From NCBI RefSeq assembly GCF_004210215.2, contig NZ_CP067394.1:434001-498000 (forward strand): a stretch of DNA of 64,000 bases, written 5' to 3'. Shown here piece by piece: positions 1-64,000 of the stretch. The translations under genes and the position numbers were made by a program. The notes under the pieces are model-generated. The model was not told where the DNA came from and searched no databases. It saw only the letters and a program-made list of their open reading frames with translations. The number at the start of each line of letters is the position of its first letter. The stretch's first letter is position 1. This DNA is from Cryobacterium sp. SO1 (GTDB lineage Bacteria > Actinomycetota > Actinomycetes > Actinomycetales > Microbacteriaceae).

Positions 1-321
1 GCCTACGTGCACCCGTCCCGGTGGGAGTCCTGCAGCATCATGCTGCTTGAGGCTGCTGCAGCCGGAGTACCCAGCCTGATCTCCGACAGCATTCACGCTG
101 CGGACGAACTCGGCCCGCTGCGGGTGCTGCACTCGGTCGACTTCACCGACGACACCGTCGACGGTCAGGCCGCCCTCGAATCAGTGGCCGGCAACCGGGA
201 GCTGGCCGGAAACGCTCGCGACTGGGCGGCCACAGAAGCACGGTGGTCCCGGGTCGGCAGACAGATGGTTGAGGCGCACACCGCCCTCGGCCTGAGAACA
301 CAAGGAGGATTACGCCCATGA
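1..321 (+). CDS. Glycosyltransferase family 4, C-terminal fragment (5' end outside window)
   Basis: The reading frame is open from the first base and covers only the last ~106 residues of a GT-B glycosyltransferase. The visible signature is the nucleotide-sugar binding segment HPSRWESCSIMLLEAAAAGVPSLISD, split here as HPSRWESCSIM then LLEAAAAGVPSL; it has the Glu and small-residue run typical of GT4 family enzymes. The rest of the fold and the true start are missing, so donor and acceptor cannot be inferred. Its stop overlaps the next start (ATGA), so it is cotranscribed and probably translationally coupled with the pyruvyltransferase-like gene. Role by context: sugar transfer during exopolysaccharide assembly at the cytoplasmic membrane. 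Confidence 0.85.
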   Translation, partial: AYVHPSRWESCSIMLLEAAAAGVPSLISDSIHAADELGPLRVLHSVDFTDDTVDGQAALESVAGNRELAGNARDWAATEARWSRVGRQMVEAHTALGLRTQGGLRP

Positions 322-1253
322 GCGTTGTAGTAGTAGACCCCGGGATGACCTCCACGAATCTGGGCGACCAGATTATTTCGGATGCCATCCACCGGGAATT
401 CATCACCCCGCTGAGCCGCTCCACCCATGTCGAGGTGATTCCCATGCACGGACCGTTATCGGATGCGTCGCGGGACGCCCTGCGGTCCGCCGACGAGGTT
501 GTCGTCTGCGGCACCAACCTGCTGTCCAACCACATGCGCTTCCGTACCAGCTGGGAATGGGACCGCGCCGACATCGAGCTGGCCAAGGGCAAGCTCACCG
601 TGTTCGGTGCCGGCTGGTGGCAGTACCAGGTTGGCGCGATCGACCCTGTCAGCGCCCGCTGGATGAAGTCCATGGGCGGCGGACGAACGTGGGGCGTACG
701 AGACGCGTACTCGGCCAAGCGCCTGGCTGCGGCAGGCGTGGCGTCTGCGCACATCTCCTGCCCCACGCTATGGCGGGTCGGCGAGCAGCCCTTGCCGTCG
801 ACACAGAAACGGATTATCGCCACCTTCACCGACTACAACCAGGACCCGCTCGCCGACCGCCGGCTGATCGACCTGCTCGAGTCGCGCCACGACGTGCTCT
901 ATTGGCCACAGGGCCCGGGTGATCGTCGCTACATCGAATCGATTTCGCCCGGCGCGCCCACTTTCATCGATCCAAGCCTGGCTGCATTCGACCACGAGCT
1001 CCAGCAGCCGGACACGGCCTACGTCGGTCTCCGCCTCCACGGCGGAATCCGTGCACTGCAGTTCGGCGTGCCGAGTTTGATTCTCAGCATCGACAACCGC
1101 GCGCGTGAGATCAGCCGTTCGGTCGGCCTCCGTGCGCCGTCCCGGCACGCATTCCGTGACATCGAACACGCCCTGGACGGGCAGAGCCCCGTCGCGATCG
1201 AGCTCCCCGCCGACGCGATCGAATCCTGGACGAAGACTTGGAGCCTCGCATGA
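318..1253 (+). CDS. Polysaccharide pyruvyltransferase family protein
   Basis: A 311-residue soluble protein with the layout of the polysaccharide pyruvyltransferase family. It has an N-terminal GTNLGDQII-like segment (here TSTNLGDQII, residues ~11-20). The C-terminal motif GLRLHGGIRALQFGVPSLIL (from residue ~237) carries the family His-Gly pair. Known members transfer pyruvate from phosphoenolpyruvate onto a sugar, giving the polymer negative charge. The start overlaps the previous stop, preceded by AAGGAG. It sits between a glycosyltransferase and a small unknown gene, all overlapping by 4 nt, so one operon is likely. Substrate is not deducible; some family members have other roles in glycan building. 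Confidence 0.8.
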   Translation: MSVVVVDPGMTSTNLGDQIISDAIHREFITPLSRSTHVEVIPMHGPLSDASRDALRSADEVVVCGTNLLSNHMRFRTSWEWDRADIELAKGKLTVFGAGWWQYQVGAIDPVSARWMKSMGGGRTWGVRDAYSAKRLAAAGVASAHISCPTLWRVGEQPLPSTQKRIIATFTDYNQDPLADRRLIDLLESRHDVLYWPQGPGDRRYIESISPGAPTFIDPSLAAFDHELQQPDTAYVGLRLHGGIRALQFGVPSLILSIDNRAREISRSVGLRAPSRHAFRDIEHALDGQSPVAIELPADAIESWTKTWSLA

Positions 1254-1624
1254 GCAAGCTGACCCCAACCCGCACGGCGACGACTGTTCTGGCGTGCGCC
1301 GTTCCGCGCACCTGGGCTTCGGCGCACGGCTCGGCCGACGCGATCGGGTCCGACCTATCGACGTTCGACTTCGTGCTGGTCTTCAACGCCGACCAATACC
1401 TGCACGTGCTCGCGGCGGACGGGCAGCCGATCCTCATCACCCGTGACTTCAGCGTGACCGATCGCAGGGGCAAGCTGCGGCTGCGCCTCGGCCGTCTTAT
1501 CGAGCCATGGCGACTCCGTCGCACGTTGCTCAATGAGGGTGTCACCCGCCTCACGATCCTGCCTGGACCAGGCGCTCTCGCGTACCGGATCGCCGCCATC
1601 ATGGGCCGCGTCCCGGTCTCGTAG
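1250..1624 (+). CDS. Hypothetical protein, last gene of the polysaccharide operon
   Basis: A 124-residue protein I do not recognise. I start it at the ATG overlapping the preceding stop (ATGA); a TTG 12 nt upstream in frame is possible but less likely. It has no signal peptide or membrane span. It begins with a basic stretch, then FDFVLVFNADQYLHVL and a basic middle (RRGKLRLRLGRLIEPWRLRRTL). The tight overlap with the pyruvyltransferase-like gene suggests a job in the same pathway. The next gene is convergent on the other strand, 88 nt away. Confidence 0.65.
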   Translation: MSKLTPTRTATTVLACAVPRTWASAHGSADAIGSDLSTFDFVLVFNADQYLHVLAADGQPILITRDFSVTDRRGKLRLRLGRLIEPWRLRRTLLNEGVTRLTILPGPGALAYRIAAIMGRVPVS

Positions 1625-1712
1625 TTCGACGGGCGATCACCTCTACTCGGGCTCAGACGCCCGTCTAGAGGTGCTTGCCGATCGCGGAGAACGTGGGCCG
1701 GATAGGGTGCGC

Positions 1713-2846
1713 CTAGGAGCGCGCGGCTGCCGACAGTGCGTCGTCGTAGTGCCCGGCCAGCAGGGCGGCCACCGAGTCGATCGAGAAGTCCCGTTCGATC
1801 AGCTCGCGGCCGTTGTCACCCATGCGACGCGCCAGGGCCTCATCGCTCAGGAGGGACTCCAGCGCCAACGTGAGACTCTCCTGGCTGTCGTCAACCACGA
1901 TGCCGGCCTCGGCAGCCCGCACGAACGGCGCCAACCCGCAGGTGTCGGTGATGATGACCGGGAGGCCCACCGAGAGCGCCTCGAGCACGGACATCGGGAA
2001 CGGCTCATCGACCGACGGTAAGACATAGACGCTGGCGGAGCGCATCCGCTCCAGGGTCGCTTCGGGGGGAAGCGCACCGCTCCAGACGATGCGGTCGGCG
2101 TGGCCGGACTCGTTGATTCGGTCCTGGACTGCGCGGCCCTCGCCCTCATCGGGTCCGATCAGGGTGAACTCCACATCGCGGGAGCGATGGGCGATCTGCA
2201 CGGCCGCTTCAACGAAAAACTGAGGGCGCTTGCGTTTCTGCAGGCGGGCGAGGAAAAGCGCCTCGCGGCGACCCGAGGAGCCGGGGGTCGGTGGGTGCGA
2301 GAGCGGAACACCGTTCGGAATCCGGCTGATCACCAGGTTGGGGCCGCCGACCTTCTGCAGGTCAGACTCTTCCCTGGGCGTCAACGAGAGGATTCGACGG
2401 GCGTCACGCAAGACCGGCCGAGTCAGTGCAGCGTCAAGCGGCACTGCCAGTGGGTTGCCGCTTTCATCAATCATGCCGTGGCATTGCACCAGGTACGGCG
2501 CCTGGGCGCGCCTCACCATGGCGGCAGCCGGCAGGGTCACGAGGTCCCGAGCCAGGTGGATGTGCCACATGTCGAACCGCCGAACCTCCCGGTGAACCGC
2601 CCGAAGCAAGCCGGGGGAAGACATGCCGGCGAAACCGGCACGCGGAATGGCCTGGACGGTCCTGAAGAGACGCACAGGCACACCGTCTATGTCGGTCGGT
2701 GGAATCTGAAATCCGCGGGTCCCGGCGAATATCGTCACCTCGTGGCCCAGCGCGATCAGCGCCTTCGCTTGGTTGACGGCGACTCGTACGGGGCCGCCGT
2801 AGGCACCTTCCGGCGTGACGACGGTGACGACTTGGGCTATGCGCAC
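1713..2846 (-). CDS. Glycosyltransferase family 4 (GT-B)
   Basis: A 377-residue GT-B enzyme. The N-terminal acceptor domain starts RIAQVVTVVTPEGAYGGP, with the glycine-rich loop of GT4 enzymes. The C-terminal donor domain has EPFPMSVLEALSVGLPVI at ~281, the EX7E-type nucleotide-sugar site. I chose the GTG start because GAGGAA lies just upstream and homology-like sequence begins there; an open frame runs further upstream but reads as low-complexity non-protein. It lies 40 nt downstream of a WcaF-like acetyltransferase on the same strand, so the pair probably forms an operon diverging from the WcaI-like gene. Likely adds a sugar to a lipid-linked repeat unit on the cytoplasmic face; the sugar is unknown. 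Confidence 0.85.
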   Translation of the reverse strand: MRIAQVVTVVTPEGAYGGPVRVAVNQAKALIALGHEVTIFAGTRGFQIPPTDIDGVPVRLFRTVQAIPRAGFAGMSSPGLLRAVHREVRRFDMWHIHLARDLVTLPAAAMVRRAQAPYLVQCHGMIDESGNPLAVPLDAALTRPVLRDARRILSLTPREESDLQKVGGPNLVISRIPNGVPLSHPPTPGSSGRREALFLARLQKRKRPQFFVEAAVQIAHRSRDVEFTLIGPDEGEGRAVQDRINESGHADRIVWSGALPPEATLERMRSASVYVLPSVDEPFPMSVLEALSVGLPVIITDTCGLAPFVRAAEAGIVVDDSQESLTLALESLLSDEALARRMGDNGRELIERDFSIDSVAALLAGHYDDALSAAARS

Positions 2847-2886
2847 GGGTTCCTCATCGGGGCAGTGGTTGTCATGGAGCGGTGTC

Positions 2887-3468
2887 TCAGCTGAAGCGGG
2901 TGCCGAGGGGACCCGGCTTGTCAGTGCTGCCCCAGATGGTGTTTTCCGGAACGATGCCCTGCACGGTCGTGCCCGGCTGGATGAGGGCCGAGGGGCCGAC
3001 GTCACTGCCGCCGAGCACAATGCACCGCGACGTCACCCAGGCACCGTCTCCGATACTGATCGGGCGGGTGATCAGCGCCATGTCTCGCCGGTGGGCGTGG
3101 CTTCCTGTCGTGAGAAATGTCTCCTGGGAGAGGATGACGTCACTGCCGATGAAGATGCGATCCTGGTTGTGGAACCACACGCCTTCGCCGATCCAGGAGC
3201 GGTCGCCGATGTGCAGTTTCCATGGAAACTTGACCCGGGTGCGGGGCCGGAAGATGACGCCGTCGCCGATCTCCGCGCCGAAGAGGCGCAGGGCGCGGAT
3301 CCGCAGCGATGAACTGATTTGCCAGGGGTTGGTGACCAGCAGGAGCTCGACGATCGCCCACAGGTAGACCTGCGCTTTCGGTCTGTCCCACGCCGCCTTC
3401 TCGCCTGGCGCGTCAGCCAAGTTGATCACCCGCGCACTACCCGACTGGTTCGTTTCCTTGAGCCCCAC
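2887..3468 (-). CDS. WcaF-like putative O-acetyltransferase (left-handed beta-helix)
   Basis: A 193-residue protein with hexapeptide-repeat sequence from ~residue 65 on (FGAEIGDGVIFRPR, IGDRSWIGEGVW, IGSDVILSQ, IGDGAWV, VGPSALIQPGTTV), the coil signature of acetyl-CoA dependent O-acetyltransferases such as colanic acid WcaF. The His in TTGSHAHR fits the catalytic position. The GTG start is chosen for the GGAGGA 4 nt upstream; longer in-frame starts exist but lack a ribosome site. It probably decorates a sugar of the exopolysaccharide. The following glycosyltransferase is 40 nt downstream on the same strand. Confidence 0.82.
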   Translation of the reverse strand: MGLKETNQSGSARVINLADAPGEKAAWDRPKAQVYLWAIVELLLVTNPWQISSSLRIRALRLFGAEIGDGVIFRPRTRVKFPWKLHIGDRSWIGEGVWFHNQDRIFIGSDVILSQETFLTTGSHAHRRDMALITRPISIGDGAWVTSRCIVLGGSDVGPSALIQPGTTVQGIVPENTIWGSTDKPGPLGTRFS

Positions 3469-3786
3469 GATGTCCTCCGCACAATTGCCCACCCCCCATT
3501 GTGTCGCCTCTGTACCCCGTCCGGGGTGCACGTGGCGTCGTCGCGCCCGCTTTTAACCTGACCGAAACCCGCAATTTACCCTCCCGACCTCCCCGCATTG
3601 GGTGGGGGGGCGCTGTCGTGGTTAGGCTGGGATCCCACACTGCGACTGTCACCTGAATGGGTGTGACCCGTTTGGGCGCCGCGGTGCGAGACATCGATCC
3701 ACCTGGGGGATTTTCGTGAAAACTATTAAGCTTGGGCTCGCGCAGTTCGCGGCGCGTTGTCCCGCGAATGCGGAAGCAGCTCCACT
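3469..3786. other. Divergent intergenic region of the polysaccharide locus
   Basis: About 320 nt between two divergent transcription units; I see no convincing gene. On the plus strand, GAAAC at 3564 is followed after 16 nt by CGAC, the general shape of an ECF sigma promoter, and a G-run follows at 3603. This match is weak and could be chance. Runs of C and G around 3490 and 3600 make simple hairpins possible. Confidence 0.4.
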
Positions 3787-5076
3787 GTGACCCGTGTCGA
3801 TATCCCGCAGCCCACGGTCGATGCGGCCGAGAGCCATGCGCTCAGGGTGTTGGTGATCGGGCTGAACTACACCCCGGAGACCACCGGCATCTCGCCGTAC
3901 ACCAGCGCCCTTGCACGTGGCCTGGCGCAACGCGGCATTGCGGTGAGCGCGCTCACCGCCCACCCGCACTACCCGGAGTGGAAGATCCACGACGGGTACG
4001 GCGGCTGGACCAGCACGGAAGTCATCGACGCGGTGCCGGTCACCCGGTTGAAGCACTATGTGCCGGCCAGCCCCGGCGGGGTGAACCGGCTCGTGTCCGA
4101 GCTTTCCTTCGGCCTGCGCCTGCTCTTCGCGCGGTGGGGCCGGCCCGATGTGGTCGTCATGGTCTCGCCGGCGCTGTTCTCCACGGCGATCGGCATGCTG
4201 CGCGCCCGGCTGAGCCCAAACCGGCCCCTGGTCAACGTGTGGGTGCAGGACATCTACAGCCTCGGGATCACCGAGACCGGCATGGGAAATGGCCCTGTTG
4301 CGAAGTTCATCACCTGGGTGGAGAAGACGACCCTGAAGGCCGCCGCCGGGGTCGTTGTGATCCATGACAGGTTCGGCGAGCACCTCAGTCGTCGTCTCGG
4401 CGTCGACCCTGGGAACATCGAAATTGTCCGCAACTGGACCCACCTTGACCCGGGCGCGCCCACGGATGTCGCCGCCACCAGGGCCAGGCACGGCTGGGCC
4501 GATGACGAGACCATCGTGTTGCATGCCGGCAACATGGGGGTCAAGCAGGGTCTTGAGAACGTCGTGCATGCCGCCCGGCTCGCCGACGAACAGAACAGCC
4601 CGGTGCGCTTTGTGCTGCTGGGCAACGGGAGCCAGCGTGATGAGCTCCAGGAGCTTGGCGCGACGATCGTCCGGCTGCAGTTCATCGGGTCGCTCGACGA
4701 CGCCGGCTTCCAGGACGCGCTCTCGGCCGCGGACGTGCTTCTCGTGAATGAGAAGCCCGGGGTGTCGGAGATGGCGGTACCCAGCAAGCTCACCTCATAC
4801 TTCAACGCAGCCCGCCCGGTCATCGGGGCAACCGACCCGGACGGGCTCACCGCTAGCGAGATCGAAGCCGCGGAAGGGGGCCGGATAGTGGCTGCCGGAG
4901 ACCCCCAGGCGCTCCTGGAGGCCGCACTCGCGCTAGGGTCCGACCTGGATCTGGCCCGACACCTGGGCGCGAACGGGTTCCGTTACCGCACACAGGTGCT
5001 CGGTGAGGCTGCGGCCATCGACCGGTTCGCGAGTTGGCTTCGCACCCTCACGGCGCGTAGCGGCACCCGTAGATGA
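3787..5076 (+). CDS. WcaI-like glycosyltransferase (GT4)
   Basis: A ~429-residue GT-B enzyme resembling the colanic acid glycosyltransferase WcaI. N-terminal VLVIGLNYTPETTGISPYT (~residues 19-37) and the central WVQDIYSLGI are typical. The donor domain carries VLHAGNMGVKQGLENVV and ends in VNEKPGVSEMAVPSKLTSY, where the Glu and Lys contact the nucleotide sugar. The start is uncertain: a GTG at the given position follows GGAAG, and a TTG lies 30 nt upstream in frame. WcaI-type enzymes often add fucose or glucose, which fits the adjacent GDP-fucose genes. A separate promoter precedes gmd downstream. Confidence 0.82.
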   Translation: MTRVDIPQPTVDAAESHALRVLVIGLNYTPETTGISPYTSALARGLAQRGIAVSALTAHPHYPEWKIHDGYGGWTSTEVIDAVPVTRLKHYVPASPGGVNRLVSELSFGLRLLFARWGRPDVVVMVSPALFSTAIGMLRARLSPNRPLVNVWVQDIYSLGITETGMGNGPVAKFITWVEKTTLKAAAGVVVIHDRFGEHLSRRLGVDPGNIEIVRNWTHLDPGAPTDVAATRARHGWADDETIVLHAGNMGVKQGLENVVHAARLADEQNSPVRFVLLGNGSQRDELQELGATIVRLQFIGSLDDAGFQDALSAADVLLVNEKPGVSEMAVPSKLTSYFNAARPVIGATDPDGLTASEIEAAEGGRIVAAGDPQALLEAALALGSDLDLARHLGANGFRYRTQVLGEAAAIDRFASWLRTLTARSGTRR

Positions 5077-5096
5077 CGTTCCCGGGTACCCCCCGT

Positions 5097-5125
5097 TTGC
5101 GTCACGGCACCCGAATCCATATGCT
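5097..5125 (+). promoter_or_regulatory. Sigma-70-type promoter of gmd-fcl
   Basis: TTGCGT and TATGCT are separated by 17 nt, a good housekeeping promoter about 80 nt before the gmd start. Predicted transcription start is near 5132. Downstream, a GAAAC with CGG after 16 nt (5138-5162) resembles a weak ECF site but is probably chance. Confidence 0.6.
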
Positions 5126-5205
5126 CGGCCTTGTAGTGAAACAGCCCGGCATCGACGACGGACGTCATGTCCGATCGCTGTTGCCCGACACCCCTGGGGG
5201 ATCAA

Positions 5206-6264
5206 ATGACTAAGCGCGCGCTCATTACCGGAATCACCGGTCAGGACGGTTCCTATCTGGCGGAGCTGCTACTCGCCAAAGGGTACGAGGTGCATGGTCT
5301 GATCCGTCGCGCATCGACGTTCAACACGTCACGGATCGATCATCTCTACGTGGATCCGCACGACCCGACGGCCAAACTTTTCCTGCACTACGGTGACCTG
5401 TCCGACGGCTCGCGTCTGGTGACCCTGTTGGCCGAGATTCAGCCGGACGAGGTCTACAACCTGGCGGCCCAGTCGCACGTGCGGGTGTCGTTCGATGAGC
5501 CGGAACACACCGGTGACACGACCGGGATGGGCACCATCCGTCTGCTCGAAGCCGTCCGGATGGCGGGTATTCACCCGCGGTTCTACCAGGCGTCCAGTTC
5601 GGAAATGTTCGGTGCCACGCCGCCGCCGCAGAACGAGGACACCCCGTTCTACCCGCGGTCCCCCTACGGTGCGGCGAAGGTGTACTCGTACTGGGTGACC
5701 AAGAACTACCGGGAGGCGTACGACATGTTCGCCGTGAACGGGATCCTGTTCAACCACGAGTCCCCGCGCCGTGGTGAAACGTTCGTGACGCGCAAGATCA
5801 CCCGGGCCGTCGCTGCGATCAAGGCCGGCACCCAGGACCACGTGTACCTGGGCAACCTGGACTCGATCCGGGACTGGGGTTACGCCGCCGAGTATGTCGA
5901 GGGCATGTGGCGGATGTTGCAGGCCGACGAACCGGACGACTTCGTCCTCGCCACCGGCGGCAACTTCACCGTGCGGGACTTCGTGGAAACCTCCTTCAGC
6001 CACGCCGGCCTGAACTGGGAAGATCACGTCAAGTTCGACGAACGTTACCTGCGCCCGACCGAGGTCGACGCTCTGGTCGGCGACGCGTCCAAGGCTCAGG
6101 ACAAGCTCGGCTGGAAGGCCGAAGTGGATACCGCCGAGCTGGCCCGGATCATGGTCGACGCCGACATCGCCGCGCTGTCGCACTCGGGTCGGCCGTGGAT
6201 CGATGAGGTCAAGCTGACCAGCTGGGGCACCAAGGCGCCTCAAGTGGGAAGTGAAGTAGCGTGA
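5206..6264 (+). CDS. gmd: GDP-mannose 4,6-dehydratase
   Basis: A 352-residue short-chain dehydrogenase/reductase that converts GDP-mannose to GDP-4-keto-6-deoxymannose, the first step towards GDP-L-fucose. The NADP-binding loop is [14 protein letters not shown] near the N terminus, and the catalytic YxxxK appears in [12 protein letters not shown] (~residue 150). [15 protein letters not shown] and [17 protein letters not shown] are diagnostic for Gmd. Length matches the family. The ATG follows GGGGGATC; an upstream in-frame start is less likely. Its stop overlaps the GTG of fcl (GTGA), giving coupled translation of the two enzymes. Confidence 0.96.
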
Positions 6265-7256
6265 GCGGCGCCGCGACGGACACCCGCGACCAGGTCGACT
6301 TCACCCCGGCCGCGCTGGACCGGGATGCCCGGTTCTATGTGGCCGGGCACCGCGGTCTGGTCGGTTCCGCGATCTGGCGGCGACTGGAGGCGGAGGGCTT
6401 CACCGACCTCGTCGGGCGTGGCTCGGCCGAGCTGGACTTGAAGGACCGTGACGCGGTGTTCGCGTTCTTCGCCGAGACCACTCCTCGGTATGTGGTGTTG
6501 GCGGCGGCGAAGGTCGGCGGGATCCTGGCCAACAGCACCTACCCAGTGGACTTCCTCAGCGACAACCTCCGCATCCAGGTCAACGTGCTCGACGCCGCCC
6601 TCAAGTACGGTGTGGAACGCCTCCTGTTTCTGGGGTCGTCCTGCATTTACCCGCGCTTGGCGCCGCAGCCGATCCGGGAAGACACCCTCCTCACCGGGCA
6701 CCTCGAGCCCACCAACGACGCGTACGCCATCGCGAAGATCGCCGGGATCCTGCAGATCCAGGCGATCCGCAGGCAGTATGGACTGCCGTGGATCTCGGCG
6801 ATGCCCACGAACCTCTACGGGCCCGGCGATAACTTCTCGCCCACGGGTTCGCACGTGTTGCCGGCGCTGATCCGCCGCTACGACGGAGCCGCCCAATCCG
6901 GTGCGACCAGTGTCACGAACTGGGGCACCGGTACGCCGCGGCGGGAGTTCCTGCACGTGGACGACATGGCTGAGGCGTGCCTGCACCTGCTGGAGCACTA
7001 CGACGGGCCCGAACAGGTCAACGTGGGTACCGGCAGTGACGTCACAATCCGCGAGATCGCCGAGACGATCGCCCGTGTGGTCGGTTTCACCGGCACCACG
7101 GAGTGGGACACCGACAAGCCAGATGGCACCCCGCAGAAGCTGCTGGATGTGAGCAAACTCGCCCACGCAGGCTGGACGGCCAAGATCGGCCTCGAAGACG
7201 GCATCCGCTCCACCGTGCGGTGGTACCGCGACCGCGCCACCACCCTGCGGGAGTAG
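6261..7256 (+). CDS. fcl: GDP-L-fucose synthase
   Basis: A 331-residue epimerase/reductase that turns GDP-4-keto-6-deoxymannose into GDP-L-fucose. The family's Rossmann motif is [10 protein letters not shown] (~residue 29), followed by GSSCIYPR and the active-site Tyr-Lys in YAIAKIAGI; the late motif [17 protein letters not shown] is also present. The N terminus is ~20 residues longer than in many homologues. The GTG start overlaps the gmd stop. With gmd it gives the cell an activated fucose for the neighbouring glycosyltransferases. Confidence 0.95.
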
Positions 7257-7474
7257 CCGCTCACCGCCGAAAGGCGGATTGGCCGGGAAGATTCCAGTCA
7301 TTCGTTGAGGTGCAATTGACACCCACAGTTCACAGAAATGAAACACGCCAACTGGATATCCGCTGATAATTTCCTCTAGTGTTGGTTTATGCCCCCCATT
7401 CGGGGAGGGGGCCGCTTCGATCGAAGCATCGCCAGTGTCGGCACATTCATCGCACAGCAACAGGGGGTACAACC

Positions 7475-8044
7475 ATGTTCAAGCCGTCCTTAGTGGCAGC
7501 CGCTCTCGCGGTTCTCGTCGTCTTCGCGTTACCGGCCCCGGCCAACGCCACCGGCTACGTGCCTGACGACAACATCAGCGTCGCGGGTGACATCACGCCT
7601 GATGCCACCGTCAGGGTCAGCTTCACCGACGGGTCCTTCACCCCTGATGAAGAGGTGTCCTTCACTCTCTCCGGCGAAACCGCGCTGGATGCCACTCTCG
7701 CGACCATCAAGTCGGTCGTGAACTCGCCGAGCATGGTCAAGACGGGCACCGACACGGGCTCCGTCGCTCTGGACGTCACCCTGCCGAAAGATGCCTCAGG
7801 GACCTATACCATCACCGCAACCGGTCTCACCTCTGGAACCACTGGCACGTCGAGCCTCACCGTCTCACACACTGACGCCGCTGCGAGCGCCGGCGCAAGC
7901 ATCCGCGCGACCAGCGGCGGGCTCACCGGCAGCGGCTACAACGGGCCCGTGCTCGTCATCTGGGGTGCAGTCGGCACGATGCTCCTCGGTGTGGCGTTGG
8001 TCGTCGTGCTCGGCGTCGTTCGCCGCCAGCGCGCAACCGTATAG
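7475..8044 (+). CDS. Putative cell-surface protein with C-terminal membrane anchor
   Basis: A 189-residue protein I cannot assign to a named family. An N-terminal signal peptide is clear (LVAAALAVLVVFALPAPANA, cleavage near residue 27). The middle is rich in Thr, Ser and Asp and reads like one immunoglobulin-like beta domain (SVAGDITPDATVRVSFTDG). A transmembrane helix (VLVIWGAVGTMLLGVALVVV) and an RRQR tail close the protein. No LPXTG-type motif is visible, so anchoring is by the helix. The ATG is preceded by CAGGGGG. It stands alone between fcl and the UDP-sugar dehydrogenase with ~220 nt upstream, so it probably has its own promoter. Likely faces the cell wall. Confidence 0.75.
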   Translation: MFKPSLVAAALAVLVVFALPAPANATGYVPDDNISVAGDITPDATVRVSFTDGSFTPDEEVSFTLSGETALDATLATIKSVVNSPSMVKTGTDTGSVALDVTLPKDASGTYTITATGLTSGTTGTSSLTVSHTDAAASAGASIRATSGGLTGSGYNGPVLVIWGAVGTMLLGVALVVVLGVVRRQRATV

Positions 8045-8124
8045 CGCACAGCCCGAGCGACCGGACAGGCCGTGAGCTCACCCGGTACTGTTCGCCGCCA
8101 ACTCGAAAACCAATCGTCGCCGAC

Positions 8125-8146
8125 ACGGCAGCCCAGGGGCTGCCGT
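8125..8146 (+). terminator. Hairpin, probable terminator of the surface-protein gene
   Basis: ACGGCAGCC and GGCTGCCGT form a 9-bp perfect stem (10 bp with the inner C-G) with a very small loop. No clear U-run follows, so it could also act on the dehydrogenase leader downstream. Confidence 0.45.
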
Positions 8147-8172
8147 TAGGCTTGTCCTATGGGGAATGAAGA

Positions 8173-9486
8173 ATGAAAATATCAGTCATCGGCTGTGGCT
8201 ACCTCGGCGCCGTCCACGCATCAGCTATGGCTGAGCTGGGCCATGAGGTTGTTGGCATCGACGTCGACGCGGCCAAGATCGCGGCGCTGTCCGCCGGCAG
8301 AACTCCGTTCTTCGAGCCCGGCCTGCCCGAGGTGCTGACCTCCGCCATAGCATCGGGCCGGTTGCGCTTCAGTACCGACATCGCGGATGCGGCAGGCGCC
8401 TCTGTGCACTTCGTGGCCGTCGGTACCCCGCAGAAGAAGGGCAGCAACGCCGCCGATCTCAGCTACGTGGACGCGGCGGTTGAGGCGCTGCTGCCGCACT
8501 TGCACGCGGGTGACCTTATCGTGGGAAAGAGCACCGTGCCTGTGGGCACTGCAGCACGGCTCGCCGCGGTCGTCGCGGCCTCCGGATCTGGCGCGACCCT
8601 GGCCTGGAACCCCGAGTTCCTCCGCGAAGGGTTCGCTGTGCAAGACACCATCGCCCCGGACCGGCTCGTTTACGGCGTTCCCGCTGGGGAAGCCGGAGAG
8701 CGCGCTGTCGCTCAGCTCAATGAGGTCTACGTGTCGGCAATGGCCACCAAGACCCCGCTGGTCGTCACCGACTATGCCACAGCCGAGCTGGTCAAGGTCG
8801 CCGCGAACGCGTTCCTGGCCACCAAGATCAGCTTCATCAACGCCATGGCCGAGATCGCCGAAGTATCCGGCGCCGACGTCACCCAGCTCGCCGACGCGAT
8901 CGGCTATGACTCACGCATCGGCCGCCGGTTCCTCAACGCCGGAGTCGGCTTCGGCGGCGGTTGCCTCCCCAAGGACATTCGGGCGTTCACTGCCCGGGCC
9001 GAAGAGCTCGGCCGCGGCGAATCCGTGGCCTTCCTCAAGGAGGTCGATGCCATCAACCTGCGCCGCCGGCAGCGAGTTGTGGACCTGGCCGTTGCAGCGC
9101 TGAACCGTCCTGTGTACAAGGCCAAGGTCGCCGTGCTCGGGCTCAGCTTCAAGCCGCACTCCGACGACGTGCGCGACTCCCCGGCCCTCGATGTGGCCGT
9201 GCAGCTGCGCGGCCTCGGCGCGGACGTCGTCGCCACCGACCCGCAGGCGATCGAGAACTCGCGCGCCCGGCACCCGCAGCTCAGCTACTCGAGCGAGATC
9301 GAAGAGACCCTGCGTGGCGCGGCCGCAGTGGTGCTCGTCACCGAGTGGCCGGAATTCAAGGCCATCGACCCGGTCTGGGCCGCCACACTGGTGGAGACTC
9401 GGACGATCATCGATGGTCGCAACACCCTGAACGCAGCCGAGTGGCGTGCAGCCGGCTGGACCTACTACGGATTGGGCCGACCCTAA
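8173..9486 (+). CDS. UDP-glucose 6-dehydrogenase family protein
   Basis: A 437-residue NAD-dependent UDP-sugar dehydrogenase that oxidises the 6-OH to a carboxylate, normally giving UDP-glucuronate for acidic polymers. The N-terminal NAD loop is GCGYLGAVHASAMAELGHEV. GKSTVPVGT and NPEFLREGFAVQDT follow, then the catalytic Cys in GVGFGGGCLPKDI (~residue 262). The C-terminal domain has LGLSFKPHSDDVRDSPALDV. Length is standard. A TAGGCT box lies 21 nt before the ATG, giving a short leader. Its stop overlaps the start of the HAD gene. UDP-mannosamine dehydrogenase is an alternative, since the two subfamilies look alike. Confidence 0.92.
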   Translation: MKISVIGCGYLGAVHASAMAELGHEVVGIDVDAAKIAALSAGRTPFFEPGLPEVLTSAIASGRLRFSTDIADAAGASVHFVAVGTPQKKGSNAADLSYVDAAVEALLPHLHAGDLIVGKSTVPVGTAARLAAVVAASGSGATLAWNPEFLREGFAVQDTIAPDRLVYGVPAGEAGERAVAQLNEVYVSAMATKTPLVVTDYATAELVKVAANAFLATKISFINAMAEIAEVSGADVTQLADAIGYDSRIGRRFLNAGVGFGGGCLPKDIRAFTARAEELGRGESVAFLKEVDAINLRRRQRVVDLAVAALNRPVYKAKVAVLGLSFKPHSDDVRDSPALDVAVQLRGLGADVVATDPQAIENSRARHPQLSYSSEIEETLRGAAAVVLVTEWPEFKAIDPVWAATLVETRTIIDGRNTLNAAEWRAAGWTYYGLGRP

Positions 9487-10262
9487 TGGCCATGTCGCGC
9501 CCCCGCTTGGTCGCTTTCGACCTCGATGACACCCTGGCACCCTCGAAGTCACCGATGAACCCGCAAATGGCCGCACTGCTGGTGCGCCTGCTCGATGTGG
9601 CCCAGGTGTGCGTTATCTCCGGTGGACAGTTCTCCCAGTTCACCATGCAGGTCATCGACAAGCTCACCGATGTCGACGCCGCAGCGCTGACCCGCCTGCA
9701 TTTGATGCCTACCTGCGGTACCCAGTACTACCGCCACCAGAACGACGGCTGGGAGCAGATCTACGCGGAAAACCTCACAGACGACCAGAAACACCGTGCG
9801 CTGACCGCTGCGGAAAAGACCGCGCGGGCGCTCGGGTACTGGGAAAGCGACACCTGGGGCCCGATCCTTGAAGACCGCGGATCGCAGATCACCTTCTCAG
9901 CCCTCGGCCAGGCAGCCCCTGTGGCGGCCAAGACCCAGTGGGATGCTGACGGCACCAAGAAGACGGCTCTGCGCGAGGCCGTGCAGGCCCTGCTGCCCGA
10001 CCTCGAGGTACGCTCAGGGGGCTCCACCTCGGTGGACATCACTCGCCGCGGCATCGACAAGGCGTACGGCATGAACCGCCTCGCCGATCTCACCGGAATC
10101 CCGTTGGCCGACATGCTTTTCGTCGGAGACCGTCTCGACGAGAACGGCAACGACTATCCGGTCAAGGCCATGGGCGTCGACTGCGTCGCCGTGGAGGACT
10201 GGGAGGACACCGTCGCCTTTCTCGACAAGCTCATTCCGACGTTGGAGACCGTTTCCCCGTAG
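9486..10262 (+). CDS. HAD-superfamily (IIB) phosphatase, phosphomannomutase-like
   Basis: A 258-residue HAD protein. Motif I is FDLDDTLAPSKSP (residues ~9-21), motif II is ISGGQFSQF, and the late motif is DMLFVGDRLDENGNDYP with the Mg-binding Asp residues. The cap-domain segment GGSTSVDITRRGIDKAYGM resembles eukaryote-type phosphomannomutases more than sugar phosphatases. If so, it would make mannose-1-phosphate for GDP-mannose and feed gmd; this is inference. The ATG overlaps the dehydrogenase stop; a second ATG two codons later is possible. It converges with, and slightly overlaps, a small minus-strand ORF. Confidence 0.8.
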   Translation: MAMSRPRLVAFDLDDTLAPSKSPMNPQMAALLVRLLDVAQVCVISGGQFSQFTMQVIDKLTDVDAAALTRLHLMPTCGTQYYRHQNDGWEQIYAENLTDDQKHRALTAAEKTARALGYWESDTWGPILEDRGSQITFSALGQAAPVAAKTQWDADGTKKTALREAVQALLPDLEVRSGGSTSVDITRRGIDKAYGMNRLADLTGIPLADMLFVGDRLDENGNDYPVKAMGVDCVAVEDWEDTVAFLDKLIPTLETVSP

Positions 10263-10398
10263 CTTCGGACGGTGGCGGCGGGGCATCGTCTGAGCTGGCT
10301 GAAAGAAGATGATCGTCGATACGCGCGTACATCGCGGTGAGCGGCTGGTCGATCTCGCGTTGGAACCAGCGGCGCAGCTTGGAACGGGTAGCCGGCAT
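10231..10398 (-). CDS. Small hypothetical protein (55 aa)
   Basis: A short basic ORF reading MPATRSKLRRWFQREIDQPL near its start and a Pro/Ser-rich tail. AGAGGA sits about 9 nt before the ATG. Its last 32 nt overlap the end of the convergent HAD gene. No family is recognised. The first ~35 residues look like an amphipathic helical protein, but short ORFs in GC-rich DNA arise easily, so this is a tentative call. Confidence 0.4.
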   Translation of the reverse strand: MPATRSKLRRWFQREIDQPLTAMYARIDDHLLSASSDDAPPPPSEATGKRSPTSE

Positions 10399-10652
10399 GG
10401 GCACATCCTCTTCGGGGAGCATGTTTGCCACGCCGGCGGGTCCGGCGTGTGATCGCGGCCGGGTCAGGGATGCGAACGTTGGCCACCATACCCCGGCCAG
10501 GGCCCGGGGGCGATGCCCCGGCGGCCGTGACGATCTGCTCGACGGGTCTGGTTCTTTTCGGGCTCCGAACCGGGGCATCCCCCGTGGTGAGCGGTGACCG
10601 GTGCTGGCAGGCGTGGAGAGGGCGGTGCGGCGCACCCCCGGGTGGGGGCTCC
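10399..10652. other. Intergenic stretch with GC-rich hairpins
   Basis: No credible gene. One perfect hairpin (CACGCCGG, five-nt loop, CCGGCGTG at 10429-10449) and a second GC-rich inverted repeat near 10503-10525 are visible. They lie between the end of the minus-strand lipoprotein gene and the start of the small minus-strand ORF, so they could end lipoprotein transcripts. Confidence 0.4.
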
Positions 10653-11057
10653 TTACTGGCCGGCGAGACCATCCTGGATGCGCTGGGCCTGGTCGGGGCA
10701 GTCCTTGGCGGCCGACTGCTCGAGCACGTTGTGCGCGAGTTCTAGACGGGACTCCTCGGAGAGCCCTTCGGTGGCATAGCCGGAAAGCAGCTGATCGACG
10801 GCGGCATTGAGATCCAGGTCGGGACGCTCGGCCAGATTCGTGCAGACCAGCTGGCTGTACAGGCTCACCACGGTGGTGGTCTGCTTGGCGACCTCTTCGG
10901 GTTCGCTGAGCGCGCTTGGCGTTGGCGTTGGCGTGGCAGTCGTGGTTGCAACGGGTGTTCGGCCAGTTGTCGGCGCGGCCGAGGGAGTGCCGGCGACGGT
11001 GCAACCGGTGAGCAGGATGACGACGCAGAGAAGGATGGTGGAAGCTAGTGTGCGCAT
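10653..11057 (-). CDS. Putative lipoprotein
   Basis: A 134-residue exported lipoprotein. The signal peptide TLASTILLCVVILLTGC ends in a good lipobox (LTGC, Cys19), followed by a Thr/Pro-rich linker and an alpha-helical C-terminal domain with two Cys (VCTN, KDCP) that could form a disulfide outside the membrane. I do not know the family. TAGGCT lies exactly 6 nt before the ATG with no ribosome site, so the mRNA is probably leaderless. It diverges from the LCP gene. Confidence 0.75.
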   Translation of the reverse strand: MRTLASTILLCVVILLTGCTVAGTPSAAPTTGRTPVATTTATPTPTPSALSEPEEVAKQTTTVVSLYSQLVCTNLAERPDLDLNAAVDQLLSGYATEGLSEESRLELAHNVLEQSAAKDCPDQAQRIQDGLAGQ

Positions 11058-11222
11058 TGGCTGAGCCTAGTCAGCCCGGCTGGGAGCCGCGAATCGAGTG
11101 GGCACCGGGGGCAGGAGTGACCCCCCTTCGGGTGTCGGCACAATGGGGGACACTATCCGGGCCTGAACCGGCGGTCTATGGTGTGCGCACCGCAACTCCA
11201 CCGGTCCGCAGGAGGCAACCCG

Positions 11223-12266
11223 ATGCCCGAAGTGCAGAACGCGCCAACGCGCCGTCAGGCTCCGCCTGCTCCCGGCCGCCGGGCCTGGCGGATCGTCTTC
11301 GACGTGTTCAGCGTGTTCGCGGTGGTGGTGCTCGGGGGGGCCGCGGTCACGGTGTGGAACCTCTCTCAAAGCTTCGAGGCGGTGGAGAAGATCCCCGAGG
11401 CGTTCCCGGCCGATGAGTCGGTGCGGCCGCCGGTGGCGACCGGCGCGGCGGCCTCCGCGTTGAACTTTCTGCTGCTGGGCTCCGACAGTCGGGGCGCCAG
11501 CACCGGGTCGATCGCCAACCTCAGCGGGCAACGCTCCGACACCATCGTGATCGTGCACGTGCCGGCCGACCGCCAGACGCTGTCGGTGATGTCGATTCCC
11601 CGGGACAGCTGGTTGGAGGTGCCCGGCTTCGGTGAGGCGAAGATCAACGCGGCGCTGTCGTTCGGCGGGGTACCGCTAGCGGTGCAGACGGTGGAGGGGC
11701 TGCTGGGCTCGCGCATCGATCATGTGGCGGTGGTGGACTTCGCCGGGTTCGCCGCGCTGACAAATGCGCTCGGCGGCGTAGACATCGACAACCCCATCGC
11801 CTTCGATTCGTACCACCTGGCGGGGCACACGTTCCCGCAGGGGACGCAGCACCTCGACGGCACCGAGGCGCTGGCCTTCGCCCGGGAGCGCTACGCGTTC
11901 ACCGACGGGGACTTCCAGCGGGTGCGCAACCAGCAGCTGCTGATCCGCGCGCTGCTCAGCGGCCTGATGCAGAAGTCGGTGCTGGCGAGCCCGGCCACGA
12001 TGGGCGGGGTGGTGGAGGCGGTCAGCCCGAACCTGGCGATCGACGAGGAGCTCTCGGCCACCGACCTGGTGAGCCTGGGCGTGGAACTGCGTGAGGTGCG
12101 GGAGGGCGACGTGAGCTTCTTCACCATCCCCACAGCGGGCACCGGGACCTCCGCCGACGGGCAGTCGATCGTGAACCTCGATTGGGCGGCGCTGCCGGCT
12201 CTGCAGGAGGCTTACCGCTCCGATACCGTGGCGGCGCTGGTGAGGCCGCTGCAGGCCGCTGGGTGA
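11223..12266 (+). CDS. LytR-CpsA-Psr (LCP) family glycopolymer ligase
   Basis: A 347-residue membrane enzyme. A single N-terminal transmembrane helix (FDVFSVFAVVVLGGAAVTVW) is followed by an extracytoplasmic LCP domain. Family signatures are LNFLLLGSDSRG, QRSDTIVIVHV and SIPRDSWLEVPGFGEAKINAAL, which carry the Arg and Asp residues that bind pyrophosphate lipid. Later come GGVDIDNPIAF and LDGTEALAFARERY. Known members move polymers from undecaprenyl-PP onto peptidoglycan, which fits the adjacent polysaccharide locus. The ATG has AGGAGG at ideal distance. The VanZ-like gene converges only 3 nt after the stop. Confidence 0.93.
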   Translation: MPEVQNAPTRRQAPPAPGRRAWRIVFDVFSVFAVVVLGGAAVTVWNLSQSFEAVEKIPEAFPADESVRPPVATGAAASALNFLLLGSDSRGASTGSIANLSGQRSDTIVIVHVPADRQTLSVMSIPRDSWLEVPGFGEAKINAALSFGGVPLAVQTVEGLLGSRIDHVAVVDFAGFAALTNALGGVDIDNPIAFDSYHLAGHTFPQGTQHLDGTEALAFARERYAFTDGDFQRVRNQQLLIRALLSGLMQKSVLASPATMGGVVEAVSPNLAIDEELSATDLVSLGVELREVREGDVSFFTIPTAGTGTSADGQSIVNLDWAALPALQEAYRSDTVAALVRPLQAAG

Positions 12267-12269
12267 GCG

Positions 12270-12740
12270 TCAGTTCAGCTGACTGGGACGGCCGGGGGAG
12301 CGGGCGGTGACGGTGGCGAGCAGGGCCAAGGCCAGCAGGGCGCCGAGGGCCGCGCCGGCGCTGTTGGCGAGAACGTCGATACTGGTGGCATAGCGGGCCG
12401 GCAGGAAGACCAATTGGCCGAGCTCGATGAGGCTGCTGGCGGTGAAACCGGCCAGGATCGCCAGCCACCAGCGCGCCGAGCCCAGCAGAACCACGCCCAG
12501 CAGCCCCACGGGTAGGAACAGGGCGAAGTTCGCGGTGAATTCGACCAGGGTGTAATTCAGCCAGTGAGGCACGCCGTGAGCGTGGAGGCGGGCCAGCACC
12601 GTCACGATGGTGCCGTGCGCGCCGCGGTCCACCGGGGTGGGCCAGAACGCGATCAGCGTGAGCGTGAGCAGGTACGTGGCGGCCAGCCAGCGGGCCGCCG
12701 TGCGCAGAGTGGCGTGGCGGCGTTGTGCCAGAGCGTTCAC
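12270..12740 (-). CDS. VanZ-like membrane protein
   Basis: A 156-residue protein with four predicted membrane helices (WLAATYLLTLTLIAFWP; FTANFALFLPVGLLGVVLL; WLAILAGFTASSLIELGQLV; DVLANSAGAALGALLALALL). The layout, with the FxxPxG segment and the LIELxQ motif in helix 3, is that of VanZ family proteins; one member gives low-level teicoplanin resistance, but most are uncharacterised. The GTG start follows GGGAGG. It lies 119 nt downstream of the exporter gene on the same strand. Confidence 0.82.
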   Translation of the reverse strand: MNALAQRRHATLRTAARWLAATYLLTLTLIAFWPTPVDRGAHGTIVTVLARLHAHGVPHWLNYTLVEFTANFALFLPVGLLGVVLLGSARWWLAILAGFTASSLIELGQLVFLPARYATSIDVLANSAGAALGALLALALLATVTARSPGRPSQLN

Positions 12741-12859
12741 GTGACCTCCCACGGGCAGCGGGCAACGGCCTCCGGCAGGGTGCATCGCGGGAGGACATCA
12801 CCGTCAACGGACCAAGCTCCAAGCGTAACGAGCCCCGGCTGGGAGCAACAGGTGCGCGC

Positions 12860-14341
12860 TCAGCGCCCGCCGGGACCCTCGACGCGCTTGGGCAGCAGGA
12901 ACACCAGCAGCAGGGCCACCACGCTCAGTGCGGCGCTGACCGCCATGGCCAGGGTGGCGCTGTCGGTGAAGCCGGTGGCAACGGCATCCGGGCCGGGGCC
13001 GGCCACCACCAGGGTGCCGAAGAAGACGCTGCCCACCACGGCGATACCCGCGGCGCTGCCCACCCGCTGCATCACGCCGACAACACCGCTGGCCGCCCCG
13101 GCCTCGGTAGAGTCGACGGTGGCGACGATGAACGACACGTTCGGGGCGATGAAGCAGCCGCTCCCGAGGCCCGCGATGAATAGCGGCGGCAGCAGGATCC
13201 AGTTCGTGAGGTTGGCCGGCTCGGTGACGAGCAGCACCAGCCAGATCCAGACCAGGCCGATGGTGACCAGGCCCACACCGGCGACGAGCACGGTGCGACC
13301 CAGGTGCTGGGTGAGCCGGTTGCTCTGCGACGATGCGACGATCGAGCCGATCGCGAACGGGATGGACACCAGGCCGGACTCCAGCGCGGTGTGGCCGAGG
13401 CCCGCCTGCCAGAGGATCGAGATGGTAAAGAAGATGCTGGTGAAGGCCGCGAAGTACACCAGGGCCAGAATCACACCGCCGGTGAACGCAGGGTGCGAGA
13501 ACAGGTGCGGCGGCACGAGCGGGCTCTGCCCGCGCTTGCTCACTCGCACCTCCCAGGCGCCGAACGCCACGATGAGCAGGGCGCCGGCGGCGAGCACCAG
13601 GTAAGTCCAGAGCGGCCAGCCGCGGTCCTGGCCTTCGATCAGCGGCACCAGCAACGCCACCAGGCCGGCCGACACGAGCAGCAGACCCACCCAGTCGATG
13701 CGGGATGCCTGCGCGCCCGTGGTGGCCTTGGTGCCGGTGCCTGAGGGCAGCAGTACCGCCGCGGCGATGAGGGCGGCCACGCCGATCGGCAGGTTCACCC
13801 AGAACACCAAGCGCCAGCCGTTCTCCACGCCGAAGGCCTCGATGATCAGGCCGCCCACGATGGGGCCGAGTGCCGTGGATACGCCGATGACCGACCCCAT
13901 GATGGCGAACGCCTTGCCGCGGAAACGCGGCGGGAACATCAGTTGGATGACGGCGGTCACGGCCGGGACGAAGATGCCGCCGGCCAGGCCCTGCAGCACC
14001 CGGGCCACGATGAGCTGGAGTTGGTTCTGCGCCAGGCCGCAGGCCAGGCTCGCTACGGTGAAGAGCGCCAGCCCGGTGAAGAACACCCACTTGTGACCGA
14101 TCCGGTCGCCGATGCGACCGGCCGGGATGAGCGCGAGGCCGAACGCGAGGGCGTAGCCGGAGATGATCCACGACAGCGTCGCCTCCGAGGCGTTCAGGCT
14201 GGTCTGGATGCTCGGCAACGCGACGTTCACGATCGTGGTGTCCAGCAGCGCCATGAACATCCCCGCGAGCAGCACGATGAGGGCCTGCCAGGCTCGGCGG
14301 GTGACCACCGGGGCCGAGGCGGTGCTGGGGGAGTCAGTCAT
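12860..14341 (-). CDS. MFS drug transporter, DHA2 (14-helix) family
   Basis: A 493-residue major facilitator of the EmrB/QacA type. The first helix holds the diagnostic LLAGMFMALLDTTIVNVALPSI (family motif D1). AGRIGDRIGHK, in the loop after helix 2, is MFS motif A. About 14 hydrophobic segments follow. It should export lipophilic or cationic compounds by proton antiport; the substrate is unknown. The ATG is placed upstream of TDSPSTASAPVVTRRAW. A longer in-frame reading runs back through the tRNA-Pro gene and is spurious. No regulator gene is adjacent. Confidence 0.9.
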   Translation of the reverse strand: MTDSPSTASAPVVTRRAWQALIVLLAGMFMALLDTTIVNVALPSIQTSLNASEATLSWIISGYALAFGLALIPAGRIGDRIGHKWVFFTGLALFTVASLACGLAQNQLQLIVARVLQGLAGGIFVPAVTAVIQLMFPPRFRGKAFAIMGSVIGVSTALGPIVGGLIIEAFGVENGWRLVFWVNLPIGVAALIAAAVLLPSGTGTKATTGAQASRIDWVGLLLVSAGLVALLVPLIEGQDRGWPLWTYLVLAAGALLIVAFGAWEVRVSKRGQSPLVPPHLFSHPAFTGGVILALVYFAAFTSIFFTISILWQAGLGHTALESGLVSIPFAIGSIVASSQSNRLTQHLGRTVLVAGVGLVTIGLVWIWLVLLVTEPANLTNWILLPPLFIAGLGSGCFIAPNVSFIVATVDSTEAGAASGVVGVMQRVGSAAGIAVVGSVFFGTLVVAGPGPDAVATGFTDSATLAMAVSAALSVVALLLVFLLPKRVEGPGGR

Positions 14342-14370
14342 GGCGGGCCTTTCCGGGCGCAAAGGAACAG

Positions 14371-14401
14371 AAAAACCCCCACTCGCAACGAGTGGGGGTT
14401 T
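14371..14401 (-). terminator. Rho-independent terminator of tRNA-Pro
   Basis: On the minus strand AACCCCCACTCG, a short TTG loop and CGAGTGGGGGTT make a near-perfect 12-bp stem followed by a T-run. It lies 8 nt beyond the tRNA 3' end and before the exporter gene. Confidence 0.85.
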
Positions 14402-14408
14402 GTTTCTG

Positions 14409-14482
14409 TCGGGGTAACAGGATTTGAACCTGCGACCTCGTCGTCCCGAACGACGCGCGCTACCAAGCTGCGCCATACCCCG
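14409..14482 (-). tRNA. tRNA-Pro (CGG anticodon)
   Basis: On the minus strand the 74-nt sequence folds as a cloverleaf. The acceptor pairs CGGGGTA with TACCCCG and discriminator A. The D-arm is GCGCAGCTTGGTAGCGC. The anticodon loop is TTCGGGA, giving anticodon CGG (Pro). The T-loop is GGTTCAAATCC. CCA is not encoded. Confidence 0.95.
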
Positions 14483-14557
14483 ATGGCCCTGTGGACCTCG
14501 ACAAGTATAACCCCATCGGGTCCCGGGGTTTCGACACGCTCGACCGACGAACAGCCG

Positions 14558-17086
14558 TTACGGGATCTTGCCGACGACCACGGTCACGGTACCGCCCGGG
14601 ATGACCGGACTGCCCGCGGCGGGGGCCTGGGACAGCACCTTGCCGTTCTGGCCCGGGTCGGTCACCGGCTGCTCACTGGTCACCACGCCGAAACCGCTGA
14701 GCGTGCCCTTGGCCTGGTCGAGCGTCTGCCCGACCACGTTGGGCAGCAGGATCTGCGACCCGTTGCTGGAGTACACCGTCACGGTGGCGCCGGTGCTGGT
14801 GGTTGCGCCGCCGGCGGGGTCGCTGCGCGCCACGGTGCCGGCGGGCAGCTCGGAGTCGGTCTGCCCGCCGTCGAGGAAGCCGAAGCCGGCGCCCTCGATG
14901 GTGCTGCGGGCCTGATCCACGCTCTGGCCGCGCACGTCGGGCACGGTGACCTGCACACCGCGGATGAGGTTGTTCGCGGCCTCGTCGAACTCTTCGCCGC
15001 CGTACTTGGCGTTGGCGACGCTCATGATGTCGGGCCACATCCGGTGCCGGGCCGTGGCGGCGGACCCGCTGTCGAACCTGACGCTCCGCTGGTTGGTGTC
15101 GAACCCGGTGACGCTCACCACTCCCACGACGGTGGCGACCTCGGTGGTCGCGCCACTCATCCAGGTGTCCTTGCTGCCGTCGGTGGTACCGGTCTTACCG
15201 ATCATGTCCAGCCGCGGCGACGTGTTGCGGTTCGACTCCCCGGCGGAACCCTGGGTCATCACCCGCTCCATGGCGTATGCCATGCCGGCGGCCACTTCGG
15301 GCTTCACGGACTCCGTGCAAGTGGACACCGGCGCGGGAATCTCCACGCCGTCCGCACCGATGATGCGGTCGATCACGATGGGGGAGCAGGTGGTGCCCTG
15401 GTTGGCGATGCCGGCGAAGGCCACCGCCATGCTCAGCGGGGCGACCTCGTTGGTGCCGAGCACCGAGGAGGCGCCCTTCTGCAGCGGGTCGCCGTCCGCC
15501 CGGTGCACCCCGAACGACGTGGCGGTGTCGCGGATCTTGCAGAGGTCAAGCCGCTTGGCCATGCCGAGGAAGCCGGTGTTGATCGAGTCGATCGTCGATT
15601 CCAGCGCCGAGTAGTTGCGGCCGGACTCGTTGGAGTCGTTCCGCGGGTTGTAGCCGGGGAAGCTCTGGGCGCCGTCGCAGTAGTCCTGGAAGGTGCCCCA
15701 ATTGGCCTTGCGAGCGGAGTCGACCCGCTCGCCCAGCGGGTGGCCCTCCTTGAGCCATTCGGCCAGGGTGAACACCTTGTAGGTCGAGCCGGGCTGGAAG
15801 CCCCGCGAACCGCCCTGGGTGAAGTCAGTGTTGTAGTTGATTCCGGTGTACTCCGGGCCGGGAGCGACCTCTTCCTGGGTGTACTTCTTGTTCTGCGCCA
15901 TGGTGAGCACCCGGCCGGTGCCCACCTCCACGCTGGTGGCCACGGCGCCCACGTCCCATCCGTCGAAGGTCATCGGCACGTTCTCGGCGATGGTCGCCTC
16001 GCTTGCCATCTGCAGTTCGATGTCGAGGGTGGTGTAGATCTGGTAGCCGCCGCGACGGAAGTTGGTGATGCGGCTGTCTTCATTTTCGCCGAAGGTGGGG
16101 TCGGTCTTGAGCTGGTAGGTGACGTAATCGCAGAAGTACGCGGCGCCGCCGGCGGTCTGGCAGCCGGTGCTGGGCTCGGTGAGAGCCGGTTCGATCGGGC
16201 TGGCGACGGCGGCGTCGTAGTCGGCCTGGTTGATTTTCTGGTGCTTGAGCATCTCGCGCAGGATGTAGTCGCGGCGGTCCTTGTTGGCGGCGTACCCGTT
16301 CGCGGCGCCGTTGGTTTCGCTTTCGGGCTCGTCCAAGCGGAACTTCTCCGGGTTGTTCACGATCGCGACCAGACTGGCCGCCTGCGGCAGGCTGAGGGTG
16401 GCGGCGCTGGCGGAGAAGTAGTACTCGGCCGCGGCCTGGATGCCATAGACGGTGCCGCCGAAGCCGGTGATGTTGAGGTAGCCCTGCAGGATCTCGTCCT
16501 TGCTGTACTCCTTCTCCACCCCGATGGCCAGCCGCATCTCCTTCAGCTTGCGTTCTTCGGTGGGGTCGGTGGCTTCCTCGAAGCAGGCCTGAAGTTCGTC
16601 CGGATCGGGCATGACCTCGCACTTCTGCACGAGCACGTTCTTGACGTACTGCTGGGTCACCGATGACCCACCCGAGGTGGGCCCGCCGGTGAACTTGGCC
16701 AGCGCCGCGCGCAGGGTGCCCTGCAGGTCCACGCCGCCGTGCTGACGGAACCGGGGGTCCTCACCGGCGACGACGGCATCCTGCACAAAGAGGTTCATGG
16801 CCTCGAGCGGGACTTCGACCCGGTTCTGGTCGTAGAACGACGCGAGCTCGTAGGGCGCACCGTTGCCGTCGATGGCGTAGATGGTGCTCACCTGGGACAG
16901 CTGGTCGATCTTCAGGTAATTCGGCAGGTTCTCGAAGGCGTTGATCGTGGTGCTGGTGGCCAAACTCGAGATCGCGAGGGCCGGCGTGATCCCGACAGCG
17001 ATTAGCACGCCGGCGACGGCGCTCATGGCCACGAATCCGACGAGTCCCCCAACGACGCCGGAAAAAGTTCTTTTGTTTTCCCCCAT
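14558..17086 (-). CDS. Bifunctional class A PBP with PASTA domains (PonA2-like)
   Basis: An 842-residue membrane enzyme that polymerises and cross-links peptidoglycan. After one N-terminal helix comes the glycosyltransferase domain (EDPRFRQHGG, Glu109; GGSSVTQQYVKN). The transpeptidase domain follows with the STYK motif (Ser434, Lys437), SIN and KTGT (Lys631). Two PASTA repeats end the protein (~690-842). The protein is a close paralogue of the other PBP here. A TAAGCT box is 7 nt from the ATG, so its mRNA may be leaderless. The neighbouring metallophosphoesterase mirrors the ponA2 neighbourhood of Mycobacterium. Confidence 0.94.
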   Translation of the reverse strand: MGENKRTFSGVVGGLVGFVAMSAVAGVLIAVGITPALAISSLATSTTINAFENLPNYLKIDQLSQVSTIYAIDGNGAPYELASFYDQNRVEVPLEAMNLFVQDAVVAGEDPRFRQHGGVDLQGTLRAALAKFTGGPTSGGSSVTQQYVKNVLVQKCEVMPDPDELQACFEEATDPTEERKLKEMRLAIGVEKEYSKDEILQGYLNITGFGGTVYGIQAAAEYYFSASAATLSLPQAASLVAIVNNPEKFRLDEPESETNGAANGYAANKDRRDYILREMLKHQKINQADYDAAVASPIEPALTEPSTGCQTAGGAAYFCDYVTYQLKTDPTFGENEDSRITNFRRGGYQIYTTLDIELQMASEATIAENVPMTFDGWDVGAVATSVEVGTGRVLTMAQNKKYTQEEVAPGPEYTGINYNTDFTQGGSRGFQPGSTYKVFTLAEWLKEGHPLGERVDSARKANWGTFQDYCDGAQSFPGYNPRNDSNESGRNYSALESTIDSINTGFLGMAKRLDLCKIRDTATSFGVHRADGDPLQKGASSVLGTNEVAPLSMAVAFAGIANQGTTCSPIVIDRIIGADGVEIPAPVSTCTESVKPEVAAGMAYAMERVMTQGSAGESNRNTSPRLDMIGKTGTTDGSKDTWMSGATTEVATVVGVVSVTGFDTNQRSVRFDSGSAATARHRMWPDIMSVANAKYGGEEFDEAANNLIRGVQVTVPDVRGQSVDQARSTIEGAGFGFLDGGQTDSELPAGTVARSDPAGGATTSTGATVTVYSSNGSQILLPNVVGQTLDQAKGTLSGFGVVTSEQPVTDPGQNGKVLSQAPAAGSPVIPGGTVTVVVGKIP

Positions 17087-17161
17087 AAGCGTGAGCTTAG
17101 AGGATCAAGGGTGGGGGAAAGCGGTGGTGGTCACCCCAGGACGAGGGGTCCCGGGGGGCGG

Positions 17162-18130
17162 CTAGGCGGCGGTGAGGGTCAGCAGCGTCGCCTCGGGCGG
17201 GCAGGCGAACCGCACCGGAGCGTAGATGGATGTGCCCAGTCCCGCGGAGACATTGAGGTATGAGGTGCGCAGCCCCACGCTCCAGAGGCTGAGGCCCTTC
17301 ACCTGTCGGCGGGGAAGGTCACAATTGGTTACCAATGCGCCGAACTTGGGCACGCAGACCTGGCCGCCGTGGGTGTGGCCGGCCAGGATCAGCTGGGCGC
17401 CGTGGTTCACGAACGAGTTGAGCACCCGTTGGTAGGGCGCGTGCACGACGCCCACGGTGAGCGTGGAGCGCGGGCCGGTCGGTTCTTCGGGGTCCGGCCA
17501 GGTCTCCTCGGTGAGCGGGTCGTTGCCGCGCATCTCGTCGATGGCGCCGGTGATCAGGTCCAGCCGGTCGCGGCGGATGTGCGGATCGTCGACCCCGAAC
17601 ATCTCCAAGTGGGTGCCGTTGATGTCCAGCGCCTCGGCGGAGTTGTTCAGGTCGGTCCAGCCGAGGTCGGCGAACACCCGGTGCAGGTCGTCGGTGTCGA
17701 GCTCTGCGTGCCGGGTGCGCAGCGTCGACGGGCCGCCGAAGTACTTCAACGGGTTCTTCGGCTGTGGGCCGAAGAAGTCGTTCGAGCCGTTCACGAAGAT
17801 GCCTGGGATGCCCGTGAACGGTTCGAGGGCGTACTCCACACCCGCGATGCCGTCTTCGTGACCCAGGTTGTCGCCGGTGTTCACGACCAGGTCGGGCTTC
17901 AACGCGGCCAGGCCGCGCACCCAGTCCTGTTTGTCGCGCTGCCACGGAGCCATGTGCAGGTCGGACAGGTGCAGCACCTTGATCGGGTCGGAGCCCGGCG
18001 CGAGCACCGGAACGGTGACCTCACGCAGGGTGAACCGGCGGCGCTCAATGAGCGAGCCCCAGGCGAAAGCGGCCAGCCCGGCCGCCGCTACGGCTGAAGC
18101 CGAGGCGACGACGGCGCGTGCGGTGCTCAA
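17162..18130 (-). CDS. Metallophosphoesterase, membrane-anchored
   Basis: A 322-residue calcineurin-type phosphoesterase with an N-terminal helix (AVVASASAVAAAGLAAFAW) that tethers it to the membrane. Metal-binding motifs are VLHLSDLHMAPW (DxH), LVVNTGDNLG (GD), FVNGSNDFFG (replacing GNHD) and ILAGHTHGGQ (GHxH). The TTG start overlaps the PBP stop (TTGA), so translation is coupled to the second PBP; an internal later start cannot be excluded. Homologues sit next to ponA2 in many actinobacteria, and a role in cell-wall lipid or phosphoester processing is plausible, but the substrate is unknown. Confidence 0.87.
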   Translation of the reverse strand: MSTARAVVASASAVAAAGLAAFAWGSLIERRRFTLREVTVPVLAPGSDPIKVLHLSDLHMAPWQRDKQDWVRGLAALKPDLVVNTGDNLGHEDGIAGVEYALEPFTGIPGIFVNGSNDFFGPQPKNPLKYFGGPSTLRTRHAELDTDDLHRVFADLGWTDLNNSAEALDINGTHLEMFGVDDPHIRRDRLDLITGAIDEMRGNDPLTEETWPDPEEPTGPRSTLTVGVVHAPYQRVLNSFVNHGAQLILAGHTHGGQVCVPKFGALVTNCDLPRRQVKGLSLWSVGLRTSYLNVSAGLGTSIYAPVRFACPPEATLLTLTAA

Positions 18131-20676
18131 CCTGCCGCTCCCTGCTGCTTGCCGACCACCACGGTGACGGTGCTGCCCGTGGTGGCGGCCGTGCCGGCCG
18201 CCGGGCTCATCGAAAGCACCTTGTTGTTCTGGCCGGGGTCGGTGACGGCTTGGTCGGTAACCACGACGTTGAAGCCGGCGAGCGTGGCCCTGGCCTGGTC
18301 GAGGGTCTGCCCCGCGACATCCGGCAGCAGCCCCTGGGCGCCGTTACTGGAATACACCGTGATTGTCGCGCCACTGCTGGCCTGGGATCCCCCAGCCGGA
18401 TCGGTTCGGGCGACCGTGCCCGCGGGCAGCTCTGAATCGGTCACGCCGCCGTCGGCGACCTCAAAGCCGGCCCCCTCGAGCGCACTCTTCGCATCCTCCA
18501 CGGACTGACCACGCACGTCGGGAACGGCGACCTGTGCCCCCTGAATGACGTTGGTGGACGCCTCGTCGAACTCGTCTCCGCCGTACTTGGCATTGGCGAC
18601 GCTCATGATCTCCGGCCACATCCGGTGCCGGGCGGTGGCGGCGGAACCGCTGTCGAAGGCGTACTTGCTGGAGCGCTGGTTGGCATCGCCGGTGACGCTG
18701 ACGACACCCACGACGGTGGCGACCTTGGAGCTCGCGCCGCTCATCCAGGTGTCCTTGGCGCCGTCGGTGGTTCCGGTCTTACCGATCATCGGCACCCGAG
18801 GGGACGTGTCGCCGTAGGACTGGGCGGCGGAGCCCTCAGTGAGCACCCGCTTCATGGCGTACGCCATGCCGGCGGCGACAGACGGCTCGACCGACTGGGT
18901 GCAGGTAGAGGCGGGCGGGGCGATCTCGGTGTCGTCAGGGCCGACGATGCGATCGATGACGACCGCCGAGCAGGTGTTGCCCTTGTTGGCGATGCCGGCG
19001 AAGGCCACCGCCATGCTCAGCGGTGCGACCTCGTTGGTGCCGAGCACCGAGGAGGCACCCTTCTCCAGCGGGTCGCCATCCCCCCGGTGCACCCCGAACG
19101 ATTCGGCGGTGTCGCGGATCTTGCAGAGGTCGAGCTTCTTGGCCATGCCCAGGAAGCCGGTGTTGATGGAGTCGATGGTCGACTGCAGGGCGCTGTAGTT
19201 GGTGCCGGGCTCGTTCGCGTCGTTCTTCGGGTTGTAACCGGGGAAGGTCTGCGGGCCGCTGCAGTAGTCCTGGAAGGTGCCCCAATCTGACTTGCGGGCC
19301 GAATCGACCCGCTCGTTGAGCGCGTGACCCTCCTTCAGCCATTCGGCGAGAGTGAAGACCTTGTAGGTCGAGCCAGGCTGGAATCCCAAGGAGCCGCCCT
19401 GGCTGAAGTCGGTGTTGTAGTTGATGCCGGAGTACTGGGCGCCGAGGGCCTGCACTTCGGGGTCCTGGCTGTAGGTCTTGTTCTGCGCCATCGTGAGCAC
19501 CCGACCGGTGCCCACCTCCACGCTGGTGGCCACGGCGCCCACGTCCCAGCCGCCGAAGGTCTGGGGCACGTTCTCGGTCATGGTGTTCTCAGTGGCCAGC
19601 TGAAGGTCCAGATCGAGGGTGGTGTAGATGTCGTAGCCGCCGCGACGGAAGTTCATCATGCGGGTGTCTTCGTCTTCGCCGAAGGTGGGGTCGCTCTTGA
19701 GCACGTGGGTGACGTAGTCACAGAAATAGGCGCTGCCGCCGGCGGTCTGGCATCCGGTGCTCGGCTCGGTGATGGTGGGCTCGATGGGCGAGGCGATGGC
19801 GGCGTCGTAGTCCGCCTGGCTCAGCTTCTTGTACTGGAGCATCTCGCCGAGGATGTAGTCGCGGCGTTCCTTGTTGGCGGCGTACCCGTTGGCGGCGCCG
19901 TTGGCTTCGCTCTCCGGCGTGTCCAGGCGGAACTTCTCCGGGTTGTTCACGATCGCGATGAGGCTGGCCGACTGCGACGGGGTGAGGTTCGCCGCGGTGG
20001 TGTTGAAGTAGTACCCGGCGGCGGCTTCGATGCCGTACACGCTGCCGCCGAACAGGGTGATGTTGAGGTAACCCTGCAGAATCTCGAGCTTGCTGTATTC
20101 TTTTTCCACACCGATGGCCAGGCGCATCTCCTTGAGCTTGCGCTCCGGGGAGGTCTCGGTGGCCTCGTCGTAGCAGGCGTCGAGCTCGTCCTGGGCGGTA
20201 AGAACCTCGCACTTCTGCACGAGAACGTTCTTGACGTACTGCTGGGTGATGGATGAACCACCCTGGGTGCCGCCGCCGGTGACGGTGGAGAGGGCGCCGC
20301 GGATGGTGCCCTGCAGGTCAACGCCGCCGTGCTCGTAGAAGCGGGGGTCCTCGCCGGCAACCGCGGCATCCTGCACGAACTGGCTCATGCTGTCGATCGG
20401 CACCTCGACCCGGTTCTGGTCGTAGAACGAGGCCAGCGCGAACGGGGAGCCGTTGCCGTCGAGGGCGTAGATGGTGCTTTTCTGGGAGAGCTGATCCACC
20501 TTGAGATAGTTGGGCAGGCTCTCGAACACGTTGATCGTGTTGGTGGCCGTCATGCCCGAAACGGCGAGAGCGGGGGTGACGGCGACCGTGACGAGGACGC
20601 CGGCGACGGCGCTCATCCCGATAAAGCCCAGGAGGCCGCCGAGGGCTCCACTAACCGTACGATTTTTGGCAGACAT
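18127..20676 (-). CDS. Bifunctional class A PBP with PASTA domains, paralogue
   Basis: An 849-residue paralogue of the PBP ending at 14558, similar over its whole length. It has the same order: membrane helix, glycosyltransferase (EDPRFYEHGG, GGSSITQQYVKN), transpeptidase (STYK with Ser436, SIN, KTGT with Lys633) and two PASTA repeats. All catalytic motifs are intact, so both copies should be active. TACGCT lies 7 nt before the ATG and no ribosome site is seen: probably leaderless. Its stop overlaps the start of the metallophosphoesterase. It diverges from the DUF4177-like gene. Confidence 0.94.
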   Translation of the reverse strand: MSAKNRTVSGALGGLLGFIGMSAVAGVLVTVAVTPALAVSGMTATNTINVFESLPNYLKVDQLSQKSTIYALDGNGSPFALASFYDQNRVEVPIDSMSQFVQDAAVAGEDPRFYEHGGVDLQGTIRGALSTVTGGGTQGGSSITQQYVKNVLVQKCEVLTAQDELDACYDEATETSPERKLKEMRLAIGVEKEYSKLEILQGYLNITLFGGSVYGIEAAAGYYFNTTAANLTPSQSASLIAIVNNPEKFRLDTPESEANGAANGYAANKERRDYILGEMLQYKKLSQADYDAAIASPIEPTITEPSTGCQTAGGSAYFCDYVTHVLKSDPTFGEDEDTRMMNFRRGGYDIYTTLDLDLQLATENTMTENVPQTFGGWDVGAVATSVEVGTGRVLTMAQNKTYSQDPEVQALGAQYSGINYNTDFSQGGSLGFQPGSTYKVFTLAEWLKEGHALNERVDSARKSDWGTFQDYCSGPQTFPGYNPKNDANEPGTNYSALQSTIDSINTGFLGMAKKLDLCKIRDTAESFGVHRGDGDPLEKGASSVLGTNEVAPLSMAVAFAGIANKGNTCSAVVIDRIVGPDDTEIAPPASTCTQSVEPSVAAGMAYAMKRVLTEGSAAQSYGDTSPRVPMIGKTGTTDGAKDTWMSGASSKVATVVGVVSVTGDANQRSSKYAFDSGSAATARHRMWPEIMSVANAKYGGDEFDEASTNVIQGAQVAVPDVRGQSVEDAKSALEGAGFEVADGGVTDSELPAGTVARTDPAGGSQASSGATITVYSSNGAQGLLPDVAGQTLDQARATLAGFNVVVTDQAVTDPGQNNKVLSMSPAAGTAATTGSTVTVVVGKQQGAAG

Positions 20677-20727
20677 ACAATTGAGCGTAAGGGACAAAGC
20701 CTGAAAAACCGCCTGAATCGGAGCCGC

Positions 20728-20895
20728 ATGATTGCCTGGGAGTACCTCACCACCCCGCTGATGATCCACAACACAGCCGCCATCCTCAACAACTGGGGGT
20801 CGGAAGGCTGGGAACTCGTGCAGGTCGTCACCGGCCCCGAGGGAGGACTCGTCGCCTACCTCAAGCGTCCGGTCGCCGGCGCGGAAGGAGCATGA
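20728..20895 (+). CDS. Small DUF4177-like protein
   Basis: A 55-residue protein that begins MIAWEYLTTPLMIHN and carries NNWGSEGWELVQVVTGPEGG, the WELV core of DUF4177-like proteins. Homologues often sit directly before a RidA gene in actinobacteria, as here, where the stop overlaps the RidA start by 4 nt. Function is unknown. The coding start is short and internal to a longer frame that is antisense to the PBP, so only this segment should be taken. Confidence 0.8.
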   Translation: MIAWEYLTTPLMIHNTAAILNNWGSEGWELVQVVTGPEGGLVAYLKRPVAGAEGA

Positions 20896-21368
20896 CCATG
20901 TCCCAGATAGCGGCTCGTCTGGCCGAACTGGGCATCGATCTGCCGTCGGTCGTGCCGCCGGTGGCCTCGTACGTGCCCGCCGTTGTGAGCGGGTCGCTGG
21001 TGTACACCTCCGGCCAGCTGCCGATGGTGTCCGGTGCGCTGCCCGCCACCGGCAAGGTCGGTGACGGCCACGGCCTGGTGCCGGCCGCCGACGCGCGCGA
21101 GTACGCCCGGCAGTGCGCGCTGAACGCGCTCGCGGCCATCCAGAGCGTGATCGGGTCGTTGGACCGGATCACCCGGGTGGTCAAGGTCACCGGCTTCGTC
21201 GCATCCGCCCCCGACTTCACCGGCCAGCCCGGTGTGGTCAACGGCGCCTCCGAGGTGCTCGGCGAGATCTTCGGACACCTCGGCGTGCACGCCCGCTCCG
21301 CCGTGGGCGTGGCCGTGCTGCCGCTGGACTCGCCCGTCGAGGTGGAGCTCATCGTCTCTTTCGCCTAG
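20892..21368 (+). CDS. RidA/YjgF family protein (putative enamine/imine deaminase)
   Basis: A 158-residue RidA family protein, a little longer than enteric RidA (~128). LVYTSGQLPMVSG (~residues 36-48) and the C-terminal VGVAVLPLDSPVEVELI are family hallmarks. The usual active-site Arg is not in the standard place (HARSAVGVAVLP has the related Arg). Family members hydrolyse reactive enamines and imines; the variant residues make the exact substrate unsure. It overlaps the preceding small gene and is followed by a long palindrome. Confidence 0.87.
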   Translation: MTMSQIAARLAELGIDLPSVVPPVASYVPAVVSGSLVYTSGQLPMVSGALPATGKVGDGHGLVPAADAREYARQCALNALAAIQSVIGSLDRITRVVKVTGFVASAPDFTGQPGVVNGASEVLGEIFGHLGVHARSAVGVAVLPLDSPVEVELIVSFA

Positions 21369-21382
21369 CCCGCACTCGCCAT

Positions 21383-21447
21383 CTCGCGAACTGTGAGTTA
21401 AGCCCCAGAATCCTCGGATTTCTGGGGCTTAACTCACAGTTCGCGAG
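21383..21447. repeat. Palindromic element, copy 1 (perfect 28-bp arms)
   Basis: Two 28-nt arms are exact reverse complements around a 9-nt centre. Each arm contains CGCGAACTGTGAGTTAAGC. It lies between the convergent RidA and acyltransferase genes, where a bidirectional terminator is expected. Related copies occur at 22827 and 54201, the latter between divergent genes, so termination alone does not explain the family. Confidence 0.9.
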
Positions 21448-21453
21448 CGTTTG

Positions 21454-22776
21454 TTACGCCGCGGATACACTTTCGGGGCGCGGATGCCCGGCCGAGAACG
21501 CGGCCCCTACCCGGGTCGCCAGCGTCTGCGCGGGCCGTTCCACCCAGCGGTACATCAGCTGGGCCAGCACGAGGCTCAGCGGCACCGAGATCAGTGCGCC
21601 CCACCACCAGTGCTGGGGCCCGAACAGTTGCCCGAACGTCACCACCACGGGGAAGTGCACGAGGTACAGGCTGAAGCTGATCGTGCCGAGCCAGGCCAGC
21701 AGGCGGCCGCTGAGCATCCGCTGCACCGGCGGCCAGAGCGCCACGGATGCCACGATCAGCGCAGCGCCCGGCACCCGCAGGGCCAGCGCCACATCGTTCC
21801 ACGGCTCGGTGAGAACCGGCCGCAGCAGCCAGTAGCCGATGAGCAACACCGGCCCGAGAGCCGTGAGCGCGGCGCAGACCAGGGTGCCGCCGCGGCGCCG
21901 GGCCAGTCGGGTGGTGCCGGCCAGGAGAGCGCCGTGGTTGGCGGCGAGCAGCGCGCCCAGGCCGAACGCGGGCAGGTACATCAGCCCTTCGATGCCGAGC
22001 AGGTACCCCGCGGTGGCCACGGCCAGCAGCACCGCCACCCAGGCCAGGGTCCACCGGCGGGTGGCCACGGCCAGGATCACGCCGACCGGCAGCAGCAGGG
22101 AGAACCACATCTCCCACGCCAGCGACCAGAGCGGCGGGTTGACGTCGGGGCGGCCGGTGATGCCCACGATGCTGGCCTCGCGCAGCAGGTTGCCGAGGCC
22201 GAGGTCGGGGCTGCCCTGCTTCGCCATCCACGCGCCGCCGTCGCCGTTCACGGTGCGCGGCACGATCAGGATCCACAGCGCGGCCAGGACCACCGACACG
22301 AGCACGGGGATCGCCAGCCGCACGATGCGGCGCGGGTAGTAGGCCAGCCAGTCGTAGCCGGCGATCTGCGCCTCCGCGGCGGCCGGATGCCCGGCGCGAG
22401 CTGCGGCGGATGCGGGCGTGACGGAAGCTGCGGAGGCGGTCTCCGCTGTGGGGGAGTCGGCGCCGACCGGGCCTCCGGTGTCGGCGGGGGTGGGCCGACG
22501 GACCCAGGGGAAGCGGCGCAGCGGGCTGAGCACGAGCACGAAACCGCTGAGCACAAAGAACACCAGAACGAACTCCGGGCCGGCGACGAGGATCTTCAGC
22601 GGCGACTGCGTGACCCACCAGGCGGGGGAGAAGACCGCCACGTTCGCGCTCGAGGAGTACGCGGCCGAGATGGACGGCGCGGTCATCGACACGTGGTGCA
22701 CGAGCACGATCACGGCGGCGACCCCGCGCAGGGCGTCGAGCCCGCCCATGCGGTCGCGGGAGATATCTCGAGACAT
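21454..22776 (-). CDS. Acyltransferase family 3 membrane protein
   Basis: A 440-residue multi-helix protein. The N-terminal signature GGLDALRGVAAVIVLVHHVS carries the conserved Arg and His of the AcylT3 family, followed by PEFVLVFFVLSGFVL and, near the C terminus, LGTISFSLYLVHFPVV. A ~45-residue Ala/Pro/Ser-rich cytoplasmic loop (~90-135) is unusual. Such enzymes move acyl groups, often acetyl, onto exported glycans. The ATG is chosen three codons after an upstream GTG; TACGGT 7 nt away suggests a leaderless mRNA. No SGNH domain is attached. Confidence 0.87.
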   Translation of the reverse strand: MSRDISRDRMGGLDALRGVAAVIVLVHHVSMTAPSISAAYSSSANVAVFSPAWWVTQSPLKILVAGPEFVLVFFVLSGFVLVLSPLRRFPWVRRPTPADTGGPVGADSPTAETASAASVTPASAAARAGHPAAAEAQIAGYDWLAYYPRRIVRLAIPVLVSVVLAALWILIVPRTVNGDGGAWMAKQGSPDLGLGNLLREASIVGITGRPDVNPPLWSLAWEMWFSLLLPVGVILAVATRRWTLAWVAVLLAVATAGYLLGIEGLMYLPAFGLGALLAANHGALLAGTTRLARRRGGTLVCAALTALGPVLLIGYWLLRPVLTEPWNDVALALRVPGAALIVASVALWPPVQRMLSGRLLAWLGTISFSLYLVHFPVVVTFGQLFGPQHWWWGALISVPLSLVLAQLMYRWVERPAQTLATRVGAAFSAGHPRPESVSAA

Positions 22777-22826
22777 TCGGCCCACCGTAGGTGCCGTTCG
22801 TGAACGTTTCCCGAACGCCCCACATC

Positions 22827-22887
22827 CGCGAGCTGTGAGAAAAGCACCTATCCGGGCCCCCGGAAGGTGCTTAACTCACAGTTCGCG
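22827..22887. repeat. Palindromic element, copy 2
   Basis: Arms of 23 nt differ at three positions; an inner TCCGG/CCGGA stem extends the hairpin. The right arm contains TTAACTCACAGTTCGCG, as copy 1 does. It sits after acs and before the start of the acyltransferase gene on the minus strand, so it could end acs transcripts. Confidence 0.85.
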
Positions 22888-22895
22888 TGGGGGAA

Positions 22896-24857
22896 TTAGC
22901 GCATGCTTGCCGAGATGATCTGCATGATCGAGGTGTCGGCGAGCGTGGTGGTGTCGCCGATCTCGCGGCCCTCCGCGACGTCGCGCAGCAAGCGCCGCAT
23001 GATCTTGCCCGAGCGGGTCTTGGGCAGCTCGGTCACGATGTGGATTTCGCGCGGCCGGGCGATCGCCCCGATCTGCAACGTCACGTGGGCACGCAGCACG
23101 GCGCTGATGTCGGCGTGGCTCGCCGCATCCGTCTGGCTGTACTTGATGATCACGAACGCCACGACGGCCTGCCCGGTGGTGTCGTCGTGTGCGCCCACCA
23201 CCGCGGCCTCGGCGACCACGCCGTGCGCCACCAGCGACGATTCGATCTCGGCCGTGGACAGTCGGTGCCCGGACACGTTCATCACGTCGTCCACCCGGCC
23301 GAGCAGCCAGATATCGCCGTCACGGTCGAGCCGGGCGCCGTCGCCGGCGAAGTACAGCGGCCCGTCCGGGGCATCCTGGAACTTCTCCCAGTAGGTCTCG
23401 ATGTACCGCTCCGGGTCGCCCCAGATGCCGCGCAGCATCGACGGCCAAGGTTCGGTGACCACGAGCAGGCCACCGTTGCCGTGCCCCACGTGTTCGCCGT
23501 CCTCGCCGATCACGTCGATGGAGATGCCCGGGATGGCGACCTGGGCCGCGCCCGGCTTGGCCTCGGTGAGGCCGGGCAGCGCCGAAATCATGATCGCGCC
23601 GGTCTCCGTTTGCCACCAGGTGTCCACCACCGGGGCGAGCTGGTTGCCGACCACCTCGCGGTACCACATCCAGGCCTCCGGGTTGATCGGCTCGCCCACT
23701 GAACCGAGCAGGCGCAGGCTGGTCAGGTCGAACTTCTGCGGCTCCTGCCGGCCGATCTTCATGAACGTGCGGATGGCGGTGGGCGCCGTGTAGAGGATGC
23801 TCACCTTGTACTTTTCGATGATTTCCCACCACCGGCCGGGGTGCGGGGTGTCGGGGGTGCCTTCGTAAAGCACCTGGGTGGCGCCGTTGGCCAGCGGTCC
23901 GTAAACCACGTAGCTGTGCCCGGTGATCCAGCCCACGTCGGCTGTGCACCAGAAGACGTCCTTCTCGGGCTTGAGGTCGAAGACGTTCTTGTGGGTGAAC
24001 GCCACCTGGGTGAGGTAGCCGCCGCTGGAGTGCAGAATCCCCTTGGGCTTGCCGGTGGTGCCAGAGGTGTAGAGGATGAACAGCGGGTTCTCGGCCGGGA
24101 ACGGCTGGGCCTCGTGCTCGTCGGGGACGCCGGCGAGTTCCTCATGCCACCACTTGTCGCGTTCGTTCCACTCCACGTCGCCGCCGGTGCGTTCCACCAC
24201 GAGCACGGTGTGCACGCTCGAATCATTGCTGGCCAGGGCGGCGTCGACCGCTGGCTTGAGCGGGGTGGCGCGGCCCTTGCGGTAGCCGCCGTCGGCGGTG
24301 ATCACGACCACCGCTTCGGCGTCGTCGATGCGGGAGCGCAGGCTCTCGGCGCTGAAGCCGCCGAAGATCACCGAGTGCACGGCGCCGATCCGAGCGACGG
24401 CGAGCATGGCCACGACCGCCTCGGGGATCATCGGCAGGTAGATCGCGACCCGGTCACCGGCCCGCACGCCGAGCCCGAGGAGCACGTTCGCGGCCCGCTT
24501 GACCTCGGTGGTGAGCTGCGCGTAGCTGATCGCGCGGGAGTCGCCCGGCTCGCCCTCCCAGTGCAGCGCGATGCGGTCGCCGTTGCCGGCGAGCACGTGC
24601 CGGTCGAGGCAGTTGTACGCCACGTTGAGCTCGCCGTCGTCGAACCATTTCGCGAACGGGGGATTGGTCCAGTCCAGCGTGCGGGTGAACGGCTTGTGCC
24701 AGTGCAGCAGGTCGCGAGCCTGCTCGGCCCAGAAACCAAGGCGATCTGCTGTGGCATCGGTGTACAGCGCCTCGGTGGCCACCGAAGACGCGGCGAATTC
24801 TGGCGAGGGCGGGAATCGGCGGGTTTCGTGGAGAAGATGGTCGATTTGCACGCTCAT
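22896..24857 (-). CDS. acs: Acetyl-CoA synthetase
   Basis: A 653-residue AMP-forming acetate-CoA ligase. The A3 loop is LYTSGTTGKPKGILHSSGG, preceded by VFWCTADVGWITGHSY; VDTWWQTETGAIMIS (A5) is Acs-specific. YFAGDGARLDRDGDIWLLGR is A7. The C-terminal ELPKTRSGKIMRR holds the catalytic Lys that is inactivated by acetylation in characterised enzymes. It makes acetyl-CoA from acetate in the cytoplasm. AAAGGAG lies before the ATG. It appears monocistronic, bounded downstream by palindrome copy 2. Confidence 0.97.
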   Translation of the reverse strand: MSVQIDHLLHETRRFPPSPEFAASSVATEALYTDATADRLGFWAEQARDLLHWHKPFTRTLDWTNPPFAKWFDDGELNVAYNCLDRHVLAGNGDRIALHWEGEPGDSRAISYAQLTTEVKRAANVLLGLGVRAGDRVAIYLPMIPEAVVAMLAVARIGAVHSVIFGGFSAESLRSRIDDAEAVVVITADGGYRKGRATPLKPAVDAALASNDSSVHTVLVVERTGGDVEWNERDKWWHEELAGVPDEHEAQPFPAENPLFILYTSGTTGKPKGILHSSGGYLTQVAFTHKNVFDLKPEKDVFWCTADVGWITGHSYVVYGPLANGATQVLYEGTPDTPHPGRWWEIIEKYKVSILYTAPTAIRTFMKIGRQEPQKFDLTSLRLLGSVGEPINPEAWMWYREVVGNQLAPVVDTWWQTETGAIMISALPGLTEAKPGAAQVAIPGISIDVIGEDGEHVGHGNGGLLVVTEPWPSMLRGIWGDPERYIETYWEKFQDAPDGPLYFAGDGARLDRDGDIWLLGRVDDVMNVSGHRLSTAEIESSLVAHGVVAEAAVVGAHDDTTGQAVVAFVIIKYSQTDAASHADISAVLRAHVTLQIGAIARPREIHIVTELPKTRSGKIMRRLLRDVAEGREIGDTTTLADTSIMQIISASMR

Positions 24858-25054
24858 GATGGTTCGCTCCTTTGCGACTTCAGGCGGTGTGGGGCGCCGC
24901 GGCTGCCCCGTCCCTGAACCCTACACGGCGCACCCAGCCGTTTAGAGAGCAATTTCTCGCGGAAGAAGCACCGAATTTCTGCCCGGGGTATTTTGGAAAA
25001 ACGGTTCTCACTGGCACTTCTTTTTATGTCCTCATTTAGGGGGACCCGGAGGAC

Positions 25055-25082
25055 TTGCGCATCTGTTTTTCCCCAGTATGAT
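25055..25082 (+). promoter_or_regulatory. Promoter of the 6C RNA
   Basis: TTGCGC and TATGAT are 16 nt apart, with the predicted start near 25089, just before the double hairpin. The -35 hexamer resembles that before gmd. Confidence 0.6.
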
Positions 25083-25088
25083 TATCAA

Positions 25089-25191
25089 TGTCTGAACGAA
25101 AGTTTTGACCTGTAGTGCGTTGGTTCCCCCCAATCGATGCACTGCCGAGGCGGCACCTGTTCCCCCCAATAGGTGCCGCCCCCCCTCTTTT
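25089..25191 (+). ncRNA. 6C RNA (small RNA with two C-rich hairpin loops)
   Basis: Two successive stem-loops each present the same loop sequence TTCCCCCCAAT. Hairpin 1 has AGTGCGT paired with ATGCACT (25114-25143). Hairpin 2 has a perfect 10-bp stem, GGCGGCACCT with AGGTGCCGCC (25149-25180), then CCCCCTCTTTT as a termination run. Two hairpins with at least six C in each loop define the actinobacterial 6C RNA. In Mycobacterium tuberculosis the homologue (B11) also lies at a Tad-type locus and pairs with G-rich mRNA leaders. The same synteny is seen here. Ends are predicted, not mapped. Confidence 0.88.
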
Positions 25192-25586
25192 AACAGCACG
25201 TCCGGTGTCTTGCATCGGCACACGCGCTTTCCCCGCCCGGCTCTCGCATCTCCCATGCGAACCGGGCACCTGTGTGACCAGCCGTACCGCGTCACCGCTG
25301 CATGAGCCCCTCCAGGCACACTGTTGCCCGTTCGGACATCTGCGCCCCGCACGCCAGGCGCGGGAGTCCGGTCGGGCAACAGTTGTATCAGCCCCGGATC
25401 CTCGAGGTGTGCGTGGCCCCATGCCCTGGTCGCGATCGTCGAGCCCCAGCGATGAGTCCCCACGCCGCCATGCCATCGTGCCCAGCGATCGCTGTTGCCG
25501 CTCCTCCACAGTCGGCCCTCGACGACGTCGCCGAACCAAAACGGATGCCGCCCGCACCAAAGCGCGCCCGGCGGTAGCGTGCCCGC
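25192..25586. other. Gap between 6C RNA and the Tad ATPase gene
   Basis: Nearly 400 nt with no gene I can support; the frames here look like shadows. A septum-site/CpaE-like gene, common at this position in related loci, is absent. TAGCGT lies 6 nt before the ATPase ATG at the right edge. Confidence 0.5.
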
Positions 25587-26744
25587 ATGCCAGAGCCCTA
25601 CGTCGCGGTGCCATCCTTTCTCAACCGGTCCAGCACCCTCATCGTCAGCGCCGGCCCGCATCCGGGCCCCGTCAGCGGCACCGAACTCGGCCGTGCGTGC
25701 GAACCCGACATCAGCGACCCCGACGTCAGCATCCGGGACCCCGCGCTGGGTCGTGGTCGCGACCCAGCCTGGGGCCACGCTCGGACTCCGGTGCCGCCCG
25801 CCCGCATCGACCTCTCGCTGCTCGGCCCGCTCACTCGATTCGCCCGCGACCCCGCCGTCACCGACCTCTTCGTCAACGGTGATGCCGGCCTCTGGCTGGA
25901 CGCCGGTGACGGGTTGGTGCCCGCGCCGGACTGGCACAGCGACGAGCGCGGCATCCGGGACCTGGCGGTGCGGCTGATCGCCCTCGGCGGCCGGCACATC
26001 GATGAAGCCAGCCCCTGCGTCGACGTGCGGCTGGCCGACGGCATCCGGGTGCACGCCGTGCTGCCGCCGGTGTCGAGCACGGGGACCCTGCTGTCGATCC
26101 GGTTGCCGCGGGCCGAGCGCCTCAGCCTCGATGCGCTCGCGGCCGGAGGCCTGTTCGGCCAGGGGAACGCCGCCACCGCCCAGCTCGGCCGGTTGCGCGC
26201 GGCGGTACACGACCGAGAGAACCTGCTGGTCACCGGCGCCACCGGCAGCGGCAAGACCACCTTGCTCGCCGCACTGCTGGGCGAGGCGCCCGCGGCCGAG
26301 CGAATCGTGGCCATCGAGGACGTCGCGGAGCTGCGCATCGCGCACCCGCACGTCGTGGCCCTGGAATCCCGCCAGGCCAATCTCGAGGGTGCCGGGCGCA
26401 TCGGCCTGGACAGCCTGCTGCGTGAGGCCCTCCGGATGCGCCCGGACCGGCTGGTACTCGGCGAATGCCGGGGCGTGGAGATCCGCGAGCTGCTGGCCGC
26501 GCTGAACACCGGCCACGACGGCGGTGCCGGCACCCTGCACGCCAACTCGCTGGCCGACGTGCCCGCCCGGCTCGAGGCGCTCGGCGCGCTGGCGGGCATG
26601 AGCCCCGCAGCTGTCGCCCGGCAGACCGTGAGCGCGATCAATCTGGTACTGCACCTGGAACGGCGCGGCGGACTCCGGCGGCTCGCGCAGGTAGGCAGGT
26701 TCGTGCTCGACCCGGCCGACCGGCTCAGCACAGTGCCCGCATGA
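25587..26744 (+). CDS. TadA/CpaF-type secretion ATPase
   Basis: A 385-residue hexameric ATPase of the VirB11/TadA family that would power assembly of Flp-type pili at the inner face of the membrane. Walker A is GATGSGKTT (from Gly217). RIVAIEDVAELRIAHPHVV is the Asp box. Walker B-region RMRPDRLVLGECRGVEIRELL and the His box TGHDGGAGTLHANS follow. The first ~65 residues are low-complexity and may not be structured. TAGCGT is 6 nt from the ATG, so it is probably leaderless. Its stop overlaps the TadB-like start. Confidence 0.9.
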   Translation: MPEPYVAVPSFLNRSSTLIVSAGPHPGPVSGTELGRACEPDISDPDVSIRDPALGRGRDPAWGHARTPVPPARIDLSLLGPLTRFARDPAVTDLFVNGDAGLWLDAGDGLVPAPDWHSDERGIRDLAVRLIALGGRHIDEASPCVDVRLADGIRVHAVLPPVSSTGTLLSIRLPRAERLSLDALAAGGLFGQGNAATAQLGRLRAAVHDRENLLVTGATGSGKTTLLAALLGEAPAAERIVAIEDVAELRIAHPHVVALESRQANLEGAGRIGLDSLLREALRMRPDRLVLGECRGVEIRELLAALNTGHDGGAGTLHANSLADVPARLEALGALAGMSPAAVARQTVSAINLVLHLERRGGLRRLAQVGRFVLDPADRLSTVPA

Positions 26745-27847
26745 GCCGCCCGCCACAGATCCCGCCGATCGAGGAAGTGGCCCGGGTGGCCGAGCGGCTC
26801 GCGGTGCTGCTGGCTGCCGGGGTGTCGCCGGTGTCGGTCTGGGACTACCTGCTGCCGTCCGCGCCGCCCGCTGCACCTGAGCGGTCGTCGCCAACCGCCG
26901 ACGCCTGGCCGCCACGGACCGAGCCAGCAGCCGGGGCGGAACCCTCGCATGGGGCGACGCCGGTCGAGGCAGCCCGGCCACTGCTGTCCCGCCGAGCGCG
27001 GGCTCAGGCCGAGACCGACCGGGCGCAGCACAGTATCCTGGCCGCCGCGGGCCGCGCCGCGCGCAACGGCGACAACGTCGCCGACGCCCTCGCCGAGGCG
27101 GCCGCCGGGCTGCCCGACCAGCTTGCCGACGCCTGGCGGGCGCTCGCCGCGGCGTGGGATGTCGCCACCCGCGCCGGCGCGCCCCTGTCGGGTTGCCTGC
27201 GCGACCTCGCCGCCGCGTTCCGGGAGCTCGGCCAGCTGCACCGCGACCTCACCGTGGCCCTCACCGGCCCGCGCGCCACCGCCCACCTGGTGATGGTGCT
27301 ACCCCTGGTGGCGCTGCTGTTCGGCAGCCTGATGGGCTTCGACACCCTGCGCACCCTGTTCTTCACCGGTCCAGGCTTGGCCTGCCTGTCCACGGGTTCG
27401 GTGCTGATGCTCGCCGCTGCCCGCTGGAACCGTCGACTGGTGCGCCGCGCCCAGGCTGGCGGCCCCGCGCCGGGGCTGGAGCTCGACCTCACCGCCATCG
27501 GCATGACGGGCGGCGGCTCCCTCGACGGCGCCCGCCGCACCGCCAGGCACAGCGCCGAACGCTTCGGGCTGCGCACCCCCGGCGTCGACCATACCGCCAC
27601 CGATGCGGTGATCGACCGGGTGCTCACCCTCTCCGCCCGCGCCGGCGTGCCCGCCGCCGAACTGCTGCGCAGCGAGGCGGAGCAGCTGCGCAGGGACGCC
27701 CGAACCGACGGTCGCCAGCGCGCCGAGACCTTAGCCGTGGTCGTGATGATTCCCCTCGGCGTCTGCGTACTGCCCGCGTTCATGCTCGTGGGCGTGGCGC
27801 CGCTACTGCTCAGCGTCCTCTCCGCCACCCTCGGCAGCTTCGATTGA
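26741..27847 (+). CDS. TadB/TadC-like membrane protein (type II secretion F domain)
   Basis: A 368-residue protein with a T2SF-like layout. The N-terminal helical region (VAERLAVLLAAGVSPVSVWDYLL) is followed by a Pro-rich linker (~45-80). A second helical part (AWRALAAAWDVATRAGAPLSGCL) then precedes membrane segments (LVMVLPLVALLFGSLMGF, GLACLSTGSVLMLAAARW). A final TM pair contains LAVVVMIPLGVCVLPAFMLVGVAP. Related loci often encode two separate proteins, so this may be a fusion of the two halves. It is expected to form the membrane platform above the ATPase. The start overlaps the ATPase stop (ATGA). Confidence 0.8.
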   Translation: MSRPPQIPPIEEVARVAERLAVLLAAGVSPVSVWDYLLPSAPPAAPERSSPTADAWPPRTEPAAGAEPSHGATPVEAARPLLSRRARAQAETDRAQHSILAAAGRAARNGDNVADALAEAAAGLPDQLADAWRALAAAWDVATRAGAPLSGCLRDLAAAFRELGQLHRDLTVALTGPRATAHLVMVLPLVALLFGSLMGFDTLRTLFFTGPGLACLSTGSVLMLAAARWNRRLVRRAQAGGPAPGLELDLTAIGMTGGGSLDGARRTARHSAERFGLRTPGVDHTATDAVIDRVLTLSARAGVPAAELLRSEAEQLRRDARTDGRQRAETLAVVVMIPLGVCVLPAFMLVGVAPLLLSVLSATLGSFD

Positions 27848-28099
27848 CGGCGTCGGCGCTCCCGCCCGGGGCGAGTCCGGGTGGGGAGGTGTCGGTGCTC
27901 CCCCGCTGGGCGACCACGGACGAGGTGGATCACTCACCTGACGCTCTCGGTGTTCACCGATGGCCCTCCTCCACAGCCTGGCGTGTCGACGAACTGTGCA
28001 CCGCAGGGCCGACCCCGCCTGCGCGGACGGCTGCGCCAGGGCAGGCTGGCTGCACTCGCGCCGCTTGCACCGCGTATCGCACGCGAAAGGAGATTCACC

Positions 28100-28447
28100 A
28101 TGTCTATCCTCACCAGCTCTTCTGTACCGCCGATCGAGCACGACGTTCAAGCCAAGGCGAACACCGGAAAGGACGAGACGGCCGCCCGCGTCGCCGCATC
28201 GCCAGGGCACCATCCCAGCGTGGGCACCGGGATCCGCAACGGACTCGTGCGCACCCGCACGGTGCGCTCCAACACCTTTCGCGCCCTCCGGCGCATGAGG
28301 GAAGACCGCGGTGCCGCCACGGCCGAATACATCGTCGCGACCATGGCCGCGGTGGGGTTTGCCGGCCTGCTCATCGTGATCCTGCGCGGCGACGAGGTGC
28401 GCGGCATCCTCACCGACCTGGTGCGCAGTGCGCTCACGGTGGGCTGA
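28100..28447 (+). CDS. DUF4244 family protein, Flp pilin-like
   Basis: A 115-residue protein with a long polar leader (~75 residues) and then RGAATAEYIVATMAAVGFAGLL, the Glu-Tyr and hydrophobic helix of DUF4244/Flp-type pilins. Prepilin cleavage before the helix is likely, but no prepilin peptidase is seen in the window. AAAGGAG precedes the ATG. About 250 nt separate it from the TadB-like gene, leaving room for a separate promoter, as a major pilin would need. The next gene overlaps its end by 20 nt. Confidence 0.82.
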   Translation: MSILTSSSVPPIEHDVQAKANTGKDETAARVAASPGHHPSVGTGIRNGLVRTRTVRSNTFRALRRMREDRGAATAEYIVATMAAVGFAGLLIVILRGDEVRGILTDLVRSALTVG

Positions 28448-28841
28448 GCGCTCCGGCGCACTCCGCCCTGACTGGTCGGCGGGCGGGCAGCCCCGCGACC
28501 GGGGCAGCATCACCGCCGAGTTCGCCGCAGCGCTCCCCGCCGTGCTCATGGTGCTGGCGTTGTGTCTGGGCGCCGTGCAGGTGATGGGCCAGCAGGTGCG
28601 CATGTCGGATGCCGCAGCCGACGTGGCCCGACTGCTGGCCCGCGGCGACGGTGCGGGCTCGGCGACCGGGCTGCTGGTCGCCGTGGCCCCAGGCGCGGTC
28701 CTCGCCGAGGAGCGGCAGGGGGAGTTCGTCTGCGCCAGGCTCAGCGCGCCGAGCGCCTTCGCGCCCTTCGCCGCCGCGGGCCTCACCCTCGGCGCACGGT
28801 CCTGCGCCCTTGCCAGCGACACCGCGAGCGCCGACCCGTGA
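28428..28841 (+). CDS. TadE-like pseudopilin
   Basis: A 137-residue protein with a GSITAEFAAALPAVLMVLALCLG helix, the TadE signature: Glu in the hydrophobic helix and an extracytoplasmic tail. Two Cys (VCARL, SCALA) could pair outside the membrane. The GTG overlaps the pilin gene by 20 nt. The stop lies inside the first unit of a tandem repeat. It corresponds to the second small gene of the actinobacterial Tad-like cluster. Confidence 0.82.
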   Translation: MRSRWAERSGALRPDWSAGGQPRDRGSITAEFAAALPAVLMVLALCLGAVQVMGQQVRMSDAAADVARLLARGDGAGSATGLLVAVAPGAVLAEERQGEFVCARLSAPSAFAPFAAAGLTLGARSCALASDTASADP

Positions 28842-28901
28842 CGCGCCGACCCGTGACGCGCCGACCCGTGACGCGCCGACCCGTGACGCGCCGACCAGCG
28901 A
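28828..28901 (+). repeat. 15-bp tandem repeat across the TadE-like stop
   Basis: Four perfect copies of GCGCCGACCCGTGAC (28828-28887) and a degenerate 14-nt copy, with another partial unit to 28915. In the frame of the next gene the units read APTRD. The first copy supplies the TadE-like stop. Copy-number change would move the spacing between the two genes. Confidence 0.9.
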
Positions 28902-28914
28902 GCGCCGACCCGTG

Positions 28915-29307
28915 ATGCGGGGACTTCTGACCCGCCGACTTGCGACGCGGGGACCGGCGCGGTCCCTCGTGCCGGGCAGCTCCGAACGCGGCTCCGGTTC
29001 GGTGCTCGCGGTCGCGCTAGTCGGCGCGCTCGTCACCCTGACCGCCGTGCTCGTACCGGTGTTGGCGCTGCTGCCGGCCCATCAATCCGTGCAGGGTGCC
29101 GCGGATGCGGCGGCGCTCGCCGCGGCCGATATCGCCTCCGGCCTCATCCCGGGGGTGCCCTGCGACACGGCGGCGCGGGCCGCAGAGCTGAACGGGGCCC
29201 GCCTGGCCGCCTGCACGGTCGACGGACTGATTGCCACCGTGACGGTTGCTCGCACGGTGGGCGTGTTCCCGATCAGCTCAAGGGCGCGAGCCGGGCCGGC
29301 ACCCTAG
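28915..29307 (+). CDS. TadE-like protein, helicase/secretion neighbourhood type
   Basis: A 130-residue pseudopilin-like protein. SGSVLAVALVGALVTLTAVLVPVLALL gives the hydrophobic helix, followed by QGAADAAALAAADIASGL, the conserved 'AADAAALAAA' region of the actinobacterial Tad neighbourhood protein. It ends ARTVGVFPISSRARAGPAP. The start is uncertain: ATG at the given position, or a GTG one codon earlier; the reading frame is open far upstream through the repeat. The last gene of the Tad cluster, it converges with and overlaps the next minus-strand gene by 4 nt. Confidence 0.78.
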   Translation: MRGLLTRRLATRGPARSLVPGSSERGSGSVLAVALVGALVTLTAVLVPVLALLPAHQSVQGAADAAALAAADIASGLIPGVPCDTAARAAELNGARLAACTVDGLIATVTVARTVGVFPISSRARAGPAP

Positions 29308-29564
29308 CTGGACGCCGGGGGAGTGTCGAAGAGCGCTTCGAGGTAGCGGTAGTCCACAGCGGACGGTTGGTCGGGATGCTCGGCGGAATCGAACTCCAGG
29401 CCGGCTGCTCGCGCATAGAGGTAACGCTTGCCGTGCGAGTCGGCGGGGATTTCGAGCCGCGGCCGGGGATCCCCCGACTCGAGGAACTCGGTGGTGACGG
29501 TCTTTCCTTCGAGGGGGCCGTCCGTCAGTTTTGCGGTGTACGTGCCCTGCGCTGCAGTAACCAT
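29304..29564 (-). CDS. Hypothetical conserved protein
   Basis: An 86-residue soluble protein that starts MVTAAQGTYTAKLTDGPLEG, then a hydrophilic middle and YRYLEALFDTPPASS at the end. It looks like a compact beta-domain. The longer open frame upstream has no protein-like sequence, so the ATG given is preferred. It faces the topA start and the Tad cluster end. No function is known to me. Confidence 0.65.
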   Translation of the reverse strand: MVTAAQGTYTAKLTDGPLEGKTVTTEFLESGDPRPRLEIPADSHGKRYLYARAAGLEFDSAEHPDQPSAVDYRYLEALFDTPPASS

Positions 29565-29827
29565 GTCTCTATTGTGCGTCTGTGCCCTGCGGAGGCAACC
29601 CCCAATCCGCAAACCTGGGTCGGGCCGGGCGCGTGTCGCGCGGCCGTGCCACACGGATAGGGAAGATGTGCGCACATCCGTTTCAGCCCTTGCACTGCGC
29701 CGCAGGCGAGCTACCGTGGAGGCGATTCGGGGCGCTCCGGCGCCGTGGTGGTCGGCGCGCACTCGATTCCTGTGTGTATGGTGTGGCTTGGTCGTTACAC
29801 AGACCGTTACCTATAAAGAGGAGTCTG

Positions 29828-32800
29828 GTGCCAGGCACTAAGAAGCTGGTCATTGTCGAGTCGCCGACGAAGATGAAGTCGATCGCCGCCTATTTGGGCG
29901 ACGGATACGAGGTTTTGTCGTCGGTCGGACACATCCGAGACCTGATCGAGCCCAAGAATCTGCCGCCGGAGCTCAAGAAGGGCCCGCTCGGCAAGTTCTC
30001 CGTCGACGTCGACAACGGCTTCGAACCGTACTACGTGGTCTCCGACGCCAAGAAGAAAACCGTCAGCGACCTCAAACGAGCTCTGAAGAACGCCGACGAA
30101 CTCCTCCTCGCAACTGATGAGGACCGCGAAGGCGAGGCCATCGCCTGGCACCTGCTGCAGGTCCTCCAGCCCAAGGTGCCGGTCAAGCGGATGGTGTTCC
30201 ATGAGATCACCAAGGACGCCATCATCGCGGCCACCAACAACACCCGCGACCTCGACACCGCCCTCGTCGACGCGCAGGAAACCCGTCGCATCCTCGACCG
30301 CATCTACGGCTACGAGATCTCGCCCGTGCTCTGGCGCAAGGTGGGCCCCGGCCTGTCCGCCGGCCGGGTGCAGTCCGCCGCCACTCGCCTCGTCGTCGAC
30401 CGGGAACGCGAACGCCTCGCCTTCGTCTCCGCCGGCTACTGGGACCTCATTGCCCAGCTCGCGCCCGGCGCTTCCGCCGAGAACGGCTTCCAGTCCAAGC
30501 TCGTGCGCCTCGGCGGTGAACGCATCGCCACCGGCAGCGACTTCGAAGACACCGGCAAGCTCAAGCCCAAGGTCGTCGCGGCCACCCTTGACGAGGCATC
30601 CGCCCTTGCCCTCGTCGACGCCCTCAAGGTGCCCGGCGTGCCGATCACGGTCACCAAGGTCGCCTCCAAGCCCTACCGCCGCAGCCCCGCCGCACCATTC
30701 ACCACCTCCACCCTGCAGCAGGAGGCGGCGCGGAAGCTGCGCTTCACCGCCCGGCAGACCATGAGCGTGGCCCAGTTCCTGTACGAAAACGGCTACATCA
30801 CCTATATGCGTACCGACTCGCCGTCGCTGTCGCAGCAGGCGATCACCGCAGCGCGCAAGCAGGCCGCGTCGCTCTACGGCGCGGAGACCGTGCCGGAGAA
30901 CCCTCGCCTGTACAAGGGCAAGAGCAAGAACGCCCAGGAGGCCCACGAGGCCATCCGCCCGTCCGGTGACACCTTCCGCACCCCGGCGTCGCTGTCCAGC
31001 AGCCTGCGCGGCAACGATTTCAAGCTGTACGACCTGATCTGGAAGCGCACCGTCGCCAGCCAGATGGCGGATGCGACCGGTTCGACCGCGTCGGTGACCA
31101 TCGCCGCGGGCCCCACCGGCCAGGCTGCGCACCCTGCCGCCACTGAGGCGCTCGCCGAGTTCGCCGCCAGCGGCACCGTGATCACCTTCCGCGGCTTCAT
31201 GCTCGCGTACGAGGAGTCCAAGGACGAAGAGCGCAACGCCCCCACCGACCCGACCGAGTCGAAGCTGCCGCCGCTGGAAGAGGGTCAGTCGCTGACCCTC
31301 GTCGAGGTGGAGGCCAAGGGCCACGAAACCACCCCGGCGGCCCGCTACACCGAGGCCAGCCTGGTGAAGAAGCTCGAAGAGCTCGGCATCGGCCGCCCGT
31401 CCACCTACGCGTCGATCATCTCCACGATCACCGACCGCGGCTACGTCACCCCGCGCGGCCAGGCCCTGATCCCCAACTGGATCGCGTTCTCGGTCGTGCG
31501 CCTGCTGGAGGAATTCTTCTCCGACCTGGTGGAGTACGACTTCACCGCCGAAATGGAAGACGACCTCGACCGCATCGCCGGCGGCACCGCGGACCGGGTG
31601 GATTGGCTGACCAGCTTCTACTTCGGGTCCGAAAAGCACCGGGGCCTGCGCCAGGTTGTCGACAACCTCGGCGAGATCGACGCCCGCACGATCAACTCGA
31701 TCCACATCGTCGACGACATCACCCTGCGCATCGGCAAGTACGGCCCCTACCTCGAGGTCGCCAACCCCACCGCCGACCCGGATGCCACGCCCCGTCGGGT
31801 GAACATCCCGCCGGACCTGGCCCCCGACGAGCTCACCCCGGCCAAGGCCCGTGAACTCGTGGATGCCCCGGTCGTCACCGACCGCGTCATCGGCGTGAAC
31901 CCCGACAACGGCAAGGAGATCGTCGCCAAGGACGGTCGCTTCGGCCCGTACGTGACCGAACTCGAGCCGCCCGCCGACACCGACGGACCCGGCGAGTCCA
32001 TCGACCCGCTCACCGGCGAAGTCACCTCGCTGGCCGACTCCGGAGCGCCGGCCGCCTCCGCTGCCGCCGCCACCAAGCCCAAGCGCAAGGCTCCGGCCAA
32101 GAAGGCCGCCGCCGCGGTGAAGCCCCGCACGGCATCGCTGTTCAAGTCGATGGACCTGGCCACCGTCGACCTCGATACCGCGCTGGCGTTGCTGAACCTG
32201 CCCCGCGTCGTGGGCCTCGACCCCGAGACGCAAACCGAGATCCTCGCCCAGAACGGCAAGTTCGGCCCGTACCTCAAGAAGGGGGTCGACACCCGTTCGC
32301 TCACCAGCGAAGACCAGATCTTCGAGATCGACCTGGCCGGCGCCATCGAGCTGTACGCGCAGCCCAAGTACGGCGCCCGCCGGGCCTCGAGCGCGCTGAA
32401 GGACTTCGACGAGCCCGACCCGGAGAGCGGCAAGGCCATCAAGATCAAGGACGGCCGGTTCGGCGCCTATGTGACGGACGGCATCACCAACGCCACGATC
32501 CCCAAGGCCGAGAGCGTCGAAGAGGTCGACTACGAGCGTGCCGTGCAGCTGCTCGCCGACAAGCGCGCCAAGGGTCCCGTCGTCAAGCGTGGGGTCGCTG
32601 CGAAGAAGGCTCCCGCCAAGAAGCCGGCTACCAAGAAGCCCGCTGCCAAGAAAGCTCCGGCCAAGAAGGCCGGCGCTACGACGAAGACCGCCGCCAAGCG
32701 GGCTCCGGCCAAGAAGACCGGCACCTCCACGGCCGGCCTGGGCCCCGCCGTGCGCGTAGAGCGCACCCCGGAGCAGAAGGCCGCGACCGCCGCGAAGGCC

Positions 32801-32857
32801 GCCGCCACCCGGGCGGCCACCGCAGCCGCGAAGGCAGCCCAGGCTTCGCAGTCGTGA
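29828..32857 (+). CDS. topA: DNA topoisomerase I
   Basis: A 1009-residue type IA topoisomerase that relaxes negative supercoils. The N-terminal Toprim domain begins KKLVIVESPTKMKSIAAYLG and has the metal acidic motif ATDEDREGEAIAWHLL. The catalytic Tyr326 lies in ENGYITYMRTDSPSLS. Several C-terminal Topo-C domains end in (K)(F)GPY-type repeats (GRFGPYVTEL, GKFGPYLKKG, GRFGAYVTDG). A Lys/Ala/Pro-rich tail (~917-1009; PAKKA units) may aid DNA binding, as in mycobacteria. There are no zinc fingers. The GTG start follows AGAGGAG. The stop overlaps the tmk start. Confidence 0.97.
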   Translation: MPGTKKLVIVESPTKMKSIAAYLGDGYEVLSSVGHIRDLIEPKNLPPELKKGPLGKFSVDVDNGFEPYYVVSDAKKKTVSDLKRALKNADELLLATDEDREGEAIAWHLLQVLQPKVPVKRMVFHEITKDAIIAATNNTRDLDTALVDAQETRRILDRIYGYEISPVLWRKVGPGLSAGRVQSAATRLVVDRERERLAFVSAGYWDLIAQLAPGASAENGFQSKLVRLGGERIATGSDFEDTGKLKPKVVAATLDEASALALVDALKVPGVPITVTKVASKPYRRSPAAPFTTSTLQQEAARKLRFTARQTMSVAQFLYENGYITYMRTDSPSLSQQAITAARKQAASLYGAETVPENPRLYKGKSKNAQEAHEAIRPSGDTFRTPASLSSSLRGNDFKLYDLIWKRTVASQMADATGSTASVTIAAGPTGQAAHPAATEALAEFAASGTVITFRGFMLAYEESKDEERNAPTDPTESKLPPLEEGQSLTLVEVEAKGHETTPAARYTEASLVKKLEELGIGRPSTYASIISTITDRGYVTPRGQALIPNWIAFSVVRLLEEFFSDLVEYDFTAEMEDDLDRIAGGTADRVDWLTSFYFGSEKHRGLRQVVDNLGEIDARTINSIHIVDDITLRIGKYGPYLEVANPTADPDATPRRVNIPPDLAPDELTPAKARELVDAPVVTDRVIGVNPDNGKEIVAKDGRFGPYVTELEPPADTDGPGESIDPLTGEVTSLADSGAPAASAAAATKPKRKAPAKKAAAAVKPRTASLFKSMDLATVDLDTALALLNLPRVVGLDPETQTEILAQNGKFGPYLKKGVDTRSLTSEDQIFEIDLAGAIELYAQPKYGARRASSALKDFDEPDPESGKAIKIKDGRFGAYVTDGITNATIPKAESVEEVDYERAVQLLADKRAKGPVVKRGVAAKKAPAKKPATKKPAAKKAPAKKAGATTKTAAKRAPAKKTGTSTAGLGPAVRVERTPEQKAATAAKAAATRAATAAAKAAQASQS

Positions 32858-33489
32858 CGGATGCCGTGACGCCCGGCCTGTTCATCACCCTCGAGGGTGG
32901 CGACGGGTCGGGCAAGAGCACCCAGGCGCAGCTGCTCGGCGAATGGCTTCAGGCCCAGGGGCGCACGGTGGTGCGCACCCGCGAACCCGGCGGCACCGAG
33001 GTGGGCGTCGCCATCCGAGAGATCGTGCTGCATCACCGCGGTGAGGTGTCGCCCCGCGCCGAGGCCCTGCTCTACGCCGCCGACCGGGCTCAGCACGTCG
33101 CCACGCTGGTGCGCCCGGCCCTGGCCCGCGGTGAGATCGTCCTGCAGGACCGTTACCTCGACTCCTCCGTGGCCTACCAGGGCGCCGGCCGGGTGCTCGG
33201 TGGCACCGAGGTGCGCGACCTCTCGCTCTGGGCGGTCGAGGGGCTGCTGCCGCACCTCACGCTGCTGCTCGACCTCGACGAGAACGCCGCGCGCACACGC
33301 CTCGACGCCGCCGACAAGGTCTTCGACCGCCTCGAAGCCGAGAAGGGCGAGTTCCACGCCCGGGTGCGCGCCGCCTTCCTCGACCTCGCCGCCGCCGAAC
33401 CGAACCGTTTCCTGGTGCTGGATGCGTCGCTGCCGAGCGACGAGCTGGCCGCGCTCATCCGTACCCGCGTCGCCGCCCTGCTCAGCTGA
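32854..33489 (+). CDS. tmk: Thymidylate kinase
   Basis: A 211-residue kinase that makes dTDP from dTMP for DNA synthesis. P-loop GGDGSGKST (~residues 15-23), [10 protein letters not shown] (TMP site) and [14 protein letters not shown] with the catalytic Asp-Arg are all present. Lid-region Arg residues include [15 protein letters not shown]. The GTG start overlaps the topA stop (GTGA). topA-tmk-holB is a common actinobacterial order. Confidence 0.96.
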
Positions 33490-33502
33490 ACGCCGCGCGC
33501 CC

Positions 33503-33934
33503 ATGAAGCAGAACGTGCACTTCATCACCGTCGCCACACCGGATCTGGATGCGGCGCGCGTGTTCTACGTCGCTGCCCTGGGCTGGGTGCCGCTGATCGA
33601 CGTGCCCGGCGAGATCATCTTCTTCCAGGTGGCCCCTGGCGCCGTGCTCGGCCTCTTCGACGCCCACAAGTTTGCCGAGGACCTGGGCACCGGGCCGAGC
33701 CACGGGTCGGTTTCGGGGGTGACCCTGTCGCACAACGTGGACAGCCCAGCCGAAGTGCACGCCGTCGTCGTCGCTATGACCGCCGTCGGCGGCACTGTGA
33801 TCAAAGCGCCTCGGCCGGGCGCCTTCGGCGGGATCTTCCACGCCCACGTGCGAGCCCCCGGCGGCATCATTTGGGAGATCGCGCACAACCCCGGCTGGCA
33901 GATCGGCGAAGACGGAACTGTCAGCCTCGGCTGA
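33503..33934 (+). CDS. VOC (glyoxalase/bleomycin-resistance fold) family protein
   Basis: A 143-residue protein with two beta-alpha-beta-beta-beta units of the vicinal oxygen chelate fold. The first begins [25 protein letters not shown] and the second ends [12 protein letters not shown]. His6 and the late Glu in IWEIAH are candidate metal ligands. Function (lyase, dioxygenase or binding protein) cannot be told. It lies 13 nt after tmk with no clear ribosome site, so it is probably cotranscribed. Confidence 0.8.
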
Positions 33935-34241
33935 CGCGCCCGCCTCCTAGACGCTGCCGCACCGCGCCGTGCCGGATCACCCGCGCCCTGCCGCTTCGGC
34001 TCATTGCACGGGGTGCCTTGGCCGATCTTGCGAGGTTGCATTGCGAGTGGCAAGCAGGTGAAAAGCCAGTTCGCGCCGTTCCAGACTGTTGAGGTGGCCT
34101 CAACTGGCAACTCGTGGGCGCGCACCCGGGTGAGTCTCCAGTTGATGCCCTTTCGTGGGCAGTGTGGGGGCGTCAACGGGCAAGTCGGTGCAAGCTCGTA
34201 GGAGGCACTGTCTTGTCACCGGCTCCGGGTAGCCTTGGTGA
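33935..34241. other. Intergenic region before holB
   Basis: No gene is supported. One 7-bp hairpin (GTTGAGG, TGG, CCTCAAC at 34088-34104) is visible. TAGCCT at 34230-34235 lies 6 nt before the holB ATG and probably is its -10 box. A weak AACTGG/CCAGTT pair surrounds 34104-34141. Confidence 0.5.
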
Positions 34242-35489
34242 ATGGCAGTGTGGGACGACCTGACGGGTCAAGCAGAGGCGATCGCCATCTTCCGCGCCGC
34301 CGCCGAGCGCCCGGGAGCGGTCGCCACACTGGATCGGCCCGATTCTGACGCGGATGCGCCCGCCGGTGCCGGTCGCCCGGATGCCGCCGCCGCGCGGACC
34401 GGCCCCGCCACGGCCCCGAGCACCTCCTCGTCGATGACCCACGCCTGGCTGATCACCGGGCCGCCCGGCTCCGGTCGCTCCAACCTCGCGTTCGCGTTCG
34501 CGACCGCGCTGCTCAGCCCCGGCACCGTGCAGGGCGACGAGTCCACGAAAAGGCTCGTCGACGCCCGCACCCACCCCGACCTCACCGTGCTCAGCACCGA
34601 GGGCGTCATCATCAAGATGGACTCCGTCAAGGAAGCCGTGGCCCGGTCCCAGTATTCCCCGTCGGTGGGCCGCTACCGGGTCGTGGTCGTCGAGGACGCC
34701 GACCGCATGGTGGAGCGCACCTCCAACGTGCTGCTCAAGGCGCTCGAGGAGCCACCGGAGCGTACCGTGTGGATCCTCTGCGCCCCCAGCGAGGCGGACC
34801 TGCTGCCCACGATCCGCTCCCGGGTGCGCACCGTGCGTCTGCGGGTGCCGAGCATAGACGCGGTCGCCGAGCTGCTCATCCGTCGCACCGGGGTGGAACC
34901 GGCCGTCGCCGAACGGGCCGCCCGTGAAGCGCAGAGCCACATCGGCATGGCCCTGCGGCTGGCCACCAACGCCGAGGCCCGCACCCGACGCGAGGAAACC
35001 CTCCGCGCCGCGCTCGGCCTCACCGGGGTGTCCAGCGCGGTCAACGCCGCCGCCCGGCTGCTCGCCATCGCCGGTGACGACGCCAAGGCGATCACCATCG
35101 AGCGGGACGCCGCCGAACGTGAGGGCGTGCTGCGCTCGCTCGGCGTGGAACCCGGCCAGTCGGTGCCACCAGCGCTGCGCAGCCAGATCAAGAACCTCGA
35201 AGACGACCAGAAGCGTCGCGCCACCCGCAGCCTGCGCGACGGCATCGATCGTATCCTGGTGGACCTCACCTCGCTCTACCGTGACGTGATGATGATGCAG
35301 CTGGGCCGGGACAGCACCATCATCAACCTCGAACTGCTGCCCGAGTTGCGCCGCGCCGCCGGGGCCTGCCCGCCGGCGACCACGGTGGCGACGATGGATG
35401 CGATCGCCCTGGCCAGACTGAGAATTGAAGCGAACGTGGCGCCGGCGTTGGCCCTCGAGGCCATGCTGGTATCGATGATCCGACGGTGA
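34242..35489 (+). CDS. holB: DNA polymerase III, delta' subunit
   Basis: A 415-residue clamp-loader subunit. The AAA+ core has TGPPGSGRSNLAFAFATALL (~residues 70-89; P-loop with Arg in place of Lys, usual in delta'). YRVVVVEDADRMVERTSNVLLKALEEPPERTVW and SRVRTVRLRVPS (arginine-finger SRC-like site, here SRV) follow. The zinc-binding Cys group found in most delta' proteins after the P-loop is absent (see findings). The first 65 residues include a Pro/Ala-rich insert. TAGCCT is 6 nt from the ATG, so it is likely leaderless. The stop is followed by the peptidase gene. Confidence 0.92.
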   Translation: MAVWDDLTGQAEAIAIFRAAAERPGAVATLDRPDSDADAPAGAGRPDAAAARTGPATAPSTSSSMTHAWLITGPPGSGRSNLAFAFATALLSPGTVQGDESTKRLVDARTHPDLTVLSTEGVIIKMDSVKEAVARSQYSPSVGRYRVVVVEDADRMVERTSNVLLKALEEPPERTVWILCAPSEADLLPTIRSRVRTVRLRVPSIDAVAELLIRRTGVEPAVAERAAREAQSHIGMALRLATNAEARTRREETLRAALGLTGVSSAVNAAARLLAIAGDDAKAITIERDAAEREGVLRSLGVEPGQSVPPALRSQIKNLEDDQKRRATRSLRDGIDRILVDLTSLYRDVMMMQLGRDSTIINLELLPELRRAAGACPPATTVATMDAIALARLRIEANVAPALALEAMLVSMIRR

Positions 35490-35533
35490 CGGCGCAGCAG
35501 CCGGTTGACGATGCACCAGAGAAGAGGAACCCA

Positions 35534-37066
35534 GTGACCAAGCGCTCTCGCGTATTCACGACCATGGCGGCCGCGGTGGCAGTGGCGCTCGGCCTGACCG
35601 GCTGCGTACCGTGGTTCATGCCGCAGCCCGCACCGTCCACCTCCACGCCCACCGGCGAGAAGGTCGACGCGTCGCTCGATTCGTTCTACAGCCAGGTGTT
35701 GGCTTGGTCCGACTGCGACAACGGCATGCAATGCACCACGGTGTCCACCCCGCTGGACTGGGACGACCCGGCCGCCGGCTCGGTGGACCTGGCCCTGGTG
35801 CGCCAGCCGGCCACCGGCGACCGGCTTGGTTCACTGCTGGTCAACCCCGGCGGCCCAGGCGGCTCCGGCTACGACTTCGTCAAGGAATCTGTCGACTACG
35901 CCACCAGCGCGGCGTTGCAGGAACGCTACGACATCGTCGGGTTCGACCCGCGCGGGGTCGGCAGGTCCTCGGCCGTGGCCTGCTACGAACCCGCCCAGAT
36001 GGACGAGTACCTGTACGGCATCGCCGACGCCGAACGCGGCAGCGACGCCTGGATCCAGGAACTGGAAACCAGCGCCACCGCCTTCGCGGCCGCCTGCACC
36101 GACAAGACCGGGGCACTGCTCGGTGAGGTCGACACCCAGAGCGCCGCCCGCGACCTCGACCTGATGCGCGCCGTGCTCGGCGACACCGAACTGAACTACC
36201 TGGGCTTCTCCTACGGCACCTTCCTGGGCGCCACGTACGCCGAGCTGTACCCTGACAAGGTCGGCCGACTCGTGCTGGACGGCGCGCTGGACCCGTCCAC
36301 CAGCAACTTCGAGGTGACCAGCACCCAGGCGCTGGGCTTTGAGAACGCGCTGCGCGCCTACCTCACCGACTGCCTGGCCGGCTCGGCCTGCCCGTTCGAC
36401 GGCACCGTCGACGACGCCATGGCCACGATCGGCGCCCTCCTGGCGTCGGTGGATGCCAGCCCGATCGCCGCCACCGACGGCCGCCAGCTCGGCGCAAACG
36501 CGCTGCTCACCGCGATCATCTACCCGCTGTACCAGGCCACAGCGTGGCCCAACCTCAGCGACATGTTCGAGGGTGTGCTGCAGGGCAGCGCCGACGGCGC
36601 GATGCAATTCGCCGACGGGTACAACGGCCGCAACCCAGACGGCAGCTACGCCGACAACTCCACCGAGGCGTTCATGGCCATCAACTGCGTGGACTACGCC
36701 TACAACGACGACCCCGCAGCCATGCGCGCCGAAGCCGCCCAGATCGAACAGATCGCCCCGATCATCGGCAAGTACATGGCCTTCGGCGACATCTCCTGCG
36801 CCAATTGGCCGTACGCCTTCACCGGCGAACGCCAGGAGATCCACGCCCCCGGCACCGCCCCGATCCTTGTCGTGGGCACCACCAACGACCCGGCCACCCC
36901 CTACGTGTGGGCGCAGAACCTGGCCGAGCAGCTCGACAGCGGCCAGCTCGTTACCTACGAGGGCGAGGGCCACACCGCATACAACAAGTCCAACTCCTGC
37001 GTGAACGACGCCGTCGATAGCTACCTCATCGACGGCACCGTGCCCACGGCCGACCCGATGTGTTGA
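35534..37066 (+). CDS. Exported alpha/beta hydrolase with TAP-like C-terminal domain (lipoprotein)
   Basis: A 510-residue secreted serine hydrolase of the tripeptidyl aminopeptidase (TAP) type. The lipobox is GLTGC with Cys24 after a hydrophobic signal. The oxyanion motif is NPGGPGGSGYD, and the nucleophile elbow is LGFSYGTFLGATYAELYP. PILVVGTTNDPATPY supplies the Asp and GEGHTAY the His, with the TAP_C region between. Family members release N-terminal tripeptides or hydrolyse esters. The GTG start after AGAGGA is chosen for the lipobox; a GTG 48 nt upstream overlapping the holB stop is the alternative. It is probably anchored to the outside of the membrane. Confidence 0.87.
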   Translation: MTKRSRVFTTMAAAVAVALGLTGCVPWFMPQPAPSTSTPTGEKVDASLDSFYSQVLAWSDCDNGMQCTTVSTPLDWDDPAAGSVDLALVRQPATGDRLGSLLVNPGGPGGSGYDFVKESVDYATSAALQERYDIVGFDPRGVGRSSAVACYEPAQMDEYLYGIADAERGSDAWIQELETSATAFAAACTDKTGALLGEVDTQSAARDLDLMRAVLGDTELNYLGFSYGTFLGATYAELYPDKVGRLVLDGALDPSTSNFEVTSTQALGFENALRAYLTDCLAGSACPFDGTVDDAMATIGALLASVDASPIAATDGRQLGANALLTAIIYPLYQATAWPNLSDMFEGVLQGSADGAMQFADGYNGRNPDGSYADNSTEAFMAINCVDYAYNDDPAAMRAEAAQIEQIAPIIGKYMAFGDISCANWPYAFTGERQEIHAPGTAPILVVGTTNDPATPYVWAQNLAEQLDSGQLVTYEGEGHTAYNKSNSCVNDAVDSYLIDGTVPTADPMC

Positions 37067-37069
37067 GTC

Positions 37070-37708
37070 ATGGCCGCCGCACCTGACGAACCGGGTCTGC
37101 GCGAGCGGAAACGCCTGGCCACCCGCCGGGAGATTCAGCGAGCGGTGCTCACCCTCTGTGCCCAACGGAGCATCGACAAGGTGACCATCGACGAGATCAG
37201 CCGGGTGGCCGAGATCTCGCCGCGGACCTTCTTCAACTACTTCGCCTCCAAGGATTCCGCCCTGGTCGGCGACGAACTGGAGTTGGCCTGCGACGCCGAC
37301 ATCGAACGGTTCATCACCGGCGGCCACGGTGGCGACGTCATGAACGACCTGGCCACCCTCATCGGCCGGAGCCTGCAGAACACCGACGGCGACCGCGAAA
37401 TCCACGAGCTACGTCGCGCGGTGATGAAAGACAACAGTCACCTGTTCACCATGCGGATGGCCACCCTGCGCAACTTCGAAGCCAGCCTGCAGCAGATCGT
37501 GGAGCGCCGGCTCACCGCCGACGACCCGAACCTCGGCGAGGCCCCCCGGGCCCTGGCCCAGCGGGCGCTACTGCTCACCCTGATCGCCATGGCCGCCACC
37601 CGGCATGCTTGGCGGTGCTGGGCCGAAGCGGATGATTGCACCCCGCTCTCGGCCTGGGTCGCCAAATCCTTCCGGGAGCTGTACACCGTGACCTCCCCGA
37701 CCGACTAA
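37070..37708 (+). CDS. TetR family transcriptional regulator
   Basis: A 212-residue repressor-type protein. The N-terminal TetR helix-turn-helix is RREIQRAVLTLCAQRSIDKV, then VAEISPRTFFNYFASKD, with the conserved Tyr and Phe. The effector domain is helical and not assignable. The ATG is 3 nt after the peptidase stop, so it may be cotranscribed and could control the peptidase gene. No operator is evident. Confidence 0.88.
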   Translation: MAAAPDEPGLRERKRLATRREIQRAVLTLCAQRSIDKVTIDEISRVAEISPRTFFNYFASKDSALVGDELELACDADIERFITGGHGGDVMNDLATLIGRSLQNTDGDREIHELRRAVMKDNSHLFTMRMATLRNFEASLQQIVERRLTADDPNLGEAPRALAQRALLLTLIAMAATRHAWRCWAEADDCTPLSAWVAKSFRELYTVTSPTD

Positions 37709-37760
37709 GCTTGGATGCTGTGTCACCGCGCGACATTCGCAAGGAAGTCTTCGGTCTCAC

Positions 37761-37833
37761 GCCGCCTTAGCTCAGTTGGTAGAGCGATTCACTCGTAATG
37801 AATAGGTCATCAGTTCGATTCTGATAGGCGGCC
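37761..37833 (+). tRNA. tRNA-Thr (CGT anticodon)
   Basis: The 73-nt cloverleaf has acceptor GCCGCCT/AGGCGGC, D-arm GCTC...GAGC, anticodon loop CTCGTAA (anticodon CGT, Thr) and T-arm ATCAG-TTCGATT-CTGAT. The discriminator is C, which is unusual, and CA follows, so CCA reads directly from the base after it. Foreign-looking DNA follows on its 3' side. Confidence 0.93.
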
Positions 37834-38052
37834 CAGTGAATCGCAGGGATGCTGGGCTATCCCGACTCGTCGTTGTGACCAGAGCGTGCACCCTGTTCTG
37901 AGTGCCTGTCTGAGGATCTCCGCGATCGACACGAATTATTCGTCGCTTATCAGAATGATCCAACAGCGCCGCCTGAGCCCACCAATCGCCGGATCGACGC
38001 GCGACAGCAGGCTTCCGAGCCCATTCCCGGGCTCGCGGCTTGCCGTTCGTGC
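37834..38052. other. Low-complexity-free intergenic stretch after tRNA-Thr
   Basis: About 220 nt with lower GC than its surroundings; frames here lack ribosome sites and read as non-protein. No copy of the tRNA 3' end or integrase remnant is visible. The ECF-like promoter of the next gene starts at its right edge. Confidence 0.45.
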
Positions 38053-38086
38053 GAAACGACACCCCGTTACACTCGTTCGGGGGGTA
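38053..38086 (+). promoter_or_regulatory. Shared ECF-like promoter, copy 1
   Basis: GAAAC, ten variable bases, then TACACTCGTTCGGGGGGTA. GAAAC to CGTT is 16 nt apart, as in ECF sigma promoters; TACACT alone would also fit a housekeeping -10. It ends 25 nt before the acyltransferase start. Confidence 0.75.
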
Positions 38087-38111
38087 CTCTCCCGCAGACC
38101 GAAGGAGAGTC

Positions 38112-39185
38112 GTGGGCGCGAGCAGAGCACCGATAGCGGTGGCCGCACAACAGCGAATTCAGTGGCCTGATGCCGCCAGAGGTATGGCGATCGTGCTGGT
38201 GGTCTTCCATCACGCCATCATCTATTCGGCTGCAGAGGGACTGGCCGCTCCCGGCTGGTTGGCGGCCACGGAAATGCTCCGAACGATGCGAATGCCGTTG
38301 TTCTTCCTGGCCGCGGGACTCTTCGCCGGAAAGTATGTCACCGGTCGCTGGCGGAGCGTTTTCCAGAAAAAAATACTACTTTTCGCCTGGGTATTCGTTC
38401 TGTGGGTGATTGTCCGATGGACCGTTCTCAATCTGATCCCTGGAGTGGACAGCGAGACCGGCATTCTGCAGTTGCCACTTCACCTGGTCTGGCCCGTTGG
38501 CGGTTGGTTCATTTTTGTCCTTGCGATCTACTTTGTACTCGCCAGATGCTCCGTCGGCATTCCGACGTCGATCCAGCTCGCCGTCGCAGGTGTCGCTTCT
38601 CTCCTCTGGTTCGCCCTGGACGATCCGATCGGCAACAACGGCTGGGATGGCGTACCCACGTTCTACTTTTTCTTCCTCGTCGGTTGTTACGGTCGATCGG
38701 GGATTCTCGCATTCGGCAACGCGTTGTCGGTGGCATCGGGGATTGCTGTCGTCGCCGGATGGGCAGCTTCCTACGTGGCTCTCGCACACTGGGGGCTAGC
38801 CGACGCGCCGGTGATCTCCTTCGCCATGCGAGTTCTTGGTTTAGGGGCAGGGATTGCACTGGCGCGTGGGCTAGAGCGTCATAGATGGTTGCGGCGGTTG
38901 GGTGGGCAGACGCTGCCGATCTATCTTTCACACACGCTGTGGATCTTCTTCGCCGTCTGGATACTCACCCTCATCTGGCCAGGCGGAGACTCCAGTGCGG
39001 CGATGTGGGTACCTCTCCCGATCGCATTGTTCGGGCTGGCTATGGCGTGGCTCATGGCGCGATGCGTTGCGTATCTGGGCGCAAACTGGCTGTTCGAGAC
39101 TCCGCAATGGCTGGCGGGAATGTTTGACCGGTTCTGGCCGCTGAGCAGGCCGATAGCGTCGCCGGACCCAACGGTCTCGAATTGA
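38112..39185 (+). CDS. Acyltransferase family 3 membrane protein
   Basis: A 357-residue multi-helix acyltransferase. The start of helix 1 reads IQWPDAARGMAIVLVVFHH; the Arg-Gly and His match the AcylT3 active region. LFFLAAGLFAGKYV and the late GGQTLPIYLSHTLWIFF are also typical. GTG has a perfect AAGGAGAG. Base composition is visibly lower in GC than the neighbouring genes and Arg/Ser codons are more mixed, suggesting transfer. It stands alone between tRNA-Thr and the GH13 gene. Likely acylates a surface glycan; the donor is unknown. Confidence 0.86.
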   Translation: MGASRAPIAVAAQQRIQWPDAARGMAIVLVVFHHAIIYSAAEGLAAPGWLAATEMLRTMRMPLFFLAAGLFAGKYVTGRWRSVFQKKILLFAWVFVLWVIVRWTVLNLIPGVDSETGILQLPLHLVWPVGGWFIFVLAIYFVLARCSVGIPTSIQLAVAGVASLLWFALDDPIGNNGWDGVPTFYFFFLVGCYGRSGILAFGNALSVASGIAVVAGWAASYVALAHWGLADAPVISFAMRVLGLGAGIALARGLERHRWLRRLGGQTLPIYLSHTLWIFFAVWILTLIWPGGDSSAAMWVPLPIALFGLAMAWLMARCVAYLGANWLFETPQWLAGMFDRFWPLSRPIASPDPTVSN

Positions 39186-39367
39186 CAGTTGGGCGCTCAT
39201 TGCCGATTTAGCCGCTCCTGAGACCGGAGACCCGCAGCTGAGGTGGACCACGCCGCGCGCTCCGCTTGACGTTGATGGATCTGATCGCCGGCACCTGAAT
39301 AGCCGAGAGCGTTGTGCGACCATGGGTGCCTTCCGGGAGGACTCGAGGGGCGCGATAGGGTCGAGAC
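39186..39367. other. Intergenic region before the GH13 gene
   Basis: About 180 nt, nothing recognisable except TAGGGT at 39356-39361, which lies 6 nt before the GTG of the glucosidase gene and probably is its -10 box. Confidence 0.45.
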
Positions 39368-40657
39368 GTGGCTGACTGGACCGAACACGTGATCTGGTGG
39401 CACGTGTACCCGCTGGGCTTCGTCGGCGCGGACACCACCGGCGCCGACCGCACGTTCACGCACAGGCTGCGGCAGATCGAGTCGTGGCTGGACTATTTGC
39501 TCGACCTCGGCGCCAATGGGCTGGCCCTGGGCCCAGTGTTCGCCTCACGCACGCACGGCTACGACACCACCGACTACTTCCAGGTGGACCCGCGGCTCGG
39601 CGACACCGCCGACCTCGAGCACCTCATCGCCGAGTGCCGTCGGCGCGGCATCCGGGTGATGCTCGACGGCGTGTTCAACCACGTGGGCCGCGAGTTCGCT
39701 CCGCTGGTCGCAGCGCTCGCCGATCCGGCCGCGCCCGAGAACGCCCTGTTCCGCCACAGCGCGGGCGACCTGGTGGCCTTCGAGGGGCACGACGCCCTGG
39801 TGACGCTCAACCACGACAACCCGGCCGTCGCCGACCTGGTCGCCGACGTGATGACCTACTGGCTCGACCGCGGCATCGACGCTTGGCGGCTCGACGCGGC
39901 GTACGCGATGCCCACCGAGTTCTGGGCGGGCGTGCTGCCGCGGGTGCGCGAGCGGCACCCCAAGGCGTACGTGATGGGCGAGGTGCTGCACGGGGACTAC
40001 GCCGGCTTCGTCAGCGCATCCGGGGTCGACACCGTCACCCAGTATGAGCTGTGGCAGGCCATCTGGCACGCGATCGGCGAGCGCAATTTCTTCGAACTGG
40101 ACTGGGCGCTCACCCGGCACACCGCTTTTCTCGGCGACTTCGTGCCGTACACGTTCGTGGGCAACCACGACGTGACCCGGCTGGCCAGCCAGATCCCCGA
40201 CGAGCGCCACCACCCGCACGCCCTGGTGCTGCTGCTGACCCTGGGCGGCACCCCGGCGATCTACTACGGTGACGAACTGGGCCTCCGCGCCGTGAAGGAG
40301 CAGCGCGCCGGCGGCGACGACGCGATCCGGCCCGCCTACCCGGCGACTCCGGCCGAGCTGCCGCCCGCGGACCAGGAACCCGTCGGCGCGACCACCTTCA
40401 CGCTGCACCAGGAACTGATCGGCCTGCGCCGCCGGCATCCGTGGCTACACGCTGCAACGAGCCGGCCATCGGCTCTGGCCAACACCGGCTACGTGTACGA
40501 AGTGACCGACGGCGTCCACCGCCTCGTCGTGGCGCTCAACCTGAGCGACGAGACCCTGCCGGTGACCACGGATGCCGCTGAGCGTCTCGCCGGCACCGCC
40601 GACCGCACCCCGGCCGGGCACACGGTGCCGCCGCACGGCTGGGCGATCTTCGGCTGA
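39368..40657 (+). CDS. Alpha-amylase family glycoside hydrolase (GH13)
   Basis: A 429-residue GH13 enzyme with all four conserved regions. Region I is MLDGVFNHVG. Region II is GIDAWRLDAAYAMP, with Asp as nucleophile. Region III is YVMGEVLHGDY, with the Glu acid/base. Region IV is FVGNHDVTRLAS, with His-Asp. No signal peptide, so it acts in the cytoplasm on oligosaccharides. Region II and the YPLGFVG start suggest a cyclomaltodextrinase, neopullulanase-like or amylosucrase-like role, not resolved here. It is shorter than typical secreted amylases and lacks their C-terminal domain beyond a short beta region. Confidence 0.88.
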   Translation: MADWTEHVIWWHVYPLGFVGADTTGADRTFTHRLRQIESWLDYLLDLGANGLALGPVFASRTHGYDTTDYFQVDPRLGDTADLEHLIAECRRRGIRVMLDGVFNHVGREFAPLVAALADPAAPENALFRHSAGDLVAFEGHDALVTLNHDNPAVADLVADVMTYWLDRGIDAWRLDAAYAMPTEFWAGVLPRVRERHPKAYVMGEVLHGDYAGFVSASGVDTVTQYELWQAIWHAIGERNFFELDWALTRHTAFLGDFVPYTFVGNHDVTRLASQIPDERHHPHALVLLLTLGGTPAIYYGDELGLRAVKEQRAGGDDAIRPAYPATPAELPPADQEPVGATTFTLHQELIGLRRRHPWLHAATSRPSALANTGYVYEVTDGVHRLVVALNLSDETLPVTTDAAERLAGTADRTPAGHTVPPHGWAIFG

Positions 40658-40704
40658 CGCCTGGTCGCTGGCACCGGCACCCGCGCGCATGGTTGACTCG
40701 AGGC

Positions 40705-41190
40705 ATGGGTCACACAGGGCGCGAACGAGTCGAAACGGATGCGCGGGCGCGCGGACTCGAGATCGACATCGTCGAGCGCCCCGCCGCCGACAGCCTCGAA
40801 AGCGCCGCCCGGCTGCTGGGGCTCGATCCTGCCGGCATCGTCAAGTCCCTCGTGGTGAAACGCCACGACGGCGACTACATCTTCGTGCTCGTGCCCGGCG
40901 ACCGGCAGATCAGCTGGGCCAAGCTGCGCGCCCTCGTGGGTGTGAACAAGCTGTCGCTGCCGCACCAGGACCTCGCGCTGGCCGCGACCGGATACGCGCG
41001 TGGCACCATCACCCCGCTGGGCAGCAGCACCGCCTGGCCGGTGTTCGCCGACGAGCGGATGCGCGGCACCCGGGTGGCCATGGGCGCGGGGGAGCACGGC
41101 TACTCCGCGTTCGTCGACGCGGACGCGCTGATCACGGCCTACGACGCCACGGTGGCCGACATCACCGACGAGCTCACGCCGCGCTCCTAG
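40705..41190 (+). CDS. YbaK/EbsC family protein (aminoacyl-tRNA deacylase fold)
   Basis: A 161-residue protein of the YbaK/ProX family, many of which clear Cys or other amino acids from mischarged tRNA. GIVKSLVVKRHDGDYIFVLVPGDRQISW (~residues 48-75) has the catalytic Lys; KLSLPHQDLALAATGYARGTITPLG follows as the family core. TTGACT sits 6 nt from the ATG. Its last 72 nt have a diverged twin at 47725 on the far side of the acyltransferase cluster. Confidence 0.87.
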   Translation: MGHTGRERVETDARARGLEIDIVERPAADSLESAARLLGLDPAGIVKSLVVKRHDGDYIFVLVPGDRQISWAKLRALVGVNKLSLPHQDLALAATGYARGTITPLGSSTAWPVFADERMRGTRVAMGAGEHGYSAFVDADALITAYDATVADITDELTPRS

Positions 41191-41313
41191 CGAGCCCCTG
41201 GAACTGTTGCCGAAACGGACTTCTGCGCGCTGCGCCCAGCGTGCACCGGGCGCAGACGTCAGCGGGGGCACCGGCCTGCTGCAGGCCGAAGCCGTCCTTC
41301 GTGTCACGCAGCG

Positions 41314-41347
41314 GAAACATCGTGCGGCTACACTCGTTCGGGGGGTA
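41314..41347 (+). promoter_or_regulatory. Shared ECF-like promoter, copy 2
   Basis: GAAAC-N10-TACACTCGTTCGGGGGGTA, identical to copies 1 and 3 outside the ten-nt spacer. It ends 27 nt before the ATG of the SGNH-fused acyltransferase and would drive the cluster downstream. Confidence 0.75.
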
Positions 41348-41374
41348 GCCTCCACGAAGATTTTTGGGGGATCC

Positions 41375-43579
41375 ATGAGCACAGTGCACGTCAAGCAGGC
41401 CACCGCGCCGGTCACCGCGACGACACCGAAGAAGAAGCTGCGGCGGGATATCCAGGGGCTGCGAGCGATTGCCGTCGTTGCCGTCATCGCCGACCACCTT
41501 TTCCAGTGGCCCACCGGTGGTTTCGTCGGCGTCGACGTGTTTTTCGTGTTGTCCGGTTTCCTGATCACCGGGTTGCTACTGCGCGAACACGACCAGACGG
41601 GCACGATCTCGTTCAGCGGGTTCTACAAGCGTCGGGTCCGCCGCATCCTTCCGGCCGCCACTCTTGTACTCGCAACCACCGTCGCCATCTCCTTCTTAAT
41701 CTTCAACGTCGGTCGTTTCGACCAGACGCTCGGAGATGCCGTCTGGTCGTTCATCTTCCTCGGAAACTGGCACTTCGCCGCGGATGGCACCAATTACTTC
41801 CTCGCCGGCGGCCCGGTCTCGCCCCTGCAGCATTTCTGGTCGCTGTCGGTTGAAGAACAGTTCTATTTCGTGTGGCCGTGGCTGATGCTCCTCATCCTCG
41901 CGCTCGGCGGCAAGGCCACCAAATGGGATCCCACAGTGGCACGCCGCGTGGTCGGCATCGTGATGCTGGCCATCGTCGTCGCCACCTTCGCGTGGTCGGT
42001 CTGGGAAACCGCGACGAATCCCACCTGGGCGTACTTCTCAACCTTCTCGCGCACTTGGGAACTCGGAATCGGGGCCTTGCTGGCCATTTTTGCCGGGCGC
42101 CTGTCATCGATCCCGTCGTGGCTGCGGCCCATCCTGGGCTGGCTGGGACTTGTCGGGATCCTCGCTTCTATCTTCCTGATCACCGACGCGCTGCCGTTCC
42201 CCGGCCCCTGGGCCGCAGTGCCGGTGCTCTCCACCGCCCTGGTGATTCTGGCCGGTACGAACGGTGAGGTGCGCTACCTCTGGCCGCTCACCAACCCGGT
42301 GTCGCGGTACCTGGGGGACATCTCCTACAGCCTGTACCTCTGGCACTTCCCGGTCGTCATCATGTTGGGCTCGGTGCTGGTTGAGGGCACCATCGAACAC
42401 GCGGTCACGGCATTGGTGCTGATGGCCATTCTGACGGTGCTGTCCTACCACTTCGTCGAACAGGCCGTACTCAGATCGACGTGGCTTCGCCCAGTGTCAG
42501 CGGAGGAGCGATCCGCTATTGAAAGCACCAAACGCCGGAAGGAGCGCGCTGCCAGTACGTCACGTACCCCGGTGGTGATCGGCGTTGCCCTGGTCGCCGT
42601 GGTGAGCCTCACCCTGGCGTGGGTGGCTCTCGTGCCGCGGGACCCACCGACCAGCGCGTTTGTCAGCCCGGCACAGGCCCAGGGCCAGCCGGAGGGCGCT
42701 GACGGCGGCACGGAGGAGCAGGTGCCGGCCGGCCCGGCCGGTGAACTCACTGCGGGTTTGACCGCGGCGCTCACCAGCGACTCCTGGCCTGCGTTCGATC
42801 CGCCCGCCGACGGGTCGGTGAACTTGCGTGTTCCACAGTGGATTGAGGACAACTGCCTCAACGTCGGCGAAGACACGGTGAACGATTGCACCTACGGTGC
42901 CGCCGAACCGACCAAGACCGCGGTCGTCGTGGGAGATTCCATCGCCACGAGTTGGCTTCCTGGCATCGTTGCTGCACTCGAGCCGCTCGGTTACTCGGTG
43001 CAGCCGCTTACTCGGGAAAAGTGTCCGGTGGGCTTGATGCCAGTCACCTCCAGCGAAGAGACAGGCGGGCCGCGCTACGAGGCCTGTGACAGCCAGCACC
43101 AGTGGGTGGCCGAGAAGGTGCAGGAGATCCAGCCGGATCTTGTCATCATGTCTGACTCTTTCCACGGCCTGAACCGACTCACCAGCCAAAATCGTGGCGA
43201 TGCGGCCAACGCGGAGTGGAAGGCGGGTTTCGGCCAGGCACTGAGCACTCTGCCGGCCGAAACGAAAAAGGTGGTGCTCATGTCTCCTCCCGGGGCTGGG
43301 AACATGACGCAGTGCTATACCCCGGTGTCCAGCCCGAAAGACTGCACCGGGAACCTGCAGCCCAACTGGAAGAACATGCTGGATGCCGAGGCCGCCGCGT
43401 CAGCTGAAGCCGGCGTGGAGTTCGTGGACACCAGGGATTGGTTCTGCGTGACCGACCGATGCCCCGCCTTTGTCGGCACCACGTCCATCTACGCTGACTC
43501 TGCGCACCTCACAAAAACCTACAGCGAGAGCCTTGCCCCGGTCATCATCGCGAAACTCCAGGAGCTCGGGCTTGTCTAG
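41375..43579 (+). CDS. Acyltransferase fused to SGNH hydrolase domain (OafA/YrhL type)
   Basis: A 734-residue two-domain enzyme for glycan O-acylation. Residues ~20-390 form the AcylT3 membrane domain (RRDIQGLRAIAVVAVIADHLFQW; VDVFFVLSGFLITGLLL; SLSVEEQFYFVWPW; YSLYLWHFPVV). After a TM and a Gly/Pro linker, the extracytoplasmic SGNH domain has VVVGDSIATSW (Ser522) and a late ADSAHLT with Asp/His. This layout moves an acyl group across the membrane and then onto a polymer. The ATG follows GGGGGATC. First gene of the accessory cluster, with the polymerase gene 19 nt downstream. Confidence 0.92.
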   Translation: MSTVHVKQATAPVTATTPKKKLRRDIQGLRAIAVVAVIADHLFQWPTGGFVGVDVFFVLSGFLITGLLLREHDQTGTISFSGFYKRRVRRILPAATLVLATTVAISFLIFNVGRFDQTLGDAVWSFIFLGNWHFAADGTNYFLAGGPVSPLQHFWSLSVEEQFYFVWPWLMLLILALGGKATKWDPTVARRVVGIVMLAIVVATFAWSVWETATNPTWAYFSTFSRTWELGIGALLAIFAGRLSSIPSWLRPILGWLGLVGILASIFLITDALPFPGPWAAVPVLSTALVILAGTNGEVRYLWPLTNPVSRYLGDISYSLYLWHFPVVIMLGSVLVEGTIEHAVTALVLMAILTVLSYHFVEQAVLRSTWLRPVSAEERSAIESTKRRKERAASTSRTPVVIGVALVAVVSLTLAWVALVPRDPPTSAFVSPAQAQGQPEGADGGTEEQVPAGPAGELTAGLTAALTSDSWPAFDPPADGSVNLRVPQWIEDNCLNVGEDTVNDCTYGAAEPTKTAVVVGDSIATSWLPGIVAALEPLGYSVQPLTREKCPVGLMPVTSSEETGGPRYEACDSQHQWVAEKVQEIQPDLVIMSDSFHGLNRLTSQNRGDAANAEWKAGFGQALSTLPAETKKVVLMSPPGAGNMTQCYTPVSSPKDCTGNLQPNWKNMLDAEAAASAEAGVEFVDTRDWFCVTDRCPAFVGTTSIYADSAHLTKTYSESLAPVIIAKLQELGLV

Positions 43580-43598
43580 GTCTGGCGGGGCAGAGCCG

Positions 43599-45110
43599 AT
43601 GACGGTCGTTTCATTGCGGCAGCCGGCGCCGCAGGCACACCGCTCGCAGCCCATCGGCTACGGCTTCACCGCGACCCTGCTCACCCTCGTCTTTGCCGGG
43701 TTGATGCCGATCTACCTCATGACCACGATCCCGTATCCCACCGATCAGGCCGTGGTCGGCGACGCTGTGCTGGCGTTGATCATCCTGGTCTACAGCGGTA
43801 CCCGGTTGGCGTTCGTCATCGGTCGCGGGCTGCCGACCCTGTTCGCTTTCGCCTTCTGGCTCTTCGTGTACGTCTTTCTGGCCGTCCCCGCGTTTGCGCA
43901 GGTTCTCGCGAGCCGGTCGCCGGGCACAACTCCCGATATCAGCCTCGAATACAACACAGAGTCGCTGGTGATCATCCTGCTCGGCCTGGTCGCCACCGAG
44001 GTGGGGGCGCTCTTCGTCTCCCGGCGGACAGGGCCGACGACCCCGGGCGTCTCAAGCCGGTCGCGGCGCGCCAGTCCGGTGCCGAGGGAGTTCTCCCGCG
44101 CCCGGATAACGCTGCTCGCGCTGGGAGGGTTCGCCATGTGGGTGTTCTACGTGGCCCGGATCGGTCCAGCGACCTTCTTCACCAGCCGGGAATCGATGGC
44201 GCTCATGCGCGGTGTCGTTTTTCCGGAGCCGACGTTGTCCACGATAATCGCCGCGTCGGCCTCCATCCCCTTGCTGGTGTGTGTGCATGCGATGGCGCGT
44301 TACCGACGAGCGGAGGTTGCGGCAGGCATCGCAAAACGCAGCTTCACCCTGATGATGCCGATGGCCGCCTTCGCCGTGGTCTTTGCGATCAATGTCTTCA
44401 GCTCATCCCGGTACCTTTTCGGCACCATGGCCTTCAGCCTCCTGGTTCTGATCGGAGCATTCGCGACCAGGGCGCGCATCCGCTGGACCATGTCGATCCT
44501 CACCGGAGTGCTCCTGTTCGGCTTCCCACTGTTCTCAATCTTCCGTCGCGAAGCGACCCAGACCAGCAGCCAACTCGGTGCAGGCGCGTTTGTGAACAGC
44601 GGTGACTACGATTCTTTTGCCCAGATCAACAACGCGGTCAACTACGTGTCAGTTGAAGGGATCCTGTGGGGCAAACAGCTTCTGGGTCCTCTGGTTTTCT
44701 GGGTCCCGCGGTCGATCTGGCCCGACAAACCGATCGACACCGGAGTTTTCATCGCCCAGTTCCGCGGGTATCGGTTCGAAAACCTGTCAGCGCCGTTTTG
44801 GGCCGAGGCCTATCTGAGTGGGGGGTGGGCAGGTCTTGTCATTCTGTTCGTGCTGCTTGGCTTCATTCTGAAGAAAGCGGACCGCACCACCCAGTTCGAT
44901 CTCGCCACCTCCGGGGTATCCGGTGTCGCTGTCGCAATTCTCTCGTTCTATCTGCTGATTCTGCTTCGAGGTTCCCTCCTCCAGGCAACCAGCATGCTCG
45001 CGGTGATGGTCTTCAGCATCTGGTTCGTTTCGAGACGGGGAACGCCACAGGCTCGCACGACCGGAGACCGTCGCGGTCTGATCCGCGCTCAGGAGTTTCC
45101 CAGAATGTAA
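43599..45110 (+). CDS. Wzy-like oligosaccharide repeat-unit polymerase
   Basis: A 503-residue protein with about 10-12 hydrophobic segments. The region NNAVNYVSVEGILWGKQLLG and then PRSIWPDKPIDTG, followed by FWAEAYLSGGWAGLVI, matches the extracytoplasmic loop of O-antigen-ligase/polymerase family proteins (Arg and Pro-rich loop, then Glu and Gly-rich helix). It would polymerise lipid-linked oligosaccharides outside the membrane. The ATG follows a weak GGCGGGGCAGAG. It lies close behind the SGNH acyltransferase, probably in one operon. Confidence 0.82.
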   Translation: MTVVSLRQPAPQAHRSQPIGYGFTATLLTLVFAGLMPIYLMTTIPYPTDQAVVGDAVLALIILVYSGTRLAFVIGRGLPTLFAFAFWLFVYVFLAVPAFAQVLASRSPGTTPDISLEYNTESLVIILLGLVATEVGALFVSRRTGPTTPGVSSRSRRASPVPREFSRARITLLALGGFAMWVFYVARIGPATFFTSRESMALMRGVVFPEPTLSTIIAASASIPLLVCVHAMARYRRAEVAAGIAKRSFTLMMPMAAFAVVFAINVFSSSRYLFGTMAFSLLVLIGAFATRARIRWTMSILTGVLLFGFPLFSIFRREATQTSSQLGAGAFVNSGDYDSFAQINNAVNYVSVEGILWGKQLLGPLVFWVPRSIWPDKPIDTGVFIAQFRGYRFENLSAPFWAEAYLSGGWAGLVILFVLLGFILKKADRTTQFDLATSGVSGVAVAILSFYLLILLRGSLLQATSMLAVMVFSIWFVSRRGTPQARTTGDRRGLIRAQEFPRM

Positions 45111-45166
45111 CATTCCCGTCGACCGGTTGGCAACCCCATCCGGGGGCCACTGGTTAGGCTCGTGGG

Positions 45167-46357
45167 ATGGGGAACATCGAGGGGTCGTCGCGTCCAGAGT
45201 TTCCGTATCTGGACGGCATCAGAGGATGTGCTGCTATCGCAGTCGTGCTCTATCACGCATTCCTCTTCACGGGGCTGTCGAACCAAACGACGTGGGAGTT
45301 GCGGGTCGTGGACCTGATCGTCGGATGGGGCTACCTCGGGGTGCCCGTCTTCATCGTCCTGTCCGGGTATGTACTCATGCTTCCCACACTGTCCAATGGG
45401 AACAGGCTGCGCGGCGGCACAATGCGCTACCTGACCCGCCGTGCTCGGAGGGTGGCTCCGCCGTACTACGCCGCGCTCATCATCAGCATTCTCCTGATAC
45501 TCCTGATTCCGGTCATGCAGCAGCCGTCTGGAACACAGTGGGATACCAAGCTGCCCATGACGGTGCCCGGCGTCGTGAGTCACTTTCTGCTGGTCCACGA
45601 CTTCTCCGCGGAGTGGATCGGTGCCATCAACGGTCCGCTGTGGAGCGTCGCGGTCGAAGCACAGATCTACCTGCTCTTCCCGCTCCTCCTACTCCCGCTC
45701 TGGCGGCGCTTTCGCCCGGGTTGGGTTGTCGCGGGCGTTGTCATCGTGTCGGTGTCGCCCGTGTTCACCGGAATCGGCGTGTGGGCGCATCCGTGGCTTG
45801 TCGGCATCTTCGCGATGGGGATGTGGTCGGCTCAGGTGACGATGAGTCAGACCCGGAATCGCTGGGCCGGTCCGCTGTTCATCGTCTTCGGTGTGCTCAC
45901 CCTGATGGCGATAGCCGCGACCCGGGTCTTCGACATCCGCTCGCTCGGCCTCATCGAGATCTGCGCGGGAGGGGCCGTAGCGACCGGCCTGGCCTGGGCC
46001 GGCCAGAGGTCCGTTGCTGGAGCGACGCCCCTGATCGTCAGGCCCTTCCAGTCTGAACCGATGATTCGTCTGGGCCTTTTCTCGTACAGCATCTATCTCT
46101 TGCACAGTCCACTGCTGGCCCTGGCCAACCTGCTCCTGATGCCCTTGGGGCTTCCGATCGCTGCCCATTGGGCGCTCATGACCTTTGCCGTCGCGCCGGT
46201 TGTCGTCGCGCTCTGCTACGTGTTCTTCGTGCTGGTTGAAAGGAACTTCCTCAACACCCGACAGCGCCACGCCAAGGTGGAACTATCCGAGCACTTACCG
46301 ACCGACGCCTCCGCGGCCGTCCCCATGCAGGATCGGCGACGCTCCAGGACGCGATAG
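45167..46357 (+). CDS. Acyltransferase family 3 membrane protein
   Basis: A 396-residue AcylT3 protein. FPYLDGIRGCAAIAVVLYHA holds the Arg and His signature; VPVFIVLSGYVLMLP and GPLWSVAVEAQIYLLFPLLL follow, and SYSIYLLHSPLL near the end. TAGGCT lies 6 nt before the ATG, so it may have its own leaderless start in addition to readthrough from the polymerase gene. No SGNH domain. Confidence 0.87.
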   Translation: MGNIEGSSRPEFPYLDGIRGCAAIAVVLYHAFLFTGLSNQTTWELRVVDLIVGWGYLGVPVFIVLSGYVLMLPTLSNGNRLRGGTMRYLTRRARRVAPPYYAALIISILLILLIPVMQQPSGTQWDTKLPMTVPGVVSHFLLVHDFSAEWIGAINGPLWSVAVEAQIYLLFPLLLLPLWRRFRPGWVVAGVVIVSVSPVFTGIGVWAHPWLVGIFAMGMWSAQVTMSQTRNRWAGPLFIVFGVLTLMAIAATRVFDIRSLGLIEICAGGAVATGLAWAGQRSVAGATPLIVRPFQSEPMIRLGLFSYSIYLLHSPLLALANLLLMPLGLPIAAHWALMTFAVAPVVVALCYVFFVLVERNFLNTRQRHAKVELSEHLPTDASAAVPMQDRRRSRTR

Positions 46358-46435
46358 ATGAATTCGCGTGCCTTCTCGGCAACCGATCCCTCGCTCACGG
46401 GGTCAGGAGACTCGTCAGGGCAGTGTCATCGGGCC

Positions 46436-46469
46436 GAAACCTGGTCCCGATACACTCGTTCGGGGGGTA
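46436..46469 (+). promoter_or_regulatory. Shared ECF-like promoter, copy 3
   Basis: GAAAC-N10-TACACTCGTTCGGGGGGTA again. It ends 21 nt before the ATG of a 29-codon leader ORF that precedes the last acyltransferase. Confidence 0.75.
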
Positions 46470-46490
46470 GCCCCACGTTGCGGGGGAAAC

Positions 46491-46580
46491 ATGACCACAT
46501 TTGCTGGATGGCTGACGAGTGCGCGACCGCGTCTCCGGGCGCGTGTCGGCGCGAGTCGCCGCATCGGATGGGCTACGTGA
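46491..46580 (+). CDS. Putative 29-residue leader peptide
   Basis: A short ORF directly after promoter copy 3. CGGGGGAAAC gives it a ribosome site like that of the gene after copy 2. It reads MTTFAGWLTSARPRLR, then a basic tail. Its TGA lies inside the next gene's start region; GTG at 46577 overlaps it as GTGA. The length and position suggest translational coupling. A frameshift in the acyltransferase N terminus is the alternative. Confidence 0.5.
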   Translation: MTTFAGWLTSARPRLRARVGASRRIGWAT

Positions 46581-47707
46581 AGACCATCGACCCGTCGGGC
46601 GGCGGGACGAGCGGGACGTTCGGGCCCCGTGCCGGAGCGTTCCACATCCCGTCCTTGGACGGAATCCGCGCGATCGCGGTTCTCGTCGTCTTCGTCGGGC
46701 ACGGCTATCTGGCGCCGGCGGCCTGGCCGGGTCATGTCGGAGTCACGATCTTCTTTTTCCTCAGCGGTTACCTCATCACCACGCTTCTCCGGCGTGAGTA
46801 TGCGAAGACTCGCACGGTGTCGCTGAGGCGCTTCTACCTGCGCCGGGCATTGCGGATCCTGCCGCCGGCCTTTCTGGCGATCATCGTGACAGTGGCGCTC
46901 GGCGCCACCGGCATCGTGGTGTCGTCGACCACTGGATGGGGAGTGCTGGCGGAATTTCTGAACTATACGAACTACTACATCGTGCTGTTCGGACGTGACG
47001 GACTGCCGCCGGAGTCCACTCAGCTCTGGTCGCTGTCCGTCGAGGAGCACTACTACCTCGTCGTGCCCGCCGTGCTGCTGGTCCTGTTTCGCAGGAAACT
47101 GTCCGTTCGTGCGATCGGCTGGATCCTCGTCGTCGTCGCCAGCGCGGTCCCGGTATGGCGTATCTACCTCGGCCTCACCGGAGCAAGCTTCGATCGCCTC
47201 TACGTGTCAACCGACACGCGCATCGACAGCTTGATCTTCGGCAGCGCAATGGCGCTGCTTCTCAACCCGGCCCTGGGTGACCGTCTTCCCGGTGGCGCAC
47301 GCACCGATTGGCACGTCCGGCGCTGGATCGCGCCGCTGGCCGTGGTGGTTTTCGTGGCCGTGGCACTCGTCCCGCAGCTGGAGTTCCGCCTCAGCATCGC
47401 TGACACCATCCAGTGCCTGTGCCTGGTGCCGATCTTCTGGTACATCATCGTGCACCCACACAGCACTGTCGGCCGGATCCTGAATCATCCGGTGGTCCAG
47501 AAGATCGGTGCCCTGTCGTTTTCCATCTATCTCTTCCACCGGCTTGTGCTCGTCCTCGTCGACCAGTCCTTCATCACCGTGCCGGCCGTGGTGGACCTGG
47601 TGTCGTTGATTCTCACTATCCTTCTGGCGCAGGTGGTTTTTGTTTCCGTGGAACGACCCTGCGGCCGACTGCGCAAACGGCTGGAGTACAGCCTGCCCCT
47701 GCGATAG
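46568..47707 (+). CDS. Acyltransferase family 3 membrane protein
   Basis: A 379-residue AcylT3 protein. Helix 1 reads IPSLDGIRAIAVLVVFVGHG; THE family motif VTIFFFLSGYLITTLLRREY follows, then LWSLSVEEHYYLVVPAVLL and the late LSFSIYLFHRLVLV. No ribosome site is seen before the ATG given or the GTG 9 nt later, which fits reinitiation after the leader ORF. It ends the cluster; a ybaK 3' fragment follows at 47725. Confidence 0.86.
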   Translation: MGYVKTIDPSGGGTSGTFGPRAGAFHIPSLDGIRAIAVLVVFVGHGYLAPAAWPGHVGVTIFFFLSGYLITTLLRREYAKTRTVSLRRFYLRRALRILPPAFLAIIVTVALGATGIVVSSTTGWGVLAEFLNYTNYYIVLFGRDGLPPESTQLWSLSVEEHYYLVVPAVLLVLFRRKLSVRAIGWILVVVASAVPVWRIYLGLTGASFDRLYVSTDTRIDSLIFGSAMALLLNPALGDRLPGGARTDWHVRRWIAPLAVVVFVAVALVPQLEFRLSIADTIQCLCLVPIFWYIIVHPHSTVGRILNHPVVQKIGALSFSIYLFHRLVLVLVDQSFITVPAVVDLVSLILTILLAQVVFVSVERPCGRLRKRLEYSLPLR

Positions 47708-47724
47708 GGCGCCGATGCTCGGAT

Positions 47725-47796
47725 GCCGGCGCCTTGGTCGCCGCCTACGGCGCCACGGTCGCCGATGTCACCGACGAGATCCTGCCACGGTCATAG
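47725..47796 (+). pseudogene. 3' fragment of a second ybaK-like gene
   Basis: The last 72 nt read AGALVAAYGATVADVTDEIL and then PRS-stop, against ADALITAYDATVADITDELT and PRS-stop in the intact gene. By hand, 55 of 72 bases match, in frame and ending at the same TAG. No upstream ybaK sequence is present. The ABC ATPase gene on the other strand ends inside it. Confidence 0.75.
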
Positions 47797-48833
47797 AACA
47801 TCGCCCGGCGAATGCCGACGATTACGCGTTCGCCCACCAGGTAGCGCCGGCCGGGCACCCGGCAACGCACGCTGATTCCGTGCCAGTGCACGACCACGTC
47901 ATTGCTGGCCCGCCCATACAAAGACGACGCCACCACAGCATCCATCTCGGCACCCGTGCCCGGCGAGAGCGTGATGTCCTCGGGTAGCACCGCGATCGTG
48001 CCGCCGCCCATCGCTGCGCCGCCGCATTCGATTACCGATCCGGGCACCGTGCACGGATGCCCGTCGGCGGTGAACCCGGCCGCCGTGCGTTCGCCAACGA
48101 ACAGGGTGGCATCGCTGAGGAACCGGGCCACCTCGGCGGTGACCGGCCGGGTGACCAACTCCACCGGGCTGCCGACCTGCTGGATGCTGCCGCCGTCCAG
48201 AACAACGACCCGGTCGGCTAGGGCGAGGGCCTCCTCACGGTCGTGGGTGACGTGCACGACGGTGAGTCCGATCGACCGGGTGAGCGACTGCAATTCCAGC
48301 CGCAGGCTGTCGCGCAGCGGCTCGTCCAGCGCCGACAGAGCCTCGTCGAGCAGCAGCACCCGCGGGCGACCGACGATGGCCCGGGCCAGTGCCACCCGCT
48401 GGCGCTGTCCGCCCGACAGGGTGGCCGGGTTGCGCTTCTCGAAGCCGGCCAGGCCCACCAGCTTCATGACCTCGGCGACCCGGGCTGCCCGTTCGGCCCG
48501 CGGCACCTTGGCCAGCACAAGCGGGTAGGCGATATTACGTTCGACGCTCCAGTGCGGCCAGACGGCGTGCTGCTGGAACACCATGCCCAGCCCGCGCCTC
48601 TCCGGCTCGACCGACCGGCGGGAGTCGGCGACGACGGTGTCGTCGAGCAGGATCGACCCGCGGGTGGGCGTGAGGAACCCGGCGATGGCGCGCAGCAGGG
48701 TGGTTTTACCCGAGCCGGACGGACCGACCAGCGCCACGAACTCGCCGTCGGCGATGGAGAGGTCGATGGCGTCGAGGCCGACGGTTCCATCGGGGTAGAC
48801 GAGGCCGACGTTCGTGAGCGTGACTGAAGACAT
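47745..48833 (-). CDS. ABC transporter ATP-binding protein (iron/phosphonate-type importer)
   Basis: A 362-residue ATPase. Walker A is GPSGSGKTT (37-45), the signature LSGGQRQR (~138), Walker B RVLLLDEALSALDEP and the H-loop THDREEALAL. A C-terminal TOBE-like region follows (~270-350), as in CysA/FbpC/PhnT-type importers. Its last codons lie over the ybaK fragment. AAAGGACC precedes the ATG. It would energise uptake with the permease 14 nt upstream. Confidence 0.9.
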   Translation of the reverse strand: MSSVTLTNVGLVYPDGTVGLDAIDLSIADGEFVALVGPSGSGKTTLLRAIAGFLTPTRGSILLDDTVVADSRRSVEPERRGLGMVFQQHAVWPHWSVERNIAYPLVLAKVPRAERAARVAEVMKLVGLAGFEKRNPATLSGGQRQRVALARAIVGRPRVLLLDEALSALDEPLRDSLRLELQSLTRSIGLTVVHVTHDREEALALADRVVVLDGGSIQQVGSPVELVTRPVTAEVARFLSDATLFVGERTAAGFTADGHPCTVPGSVIECGGAAMGGGTIAVLPEDITLSPGTGAEMDAVVASSLYGRASNDVVVHWHGISVRCRVPGRRYLVGERVIVGIRRAMFYDRGRISSVTSATVAP

Positions 48834-48847
48834 GCGGGTCCTTTGGG

Positions 48848-50566
48848 CTAGTGGGCGCGGCGGGCGGCCAGTCCGAGGCCGGCGAGGCCGACGACGGTGA
48901 TGATCAGGGAAAGCGCCGACGCGGCGTTATAGGCGCCGGCCTGCTGCAGGCTGAAGATGTTCACGCCGAGGGTCTGCGCGCCGGGCGCGAGCAGCAGCAC
49001 CGAAATCGTGAGCTCCCGCACCGCGGTGAGCACCACGAGCACCCCGCCGGCGATCGCGGCCGGAACCGCCATCCGCCAGGAGATGTCGAACAGGGCCCGC
49101 AGCCGGCTGGCCCCGGAGATGCGGGCGGCTTCCTCCGCGGTCATCGGGGTGGCCGTCAGCGGCGCAGAAACCGACTGCACCACGATCGCGATGAACGCCA
49201 TCACGTAGGCGCAGAGGATCAGCCACGGCGTGTTGAACAGGCCGACCCGGGGCGCGATGATGAGCCAGCCCACTGCGATGACCAGCCCAGGGATCGCCTG
49301 CGGCAGCATCACGACGGTCTTCAGCGCGGTGTTCGAACGGGCACGGGTTCGCGTCACGACGGTGCCGATGGCCAGGCCCAACACCGCGCAGATCACGCCG
49401 GCGAGCACCGAGAGCACCACCGAGTTCACCGCGCCGGTGAGCGCCGAGGGTGCACTGGTCGCGCGCACGATGTTGTCCAGGGTGAGGTTGGCCCAGGTGA
49501 GCGGCACGCCGGGCGCCGGCAGCAGCGCTTGGCTGAGTAGCGCGGCCAGCGGCAGCAGGGTGATCGCGAGCACCACCAGCCACGCGGCGACGCTCAGCGG
49601 CAGCCGGGCGACCCCGAGCGGCAGTAGCTGCACGGCCGACGCGGAGCCGTCCAATTCCCAGCGTGACCGGGACACGATCAGGTCCACGACCATGGCGAGC
49701 ACGGCGACGACCAGCAGAACCACGCCGATGGTGGAGATCACCTCGAGCGGCGAGTCCACGGTGCCCGACTGGATGTACCGGTAAATCAGGGTGGAGAGGG
49801 TGACGTAGCGCTCGGGCAGCCCGATGATCGACGGAATGCCGAAGTCGGCCAGGTTGGACACCGCGATGAGAGTGAACGCAGAGAGCATCGCGGGGCGCAG
49901 CAGCGGGATTGTGATGGTGCGCACCGCGCGGATGGCGGAAGCGCCCGAGATGCGTGCGGCCTGCTCGAGGTCGGTGGGCACGCGCCGCAACGCCGCCGAG
50001 ACGATCATGTACGCGACCGGGTAGGAGTGGATGGCGAGAAGCACGATCACGCCGTCTCCACCGTAGATGTTCCACAGCGGGCCACCGAACCAGGCGGTCC
50101 AGAGCACGTTGACCGGGCCGGTGGGACCGGCGATGCCGATCCAGGCGATCGCCCCGACAAACGGCGGCACCAGCAGTGGGGTGAGCGCGAACAGCCGCAG
50201 CACTTTGCGGCCGCGCAGGTCGCTACGGTCCAGGAGCAGGGCGAGCGCGGTACCGGCCGTGACAGCGACGGTGGCAGAGACCACTGCGGAGATCAGACTG
50301 TTCAAACCGGCCTGCACGATGTCGCCGCCGAGCAGCAACGGCAGGTGGTTTGCAGAGAACGCGAGCACCACGATCGCTCCGAGCGGCACGAGGATCACGG
50401 CGGCGGAGACCAGCCAGAGGGCCAGACGCAGCAGCTCGATGCCGGCGACGGCGCGCCGGGCATCCGCTCGGGGCGGCAGGAGCGACGGCGAGAACTGGGG
50501 GAGCCGGGAACGGGCCCGGTCGAGAACGACCGGGCCCGCGCCAGGGGCTTTACTGGAAGAGCTCAT
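48848..50566 (-). CDS. ABC transporter permease, two fused BPD domains
   Basis: A 572-residue permease with about 12 helices in two halves. Each half carries the EAA-like loop that contacts the ATPase: EQAARISGASAIRAVRTITIPLLRP (~200) and EEAARISGASRLRALFDISWRMAVP (~500). This fused form is typical of FbpB/PhnV-type importers for iron or phosphonates. The ATG overlaps the end of the binding-protein gene by 17 nt on the same strand. Confidence 0.92.
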   Translation of the reverse strand: MSSSSKAPGAGPVVLDRARSRLPQFSPSLLPPRADARRAVAGIELLRLALWLVSAAVILVPLGAIVVLAFSANHLPLLLGGDIVQAGLNSLISAVVSATVAVTAGTALALLLDRSDLRGRKVLRLFALTPLLVPPFVGAIAWIGIAGPTGPVNVLWTAWFGGPLWNIYGGDGVIVLLAIHSYPVAYMIVSAALRRVPTDLEQAARISGASAIRAVRTITIPLLRPAMLSAFTLIAVSNLADFGIPSIIGLPERYVTLSTLIYRYIQSGTVDSPLEVISTIGVVLLVVAVLAMVVDLIVSRSRWELDGSASAVQLLPLGVARLPLSVAAWLVVLAITLLPLAALLSQALLPAPGVPLTWANLTLDNIVRATSAPSALTGAVNSVVLSVLAGVICAVLGLAIGTVVTRTRARSNTALKTVVMLPQAIPGLVIAVGWLIIAPRVGLFNTPWLILCAYVMAFIAIVVQSVSAPLTATPMTAEEAARISGASRLRALFDISWRMAVPAAIAGGVLVVLTAVRELTISVLLLAPGAQTLGVNIFSLQQAGAYNAASALSLIITVVGLAGLGLAARRAH

Positions 50567-51590
50567 TGAACCGCGCGACGGCGGCGGCCTTGGTGTCGTT
50601 GATCACGTCGAGGTCGGGCGTGAGGATCTCGATGTCGTCCATGGCCGGGGCTCCGTCGGGCGTGCCGACGTCATTGCGCACGGGCAGGTAGGACTGCTCC
50701 ACGGCGAGGGTCTGGCCCTCGGCGCTGACCAGGAAGTCGACGAACGCCTCCGAGGCGGCCTGCTCGTCGGTGCTGGCGAAGATACCTACCGGCTGAGAGA
50801 CGTAGGGCACGCCCTCTGACGGGTAGGCCACGTCGATGGGGGAGCCGGCGGCCTTGAGCTCACGCACCAGGTAGTCCACGACCACGCCGACGGGCTGGGT
50901 GCCCGCGGCGACGGCCTGCGAGACCGGGCCGTTGCTGTCGGCGATGACCGGCTTGTTGGCGGCCAGGTCGGTGAGCCAGGCCTCGCCGAGGTCGGCGTTG
51001 TCGAGCCACACGGCGGCGTTATAGGCGGCCGCGCCGGAGACATCCGGGTTGGGCATGCTGATCAGGCCCGCGTAGGCGGGGTCGGTGAGGTCGGCCCACG
51101 AGGTGGGCGGGCTGTCGATGACGCCGGTGTTGTAGGCGATGACGGTGGGGATGATGCGGGTGCCCACGTAGAAACCGTCGGGGTCGACGACGTCCTGGTT
51201 GAGCGACTCGACGCCGGCGGGCGAGTAGGCCAGCAGCAGGTCTTCGCTCTTGTAGGTCTCGAAGGTGCCGGAGTCGGCGGCCAGCAGCACGTCGGCCTGC
51301 ACGTCGCCGGTGGTGCGCTCGGCCTCGATGCGGGCGGTGAGGTCGCCGGTGCCGGCACGGAAGACCTCGACGGTCACGTCGGGCTGGTCCTCGTTGAACG
51401 CCGCGACGATGGCGTCGATCTTCTCCTGCGGTTCGGAGGTGTACACCGTGATGGTCGCGGGGGCGAGGGCCTCGGCCGCGGTGGCGGACGGGGCGGTCTC
51501 GGCCGAGGCATCGGCGGTGGAGCAGCCGGCCAGGGCGAGGCCGAGGACCACGAGGGTGGCGGCGCCGGTGACCTGAGTTGTGCGTGACAT
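50550..51590 (-). CDS. ABC transporter substrate-binding lipoprotein
   Basis: A 346-residue exported lipoprotein. The signal peptide ends in the lipobox GLALAGC, Cys23; the mature protein begins with a Ser/Ala-rich linker and then TITVYTSEPQEKIDAIVAAFN, the start of iron(III)/phosphonate-type binding proteins (SBP family 6/13). Family segments DVLLAADSGTFE and PTVIAYNT are present. Typical iron-binding Tyr pairs are not clear, so the ligand may be an organophosphate; this matches the phosphatases in the operon. First gene of the transporter in transcription order. Confidence 0.9.
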   Translation of the reverse strand: MSRTTQVTGAATLVVLGLALAGCSTADASAETAPSATAAEALAPATITVYTSEPQEKIDAIVAAFNEDQPDVTVEVFRAGTGDLTARIEAERTTGDVQADVLLAADSGTFETYKSEDLLLAYSPAGVESLNQDVVDPDGFYVGTRIIPTVIAYNTGVIDSPPTSWADLTDPAYAGLISMPNPDVSGAAAYNAAVWLDNADLGEAWLTDLAANKPVIADSNGPVSQAVAAGTQPVGVVVDYLVRELKAAGSPIDVAYPSEGVPYVSQPVGIFASTDEQAASEAFVDFLVSAEGQTLAVEQSYLPVRNDVGTPDGAPAMDDIEILTPDLDVINDTKAAAVARFNELFQ

Positions 51591-51597
51591 GGGATTC

Positions 51598-52404
51598 CTA
51601 TCGGTGTGAGGTGCTGGTGAGAGGGGGAACGGTAGTGGAGAAGAGGGGATGCCCGGCCTGTAGGCTCACGGGGGCGGTGCTGATCTGGTCGGCGGTGACC
51701 TGCACGAGCGAGAACATGGCGAAGTCATGGCCGCTCACGGTGGCCGGACCGGCGTTCATGACCTGGTGATACGCCAGCGACGGGCCCACGGCGACCGGCA
51801 GGCCGTGGAAGAGGCCGTTCATCGGGTGGTGATAGTGCCCGGCGAGGATCAGCCGCGTGTCGGAGTCGCGCAGCGCATGGGCGAGCAGCCGCGGGTCGCG
51901 CAGACCGATCTTCGACAGGGTGGGCAGGGGAGAGGGGATCGGGGCGTGGTGCAGAGCAACGACGGTGCCCATACCGAACGGGACGGCGAGCACGCCCCGG
52001 AGCCAGACCAGCTGGTCGGGGTCGAGAGAACCGCTGCTCGAATCCAGCAGCACCAGGCGCAGATCGCCGACGGTGGTGGCCCTGTAATGACCCTGCATGT
52101 GGCCGGTGAGGCCGGCGGCGTGGCGGGGGGAGTCGTGGTTGCCCAGCACCGTGAAAACCGGGGCGCCCACCCTCTCGCCGAGGTCGCGGAGGGCCCGGTC
52201 AACATTTTCGTACGCTGCGCTGTGGCCGCGCTGCACAAGGTCGCCGGTGACCACGACGGCCTCTGGCGTGACCCCAGCGGCCACGACGTACTCGCCCACC
52301 TGGCGAAGCCGGGCCAGGCCGTCGACCTGGCCGTAGAGCAGTTCGCCGGTGGTGGCGTGCACATCACTGAGATGCAGGATGGTGAACTTCGAGCGCTCAC
52401 GCAT
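51598..52404 (-). CDS. Metallophosphoesterase, cytoplasmic
   Basis: A 268-residue calcineurin-type phosphoesterase with all motifs: ILHLSDVHATTG (DxH), VVVTGDLVQRG (GD), VLGNHDSPR (GNHD), VALHHAPIP (H), and LILAGHYHHP (GHxH). No signal peptide. It lies between the binding protein and the tyrosine phosphatase genes (8-nt overlap), so it likely cleaves the imported phosphoester or a nucleotide derivative. The ATG chosen removes a long low-quality extension. Confidence 0.88.
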   Translation of the reverse strand: MRERSKFTILHLSDVHATTGELLYGQVDGLARLRQVGEYVVAAGVTPEAVVVTGDLVQRGHSAAYENVDRALRDLGERVGAPVFTVLGNHDSPRHAAGLTGHMQGHYRATTVGDLRLVLLDSSSGSLDPDQLVWLRGVLAVPFGMGTVVALHHAPIPSPLPTLSKIGLRDPRLLAHALRDSDTRLILAGHYHHPMNGLFHGLPVAVGPSLAYHQVMNAGPATVSGHDFAMFSLVQVTADQISTAPVSLQAGHPLFSTTVPPLTSTSHR

Positions 52405-53095
52405 CCGCAGACGCCCCAATGTCGCGTCGCAGCGCGCGCAGGTGCACGGGGGTGGCCCCGTGCCGCACCAGATAGTGGGCCGCCCCGCCGAGGGAGCGGA
52501 TGGTGCCCAGCACGCGTTCGATCGCGGCCGGCGGGCTGTCGAGGTGCAGTCGCAGGGCATCCCGGTACGCGGCCGGGTCGAGGTTGAGACGGGCCAGCAC
52601 GCTTCGCACGTGGTCGGCGCGGCGGGTGCCCACGACACCCATCGATAGTGAGTAGTCGGTCACGACGGCCGCTTCGGTGTGTCCGGCGGCCAGCATGGCG
52701 AGCGCGACGACCAGGCCGGTGCGGTCCTTGCCCGCGGTGCAATGCACCAGCACTCGCCCGGGTGCGGTGGCGATGGCGATGACCGCACGGGTGAGTTCGG
52801 TGCCGCGTTCACGCAGTAGGAAATCGTAGACCGCCTCGAGGGCACCGATCTGGGGAGGGCCGTCCGGCAGCCTGTACAACGGGACCCTCACAACGGGAAC
52901 GCCGTGGGCGGGGGCTGTGCCCTCGGTGTCCTCGCGCAGGTCGACGACCCGGGCCACACCCAGGGCGGTGAGCTGCGCGGCACCGGGCGGGCCCACCGCA
53001 TCCAGGGCCGCTGCCCGCGCCAGCCGGTGGGCGCCGGGTGTGCCGGCGTCGCTCCAGCGCGCGTTGTAGGTGCCGTGGATCGTGATGCCCGACAT
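52397..53095 (-). CDS. Tyrosine/serine phosphatase family protein
   Basis: A 232-residue phosphatase of the dual-specificity superfamily (Y_phosphatase3 type). The active loop is VHCTAGKDRTG with Cys119 and Arg125. The N-terminal NARWSDAGTPGAHRLARAAAL and VARVVDLREDTE are typical of the IphP/PtpB-like group. It may act on phospho-lipids, sugars or proteins; by context it may dephosphorylate an imported ligand. It precedes the phosphoesterase gene, overlapping by 8 nt. Confidence 0.86.
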   Translation of the reverse strand: MSGITIHGTYNARWSDAGTPGAHRLARAAALDAVGPPGAAQLTALGVARVVDLREDTEGTAPAHGVPVVRVPLYRLPDGPPQIGALEAVYDFLLRERGTELTRAVIAIATAPGRVLVHCTAGKDRTGLVVALAMLAAGHTEAAVVTDYSLSMGVVGTRRADHVRSVLARLNLDPAAYRDALRLHLDSPPAAIERVLGTIRSLGGAAHYLVRHGATPVHLRALRRDIGASADA

Positions 53096-53238
53096 ACCGC
53101 TCCATCTGATTCCAGCGTTTCACCAGCCATGAAACGTAGTTACAGAGCAAGGCTGCGTGGCGCGGGTGAACGACTGGTTGACGGTAGGCGACTGGGGCGG
53201 CAACATCCGTCGACGCCGCCGCCGGGGTCGGCATCCGG

Positions 53239-54093
53239 TCAGGTCTCGTCGATCAGCGCTTCGGCGACGACCTCGCGCATCGGGCCGGTGGCCGTGCTGC
53301 CGGGCCGCGCCTGCAGCGCCGTGTGCAGGGTATGCAGCACGAGTAAGTGGCTGAGCCGGCTGAGGAACGGGTCAACGTCGTGCGTGCGGGTCACCGGTCC
53401 GGTGACCAGGCAGATGTCGGCGAGCTGGGTGAGTGGCGAGCGGGGGAAACTGGTGACGGCGATCACCCTGGCGCCGCCCTCCTTCGCCGCCCGGCAGGCC
53501 CGCAGGGTGTGCGCGTTGGCACCGGAGTAGCTCACTGTCAGGCACGCGTCGACGCTGGTGAGCGACCGGGCCGCGAACTGTTGACCGAGCACGTCGCTGG
53601 GGGCCTCGACGGGGCGCCCCAGGGTGGCGAAGCGCATCGCCGCATCCTGCAGCGGCGGGGCCGAGAAGCCGGTCCCGACCAGCACCAGCCGACGGGCGAG
53701 GGCGAGCACCTCCACGGCCGCGTCGATACCGGCCAGGTCGACGCTGGCCCGGCTCAGGCTGATGGCGTCGGCAGCGTCATCGAAGACGCGGGCCAGCGGA
53801 TGCGCGTCGAGCGTCGGCGTGCGCTCGCACGGTGCGGCCCTGGCCACCTCGAGGCGCAGGTGCTGGAATCCGCGAAAGCCGAGGTTCTGGCAGGCGCGGA
53901 CCACGGTGGCCGCGGAGGTTCCCGCGATCGTAGCCAGCTCGGCGGTCGACCACTCCGTCACGGCCTCTGGCCTGTCGAGGATCACCTGGGCCACCCGGCG
54001 TTCGCTCGGACCGAGCAGCGGCAGTGCCGCGCGCACGCGCAGCAGCACCGTACCGCCGGGAGATCGGGGGGTGGGGTCGTCGATGCCGGCCAT
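53239..54093 (-). CDS. MurR/RpiR family transcriptional regulator
   Basis: A 284-residue regulator. The N-terminal HTH_6 domain contains LGPSERRVAQVILDRPEAV and AGTSAATVVRACQNLGFRGF. The C-terminal SIS domain (~125-250) binds phosphosugars: LVLVGTGFSAPPLQDAAMRF and VSYSGANAHTLRACRAAKEGG. It lies 143 nt upstream of the phosphatase gene on the same strand, so it likely controls the uptake operon in response to a phosphorylated compound. It could share its transcript. Confidence 0.9.
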   Translation of the reverse strand: MAGIDDPTPRSPGGTVLLRVRAALPLLGPSERRVAQVILDRPEAVTEWSTAELATIAGTSAATVVRACQNLGFRGFQHLRLEVARAAPCERTPTLDAHPLARVFDDAADAISLSRASVDLAGIDAAVEVLALARRLVLVGTGFSAPPLQDAAMRFATLGRPVEAPSDVLGQQFAARSLTSVDACLTVSYSGANAHTLRACRAAKEGGARVIAVTSFPRSPLTQLADICLVTGPVTRTHDVDPFLSRLSHLLVLHTLHTALQARPGSTATGPMREVVAEALIDET

Positions 54094-54200
54094 TGGGTGC
54101 TCCAGTGCGAGGTCGTGTCCGTGATCCTGGCCGAGGTGGCGGCTGTGATCGTGCCCGAAGCATAGTCATCGCGGCCGAACGGCCCACGTCGCGTTAGCCT

Positions 54201-54261
54201 CGCGAACGGTGAGTAAAGCACCTTCCTGGAGCCCTGGCTGGTGCTTTTCTCACGGCTCGCG
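54201..54261. repeat. Palindromic element, copy 3
   Basis: Arms of 22 nt with three mismatches around an 17-nt centre. The left arm CGCGAACGGTGAGTAAAGCACC resembles copies 1 and 2, written here in two parts: CGCGAACGGTGAG and TAAAGCACC. It lies between the divergent regulator and SGNH genes, where no transcript ends. Confidence 0.85.
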
Positions 54262-54312
54262 GTCGTTTCCCCGCTGGGGGTCGTGCTTGTCGCCGTCTCC
54301 TAAGCTGGGACC

Positions 54313-55143
54313 ATGGTCGACGAGAGCGCCCCGACGAGACCGGCCGTCACCGAGCGCCGTCGGAGCGTGCTGCTGCCCGCGGCGTTCCTTCTGGTCGTTC
54401 TCGGCAGCATCGCCGCGTTGGTGACCGGCGTCATTGGCGTGGGCGCCGGATCCAGCGCACCCTTGCTGCCCACCCTGCCCGCCGCATCCCCGGCGCCCAC
54501 AGCATCCCCCACGCCCACCGCGTCGGCAGCGCCCACGGACCTGCCCACGCCGGCGGCGTCCGAGACCAACGTTGCCGTGTTCCTCGGCGACTCCTACACC
54601 CAGGGGTTCGGCGCTTCGGCTCCGACGACCAAGTGGTCGACTCTAGTGGCCCACGACGCCGGCTGGACCGAGATCAACCAGGGTCAGGGCGGCACCGGCT
54701 ACGTCACCACGGCCGGGGTCACCAGCTGCGGCCAGGAGCATTGCCCCACCTACGCCGACCGGGTTGCTGACGTCATCGCCGCCGCACCCGACATCGTCGT
54801 CATCGCGGGCGGCCAGAACGATCGGTGGGCGCTTGGCACCGACCCGGAGTTTGTGCACGCCGCCGTCACCGAGACGTTCAGGCTCATCCGGGCGGGGCTG
54901 CCGAACGCACGCCTCATCGCGGTGGGGCCGTCCACCGCCGAGCCGGCCACCGCGATGATCACCGACCTCGACGGCTGGGTGCAAATCGCCGCACAACGGG
55001 TGGATGCCGAGTACGTGAGCCTGCTGGACCCCGTTGTCATCCGGGCCTCGATGGTGGTGGCCGACGGCGTGCACGTTAACGACGCCGGCCACCGGGCGAT
55101 CGCGGACCGGGTGCTGGCCACGGCCCTGACCCCCGCCGACTGA
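54313..55143 (+). CDS. Membrane-anchored SGNH/GDSL hydrolase
   Basis: A 276-residue extracytoplasmic esterase-type protein. A helix (LLPAAFLLVVLGSIAALVTGV) anchors the N terminus, followed by a Pro/Thr/Ala-rich linker to ~90. The SGNH blocks are AVFLGDSYTQGFG (Ser94), GGTGY (Gly), VVIAGGQNDRW (Asn), and DGVHVNDAGH (Asp251, His254). It could remove acyl groups from surface glycans, balancing the acyltransferases; this is inference. TAAGCT is 6 nt from the ATG: leaderless. Confidence 0.88.
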   Translation: MVDESAPTRPAVTERRRSVLLPAAFLLVVLGSIAALVTGVIGVGAGSSAPLLPTLPAASPAPTASPTPTASAAPTDLPTPAASETNVAVFLGDSYTQGFGASAPTTKWSTLVAHDAGWTEINQGQGGTGYVTTAGVTSCGQEHCPTYADRVADVIAAAPDIVVIAGGQNDRWALGTDPEFVHAAVTETFRLIRAGLPNARLIAVGPSTAEPATAMITDLDGWVQIAAQRVDAEYVSLLDPVVIRASMVVADGVHVNDAGHRAIADRVLATALTPAD

Positions 55144-55152
55144 ATTCGCGCC

Positions 55153-55398
55153 TCAGCGCGGCAGCCGGCGGTCCTTGACCAGCAGGAGAACGAACACGAA
55201 GACACCCACGAGCTGCCAGAGCGCCCGGAACAGCAGGTCGGTGGGGGAGTTGCGGAGGGCGAATTCCGGCGGCGCGGGCGGCAGCCGTTTCAGCTGCGGG
55301 TGTGGCCGGTCCGGCCGTGTCGGTAGCGGAATGACAGGATGGGACGCGGCACTCGACGGCGGGGTCGTGCGCCGGGCCAGAAGCAGATTCTCGCTCAC
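55153..55398 (-). CDS. Small membrane protein, hypothetical
   Basis: An 81-residue ORF from a GTG that reads VSENLLLARR, a Pro-rich middle, and one C-terminal helix ALWQLVGVFVFVLLLV before KDRRLPR. The hydrophobic segment makes it plausible as a protein. There is no clear ribosome site. The function is unknown. Confidence 0.5.
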   Translation of the reverse strand: MSENLLLARRTTPPSSAASHPVIPLPTRPDRPHPQLKRLPPAPPEFALRNSPTDLLFRALWQLVGVFVFVLLLVKDRRLPR

Positions 55399-55451
55399 GG
55401 GCGTCAGCGTACGCGGCCCCGGTGACCGCTCGGCAAACGCCAGGTGTCGGC

Positions 55452-55622
55452 CTACCCTTCGGTCCTGCCCGGCCGCACCGCGGCAGTATCGGCCACCGCG
55501 ATGCGCTTCACGCCGTCGGCCTGCTCGTCCACGGTCACCCACTTCGCCGCATCCGCTTCGCTGGCCTTGGGGGCGGTGGTGAGCTGGTCGTGGCGCTTCT
55601 CTTCGAAGGTCTTTTCATCCAT
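55452..55622 (-). CDS. Small hypothetical protein (56 aa)
   Basis: A short ORF starting MDEKTFEEKRHDQLTTAPKA and containing KWVTVDEQADGVKRI. Its charged, acidic-plus-basic content looks protein-like, unlike shadow frames. It diverges from the oxidoreductase gene starting 60 nt away. No family recognised. Confidence 0.5.
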   Translation of the reverse strand: MDEKTFEEKRHDQLTTAPKASEADAAKWVTVDEQADGVKRIAVADTAAVRPGRTEG

Positions 55623-55682
55623 GACCGGCACAATAACACGACGTTCTAGTGTGCAGGCGAGCGGAGTCGCTAGGCTCGCAGC

Positions 55683-56669
55683 ATGACTGATGCACTCCGC
55701 TGGGGAATCCTGGCCACGGGCGGAATCGCCCACCAATTCGCCGGCGACCTCGTGAAGAACGGGTTCGCCGTGCAGGCCGTGGGTTCCCGCAGCCAGGCAT
55801 CGGCGGATGCCTTCGCCGCCGAATTCGGCATCCCCACCGCGCACCCCAGCTACGAGGACCTCGTGGCCGACCCCGAGGTCGACATCATCTACGTGTCGAC
55901 CCCGCACCCGTTCCACGCGGCCAACGCCACCCTGGCCCTCGAAGCCGGCAAGCACGTGCTCATCGAGAAGCCGATCACCCTCAACGCCGCCGAGGCCCGC
56001 GCCGTGGTGGCTCTGGCCGAGAGCAAGAAGCTGGTCGTACTCGAGGCCATGTGGACCCGGTTCCTGCCGCACATGGCGCGCATCCGCGAGATCCTCGCCG
56101 CCGGCACCCTCGGCGACGTGCACTCCCTCATCGCCGACCACACCCAGGACCTGCCCGACGACCCCAACCATCGCATCAACTCGTTGGCGCTCGGCGGCGG
56201 CGCGCTGCTCGACCTCGGCATCTACCCGGTGTCGTTCGCGTCGGCGCTGTTCGGCCCGCCCGAAACCATCCTCGCGTCGGCCACCTTCAAGGACACCGGG
56301 GTGGATGCCCAGGTCGCCACGATCTTCCGTTACCCGGGCGGCCAGATCGCCTCGCTGCTCGCCGCGAGCGACACCAAAGGGCCTAACACCGCCAGCGTGC
56401 TGGGCACCGCGGGGCGCATCGACATCGACGAGGTCTGGTACTCGCCCACCTCGTTTCGCGTCTACAACGGTGCCAATGAGGTCGTCGAGTCCTACGAGAC
56501 GCCGTCGATCGTCGGCAGGGGCATGCACTTCCAGGCCGCGGAGGCCGAACGGCTCGTCGCGGCCGGCCTGCTGACCAGCGACCTGCTCACCGCGACCGAG
56601 TCCGTGCAGATCATGGAGACCCTCGACGCCATCCGCGCGCAGATCGGCCTGGTCTACCTCGGCGACTGA
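55683..56669 (+). CDS. Gfo/Idh/MocA family oxidoreductase
   Basis: A 328-residue NAD(P)-dependent dehydrogenase. The Rossmann start is WGILATGGIAHQFAGDL; VDIIYVSTPHPFHAANATLALEAGKHVLIEKPITLN contains the EKP motif with catalytic Lys. GGGALLDLGIYPVSFA contains the Asp-xxx-His position replaced by D..Y, as in the dihydrodiol dehydrogenase-like branch. It probably acts on a sugar or inositol derivative. TAGGCT is 6 nt from the ATG: leaderless. Confidence 0.92.
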   Translation: MTDALRWGILATGGIAHQFAGDLVKNGFAVQAVGSRSQASADAFAAEFGIPTAHPSYEDLVADPEVDIIYVSTPHPFHAANATLALEAGKHVLIEKPITLNAAEARAVVALAESKKLVVLEAMWTRFLPHMARIREILAAGTLGDVHSLIADHTQDLPDDPNHRINSLALGGGALLDLGIYPVSFASALFGPPETILASATFKDTGVDAQVATIFRYPGGQIASLLAASDTKGPNTASVLGTAGRIDIDEVWYSPTSFRVYNGANEVVESYETPSIVGRGMHFQAAEAERLVAAGLLTSDLLTATESVQIMETLDAIRAQIGLVYLGD

Positions 56670-56735
56670 GGAGCATCCGCTCGCCCGCCCGCCGGGTGGC
56701 CGACGCGCGGCTCAGCGGTGCGCACCTGTGGTGTC

Positions 56736-56837
56736 GCGGCACACCATTCACGCCGCGGCACGCTTTTCTTCTCGCGGCACGCGTTGTTCTCGGCGGCACA
56801 GGTTGGAACACGTGCCGCCGGGACTAACCCGTGCCGC
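56736..56837. repeat. Six-box array with exact 19-nt period
   Basis: GCGGCAC begins at 56736, 56755, 56774 and 56793; the reverse complement GTGCCGC begins at 56812 and 56831. All steps are exactly 19 nt. The bases between boxes are not conserved. It lies in the gap between the oxidoreductase and carboxypeptidase genes. A period of 19 excludes a protein-coding origin. Confidence 0.85.
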
Positions 56838-56944
56838 GGGAGGCGGACCGACCGGCAGGCGCAGCGCGGACGCGTGAATGGTGTGTTTGTCCTGGCGCCC
56901 TTCGTGTTGGTGCACGGGCGTTCGATCCCGAAGTGCGCTCCATG

Positions 56945-57026
56945 CACAGTGCGCCACCCACAGTGCGCCACCCACAGTGCGCCACCCACAGTGCGCCACC
57001 CACAGTGCGCCACCCACAGTGCGCCC
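56945..57026 (+). repeat. 14-bp tandem repeat upstream of dacB
   Basis: Five perfect copies of CACAGTGCGCCACC and a partial sixth. It ends 28 nt before the -10-like TAACAT of the carboxypeptidase gene. No spacers, so it is not a CRISPR. Confidence 0.95.
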
Positions 57027-57065
57027 ACTGACTGGGTTCCCACCCTCGCTCGGTAACATGCGTTG

Positions 57066-58781
57066 GTGGATACACCAGACCCAACCGTGCCCGAGCAGGG
57101 TGAACCCTCGGGCGAGGCAATGCAGCCGACTGAGCTTCTCGGTGCACACCCGGGCGAGACGGATGCGGCGGCACCCGCCGCCGCCGCACCCGCTGCACCC
57201 CTCCCCGCTGCACCCCTCCCCGCCGCCGCCGCACCCGCCGCCGCCGCACCCGACGCCGCCGCACCCGACGCCGCCGCACCCGACGCCGCCGCACCCGACG
57301 CCGCCGCACCCGACGCCGCCGCACCCGACGCCGCCGCACCCGACGCCGCCGCACCCGACGCCGCCGCACCCGACGCAGCCCCATCTCCAGCCCGGCGCCT
57401 CCGCCTGGTCATCGCCGCGGCCGTGGCGTTCGGGCTGCTCGGCAGCGGCGCCGTGTGGGCGGGCGCGGGCAGCGGCGGCACCGCCGAGCCGGTGGCGCTG
57501 GCCGCCCCCACCGCATCCGCGACACCGACCCCCACGCCCACCCCGACCGCCCCGGCACTGCGGCCCGCCCCAGCAGTGGCCACCGTCGCCGGCCCGCTGC
57601 GCACCTGTTCGGTCGCGGATCTCGCCGCGGACTCCCGGCTCGGCGAGTTCCAGGCCCAGGTGGTCAACGCCGAGACCGGCGAGATCCTCTTCGACCGGGG
57701 CGGCAGCACCGCATCCCGGGCCGCGAGCGTGCTCAAGGTGCTCACCTCAGCCGCCGCACTGAGCGTGCTCGGCCCGGACTACCGCGCCACCACGACCGTG
57801 GTGGCCGGCAGCGAACCCGGCCAGGTGGTGCTGGTCGGCGGCGGCGACCTCACCCTCTCGAGCACCCCCACCGGCGACGAGTCGTTCTACGACGGCGCCG
57901 CGCACCTCGACGCCCTCGCCGAGCAGACCCGCGCCGCGATGGGCGACACCGCGATCACCTCGGTTGTGCTGGACTCCTCCTACTTCGGCGACCCGGGCTG
58001 GGAGCCCAGCTGGGATCGCAAAGAGCAGACCGAGGGCTACATGCCGCTGATCACCGCCCTGCAGGTGGATGCCGACCGTGACAACCCCTACAACAGCACC
58101 TCCGCCCGCAGCGACGACCCTGTCGCCCGGGCCGGGGCCGCGTTCGCCGACGAGCTCGGCGGCGACGTGAGCGTGAGTCTCGGTACCGCCCCGGCCGGCG
58201 CGAGCCCGCTCGCCTGGGTGCAGTCCCAACCCGTCTCCACCCTGATCCAGCAGTCGCTGATCGTCTCCGACAACGCCATCGCCGAGATGCTCGGCCGCCT
58301 GGTGGCCGTGGAGGGCGGCGCCGGCAACACCTTCGGCGCCATCCAGCCCGCCGTACTGGCCGGTCTGGCCGAATACGGCATCGACACCGCGGGCATCAGC
58401 ATCGCCGACGGATCCGGCCTCTCCGACAACAACGCCGTCTCACCCGCCTACCTCACCAAACTGTTCCAGAAAATCAACGCCCGCGAGGGCAGCCTCGGCG
58501 TGATCTTCGATGGCCTGCCCGTCGCCGGTGGCGGCTCGGGCTCGCTGTCCTACAGCGACAGGTTCAGCGGCAGCAACGCGGATGCCGATGGCGCCGTCTT
58601 TGCAAAGACCGGCTGGATCGACACCGGCTACACCCTCTCCGGCATCATCAACGCCGTCGACGGCAGCACCCTCACCTTCGCCGTATACGCGTTGGGTGAT
58701 GTGGGTGATAATGCGAAGCAGGCGATCGACACCATCACGACGGGGTTCTTCCGCTGCGGGAACAACCTCTCGAACAACTGA
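57066..58781 (+). CDS. dacB: D-alanyl-D-alanine carboxypeptidase/endopeptidase (PBP4 type)
   Basis: A 571-residue class C low-molecular-weight PBP that trims or cuts peptidoglycan cross-links. After ~110 residues of Ala/Pro repeat comes one helix (RLVIAAAVAFGLLGSGAVWAG), then a second linker and the S13 peptidase domain. SVLK (Ser221, Lys224), SDN and KTG (in FAKTGWID) are intact. The GTG start is chosen because TAACAT lies exactly 6 nt upstream; a TTG one codon earlier is the alternative. The N-terminal repeat is cytoplasmic by topology, which is unusual for this family. Confidence 0.9.
   Translation: MDTPDPTVPEQGEPSGEAMQPTELLGAHPGETDAAAPAAAAPAAPLPAAPLPAAAAPAAAAPDAAAPDAAAPDAAAPDAAAPDAAAPDAAAPDAAAPDAAAPDAAPSPARRLRLVIAAAVAFGLLGSGAVWAGAGSGGTAEPVALAAPTASATPTPTPTPTAPALRPAPAVATVAGPLRTCSVADLAADSRLGEFQAQVVNAETGEILFDRGGSTASRAASVLKVLTSAAALSVLGPDYRATTTVVAGSEPGQVVLVGGGDLTLSSTPTGDESFYDGAAHLDALAEQTRAAMGDTAITSVVLDSSYFGDPGWEPSWDRKEQTEGYMPLITALQVDADRDNPYNSTSARSDDPVARAGAAFADELGGDVSVSLGTAPAGASPLAWVQSQPVSTLIQQSLIVSDNAIAEMLGRLVAVEGGAGNTFGAIQPAVLAGLAEYGIDTAGISIADGSGLSDNNAVSPAYLTKLFQKINAREGSLGVIFDGLPVAGGGSGSLSYSDRFSGSNADADGAVFAKTGWIDTGYTLSGIINAVDGSTLTFAVYALGDVGDNAKQAIDTITTGFFRCGNNLSNN
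57240..57374 (+). repeat. 15-bp in-frame repeat in dacB (AAAPD units)
   Basis: Nine units of GCCGCCGCACCCGAC encode (AAAPD) repeats in the cytoplasmic N terminus. Near-identity at synonymous positions indicates recent expansion or conversion. Slippage would change the length by five residues at a time. Confidence 0.95.
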
Positions 58782-58805
58782 TCCTCAACTGACAGGAGTG
58801 CCGCC

Positions 58806-59402
58806 GTGACCCGCGCACTGATCATCATCGACGTACAAAACGACTTCACCGAGGGCGGAGCCCTGGCCGTCGAGGGCGGGGCTGCGGTGGCCGGGGACAT
58901 CAGCGCCCTGCTGGCGGCGCACCCGCACAGCTATGGGCACATCTTCGCGTCCCGCGACTGGCACGACGCCGACGGCGGCAACAACGGCCATTTCGCCTCG
59001 GACGCCGAACCCGATTTCGTCGACACCTGGCCGGTGCACTGCGTGGCCGACACCGCCGGCGCCGAGTACCACCCCGCGCTGGTGATGCCGGAGTCGACCG
59101 TGCACATCCGCAAGGGCCAGGGTCAGCCCGGCTACTCGATCTTCGACGGCGTCGACGACGCCGGCACCAAGTTCGGTGAGCTGCTGATCGCCGCGGGGGT
59201 GACGGATGTCGACCTGGTCGGCCTGGCCACCGACCACTGTGTGCGGGCCTCAGGGCTCGACGCCCTCGAGCATGGCCAGCACGTGCGGGTGTTCACCGAC
59301 CTCGTCGCCGGGGTGGCGCCGGGCTCGAGCGAGCAGGCGTTGGCCGAGCTCGCCCACGCCGGCGCAGTGCTGGCCACCTCGGAACTGGTCGACCAGGCCT
59401 GA
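58806..59402 (+). CDS. pncA: Nicotinamidase
   Basis: A 198-residue isochorismatase-fold amidase that turns nicotinamide into nicotinate for NAD salvage. The triad is Asp9 (IIIDVQNDFTEGG), Lys103 (HIRKGQ) and Cys145 (ATDHCVRAS). The metal site is SRDWHDADGGNNGHF. It follows dacB by 24 nt with AGGAG before the GTG, so it may be cotranscribed. In mycobacteria the homologue activates pyrazinamide. Confidence 0.94.
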   Translation: MTRALIIIDVQNDFTEGGALAVEGGAAVAGDISALLAAHPHSYGHIFASRDWHDADGGNNGHFASDAEPDFVDTWPVHCVADTAGAEYHPALVMPESTVHIRKGQGQPGYSIFDGVDDAGTKFGELLIAAGVTDVDLVGLATDHCVRASGLDALEHGQHVRVFTDLVAGVAPGSSEQALAELAHAGAVLATSELVDQA

Positions 59403-59431
59403 GCCCGACGGGCGCATCCAGCCCGTAGCTT

Positions 59432-59452
59432 GTCCCGGTCTTCGCCGGGGAC
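59432..59452 (+). terminator. Hairpin after pncA
   Basis: GTCCCGG, loop TCTTCG, CCGGGGAC with one bulged G. It lies 30 nt after the pncA stop with no U-run, so termination would be of the GC-hairpin type common in actinobacteria. Confidence 0.5.
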
Positions 59453-59774
59453 ACATCCGTGGTCGACCTGCCCTACTGGAATCTCGCGCGGGTGTCTGCC
59501 CGAGGAGGCGTCGCGCGAGTCGCCGCAAAGTGCCCCGTTGAGGTGCCCGAAGGGGCAATCTGGCGCAAGTCGACGCCGGTCGCGTTGCCGAGTTGCGGCA
59601 ACGCCCCCCCCCGTGGGAGCGCCTAAAGGGGGATTCTGGCGCGACTCGGTGCACCGCACGAATTCGTTTGAGAAATTATCTACTGGGTGCATCCGAACCG
59701 GGGTGACTTCCTGAAGTAACGGGTAACGGGAAACCGACAGGTTCCCGCTCTTGTAATTCTGACTGGAGGAAACC
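59453..59774. other. Structured intergenic region before the DUF4397 gene
   Basis: No gene is supported. It holds a perfect 7-bp hairpin (GTTGCCG, AGTTG, CGGCAAC at 59584-59602). A TGCCCC/GGGGCA hairpin lies near 59531. CGAGTCGC (59516) and GCGACTCG (59641) face each other, and TGGCGC is repeated at 59561 and 59637. The last 130 nt are AT-richer and probably contain the promoter. Confidence 0.5.
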
Positions 59775-60605
59775 ATGCGCAAGACCCTTGCCGTCGGCGT
59801 CGCAGCCGGCGCCCTTGTAGCCCTGGCGGGAATCGCCCCGGCGAACGCCGCAACCGATGTCGCCCAGCTCTCCGTGCTGCACGCGGTCCCTGGCCTCACC
59901 GTCGACGTGTACGTGAACGGCGACCTCACCCTGGACAACTTCGAGCCCGGCGACCTCGCCGGCCCGCTCGAGCTGCCCGCCGGCACGTACACCGTGGCGA
60001 TCACGGCATCGGATGCCGCAGACGCGAGCTCGCCGGCCATCGGCCCGGTCGACCTTCCGTTGGAGGCGGGTAAGAACTACACCGCCGCCGCGCACCTCGA
60101 CGCGGCCGGGGCGCCCACCGCGACCCTGTTCACCAACGACATCAGCACCGTCGGCGCCGGCGAGGGCCGGCTGACGGTTCGCCACGTGGCCGCGGCTCCT
60201 GCCGTCGATATCCTCGCCGGCGGCACCCCGGTGATCACCAACCTGAGCAACCCCGATGAGTCGCTGCTCACCCTGCCGGCCGGTACGGTGTCGGCGTCCG
60301 TGGCCGCAACCGGAACCACTGACCCGGTGATCGGCCCGGCCGACGTGAACGTGGCCGAGGGCACGAACACCATCGTGTACGCCTGGGGCAGCCTGACCGA
60401 CAACAACCTGGCGCTCGCCGTCCAGACTGTCGGTGGACTGCACTCCAACCCCGACGGGGTCCCGGCCGGCAGCGCCGGCCTGGTGGCCACCAACCAGCCG
60501 GCGGACAGCTCCGGTTGGCTGTTCGGCGGCGCGGCCTTCGCCCTGCTGCTGGGCGTCGGAGCGGTAGCGCTCTACGGAACCCGGCGCGCCGAGGCCCGGC
60601 GCTAA
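59775..60605 (+). CDS. DUF4397 domain surface protein
   Basis: A 276-residue exported protein. The signal peptide ends at APANA (~residue 25). Two DUF4397 repeats follow: AQLSVLHAVPGLTVDVYVNG and GRLTVRHVAAAPAVDILAGG. A C-terminal helix (WLFGGAAFALLLGVGAVALY) and Arg-rich tail (TRRAEARR) end it. There is no LPXTG; the sequence before the helix is NQPADSSG, so sorting by the adjacent sortase is not obvious. The ATG has TGGAGGAAACC. It is followed by the sortase gene after 16 nt, so the two are probably linked. Confidence 0.88.
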   Translation: MRKTLAVGVAAGALVALAGIAPANAATDVAQLSVLHAVPGLTVDVYVNGDLTLDNFEPGDLAGPLELPAGTYTVAITASDAADASSPAIGPVDLPLEAGKNYTAAAHLDAAGAPTATLFTNDISTVGAGEGRLTVRHVAAAPAVDILAGGTPVITNLSNPDESLLTLPAGTVSASVAATGTTDPVIGPADVNVAEGTNTIVYAWGSLTDNNLALAVQTVGGLHSNPDGVPAGSAGLVATNQPADSSGWLFGGAAFALLLGVGAVALYGTRRAEARR

Positions 60606-60621
60606 CGGGCCGCACGGAAGG

Positions 60622-61524
60622 ATGGTGCGGGTCATGGTGAGCCTGTTCGGGTGGCCCACCGTGGCCCGCGCTGCACGTCCGGCGCAGCTCCGGCGTTCAG
60701 GAACCGCCTGGGCAGGCCGGCCAGACCGCCCCGCCGAGTACCGGCAGGTCGGATTCGGCCCGGTGCTGGCGGGTGCGCTGATGCTGGGCCTGCTCAGCGG
60801 CTGCGCGGCGCCGCTCACCATCATCGGCGGCACTGATCCTGCCGCCGGTGGGTTCACCGGCCTGGGCGGCCCGGCCGCAACCGGACTGCCCGGGGGAGCG
60901 CCCGGGCCTGACACCGGGTCCAAGTTCGGCTCGCGCTTCGGCGCCGGCACAGGCGCCGGCGATGGAGACGCGTCCGAGTCGCCGTCCCGGGTGCCCTCCC
61001 CGGCCCCGGTGTCGCCGGCAGAGGTACCCGAGGTGCCCCGCCAGTCAACGTCGCTCGCTGCGCTGCCCGCCCCGGTCAGCGCCCCGGTGCGGGTGCGGGC
61101 GGACTCGATCGGCATCGACATGGCGATCGAAGCGGTGGGACTGGGCGACGGGTCGGCGATGGCCCTGCCGGCCAACCCGGCGGTCGCCGCCTGGTACCGG
61201 TACGGTGCCGGCCCCGCCAGTCCTGCCGGAGCCACCGTCGTCGCCGCGCACGTGGATTCTCTGGTTTACGACATCGGTCCGTTCGCCCAACTTGCCGATG
61301 CCCCGGCTGGCACCGAAATCGTAGTGGACACCGCCGACGGCGCGACGCAGCGGTACGCCGTCGCGACCGTCGACATTGTCGAGAAGACCTCGGTACCGTG
61401 GTCGAGCGTGTTCGACCGCACGGGCCAGTCCCGGCTCATCCTGGTGACCTGCGGCGGCGAGTTCGACTACGAGGCCCGCCGGTACCTGTCGAATGTGATC
61501 GTGACGGCGGTGCCGGCGCCATGA
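60622..61524 (+). CDS. Class E/F sortase
   Basis: A 300-residue transpeptidase that attaches proteins to the cell wall. A hydrophobic segment with LLSGC (~residues 47-60) may be a lipobox or a membrane anchor. A Pro/Ala-rich linker follows to ~150. The catalytic His is in TVVAAHVDSL, Cys277 in RLILVTCGGEFD, and the Arg in YEARRYLSN. The start is uncertain; an ATG 12 nt later is possible. Its natural substrate may be the preceding DUF4397 protein, though no motif is seen. Confidence 0.87.
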   Translation: MVRVMVSLFGWPTVARAARPAQLRRSGTAWAGRPDRPAEYRQVGFGPVLAGALMLGLLSGCAAPLTIIGGTDPAAGGFTGLGGPAATGLPGGAPGPDTGSKFGSRFGAGTGAGDGDASESPSRVPSPAPVSPAEVPEVPRQSTSLAALPAPVSAPVRVRADSIGIDMAIEAVGLGDGSAMALPANPAVAAWYRYGAGPASPAGATVVAAHVDSLVYDIGPFAQLADAPAGTEIVVDTADGATQRYAVATVDIVEKTSVPWSSVFDRTGQSRLILVTCGGEFDYEARRYLSNVIVTAVPAP

Positions 61525-61686
61525 ACCGCTGTGGGATCCTGTGCCGAAAGCAACCCGAACGGGGTGTGCTCGGATCGGCCGGGCGTGGTTATGCTGGTCG
61601 CACTTGCGGGTCGGCCTGGTCGAGCCGTGAGTGCTGAGATGGACACCCGCACGACGCGGTACCGATCCCGGAGGCAGCACGTCCAC

Positions 61687-62262
61687 GTGAGCGCACCCTA
61701 TCCGAACAGCACCGACGATGAGCGTGACCAGTCCAACCTGGTCGCGGGCTTTCGCGCGGGCGACGAAAACGCCCTCGCTGAGGCCTACGCCCGCTGGTCG
61801 TCGCTGGTCTACACCCTGGCCGTGCGCTCGCTCGGCGACGCCGGCGAGGCCGAAGACGTCACCCAGAAGGTGTTCATCGCCGCCTGGCGCGGTCGGGCCG
61901 GGTTCAACGAGGCCCGGGCGGCGCTACCCGCCTGGATCGTGGGAATCACCAGGCACGCCATTGCCGATGCTCACGAGGCCCGTGCTCGCCGAAGGCGCCT
62001 CGAACAGACGCTGGTGGACGAGGCCGAGCTCTACATCGTCGATGAGTCCGCCGACGTGGCCGAACGGCTGCTGATCGGTGAGGAGCTCAACCGCCTCGAA
62101 CCGGTGCCGCAGCGGGTGATGCGACTCGCGTTCTACGAGGACCTCACCCACGTGCAGATCGCCGATAGCCTCGGATTGCCGCTCGGCACCGTGAAGAGTC
62201 ACATCCGCCGCAGCCTCACCCGCTTGCGCACTAGATTGGAGGCGAACGATGACGCATCTTGA
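61687..62262 (+). CDS. ECF sigma factor
   Basis: A 191-residue group IV sigma factor. Region 2 (LAEAYARWSSLVYTLAVRSLG, then EAEDVTQKVFIAAWRGR) and region 4 (VPQRVMRLAFYEDLTHVQIAD, then GLPLGTVKSHIRRSLTRLR) are complete, with SigK/SigL-like features. The GTG is chosen for the GGAGG upstream, though spacing is long; an ATG 48 nt earlier is possible. The anti-sigma gene overlaps its end by 14 nt. Its own promoter is not obvious. It is a candidate to read the GAAAC-N16-CGTT promoters in this window. Confidence 0.92.
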   Translation: MSAPYPNSTDDERDQSNLVAGFRAGDENALAEAYARWSSLVYTLAVRSLGDAGEAEDVTQKVFIAAWRGRAGFNEARAALPAWIVGITRHAIADAHEARARRRRLEQTLVDEAELYIVDESADVAERLLIGEELNRLEPVPQRVMRLAFYEDLTHVQIADSLGLPLGTVKSHIRRSLTRLRTRLEANDDAS

Positions 62263-63097
62263 CCGCGACACGCTCGCCCTTGTCGCGCTCGCCGAACTCG
62301 AGCTCAGCGCCGCCGAACGCGAGCACCTGGCCGCCTGCCCGGGCTGCTCTGGTGAGCTGGATGCGCTTCGCCGCACCGTGCTGATCGGCCGCAGCGCCGG
62401 CAGCGTCGACCTCGTCACCCCCGCGGATGCGGTGTGGGGGCGCATCCACTCGGCCCTCGGCCTCTCCGACGCGGTGGCCGCACCGCCGCGACTGGCCGGG
62501 CTCGACCTGGCCGGCAGCGCGCTGGCCGGCTCCGAACCGGCGCGTCTGGAAGCGGCACGTGCCGACCAGAACCCGGCCGCGCCCGACCCGGCCGTACCCG
62601 ACCCGGCCGCACCCGCCCCGGCCGACCGGGCGCCGGTCACGTATCTGCGCCGGCGTCAACGCACATGGGTGCCCGTGGCCGCCGCGGCCTGCGCGGTCGG
62701 CCTCGTGGGCGGCGTCGCCGCTGGAGCGTGGTGGCAGTCGACCAGCGCTCCGGCGCCGGAGACCGTGATCGCACAGGCGCAGCTCGACGCGCTGCCCGGC
62801 TGGACGGCGCGCGGCAGTGCTCTGGTGGAAGAGTCCGACGACGGCCGCCGTGAGGTGGTGGTGGACCTGGCCGACGACGCCGGCGCCGACGGGCTGCGCG
62901 AGGTGTGGCTGCTCACCGCCGACGCCACCGGGCTGGTCAGTGTGGGGCTGCTCGACGGGTCCTCCGGCCGGTTCAGCATCCCGGCGGGCGTCGACCTGGC
63001 CGAGTTCCCGGTGGTGGATGTCTCGGCCGAACTCGCCGACGGCAACCCGGCCCACTCGGGCGACTCGATCGTGCGCGGCACCCTGAACACCCTCTAG
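62249..63097 (+). CDS. Anti-sigma factor, RskA-like, transmembrane
   Basis: A 282-residue anti-sigma factor. The N-terminal zinc-binding ASD has HLAACPGC (His26, Cys30, Cys33). A Pro/Ala-rich stretch (~105-130, PDPAAPA repeats) leads to one helix (WVPVAAAACAVGLVGGVAAGAW), and the RskA C-terminal domain with TARGSALVEE and VSVGLLDGSSGRFSIP lies outside. It should hold the sigma factor at the membrane until proteolysis by a signal. Overlap with the sigma gene gives stoichiometric synthesis. Confidence 0.92.
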   Translation: MTHLDRDTLALVALAELELSAAEREHLAACPGCSGELDALRRTVLIGRSAGSVDLVTPADAVWGRIHSALGLSDAVAAPPRLAGLDLAGSALAGSEPARLEAARADQNPAAPDPAVPDPAAPAPADRAPVTYLRRRQRTWVPVAAAACAVGLVGGVAAGAWWQSTSAPAPETVIAQAQLDALPGWTARGSALVEESDDGRREVVVDLADDAGADGLREVWLLTADATGLVSVGLLDGSSGRFSIPAGVDLAEFPVVDVSAELADGNPAHSGDSIVRGTLNTL

Positions 63098-63324
63098 CCC
63101 CCGTCGGCTGTGGTGGGTGAGCCTGCCGTGCTGCAGCACCGGCGGCATCCGTCGTTGCCCGCCGCGGCCGGAGTCGCCGGGTTCGGCATGATCACCTGGA
63201 TCTGCCTGGGCATCCTGCCCGCCGGCAGAGCACCTGACCAACCGAAACAGGGCTGGCCCTACCAGCGCGGCACGCTCCGGCGGCACGCGAGTAGGTTTGA
63301 CGGTGACGACTTCAGGAGGAATTT
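63098..63324. other. Gap before the aldehyde dehydrogenase gene
   Basis: About 230 nt with no supported gene; a 75-codon frame lacks a ribosome site and codon bias. AGGAGGA lies before the next GTG. Confidence 0.5.
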
Positions 63325-64000
63325 GTGGCGCACGTAACCGAAGCAGAGCTGCTCCAGCACGTACCCAACGAGCTGTACATCAACGGGCAATGGGTGCCCG
63401 CCGCCGATGGGAACACCCTCACCGTGCACGACCCGGCCACGGGCAAGGTGATCAAGACCATCGCCGACGCCGGTGTCGCCGACGGCCTGGCCGCTCTCGA
63501 CGCCGCCGTCGAAGCGCAGGATGCCTGGGCGGCCACCCCGCCGCGGGTGCGCGGCGAGGTGCTGCGCCGCAGCTTCGAACTGCTTCAGGAGCGCAAACAC
63601 GAATTCGCGCTGCTGATGACGCTCGAGATGGGCAAGCCGCTCGCCGAGGCGTACGGTGAGGTCGCCTACGGCGGCGAATTCCTGCGCTGGTTCAGCGAGG
63701 AGGCCGTGCGCATCACCGGCCGGTACGGCACCAACCCCGAAGGCACCGGCCGTATGATCGTGTCGCAGCACCCGGTCGGACCCAGTTTCCTGATCACCCC
63801 GTGGAACTTCCCGTTGGCGATGGCGACCCGCAAGATCGCTCCCGCGCTCGCGGCCGGGTGCACCGTCGTGATCAAGCCCGCCGAGCTGACCCCGCTCACC
63901 ACGCTGTACCTGGTCAAGCTGTTCGAGGAGGTCGGCCTGCCCGCCGGCGTCGTCAACGTGCTCACCACCTCCACCTCGGCGGCCGTGTCCGGGCCGATCA
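63325..64000 (+). CDS. Succinate-semialdehyde/aldehyde dehydrogenase, 5' part
   Basis: The first ~225 residues of an NAD(P)-dependent aldehyde dehydrogenase. The N terminus has [26 protein letters not shown]. The cofactor-binding segment is [38 protein letters not shown] with the structural Asn and Lys. The match is close to GabD-type enzymes, which oxidise succinate semialdehyde to succinate. The GTG start has AGGAGGA at 5 nt. The catalytic Cys and Glu lie beyond the window. Confidence 0.9.

Follow-up and report, generated by a model that had tools for sequence, protein, structure and literature searches.

A shared promoter-like element before acyltransferase genes of a putative glycan island in Cryobacterium sp. 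SO1 resembles a GlnR box with a sigma-A-type -10

Results

Three acyltransferase units lie within the analysed stretch of Cryobacterium sp. SO1 DNA (64,000 nt; hereafter the window), where they form an island at a tRNA-Thr hotspot, a feature that the original prediction had missed. The tRNA-Thr(CGT) gene (37761..37834) is the fixed edge of this variable locus and is followed by the gene for AT3 acyltransferase a (38112..39185, GTG start; PF01757). Two backbone genes of the hotspot, encoding an alpha-amylase (39368-40657) and a tRNA-editing-domain protein (40693-41190), stand between unit 1 and unit 2. The gene of unit 2 encodes an AT3-SGNH fused acyltransferase (41375..43579; PF01757 and PF19040) and has a GGGGG Shine–Dalgarno sequence (41366-41370). 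A gene for an oligosaccharide repeat unit polymerase-like protein (43599..45110), with homologs in Clavibacter and Herbiconiux, lies 19 bp after it, and next comes AT3 acyltransferase b (45167..46357), which has no copy of the motif described below in front of it. Unit 3 begins with a leader ORF of 29 codons (46491..46580), the TGA of which overlaps the GTG start of AT3 acyltransferase c (46577..47707), an arrangement from which we infer translational coupling. All of these features, and the promoter elements below, are on the forward (+) strand.

The locus is best read as an acquired gene island for glycan acylation. An ortholog of acyltransferase a in Cryobacterium arcticum is 75% identical and is preceded by a variant of the promoter element described below. 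Recent duplication of the AT3 genes was considered and rejected: acyltransferase a matches none of the others significantly, and the closest pair (27% over 364 amino acids) is the amino-terminal part of the SGNH fusion with acyltransferase c. DNA outside the promoter module is unalignable. Duplication of a tRNA att site was likewise rejected, with no tRNA-derived repeat of at least 12 bases elsewhere in the window, and the plasmids and viral contigs searched gave no match. A Pfam scan found no regulator among the scanned island genes; the nearest regulator gene is of the TetR family (37070-37708).

A scan of the window for GAAAC-N10-TACACTCGTTCGGGGGGTA returned exact matches at 38053, 41314 and 46436 (+), as originally predicted, and none in dinucleotide shuffles. 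Each copy sits just 5′ of an AT3 acyltransferase unit, with 25, 27 and 21 nt between the end of the 19-mer and the start codon in units 1, 2 and 3, respectively, which agrees with the 21–27 nt given before. In the whole genome (4,068,634 bases), the same three places are the only ones with up to two mismatches, and a fourth has three. The 19-mer occupies 38068..38086, 41329..41347 and 46451..46469. It starts with TACACT (38068-38073 in unit 1, where a discriminator follows), a -10-like hexamer, and contains a G-run that we predict to be the start region (38079-38084, 41340-41345 and 46462-46467). GAAAC and CGTT are 16 nt apart, as had been noted.

The motif also occurs in two other Cryobacterium species of the collections searched, at two sites in C. 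arcticum (A and B) and one in C. adonitolivorans, again at the tRNA-Thr hotspot and before AT3 genes. Across the resulting six sites from three genomes, 17 of the 19 columns of the 19-mer are invariant, and both the spacers and the DNA upstream vary far more than the motif parts do; because the upstream DNA is otherwise unalignable, the element looks selected. GAAAC is found at five sites and GAAAT at one, in constant register (commonest letter of GAAAY in 6, 6, 6, 6 and 5 of six sites); TACACT is found at five and TACCCT at one. CGTY and the N16 spacing are kept throughout, the single variant reading CGTC, and every site has the G-run. A search of 299 family genomes with the 34-mer (up to three mismatches) returned this genome (G000), G060 and one place in G147 that we judged unrelated; G002 lies outside the 299. 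The bare 19-mer with three mismatches was discarded as a signal, since its rate (24 of 60 relatives) is close to that of the reversed control (23 of 60) and so reflects chance at that level. By eye, no motif was seen upstream of 28 more distant AT3-SGNH loci, some of whose inspected stretches may be misplaced owing to an unaligned N terminus; the genomes of these relatives fall within the genus-wide motif scan. Taken together, these data bear out a common, constrained promoter-like element, with a 19-mer unique in the genome to the three AT3 units and recurring in front of AT3 genes in two further species.

A second conserved half, missed originally, lies upstream. GTCAC or a close variant stands exactly 11 bp before GAAAC at five of the six sites (commonest letter of GTCAY in 5, 5, 6, 5 and 4), including two of the three in the window: GTCAC-GCAGCG-GAAAC in unit 2 (41303..41318), which pairs an a-site and a b-site in 11-bp register and is an exact GlnR-box consensus, and GTCAT-CGGGCC-GAAAC in unit 3 (46425..46440), also a GlnR-box match. 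Unit 1 has GCCGT at the a-site position (38042-38046), so that of the three units this one fits in the b-site only, through its GAAAC (38053..38057), which had been taken for an ECF -35 element; its ortholog carries TTCAC-N6-GAAAT. The GlnR box is given as gTnAc-n6-GaAAc in excerpts of PMC3087709 and PMC10704036, and as Gn2AC-n6-GnAACA for Mycobacterium smegmatis in an excerpt of PMC3662644. Four sites (units 2 and 3, C. arcticum B and C. adonitolivorans) have an exact GTNAY in register with GAAAC, a fifth agrees with it at three of four letters (TTCAC) and the sixth lacks it; the background frequency of GTNAY in the window is 0.0052. The final A of the M. smegmatis box also occurs in unit 2, C. 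arcticum B and C. adonitolivorans.

A distance of 10 bp separates the end of the GTCAY-N6-GAAAC box from TACACT, which resembles a sigma-A -10. Searching the three genomes (G000, G002 and G060) for GTCAY-N6-GAAAC-N10-TANNNT with at most one mismatch gave ten places, compared with two for the reversed pattern: four AT3 sites without mismatch, three glnA promoters and three places that are not shared. The glnA promoter, matched once per genome with one mismatch each (GTAAC for GAAAC), is the only other place common to all three; in both genomes that were scanned, Pfam identified the gene as glutamine synthetase. Upstream of glnA, all three genomes carry GTAAC-N6-GAAAC-N6-GTCAT-N6-GTAAC, an a-b-a-b GlnR array. 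For glnA there are two candidate -10 elements, TAATAG at 7 nt and TAGTGT at 10 nt past the final half-site, so the 10-bp distance from box to -10 is not independently confirmed; its one other comparison is with PhoB promoters. At their predicted starts, glnA, units 2 and 3 and C. arcticum B share TCGGGG(GG)-n-AGCC, a similarity noticed post hoc; the start region CGTTCGGGGGGTA appears to be partly common to glnA.

Discussion

With slightly better than even confidence, we read the three elements as sigma-A-type promoters on an acquired island for glycan acylation, with GlnR or some other regulator of the OmpR family as their activator. The motif would be the core of one such promoter, reused three times, with TACACT acting as the -10 element and GTCAY-N6-GAAAC as a one-box GlnR-type operator standing in for the -35 box. 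Under nitrogen shortage, a tandem dimer of an OmpR-family protein, most likely the nitrogen regulator GlnR, would occupy the box and bring in RNA polymerase; transcription would begin in the G-run, giving leaders of about 25–35 nt with strong Shine–Dalgarno sequences. The products, namely the AT3, AT3-SGNH and repeat-unit-polymerase-like proteins, may then assemble a surface polysaccharide or exopolysaccharide and acylate it. We infer the identity of the regulator, the direction of control, the start sites and the glycan from sequence. According to part of PMC10704036, GlnR boxes in Streptomyces can also be bound by MtrA, in competition with GlnR, so the regulator here could be MtrA.

The original prediction assigned the element to an ECF sigma factor, with GAAAC as -35 and CGTT as -10 at a spacing of 16, in a small regulon. 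The invariant GAAAY, CGTY and N16 fit this idea, and so does the genome's sigma-factor repertoire, with 27 PF08281 matches (E ≤ 0.001; not all sigma factors), one of them within a sigma/RskA-type pair (61531-63097). GAAAC-N16-CGTT occurs at 15 genome places, three of them the island's, compared with seven for the reversed pattern. In an excerpt of PMC10012870, the Corynebacterium ECF consensus is GGAAC-N17-18-cGTT and the SigH-dependent amtR promoter of C. glutamicum is GGAAAC-N17-CGTT, the latter close to unit 2, which reads GGAAAC; five of the six sites, however, have CGAAAC/T, with N16, rather than a GGAAC-type -35. The CGTT/CGTC at 16 nt agrees with an ECF -10 at 16–18 nt. In an ECF promoter TACACT and GTCAY serve no function, the G-run is likewise left unexplained, and none of the other 12 genome places is followed by a G-run. 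That open frames cover those 12 was dropped as a sign of non-promoter sites, as they also cover our three (402, 569 and 449 codons). Upstream sequences fetched for 10 of the 27 sigma-like loci, with automatically chosen gene starts, contain no GAAAC-N16-CGTT and one GGAAC-N16-CGTT; the sigma/RskA-type pair was considered together with its sortase gene (60622-63097) and has no GAAAC-N16-CGTT upstream. We regard the ECF reading as unlikely. It fits less well than a GlnR box with a sigma-A -10, and the proposed envelope-stress regulon thereby loses most of its basis. What survives of the original prediction is the shared, constrained promoter-like element; its ECF assignment is weak at best.

GlnR gives no account of the invariance of CGTTCGGGGGGTA, which other readings address. 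A different DNA-binding regulator could read the 19-mer as an imperfect dyad, TACnCYC-N5-GGGGGTA, a repressor operator over the -10 and start, with GTCAY-GAAAC secondary. This would account for invariance beyond the -10, and the C. arcticum site A variant, TACCCTCGTCCGGGGGGTA, is more symmetric; yet the symmetry is modest (by eye, five of seven arm positions in the common form), the genome holds no further copies, and the scanned island genes include no regulator. Orthologs of the neighbouring TetR-family gene occur in 47 of 57 Cryobacterium genomes, and the motif is missing from 44 of these 47; we consider such an operator quite improbable. Control might instead act on the leader RNA, with the G-run serving as a site for the CCCCCC loops of 6C RNA or for GTP-sensitive or reiterative initiation. 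The G-run is conserved at all six sites, and a 6C RNA lies in the window (25111..25184, +; 44.9 bits against a gathering score of 47). The duplex prediction proposed with the original reading gave favourable energies: among 46 plausible gene starts in the window, chosen by length and codon-position G+C rather than annotation, unit 2 ranks first (-20.1 kcal/mol; next, -16.6), and units 3 and 1, computed apart, reach -19.7 and -17.0 kcal/mol. Every G-run can pair with CCCCCC, however, and unit 1 pairs mainly through its G-run. Pairing with 6C RNA is possible, the leaders being the strongest partners predicted for it at gene starts of the window. A Shine–Dalgarno-masking hairpin is no better than in shuffled leaders for four of the six; the orthologous leaders of unit 2 and C. 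arcticum B give shuffle fractions of 0.04 and 0.027 when folded from the A after the G-run, and 0.07 and 0.25 from the first G. A general Shine–Dalgarno hairpin or G-run–C-run switch was rejected, as masking folds appear in several leaders but are unsupported by shuffles. Leader-RNA control as the explanation of the motif seems to us very unlikely. We would give little credence, too, to a composite in which a reusable promoter cassette on the horizontally acquired surface-glycan island joins the GlnR box to the invariant CGTTCGGGGGGTA, with the G-run read by GTP-sensitive initiation or 6C RNA.

Under the favoured reading, GlnR-type activation of sigma-A promoters, the element would belong to nitrogen (or MtrA) control instead of envelope stress, and its sequence features suggest an acquired island tuned to nitrogen supply. 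If true, Cryobacterium would tie the acylation of an exopolysaccharide or surface glycan to nitrogen supply, and an acquired island would bring a short promoter cassette suited to a regulator that acts throughout the host; if the two-layer cassette also held, 6C RNA would be a post-transcriptional partner of the nitrogen response. Among the literature matches listed, titles and the beginnings of abstracts mention no work on GlnR with exopolysaccharide or acyltransferases, or with Cryobacterium.

Several known systems resemble parts of this arrangement. The putative enzymes share Pfam domains and fusion architecture with the AT3 and AT3-SGNH carbohydrate acyltransferases OafA, OatA and SucT, as described in part of PMC9558356, but match the NCBIfam SucT model far below its cut-off. 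SigH/SigE-type ECF promoters have AAC and CGTT/CGTC at nearly the right spacing; here, by contrast, five of six sites read CGAAAC, the spacer is about one base short, and TACACT and GTCAY are conserved. MtrA sites (GtnAcC-n5-GTnAcn in an excerpt of PMC13189361) are 11-bp direct repeats of GTnAC-like halves read by a regulator of the same family, whereas the Cryobacterium element has GAAAC, the b-site form of GlnR boxes, as its second half. GlnR-activated promoters such as those of glnA and amtB have the GTnAY-n6-GAAAC box in register, as here, but the island promoters carry one box instead of two or three, serve glycan acyltransferases on an island and have an invariant 13 bp after the -10. 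In the E. coli PhoB box, two halves lie 11 bp apart, the second ends 10 bp 5′ of the -10, and the box replaces the -35 element; this layout next to the -10 is like that of the Cryobacterium element, although half-site sequence and regulator differ.

A conserved promoter-like cassette accompanies acyltransferase genes

The pattern GAAAC-N10-TACACTCGTTCGGGGGGTA occurs, as originally noted, in three exact copies on the + strand of the window, at 38053, 41314 and 46436 (units 1, 2 and 3), which exceeds chance expectation. A search of the whole genome (4,068,634 bases, one contig) for its 19-mer, a -10-like TACACT followed by a G-run, returned these three sites only with up to two mismatches; the fourth place has three mismatches. 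In a scan of genome contigs, two named records of the same genus, C. arcticum SK-1 and C. adonitolivorans, also contained the exact 19-mer. The pattern GAAAY-N16-CGTY-N-GGGGGGTA, with one mismatch allowed, matched 4 of 57 Cryobacterium genomes: the three with an AT3 acyltransferase cluster (three, two and one sites) and a further genome, G019, whose match has one mismatch and lies in an unrelated place. This distribution suggests that motif and acyltransferase units move together.

Alignment of six sites (units 1–3, C. arcticum A and B, and C. adonitolivorans) revealed two more conserved blocks, GTCAY at -26 to -22 and GAAAY at -15 to -11 from the first T of TACACT, with variable spacers separating these blocks and the 19-mer. 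Seventeen of the 19 positions of the 19-mer are identical throughout (C. arcticum A carries the variant GAAAT + TACCCTCGTCCGGGGGGTA), while the 10-bp spacer keeps only 2–7 of its 10 letters across the 15 site pairs, which points to selection and away from recent copying. Over the 35 bp from -75 to -41, even orthologs agree hardly more often than background (11 and 7 identical positions). We regard the motif as a genuine promoter-like cassette under constraint.

Between the motif and the start codon lie 25, 27 and 21 nt in units 1, 2 and 3, in line with the 21–27 nt originally noted. Unit 1 begins with an AT3 acyltransferase gene (start 38112, +) and unit 2 with an AT3–SGNH fusion (start 41375, +). 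Unit 3 begins with a 29-codon leader ORF (46491–46580, +), the TGA of which overlaps the GTG of the AT3 gene AT3c (start 46577, +). The single C. adonitolivorans site precedes a 42-codon ORF (locus L100, reverse complement, 3475–3603) ending in an ATGA overlap, and the AT3 gene behind it (PF01757, 80.5 bits) gives only short, weak matches to AT3c; the leader-ORF layout is therefore found twice, in front of AT3 genes that are very distant from each other. The stop of the short ORF overlaps the AT3 start as GTGA in the window and as ATGA in L100.

The gene 3′ of the AT3–SGNH fusion has relatives named oligosaccharide repeat unit polymerase or O-antigen polymerase (best named relatives from Herbiconiux and Clavibacter; TIGR04370 score under the cut-off), and at the corresponding position C. 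adonitolivorans encodes a Wzy_C protein. Extracytoplasmic glycans are described as targets of AT3–SGNH proteins (PMC9558356), and the AT3, AT3–SGNH and polymerase-like genes form a putative build-and-acylate set for a glycan.

In 14 loci of other Cryobacterium (L074–L087), AT3–SGNH genes are about 42–44% identical to that of the window. By eye, their upstream regions have a different conserved promoter or leader around GTCATAATCGCAG, followed by a leader whose end lies close to GAGTCGGAGGCTATACATG or a slightly different form of it, so these genes seem to carry a conserved leader of their own.

The units lie in a probably rearranged hotspot

The backbone around the units (TAP-like hydrolase, TetR, tRNA-Thr(CGT), amylase, YbaK-like gene and oxidoreductase) is present in other Cryobacterium genomes, and 47 of 57, own genome counted, have a TetR ortholog (E 1e-50 or better). 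We fetched the comparison stretch from 12 further genomes among these 47. At the hotspot, all 12 lack both the AT3/polymerase set and the motif, including G070, with a 96% identical TetR; tRNA-Thr is present in all 12. In tblastn, the backbone matches of three stretches (L156, L161 and L162) were confined to TetR; in L160 the oxidoreductase follows TetR closely, and L155 has an SGNH relative (28% identical) on the opposite strand. A search of the window for an att-like repeat of the tRNA found none. The YbaK-like gene follows the AT3 cluster in the C. arcticum stretch, where no amylase match was seen, whereas amylase and YbaK precede the AT3–SGNH or AT3 unit in our genome (window 37761–41190) and in C. 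adonitolivorans; the hotspot has thus probably been rearranged.

The upstream blocks resemble a GlnR box

With the PhoB-like promoter layout as model, and as a test of it, we searched the three motif-bearing genomes for GTCAY-N6-GAAAC-N10-TANNNT with one mismatch allowed, and this search provided the link to GlnR. Of its ten places, four are AT3 sites without mismatch, and one orthologous place per genome, with one mismatch, precedes the gene for a glutamine synthetase of 474 residues (Pfam support in the two genomes scanned); the remaining three have no counterpart in the other genomes. With the pattern reversed, the total was two places. Upstream of glnA, all three genomes have the full array GTAAC-N6-GAAAC-N6-GTCAT-N6-GTAAC. 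Counting both strands, the window has four GTNAY-N6-GAAAC sites, two being part of the motif. Judged by its sequence, GTCAY-N6-GAAAC is a GlnR box, the forms given being gTnAc-n6-GaAAc for Streptomyces (PMC3087709, PMC10704036) and Gn2AC-n6-GnAACA, with key AC/T-n9-AC, for M. smegmatis (PMC3662644).

A further likeness, spotted after the fact, concerns the predicted start: glnA has the string TCGGGG(GG)-n-AGCC in common with units 2 and 3 and C. arcticum B, three of the six AT3 sites. The string stands 3–4 nt past the -10, provided that TAATAG is the -10 of glnA. Across 891 kb of fetched DNA, in which some loci overlap, it has 15 distinct contexts, and six of these are the glnA and AT3 sites just named. 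Some points count against GlnR: unit 1 has only the GAAAC half-site, with GCCGT where GTCAY is expected; the box-to-(-10) distance at glnA is ambiguous because its -10 is; and the fixed CGTTCGGGGGGTA needs a reason beyond GlnR.

The original prediction, an ECF sigma promoter serving envelope stress, now appears a weaker fit and unlikely. The N16 spacing between GAAAC and CGTT is real, and the GGAAAC of unit 2 comes close to the amtR promoter, listed as GGAAAC-N17-CGTT (PMC10012870), but five of the six sites read CGAAAC/T with N16, against the actinobacterial consensus GGAAC-N17-18-cGTT of the same source. GAAAC-N16-CGTT occurs at 15 places in the genome (7 for the reversed pattern), yet none of the 12 besides our three is followed by the G-run, and an ECF factor would leave TACACT and GTCAY without a role. 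Elsewhere in the window (60622–63097), a sortase gene is followed by genes for an ECF-type sigma factor, presumably SigK, and an RskA-type anti-sigma factor, a candidate small surface-protein regulon.

Leader-RNA control, by 6C RNA pairing or Shine–Dalgarno masking, might add a second layer. The 6C RNA (window 25111–25184) scores 2.1 bits below the Rfam gathering score and is missed at the default threshold. Among 46 plausible gene starts in the window, that of unit 2 is predicted to pair best with the 6C loops, and units 3 and 1 beat the next best, as the proposed G-run duplex would have it; however, any G-run gives strong pairing automatically, and masking is no better than in shuffles for four of the six leaders. 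A near match, GACACTCGnnCGGGGGGT(A/G), occurs in four other Cryobacterium genomes (L019, L021, L023 and L029); in L019, the one locus read, it lies between a putative 6C CCCCCC stretch and a putative acetyl-CoA synthetase gene.

For GlnR, the sequence, half-site register, conservation and glnA control are direct observations, to which we add, as inferred, the regulator's identity, the start sites and the sign of control. In the most probable model, GlnR would occupy GTCAY/GAAAC in place of a -35 element and recruit sigma-A polymerase to TACACT, with transcription starting within the G-run; MtrA, a possible competitor at GlnR boxes (PMC10704036), could take the place of GlnR. Nitrogen shortage would then switch on the AT3, AT3–SGNH and polymerase-like genes. 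The cassette would represent a nitrogen-type promoter of a known kind at an unexpected location.
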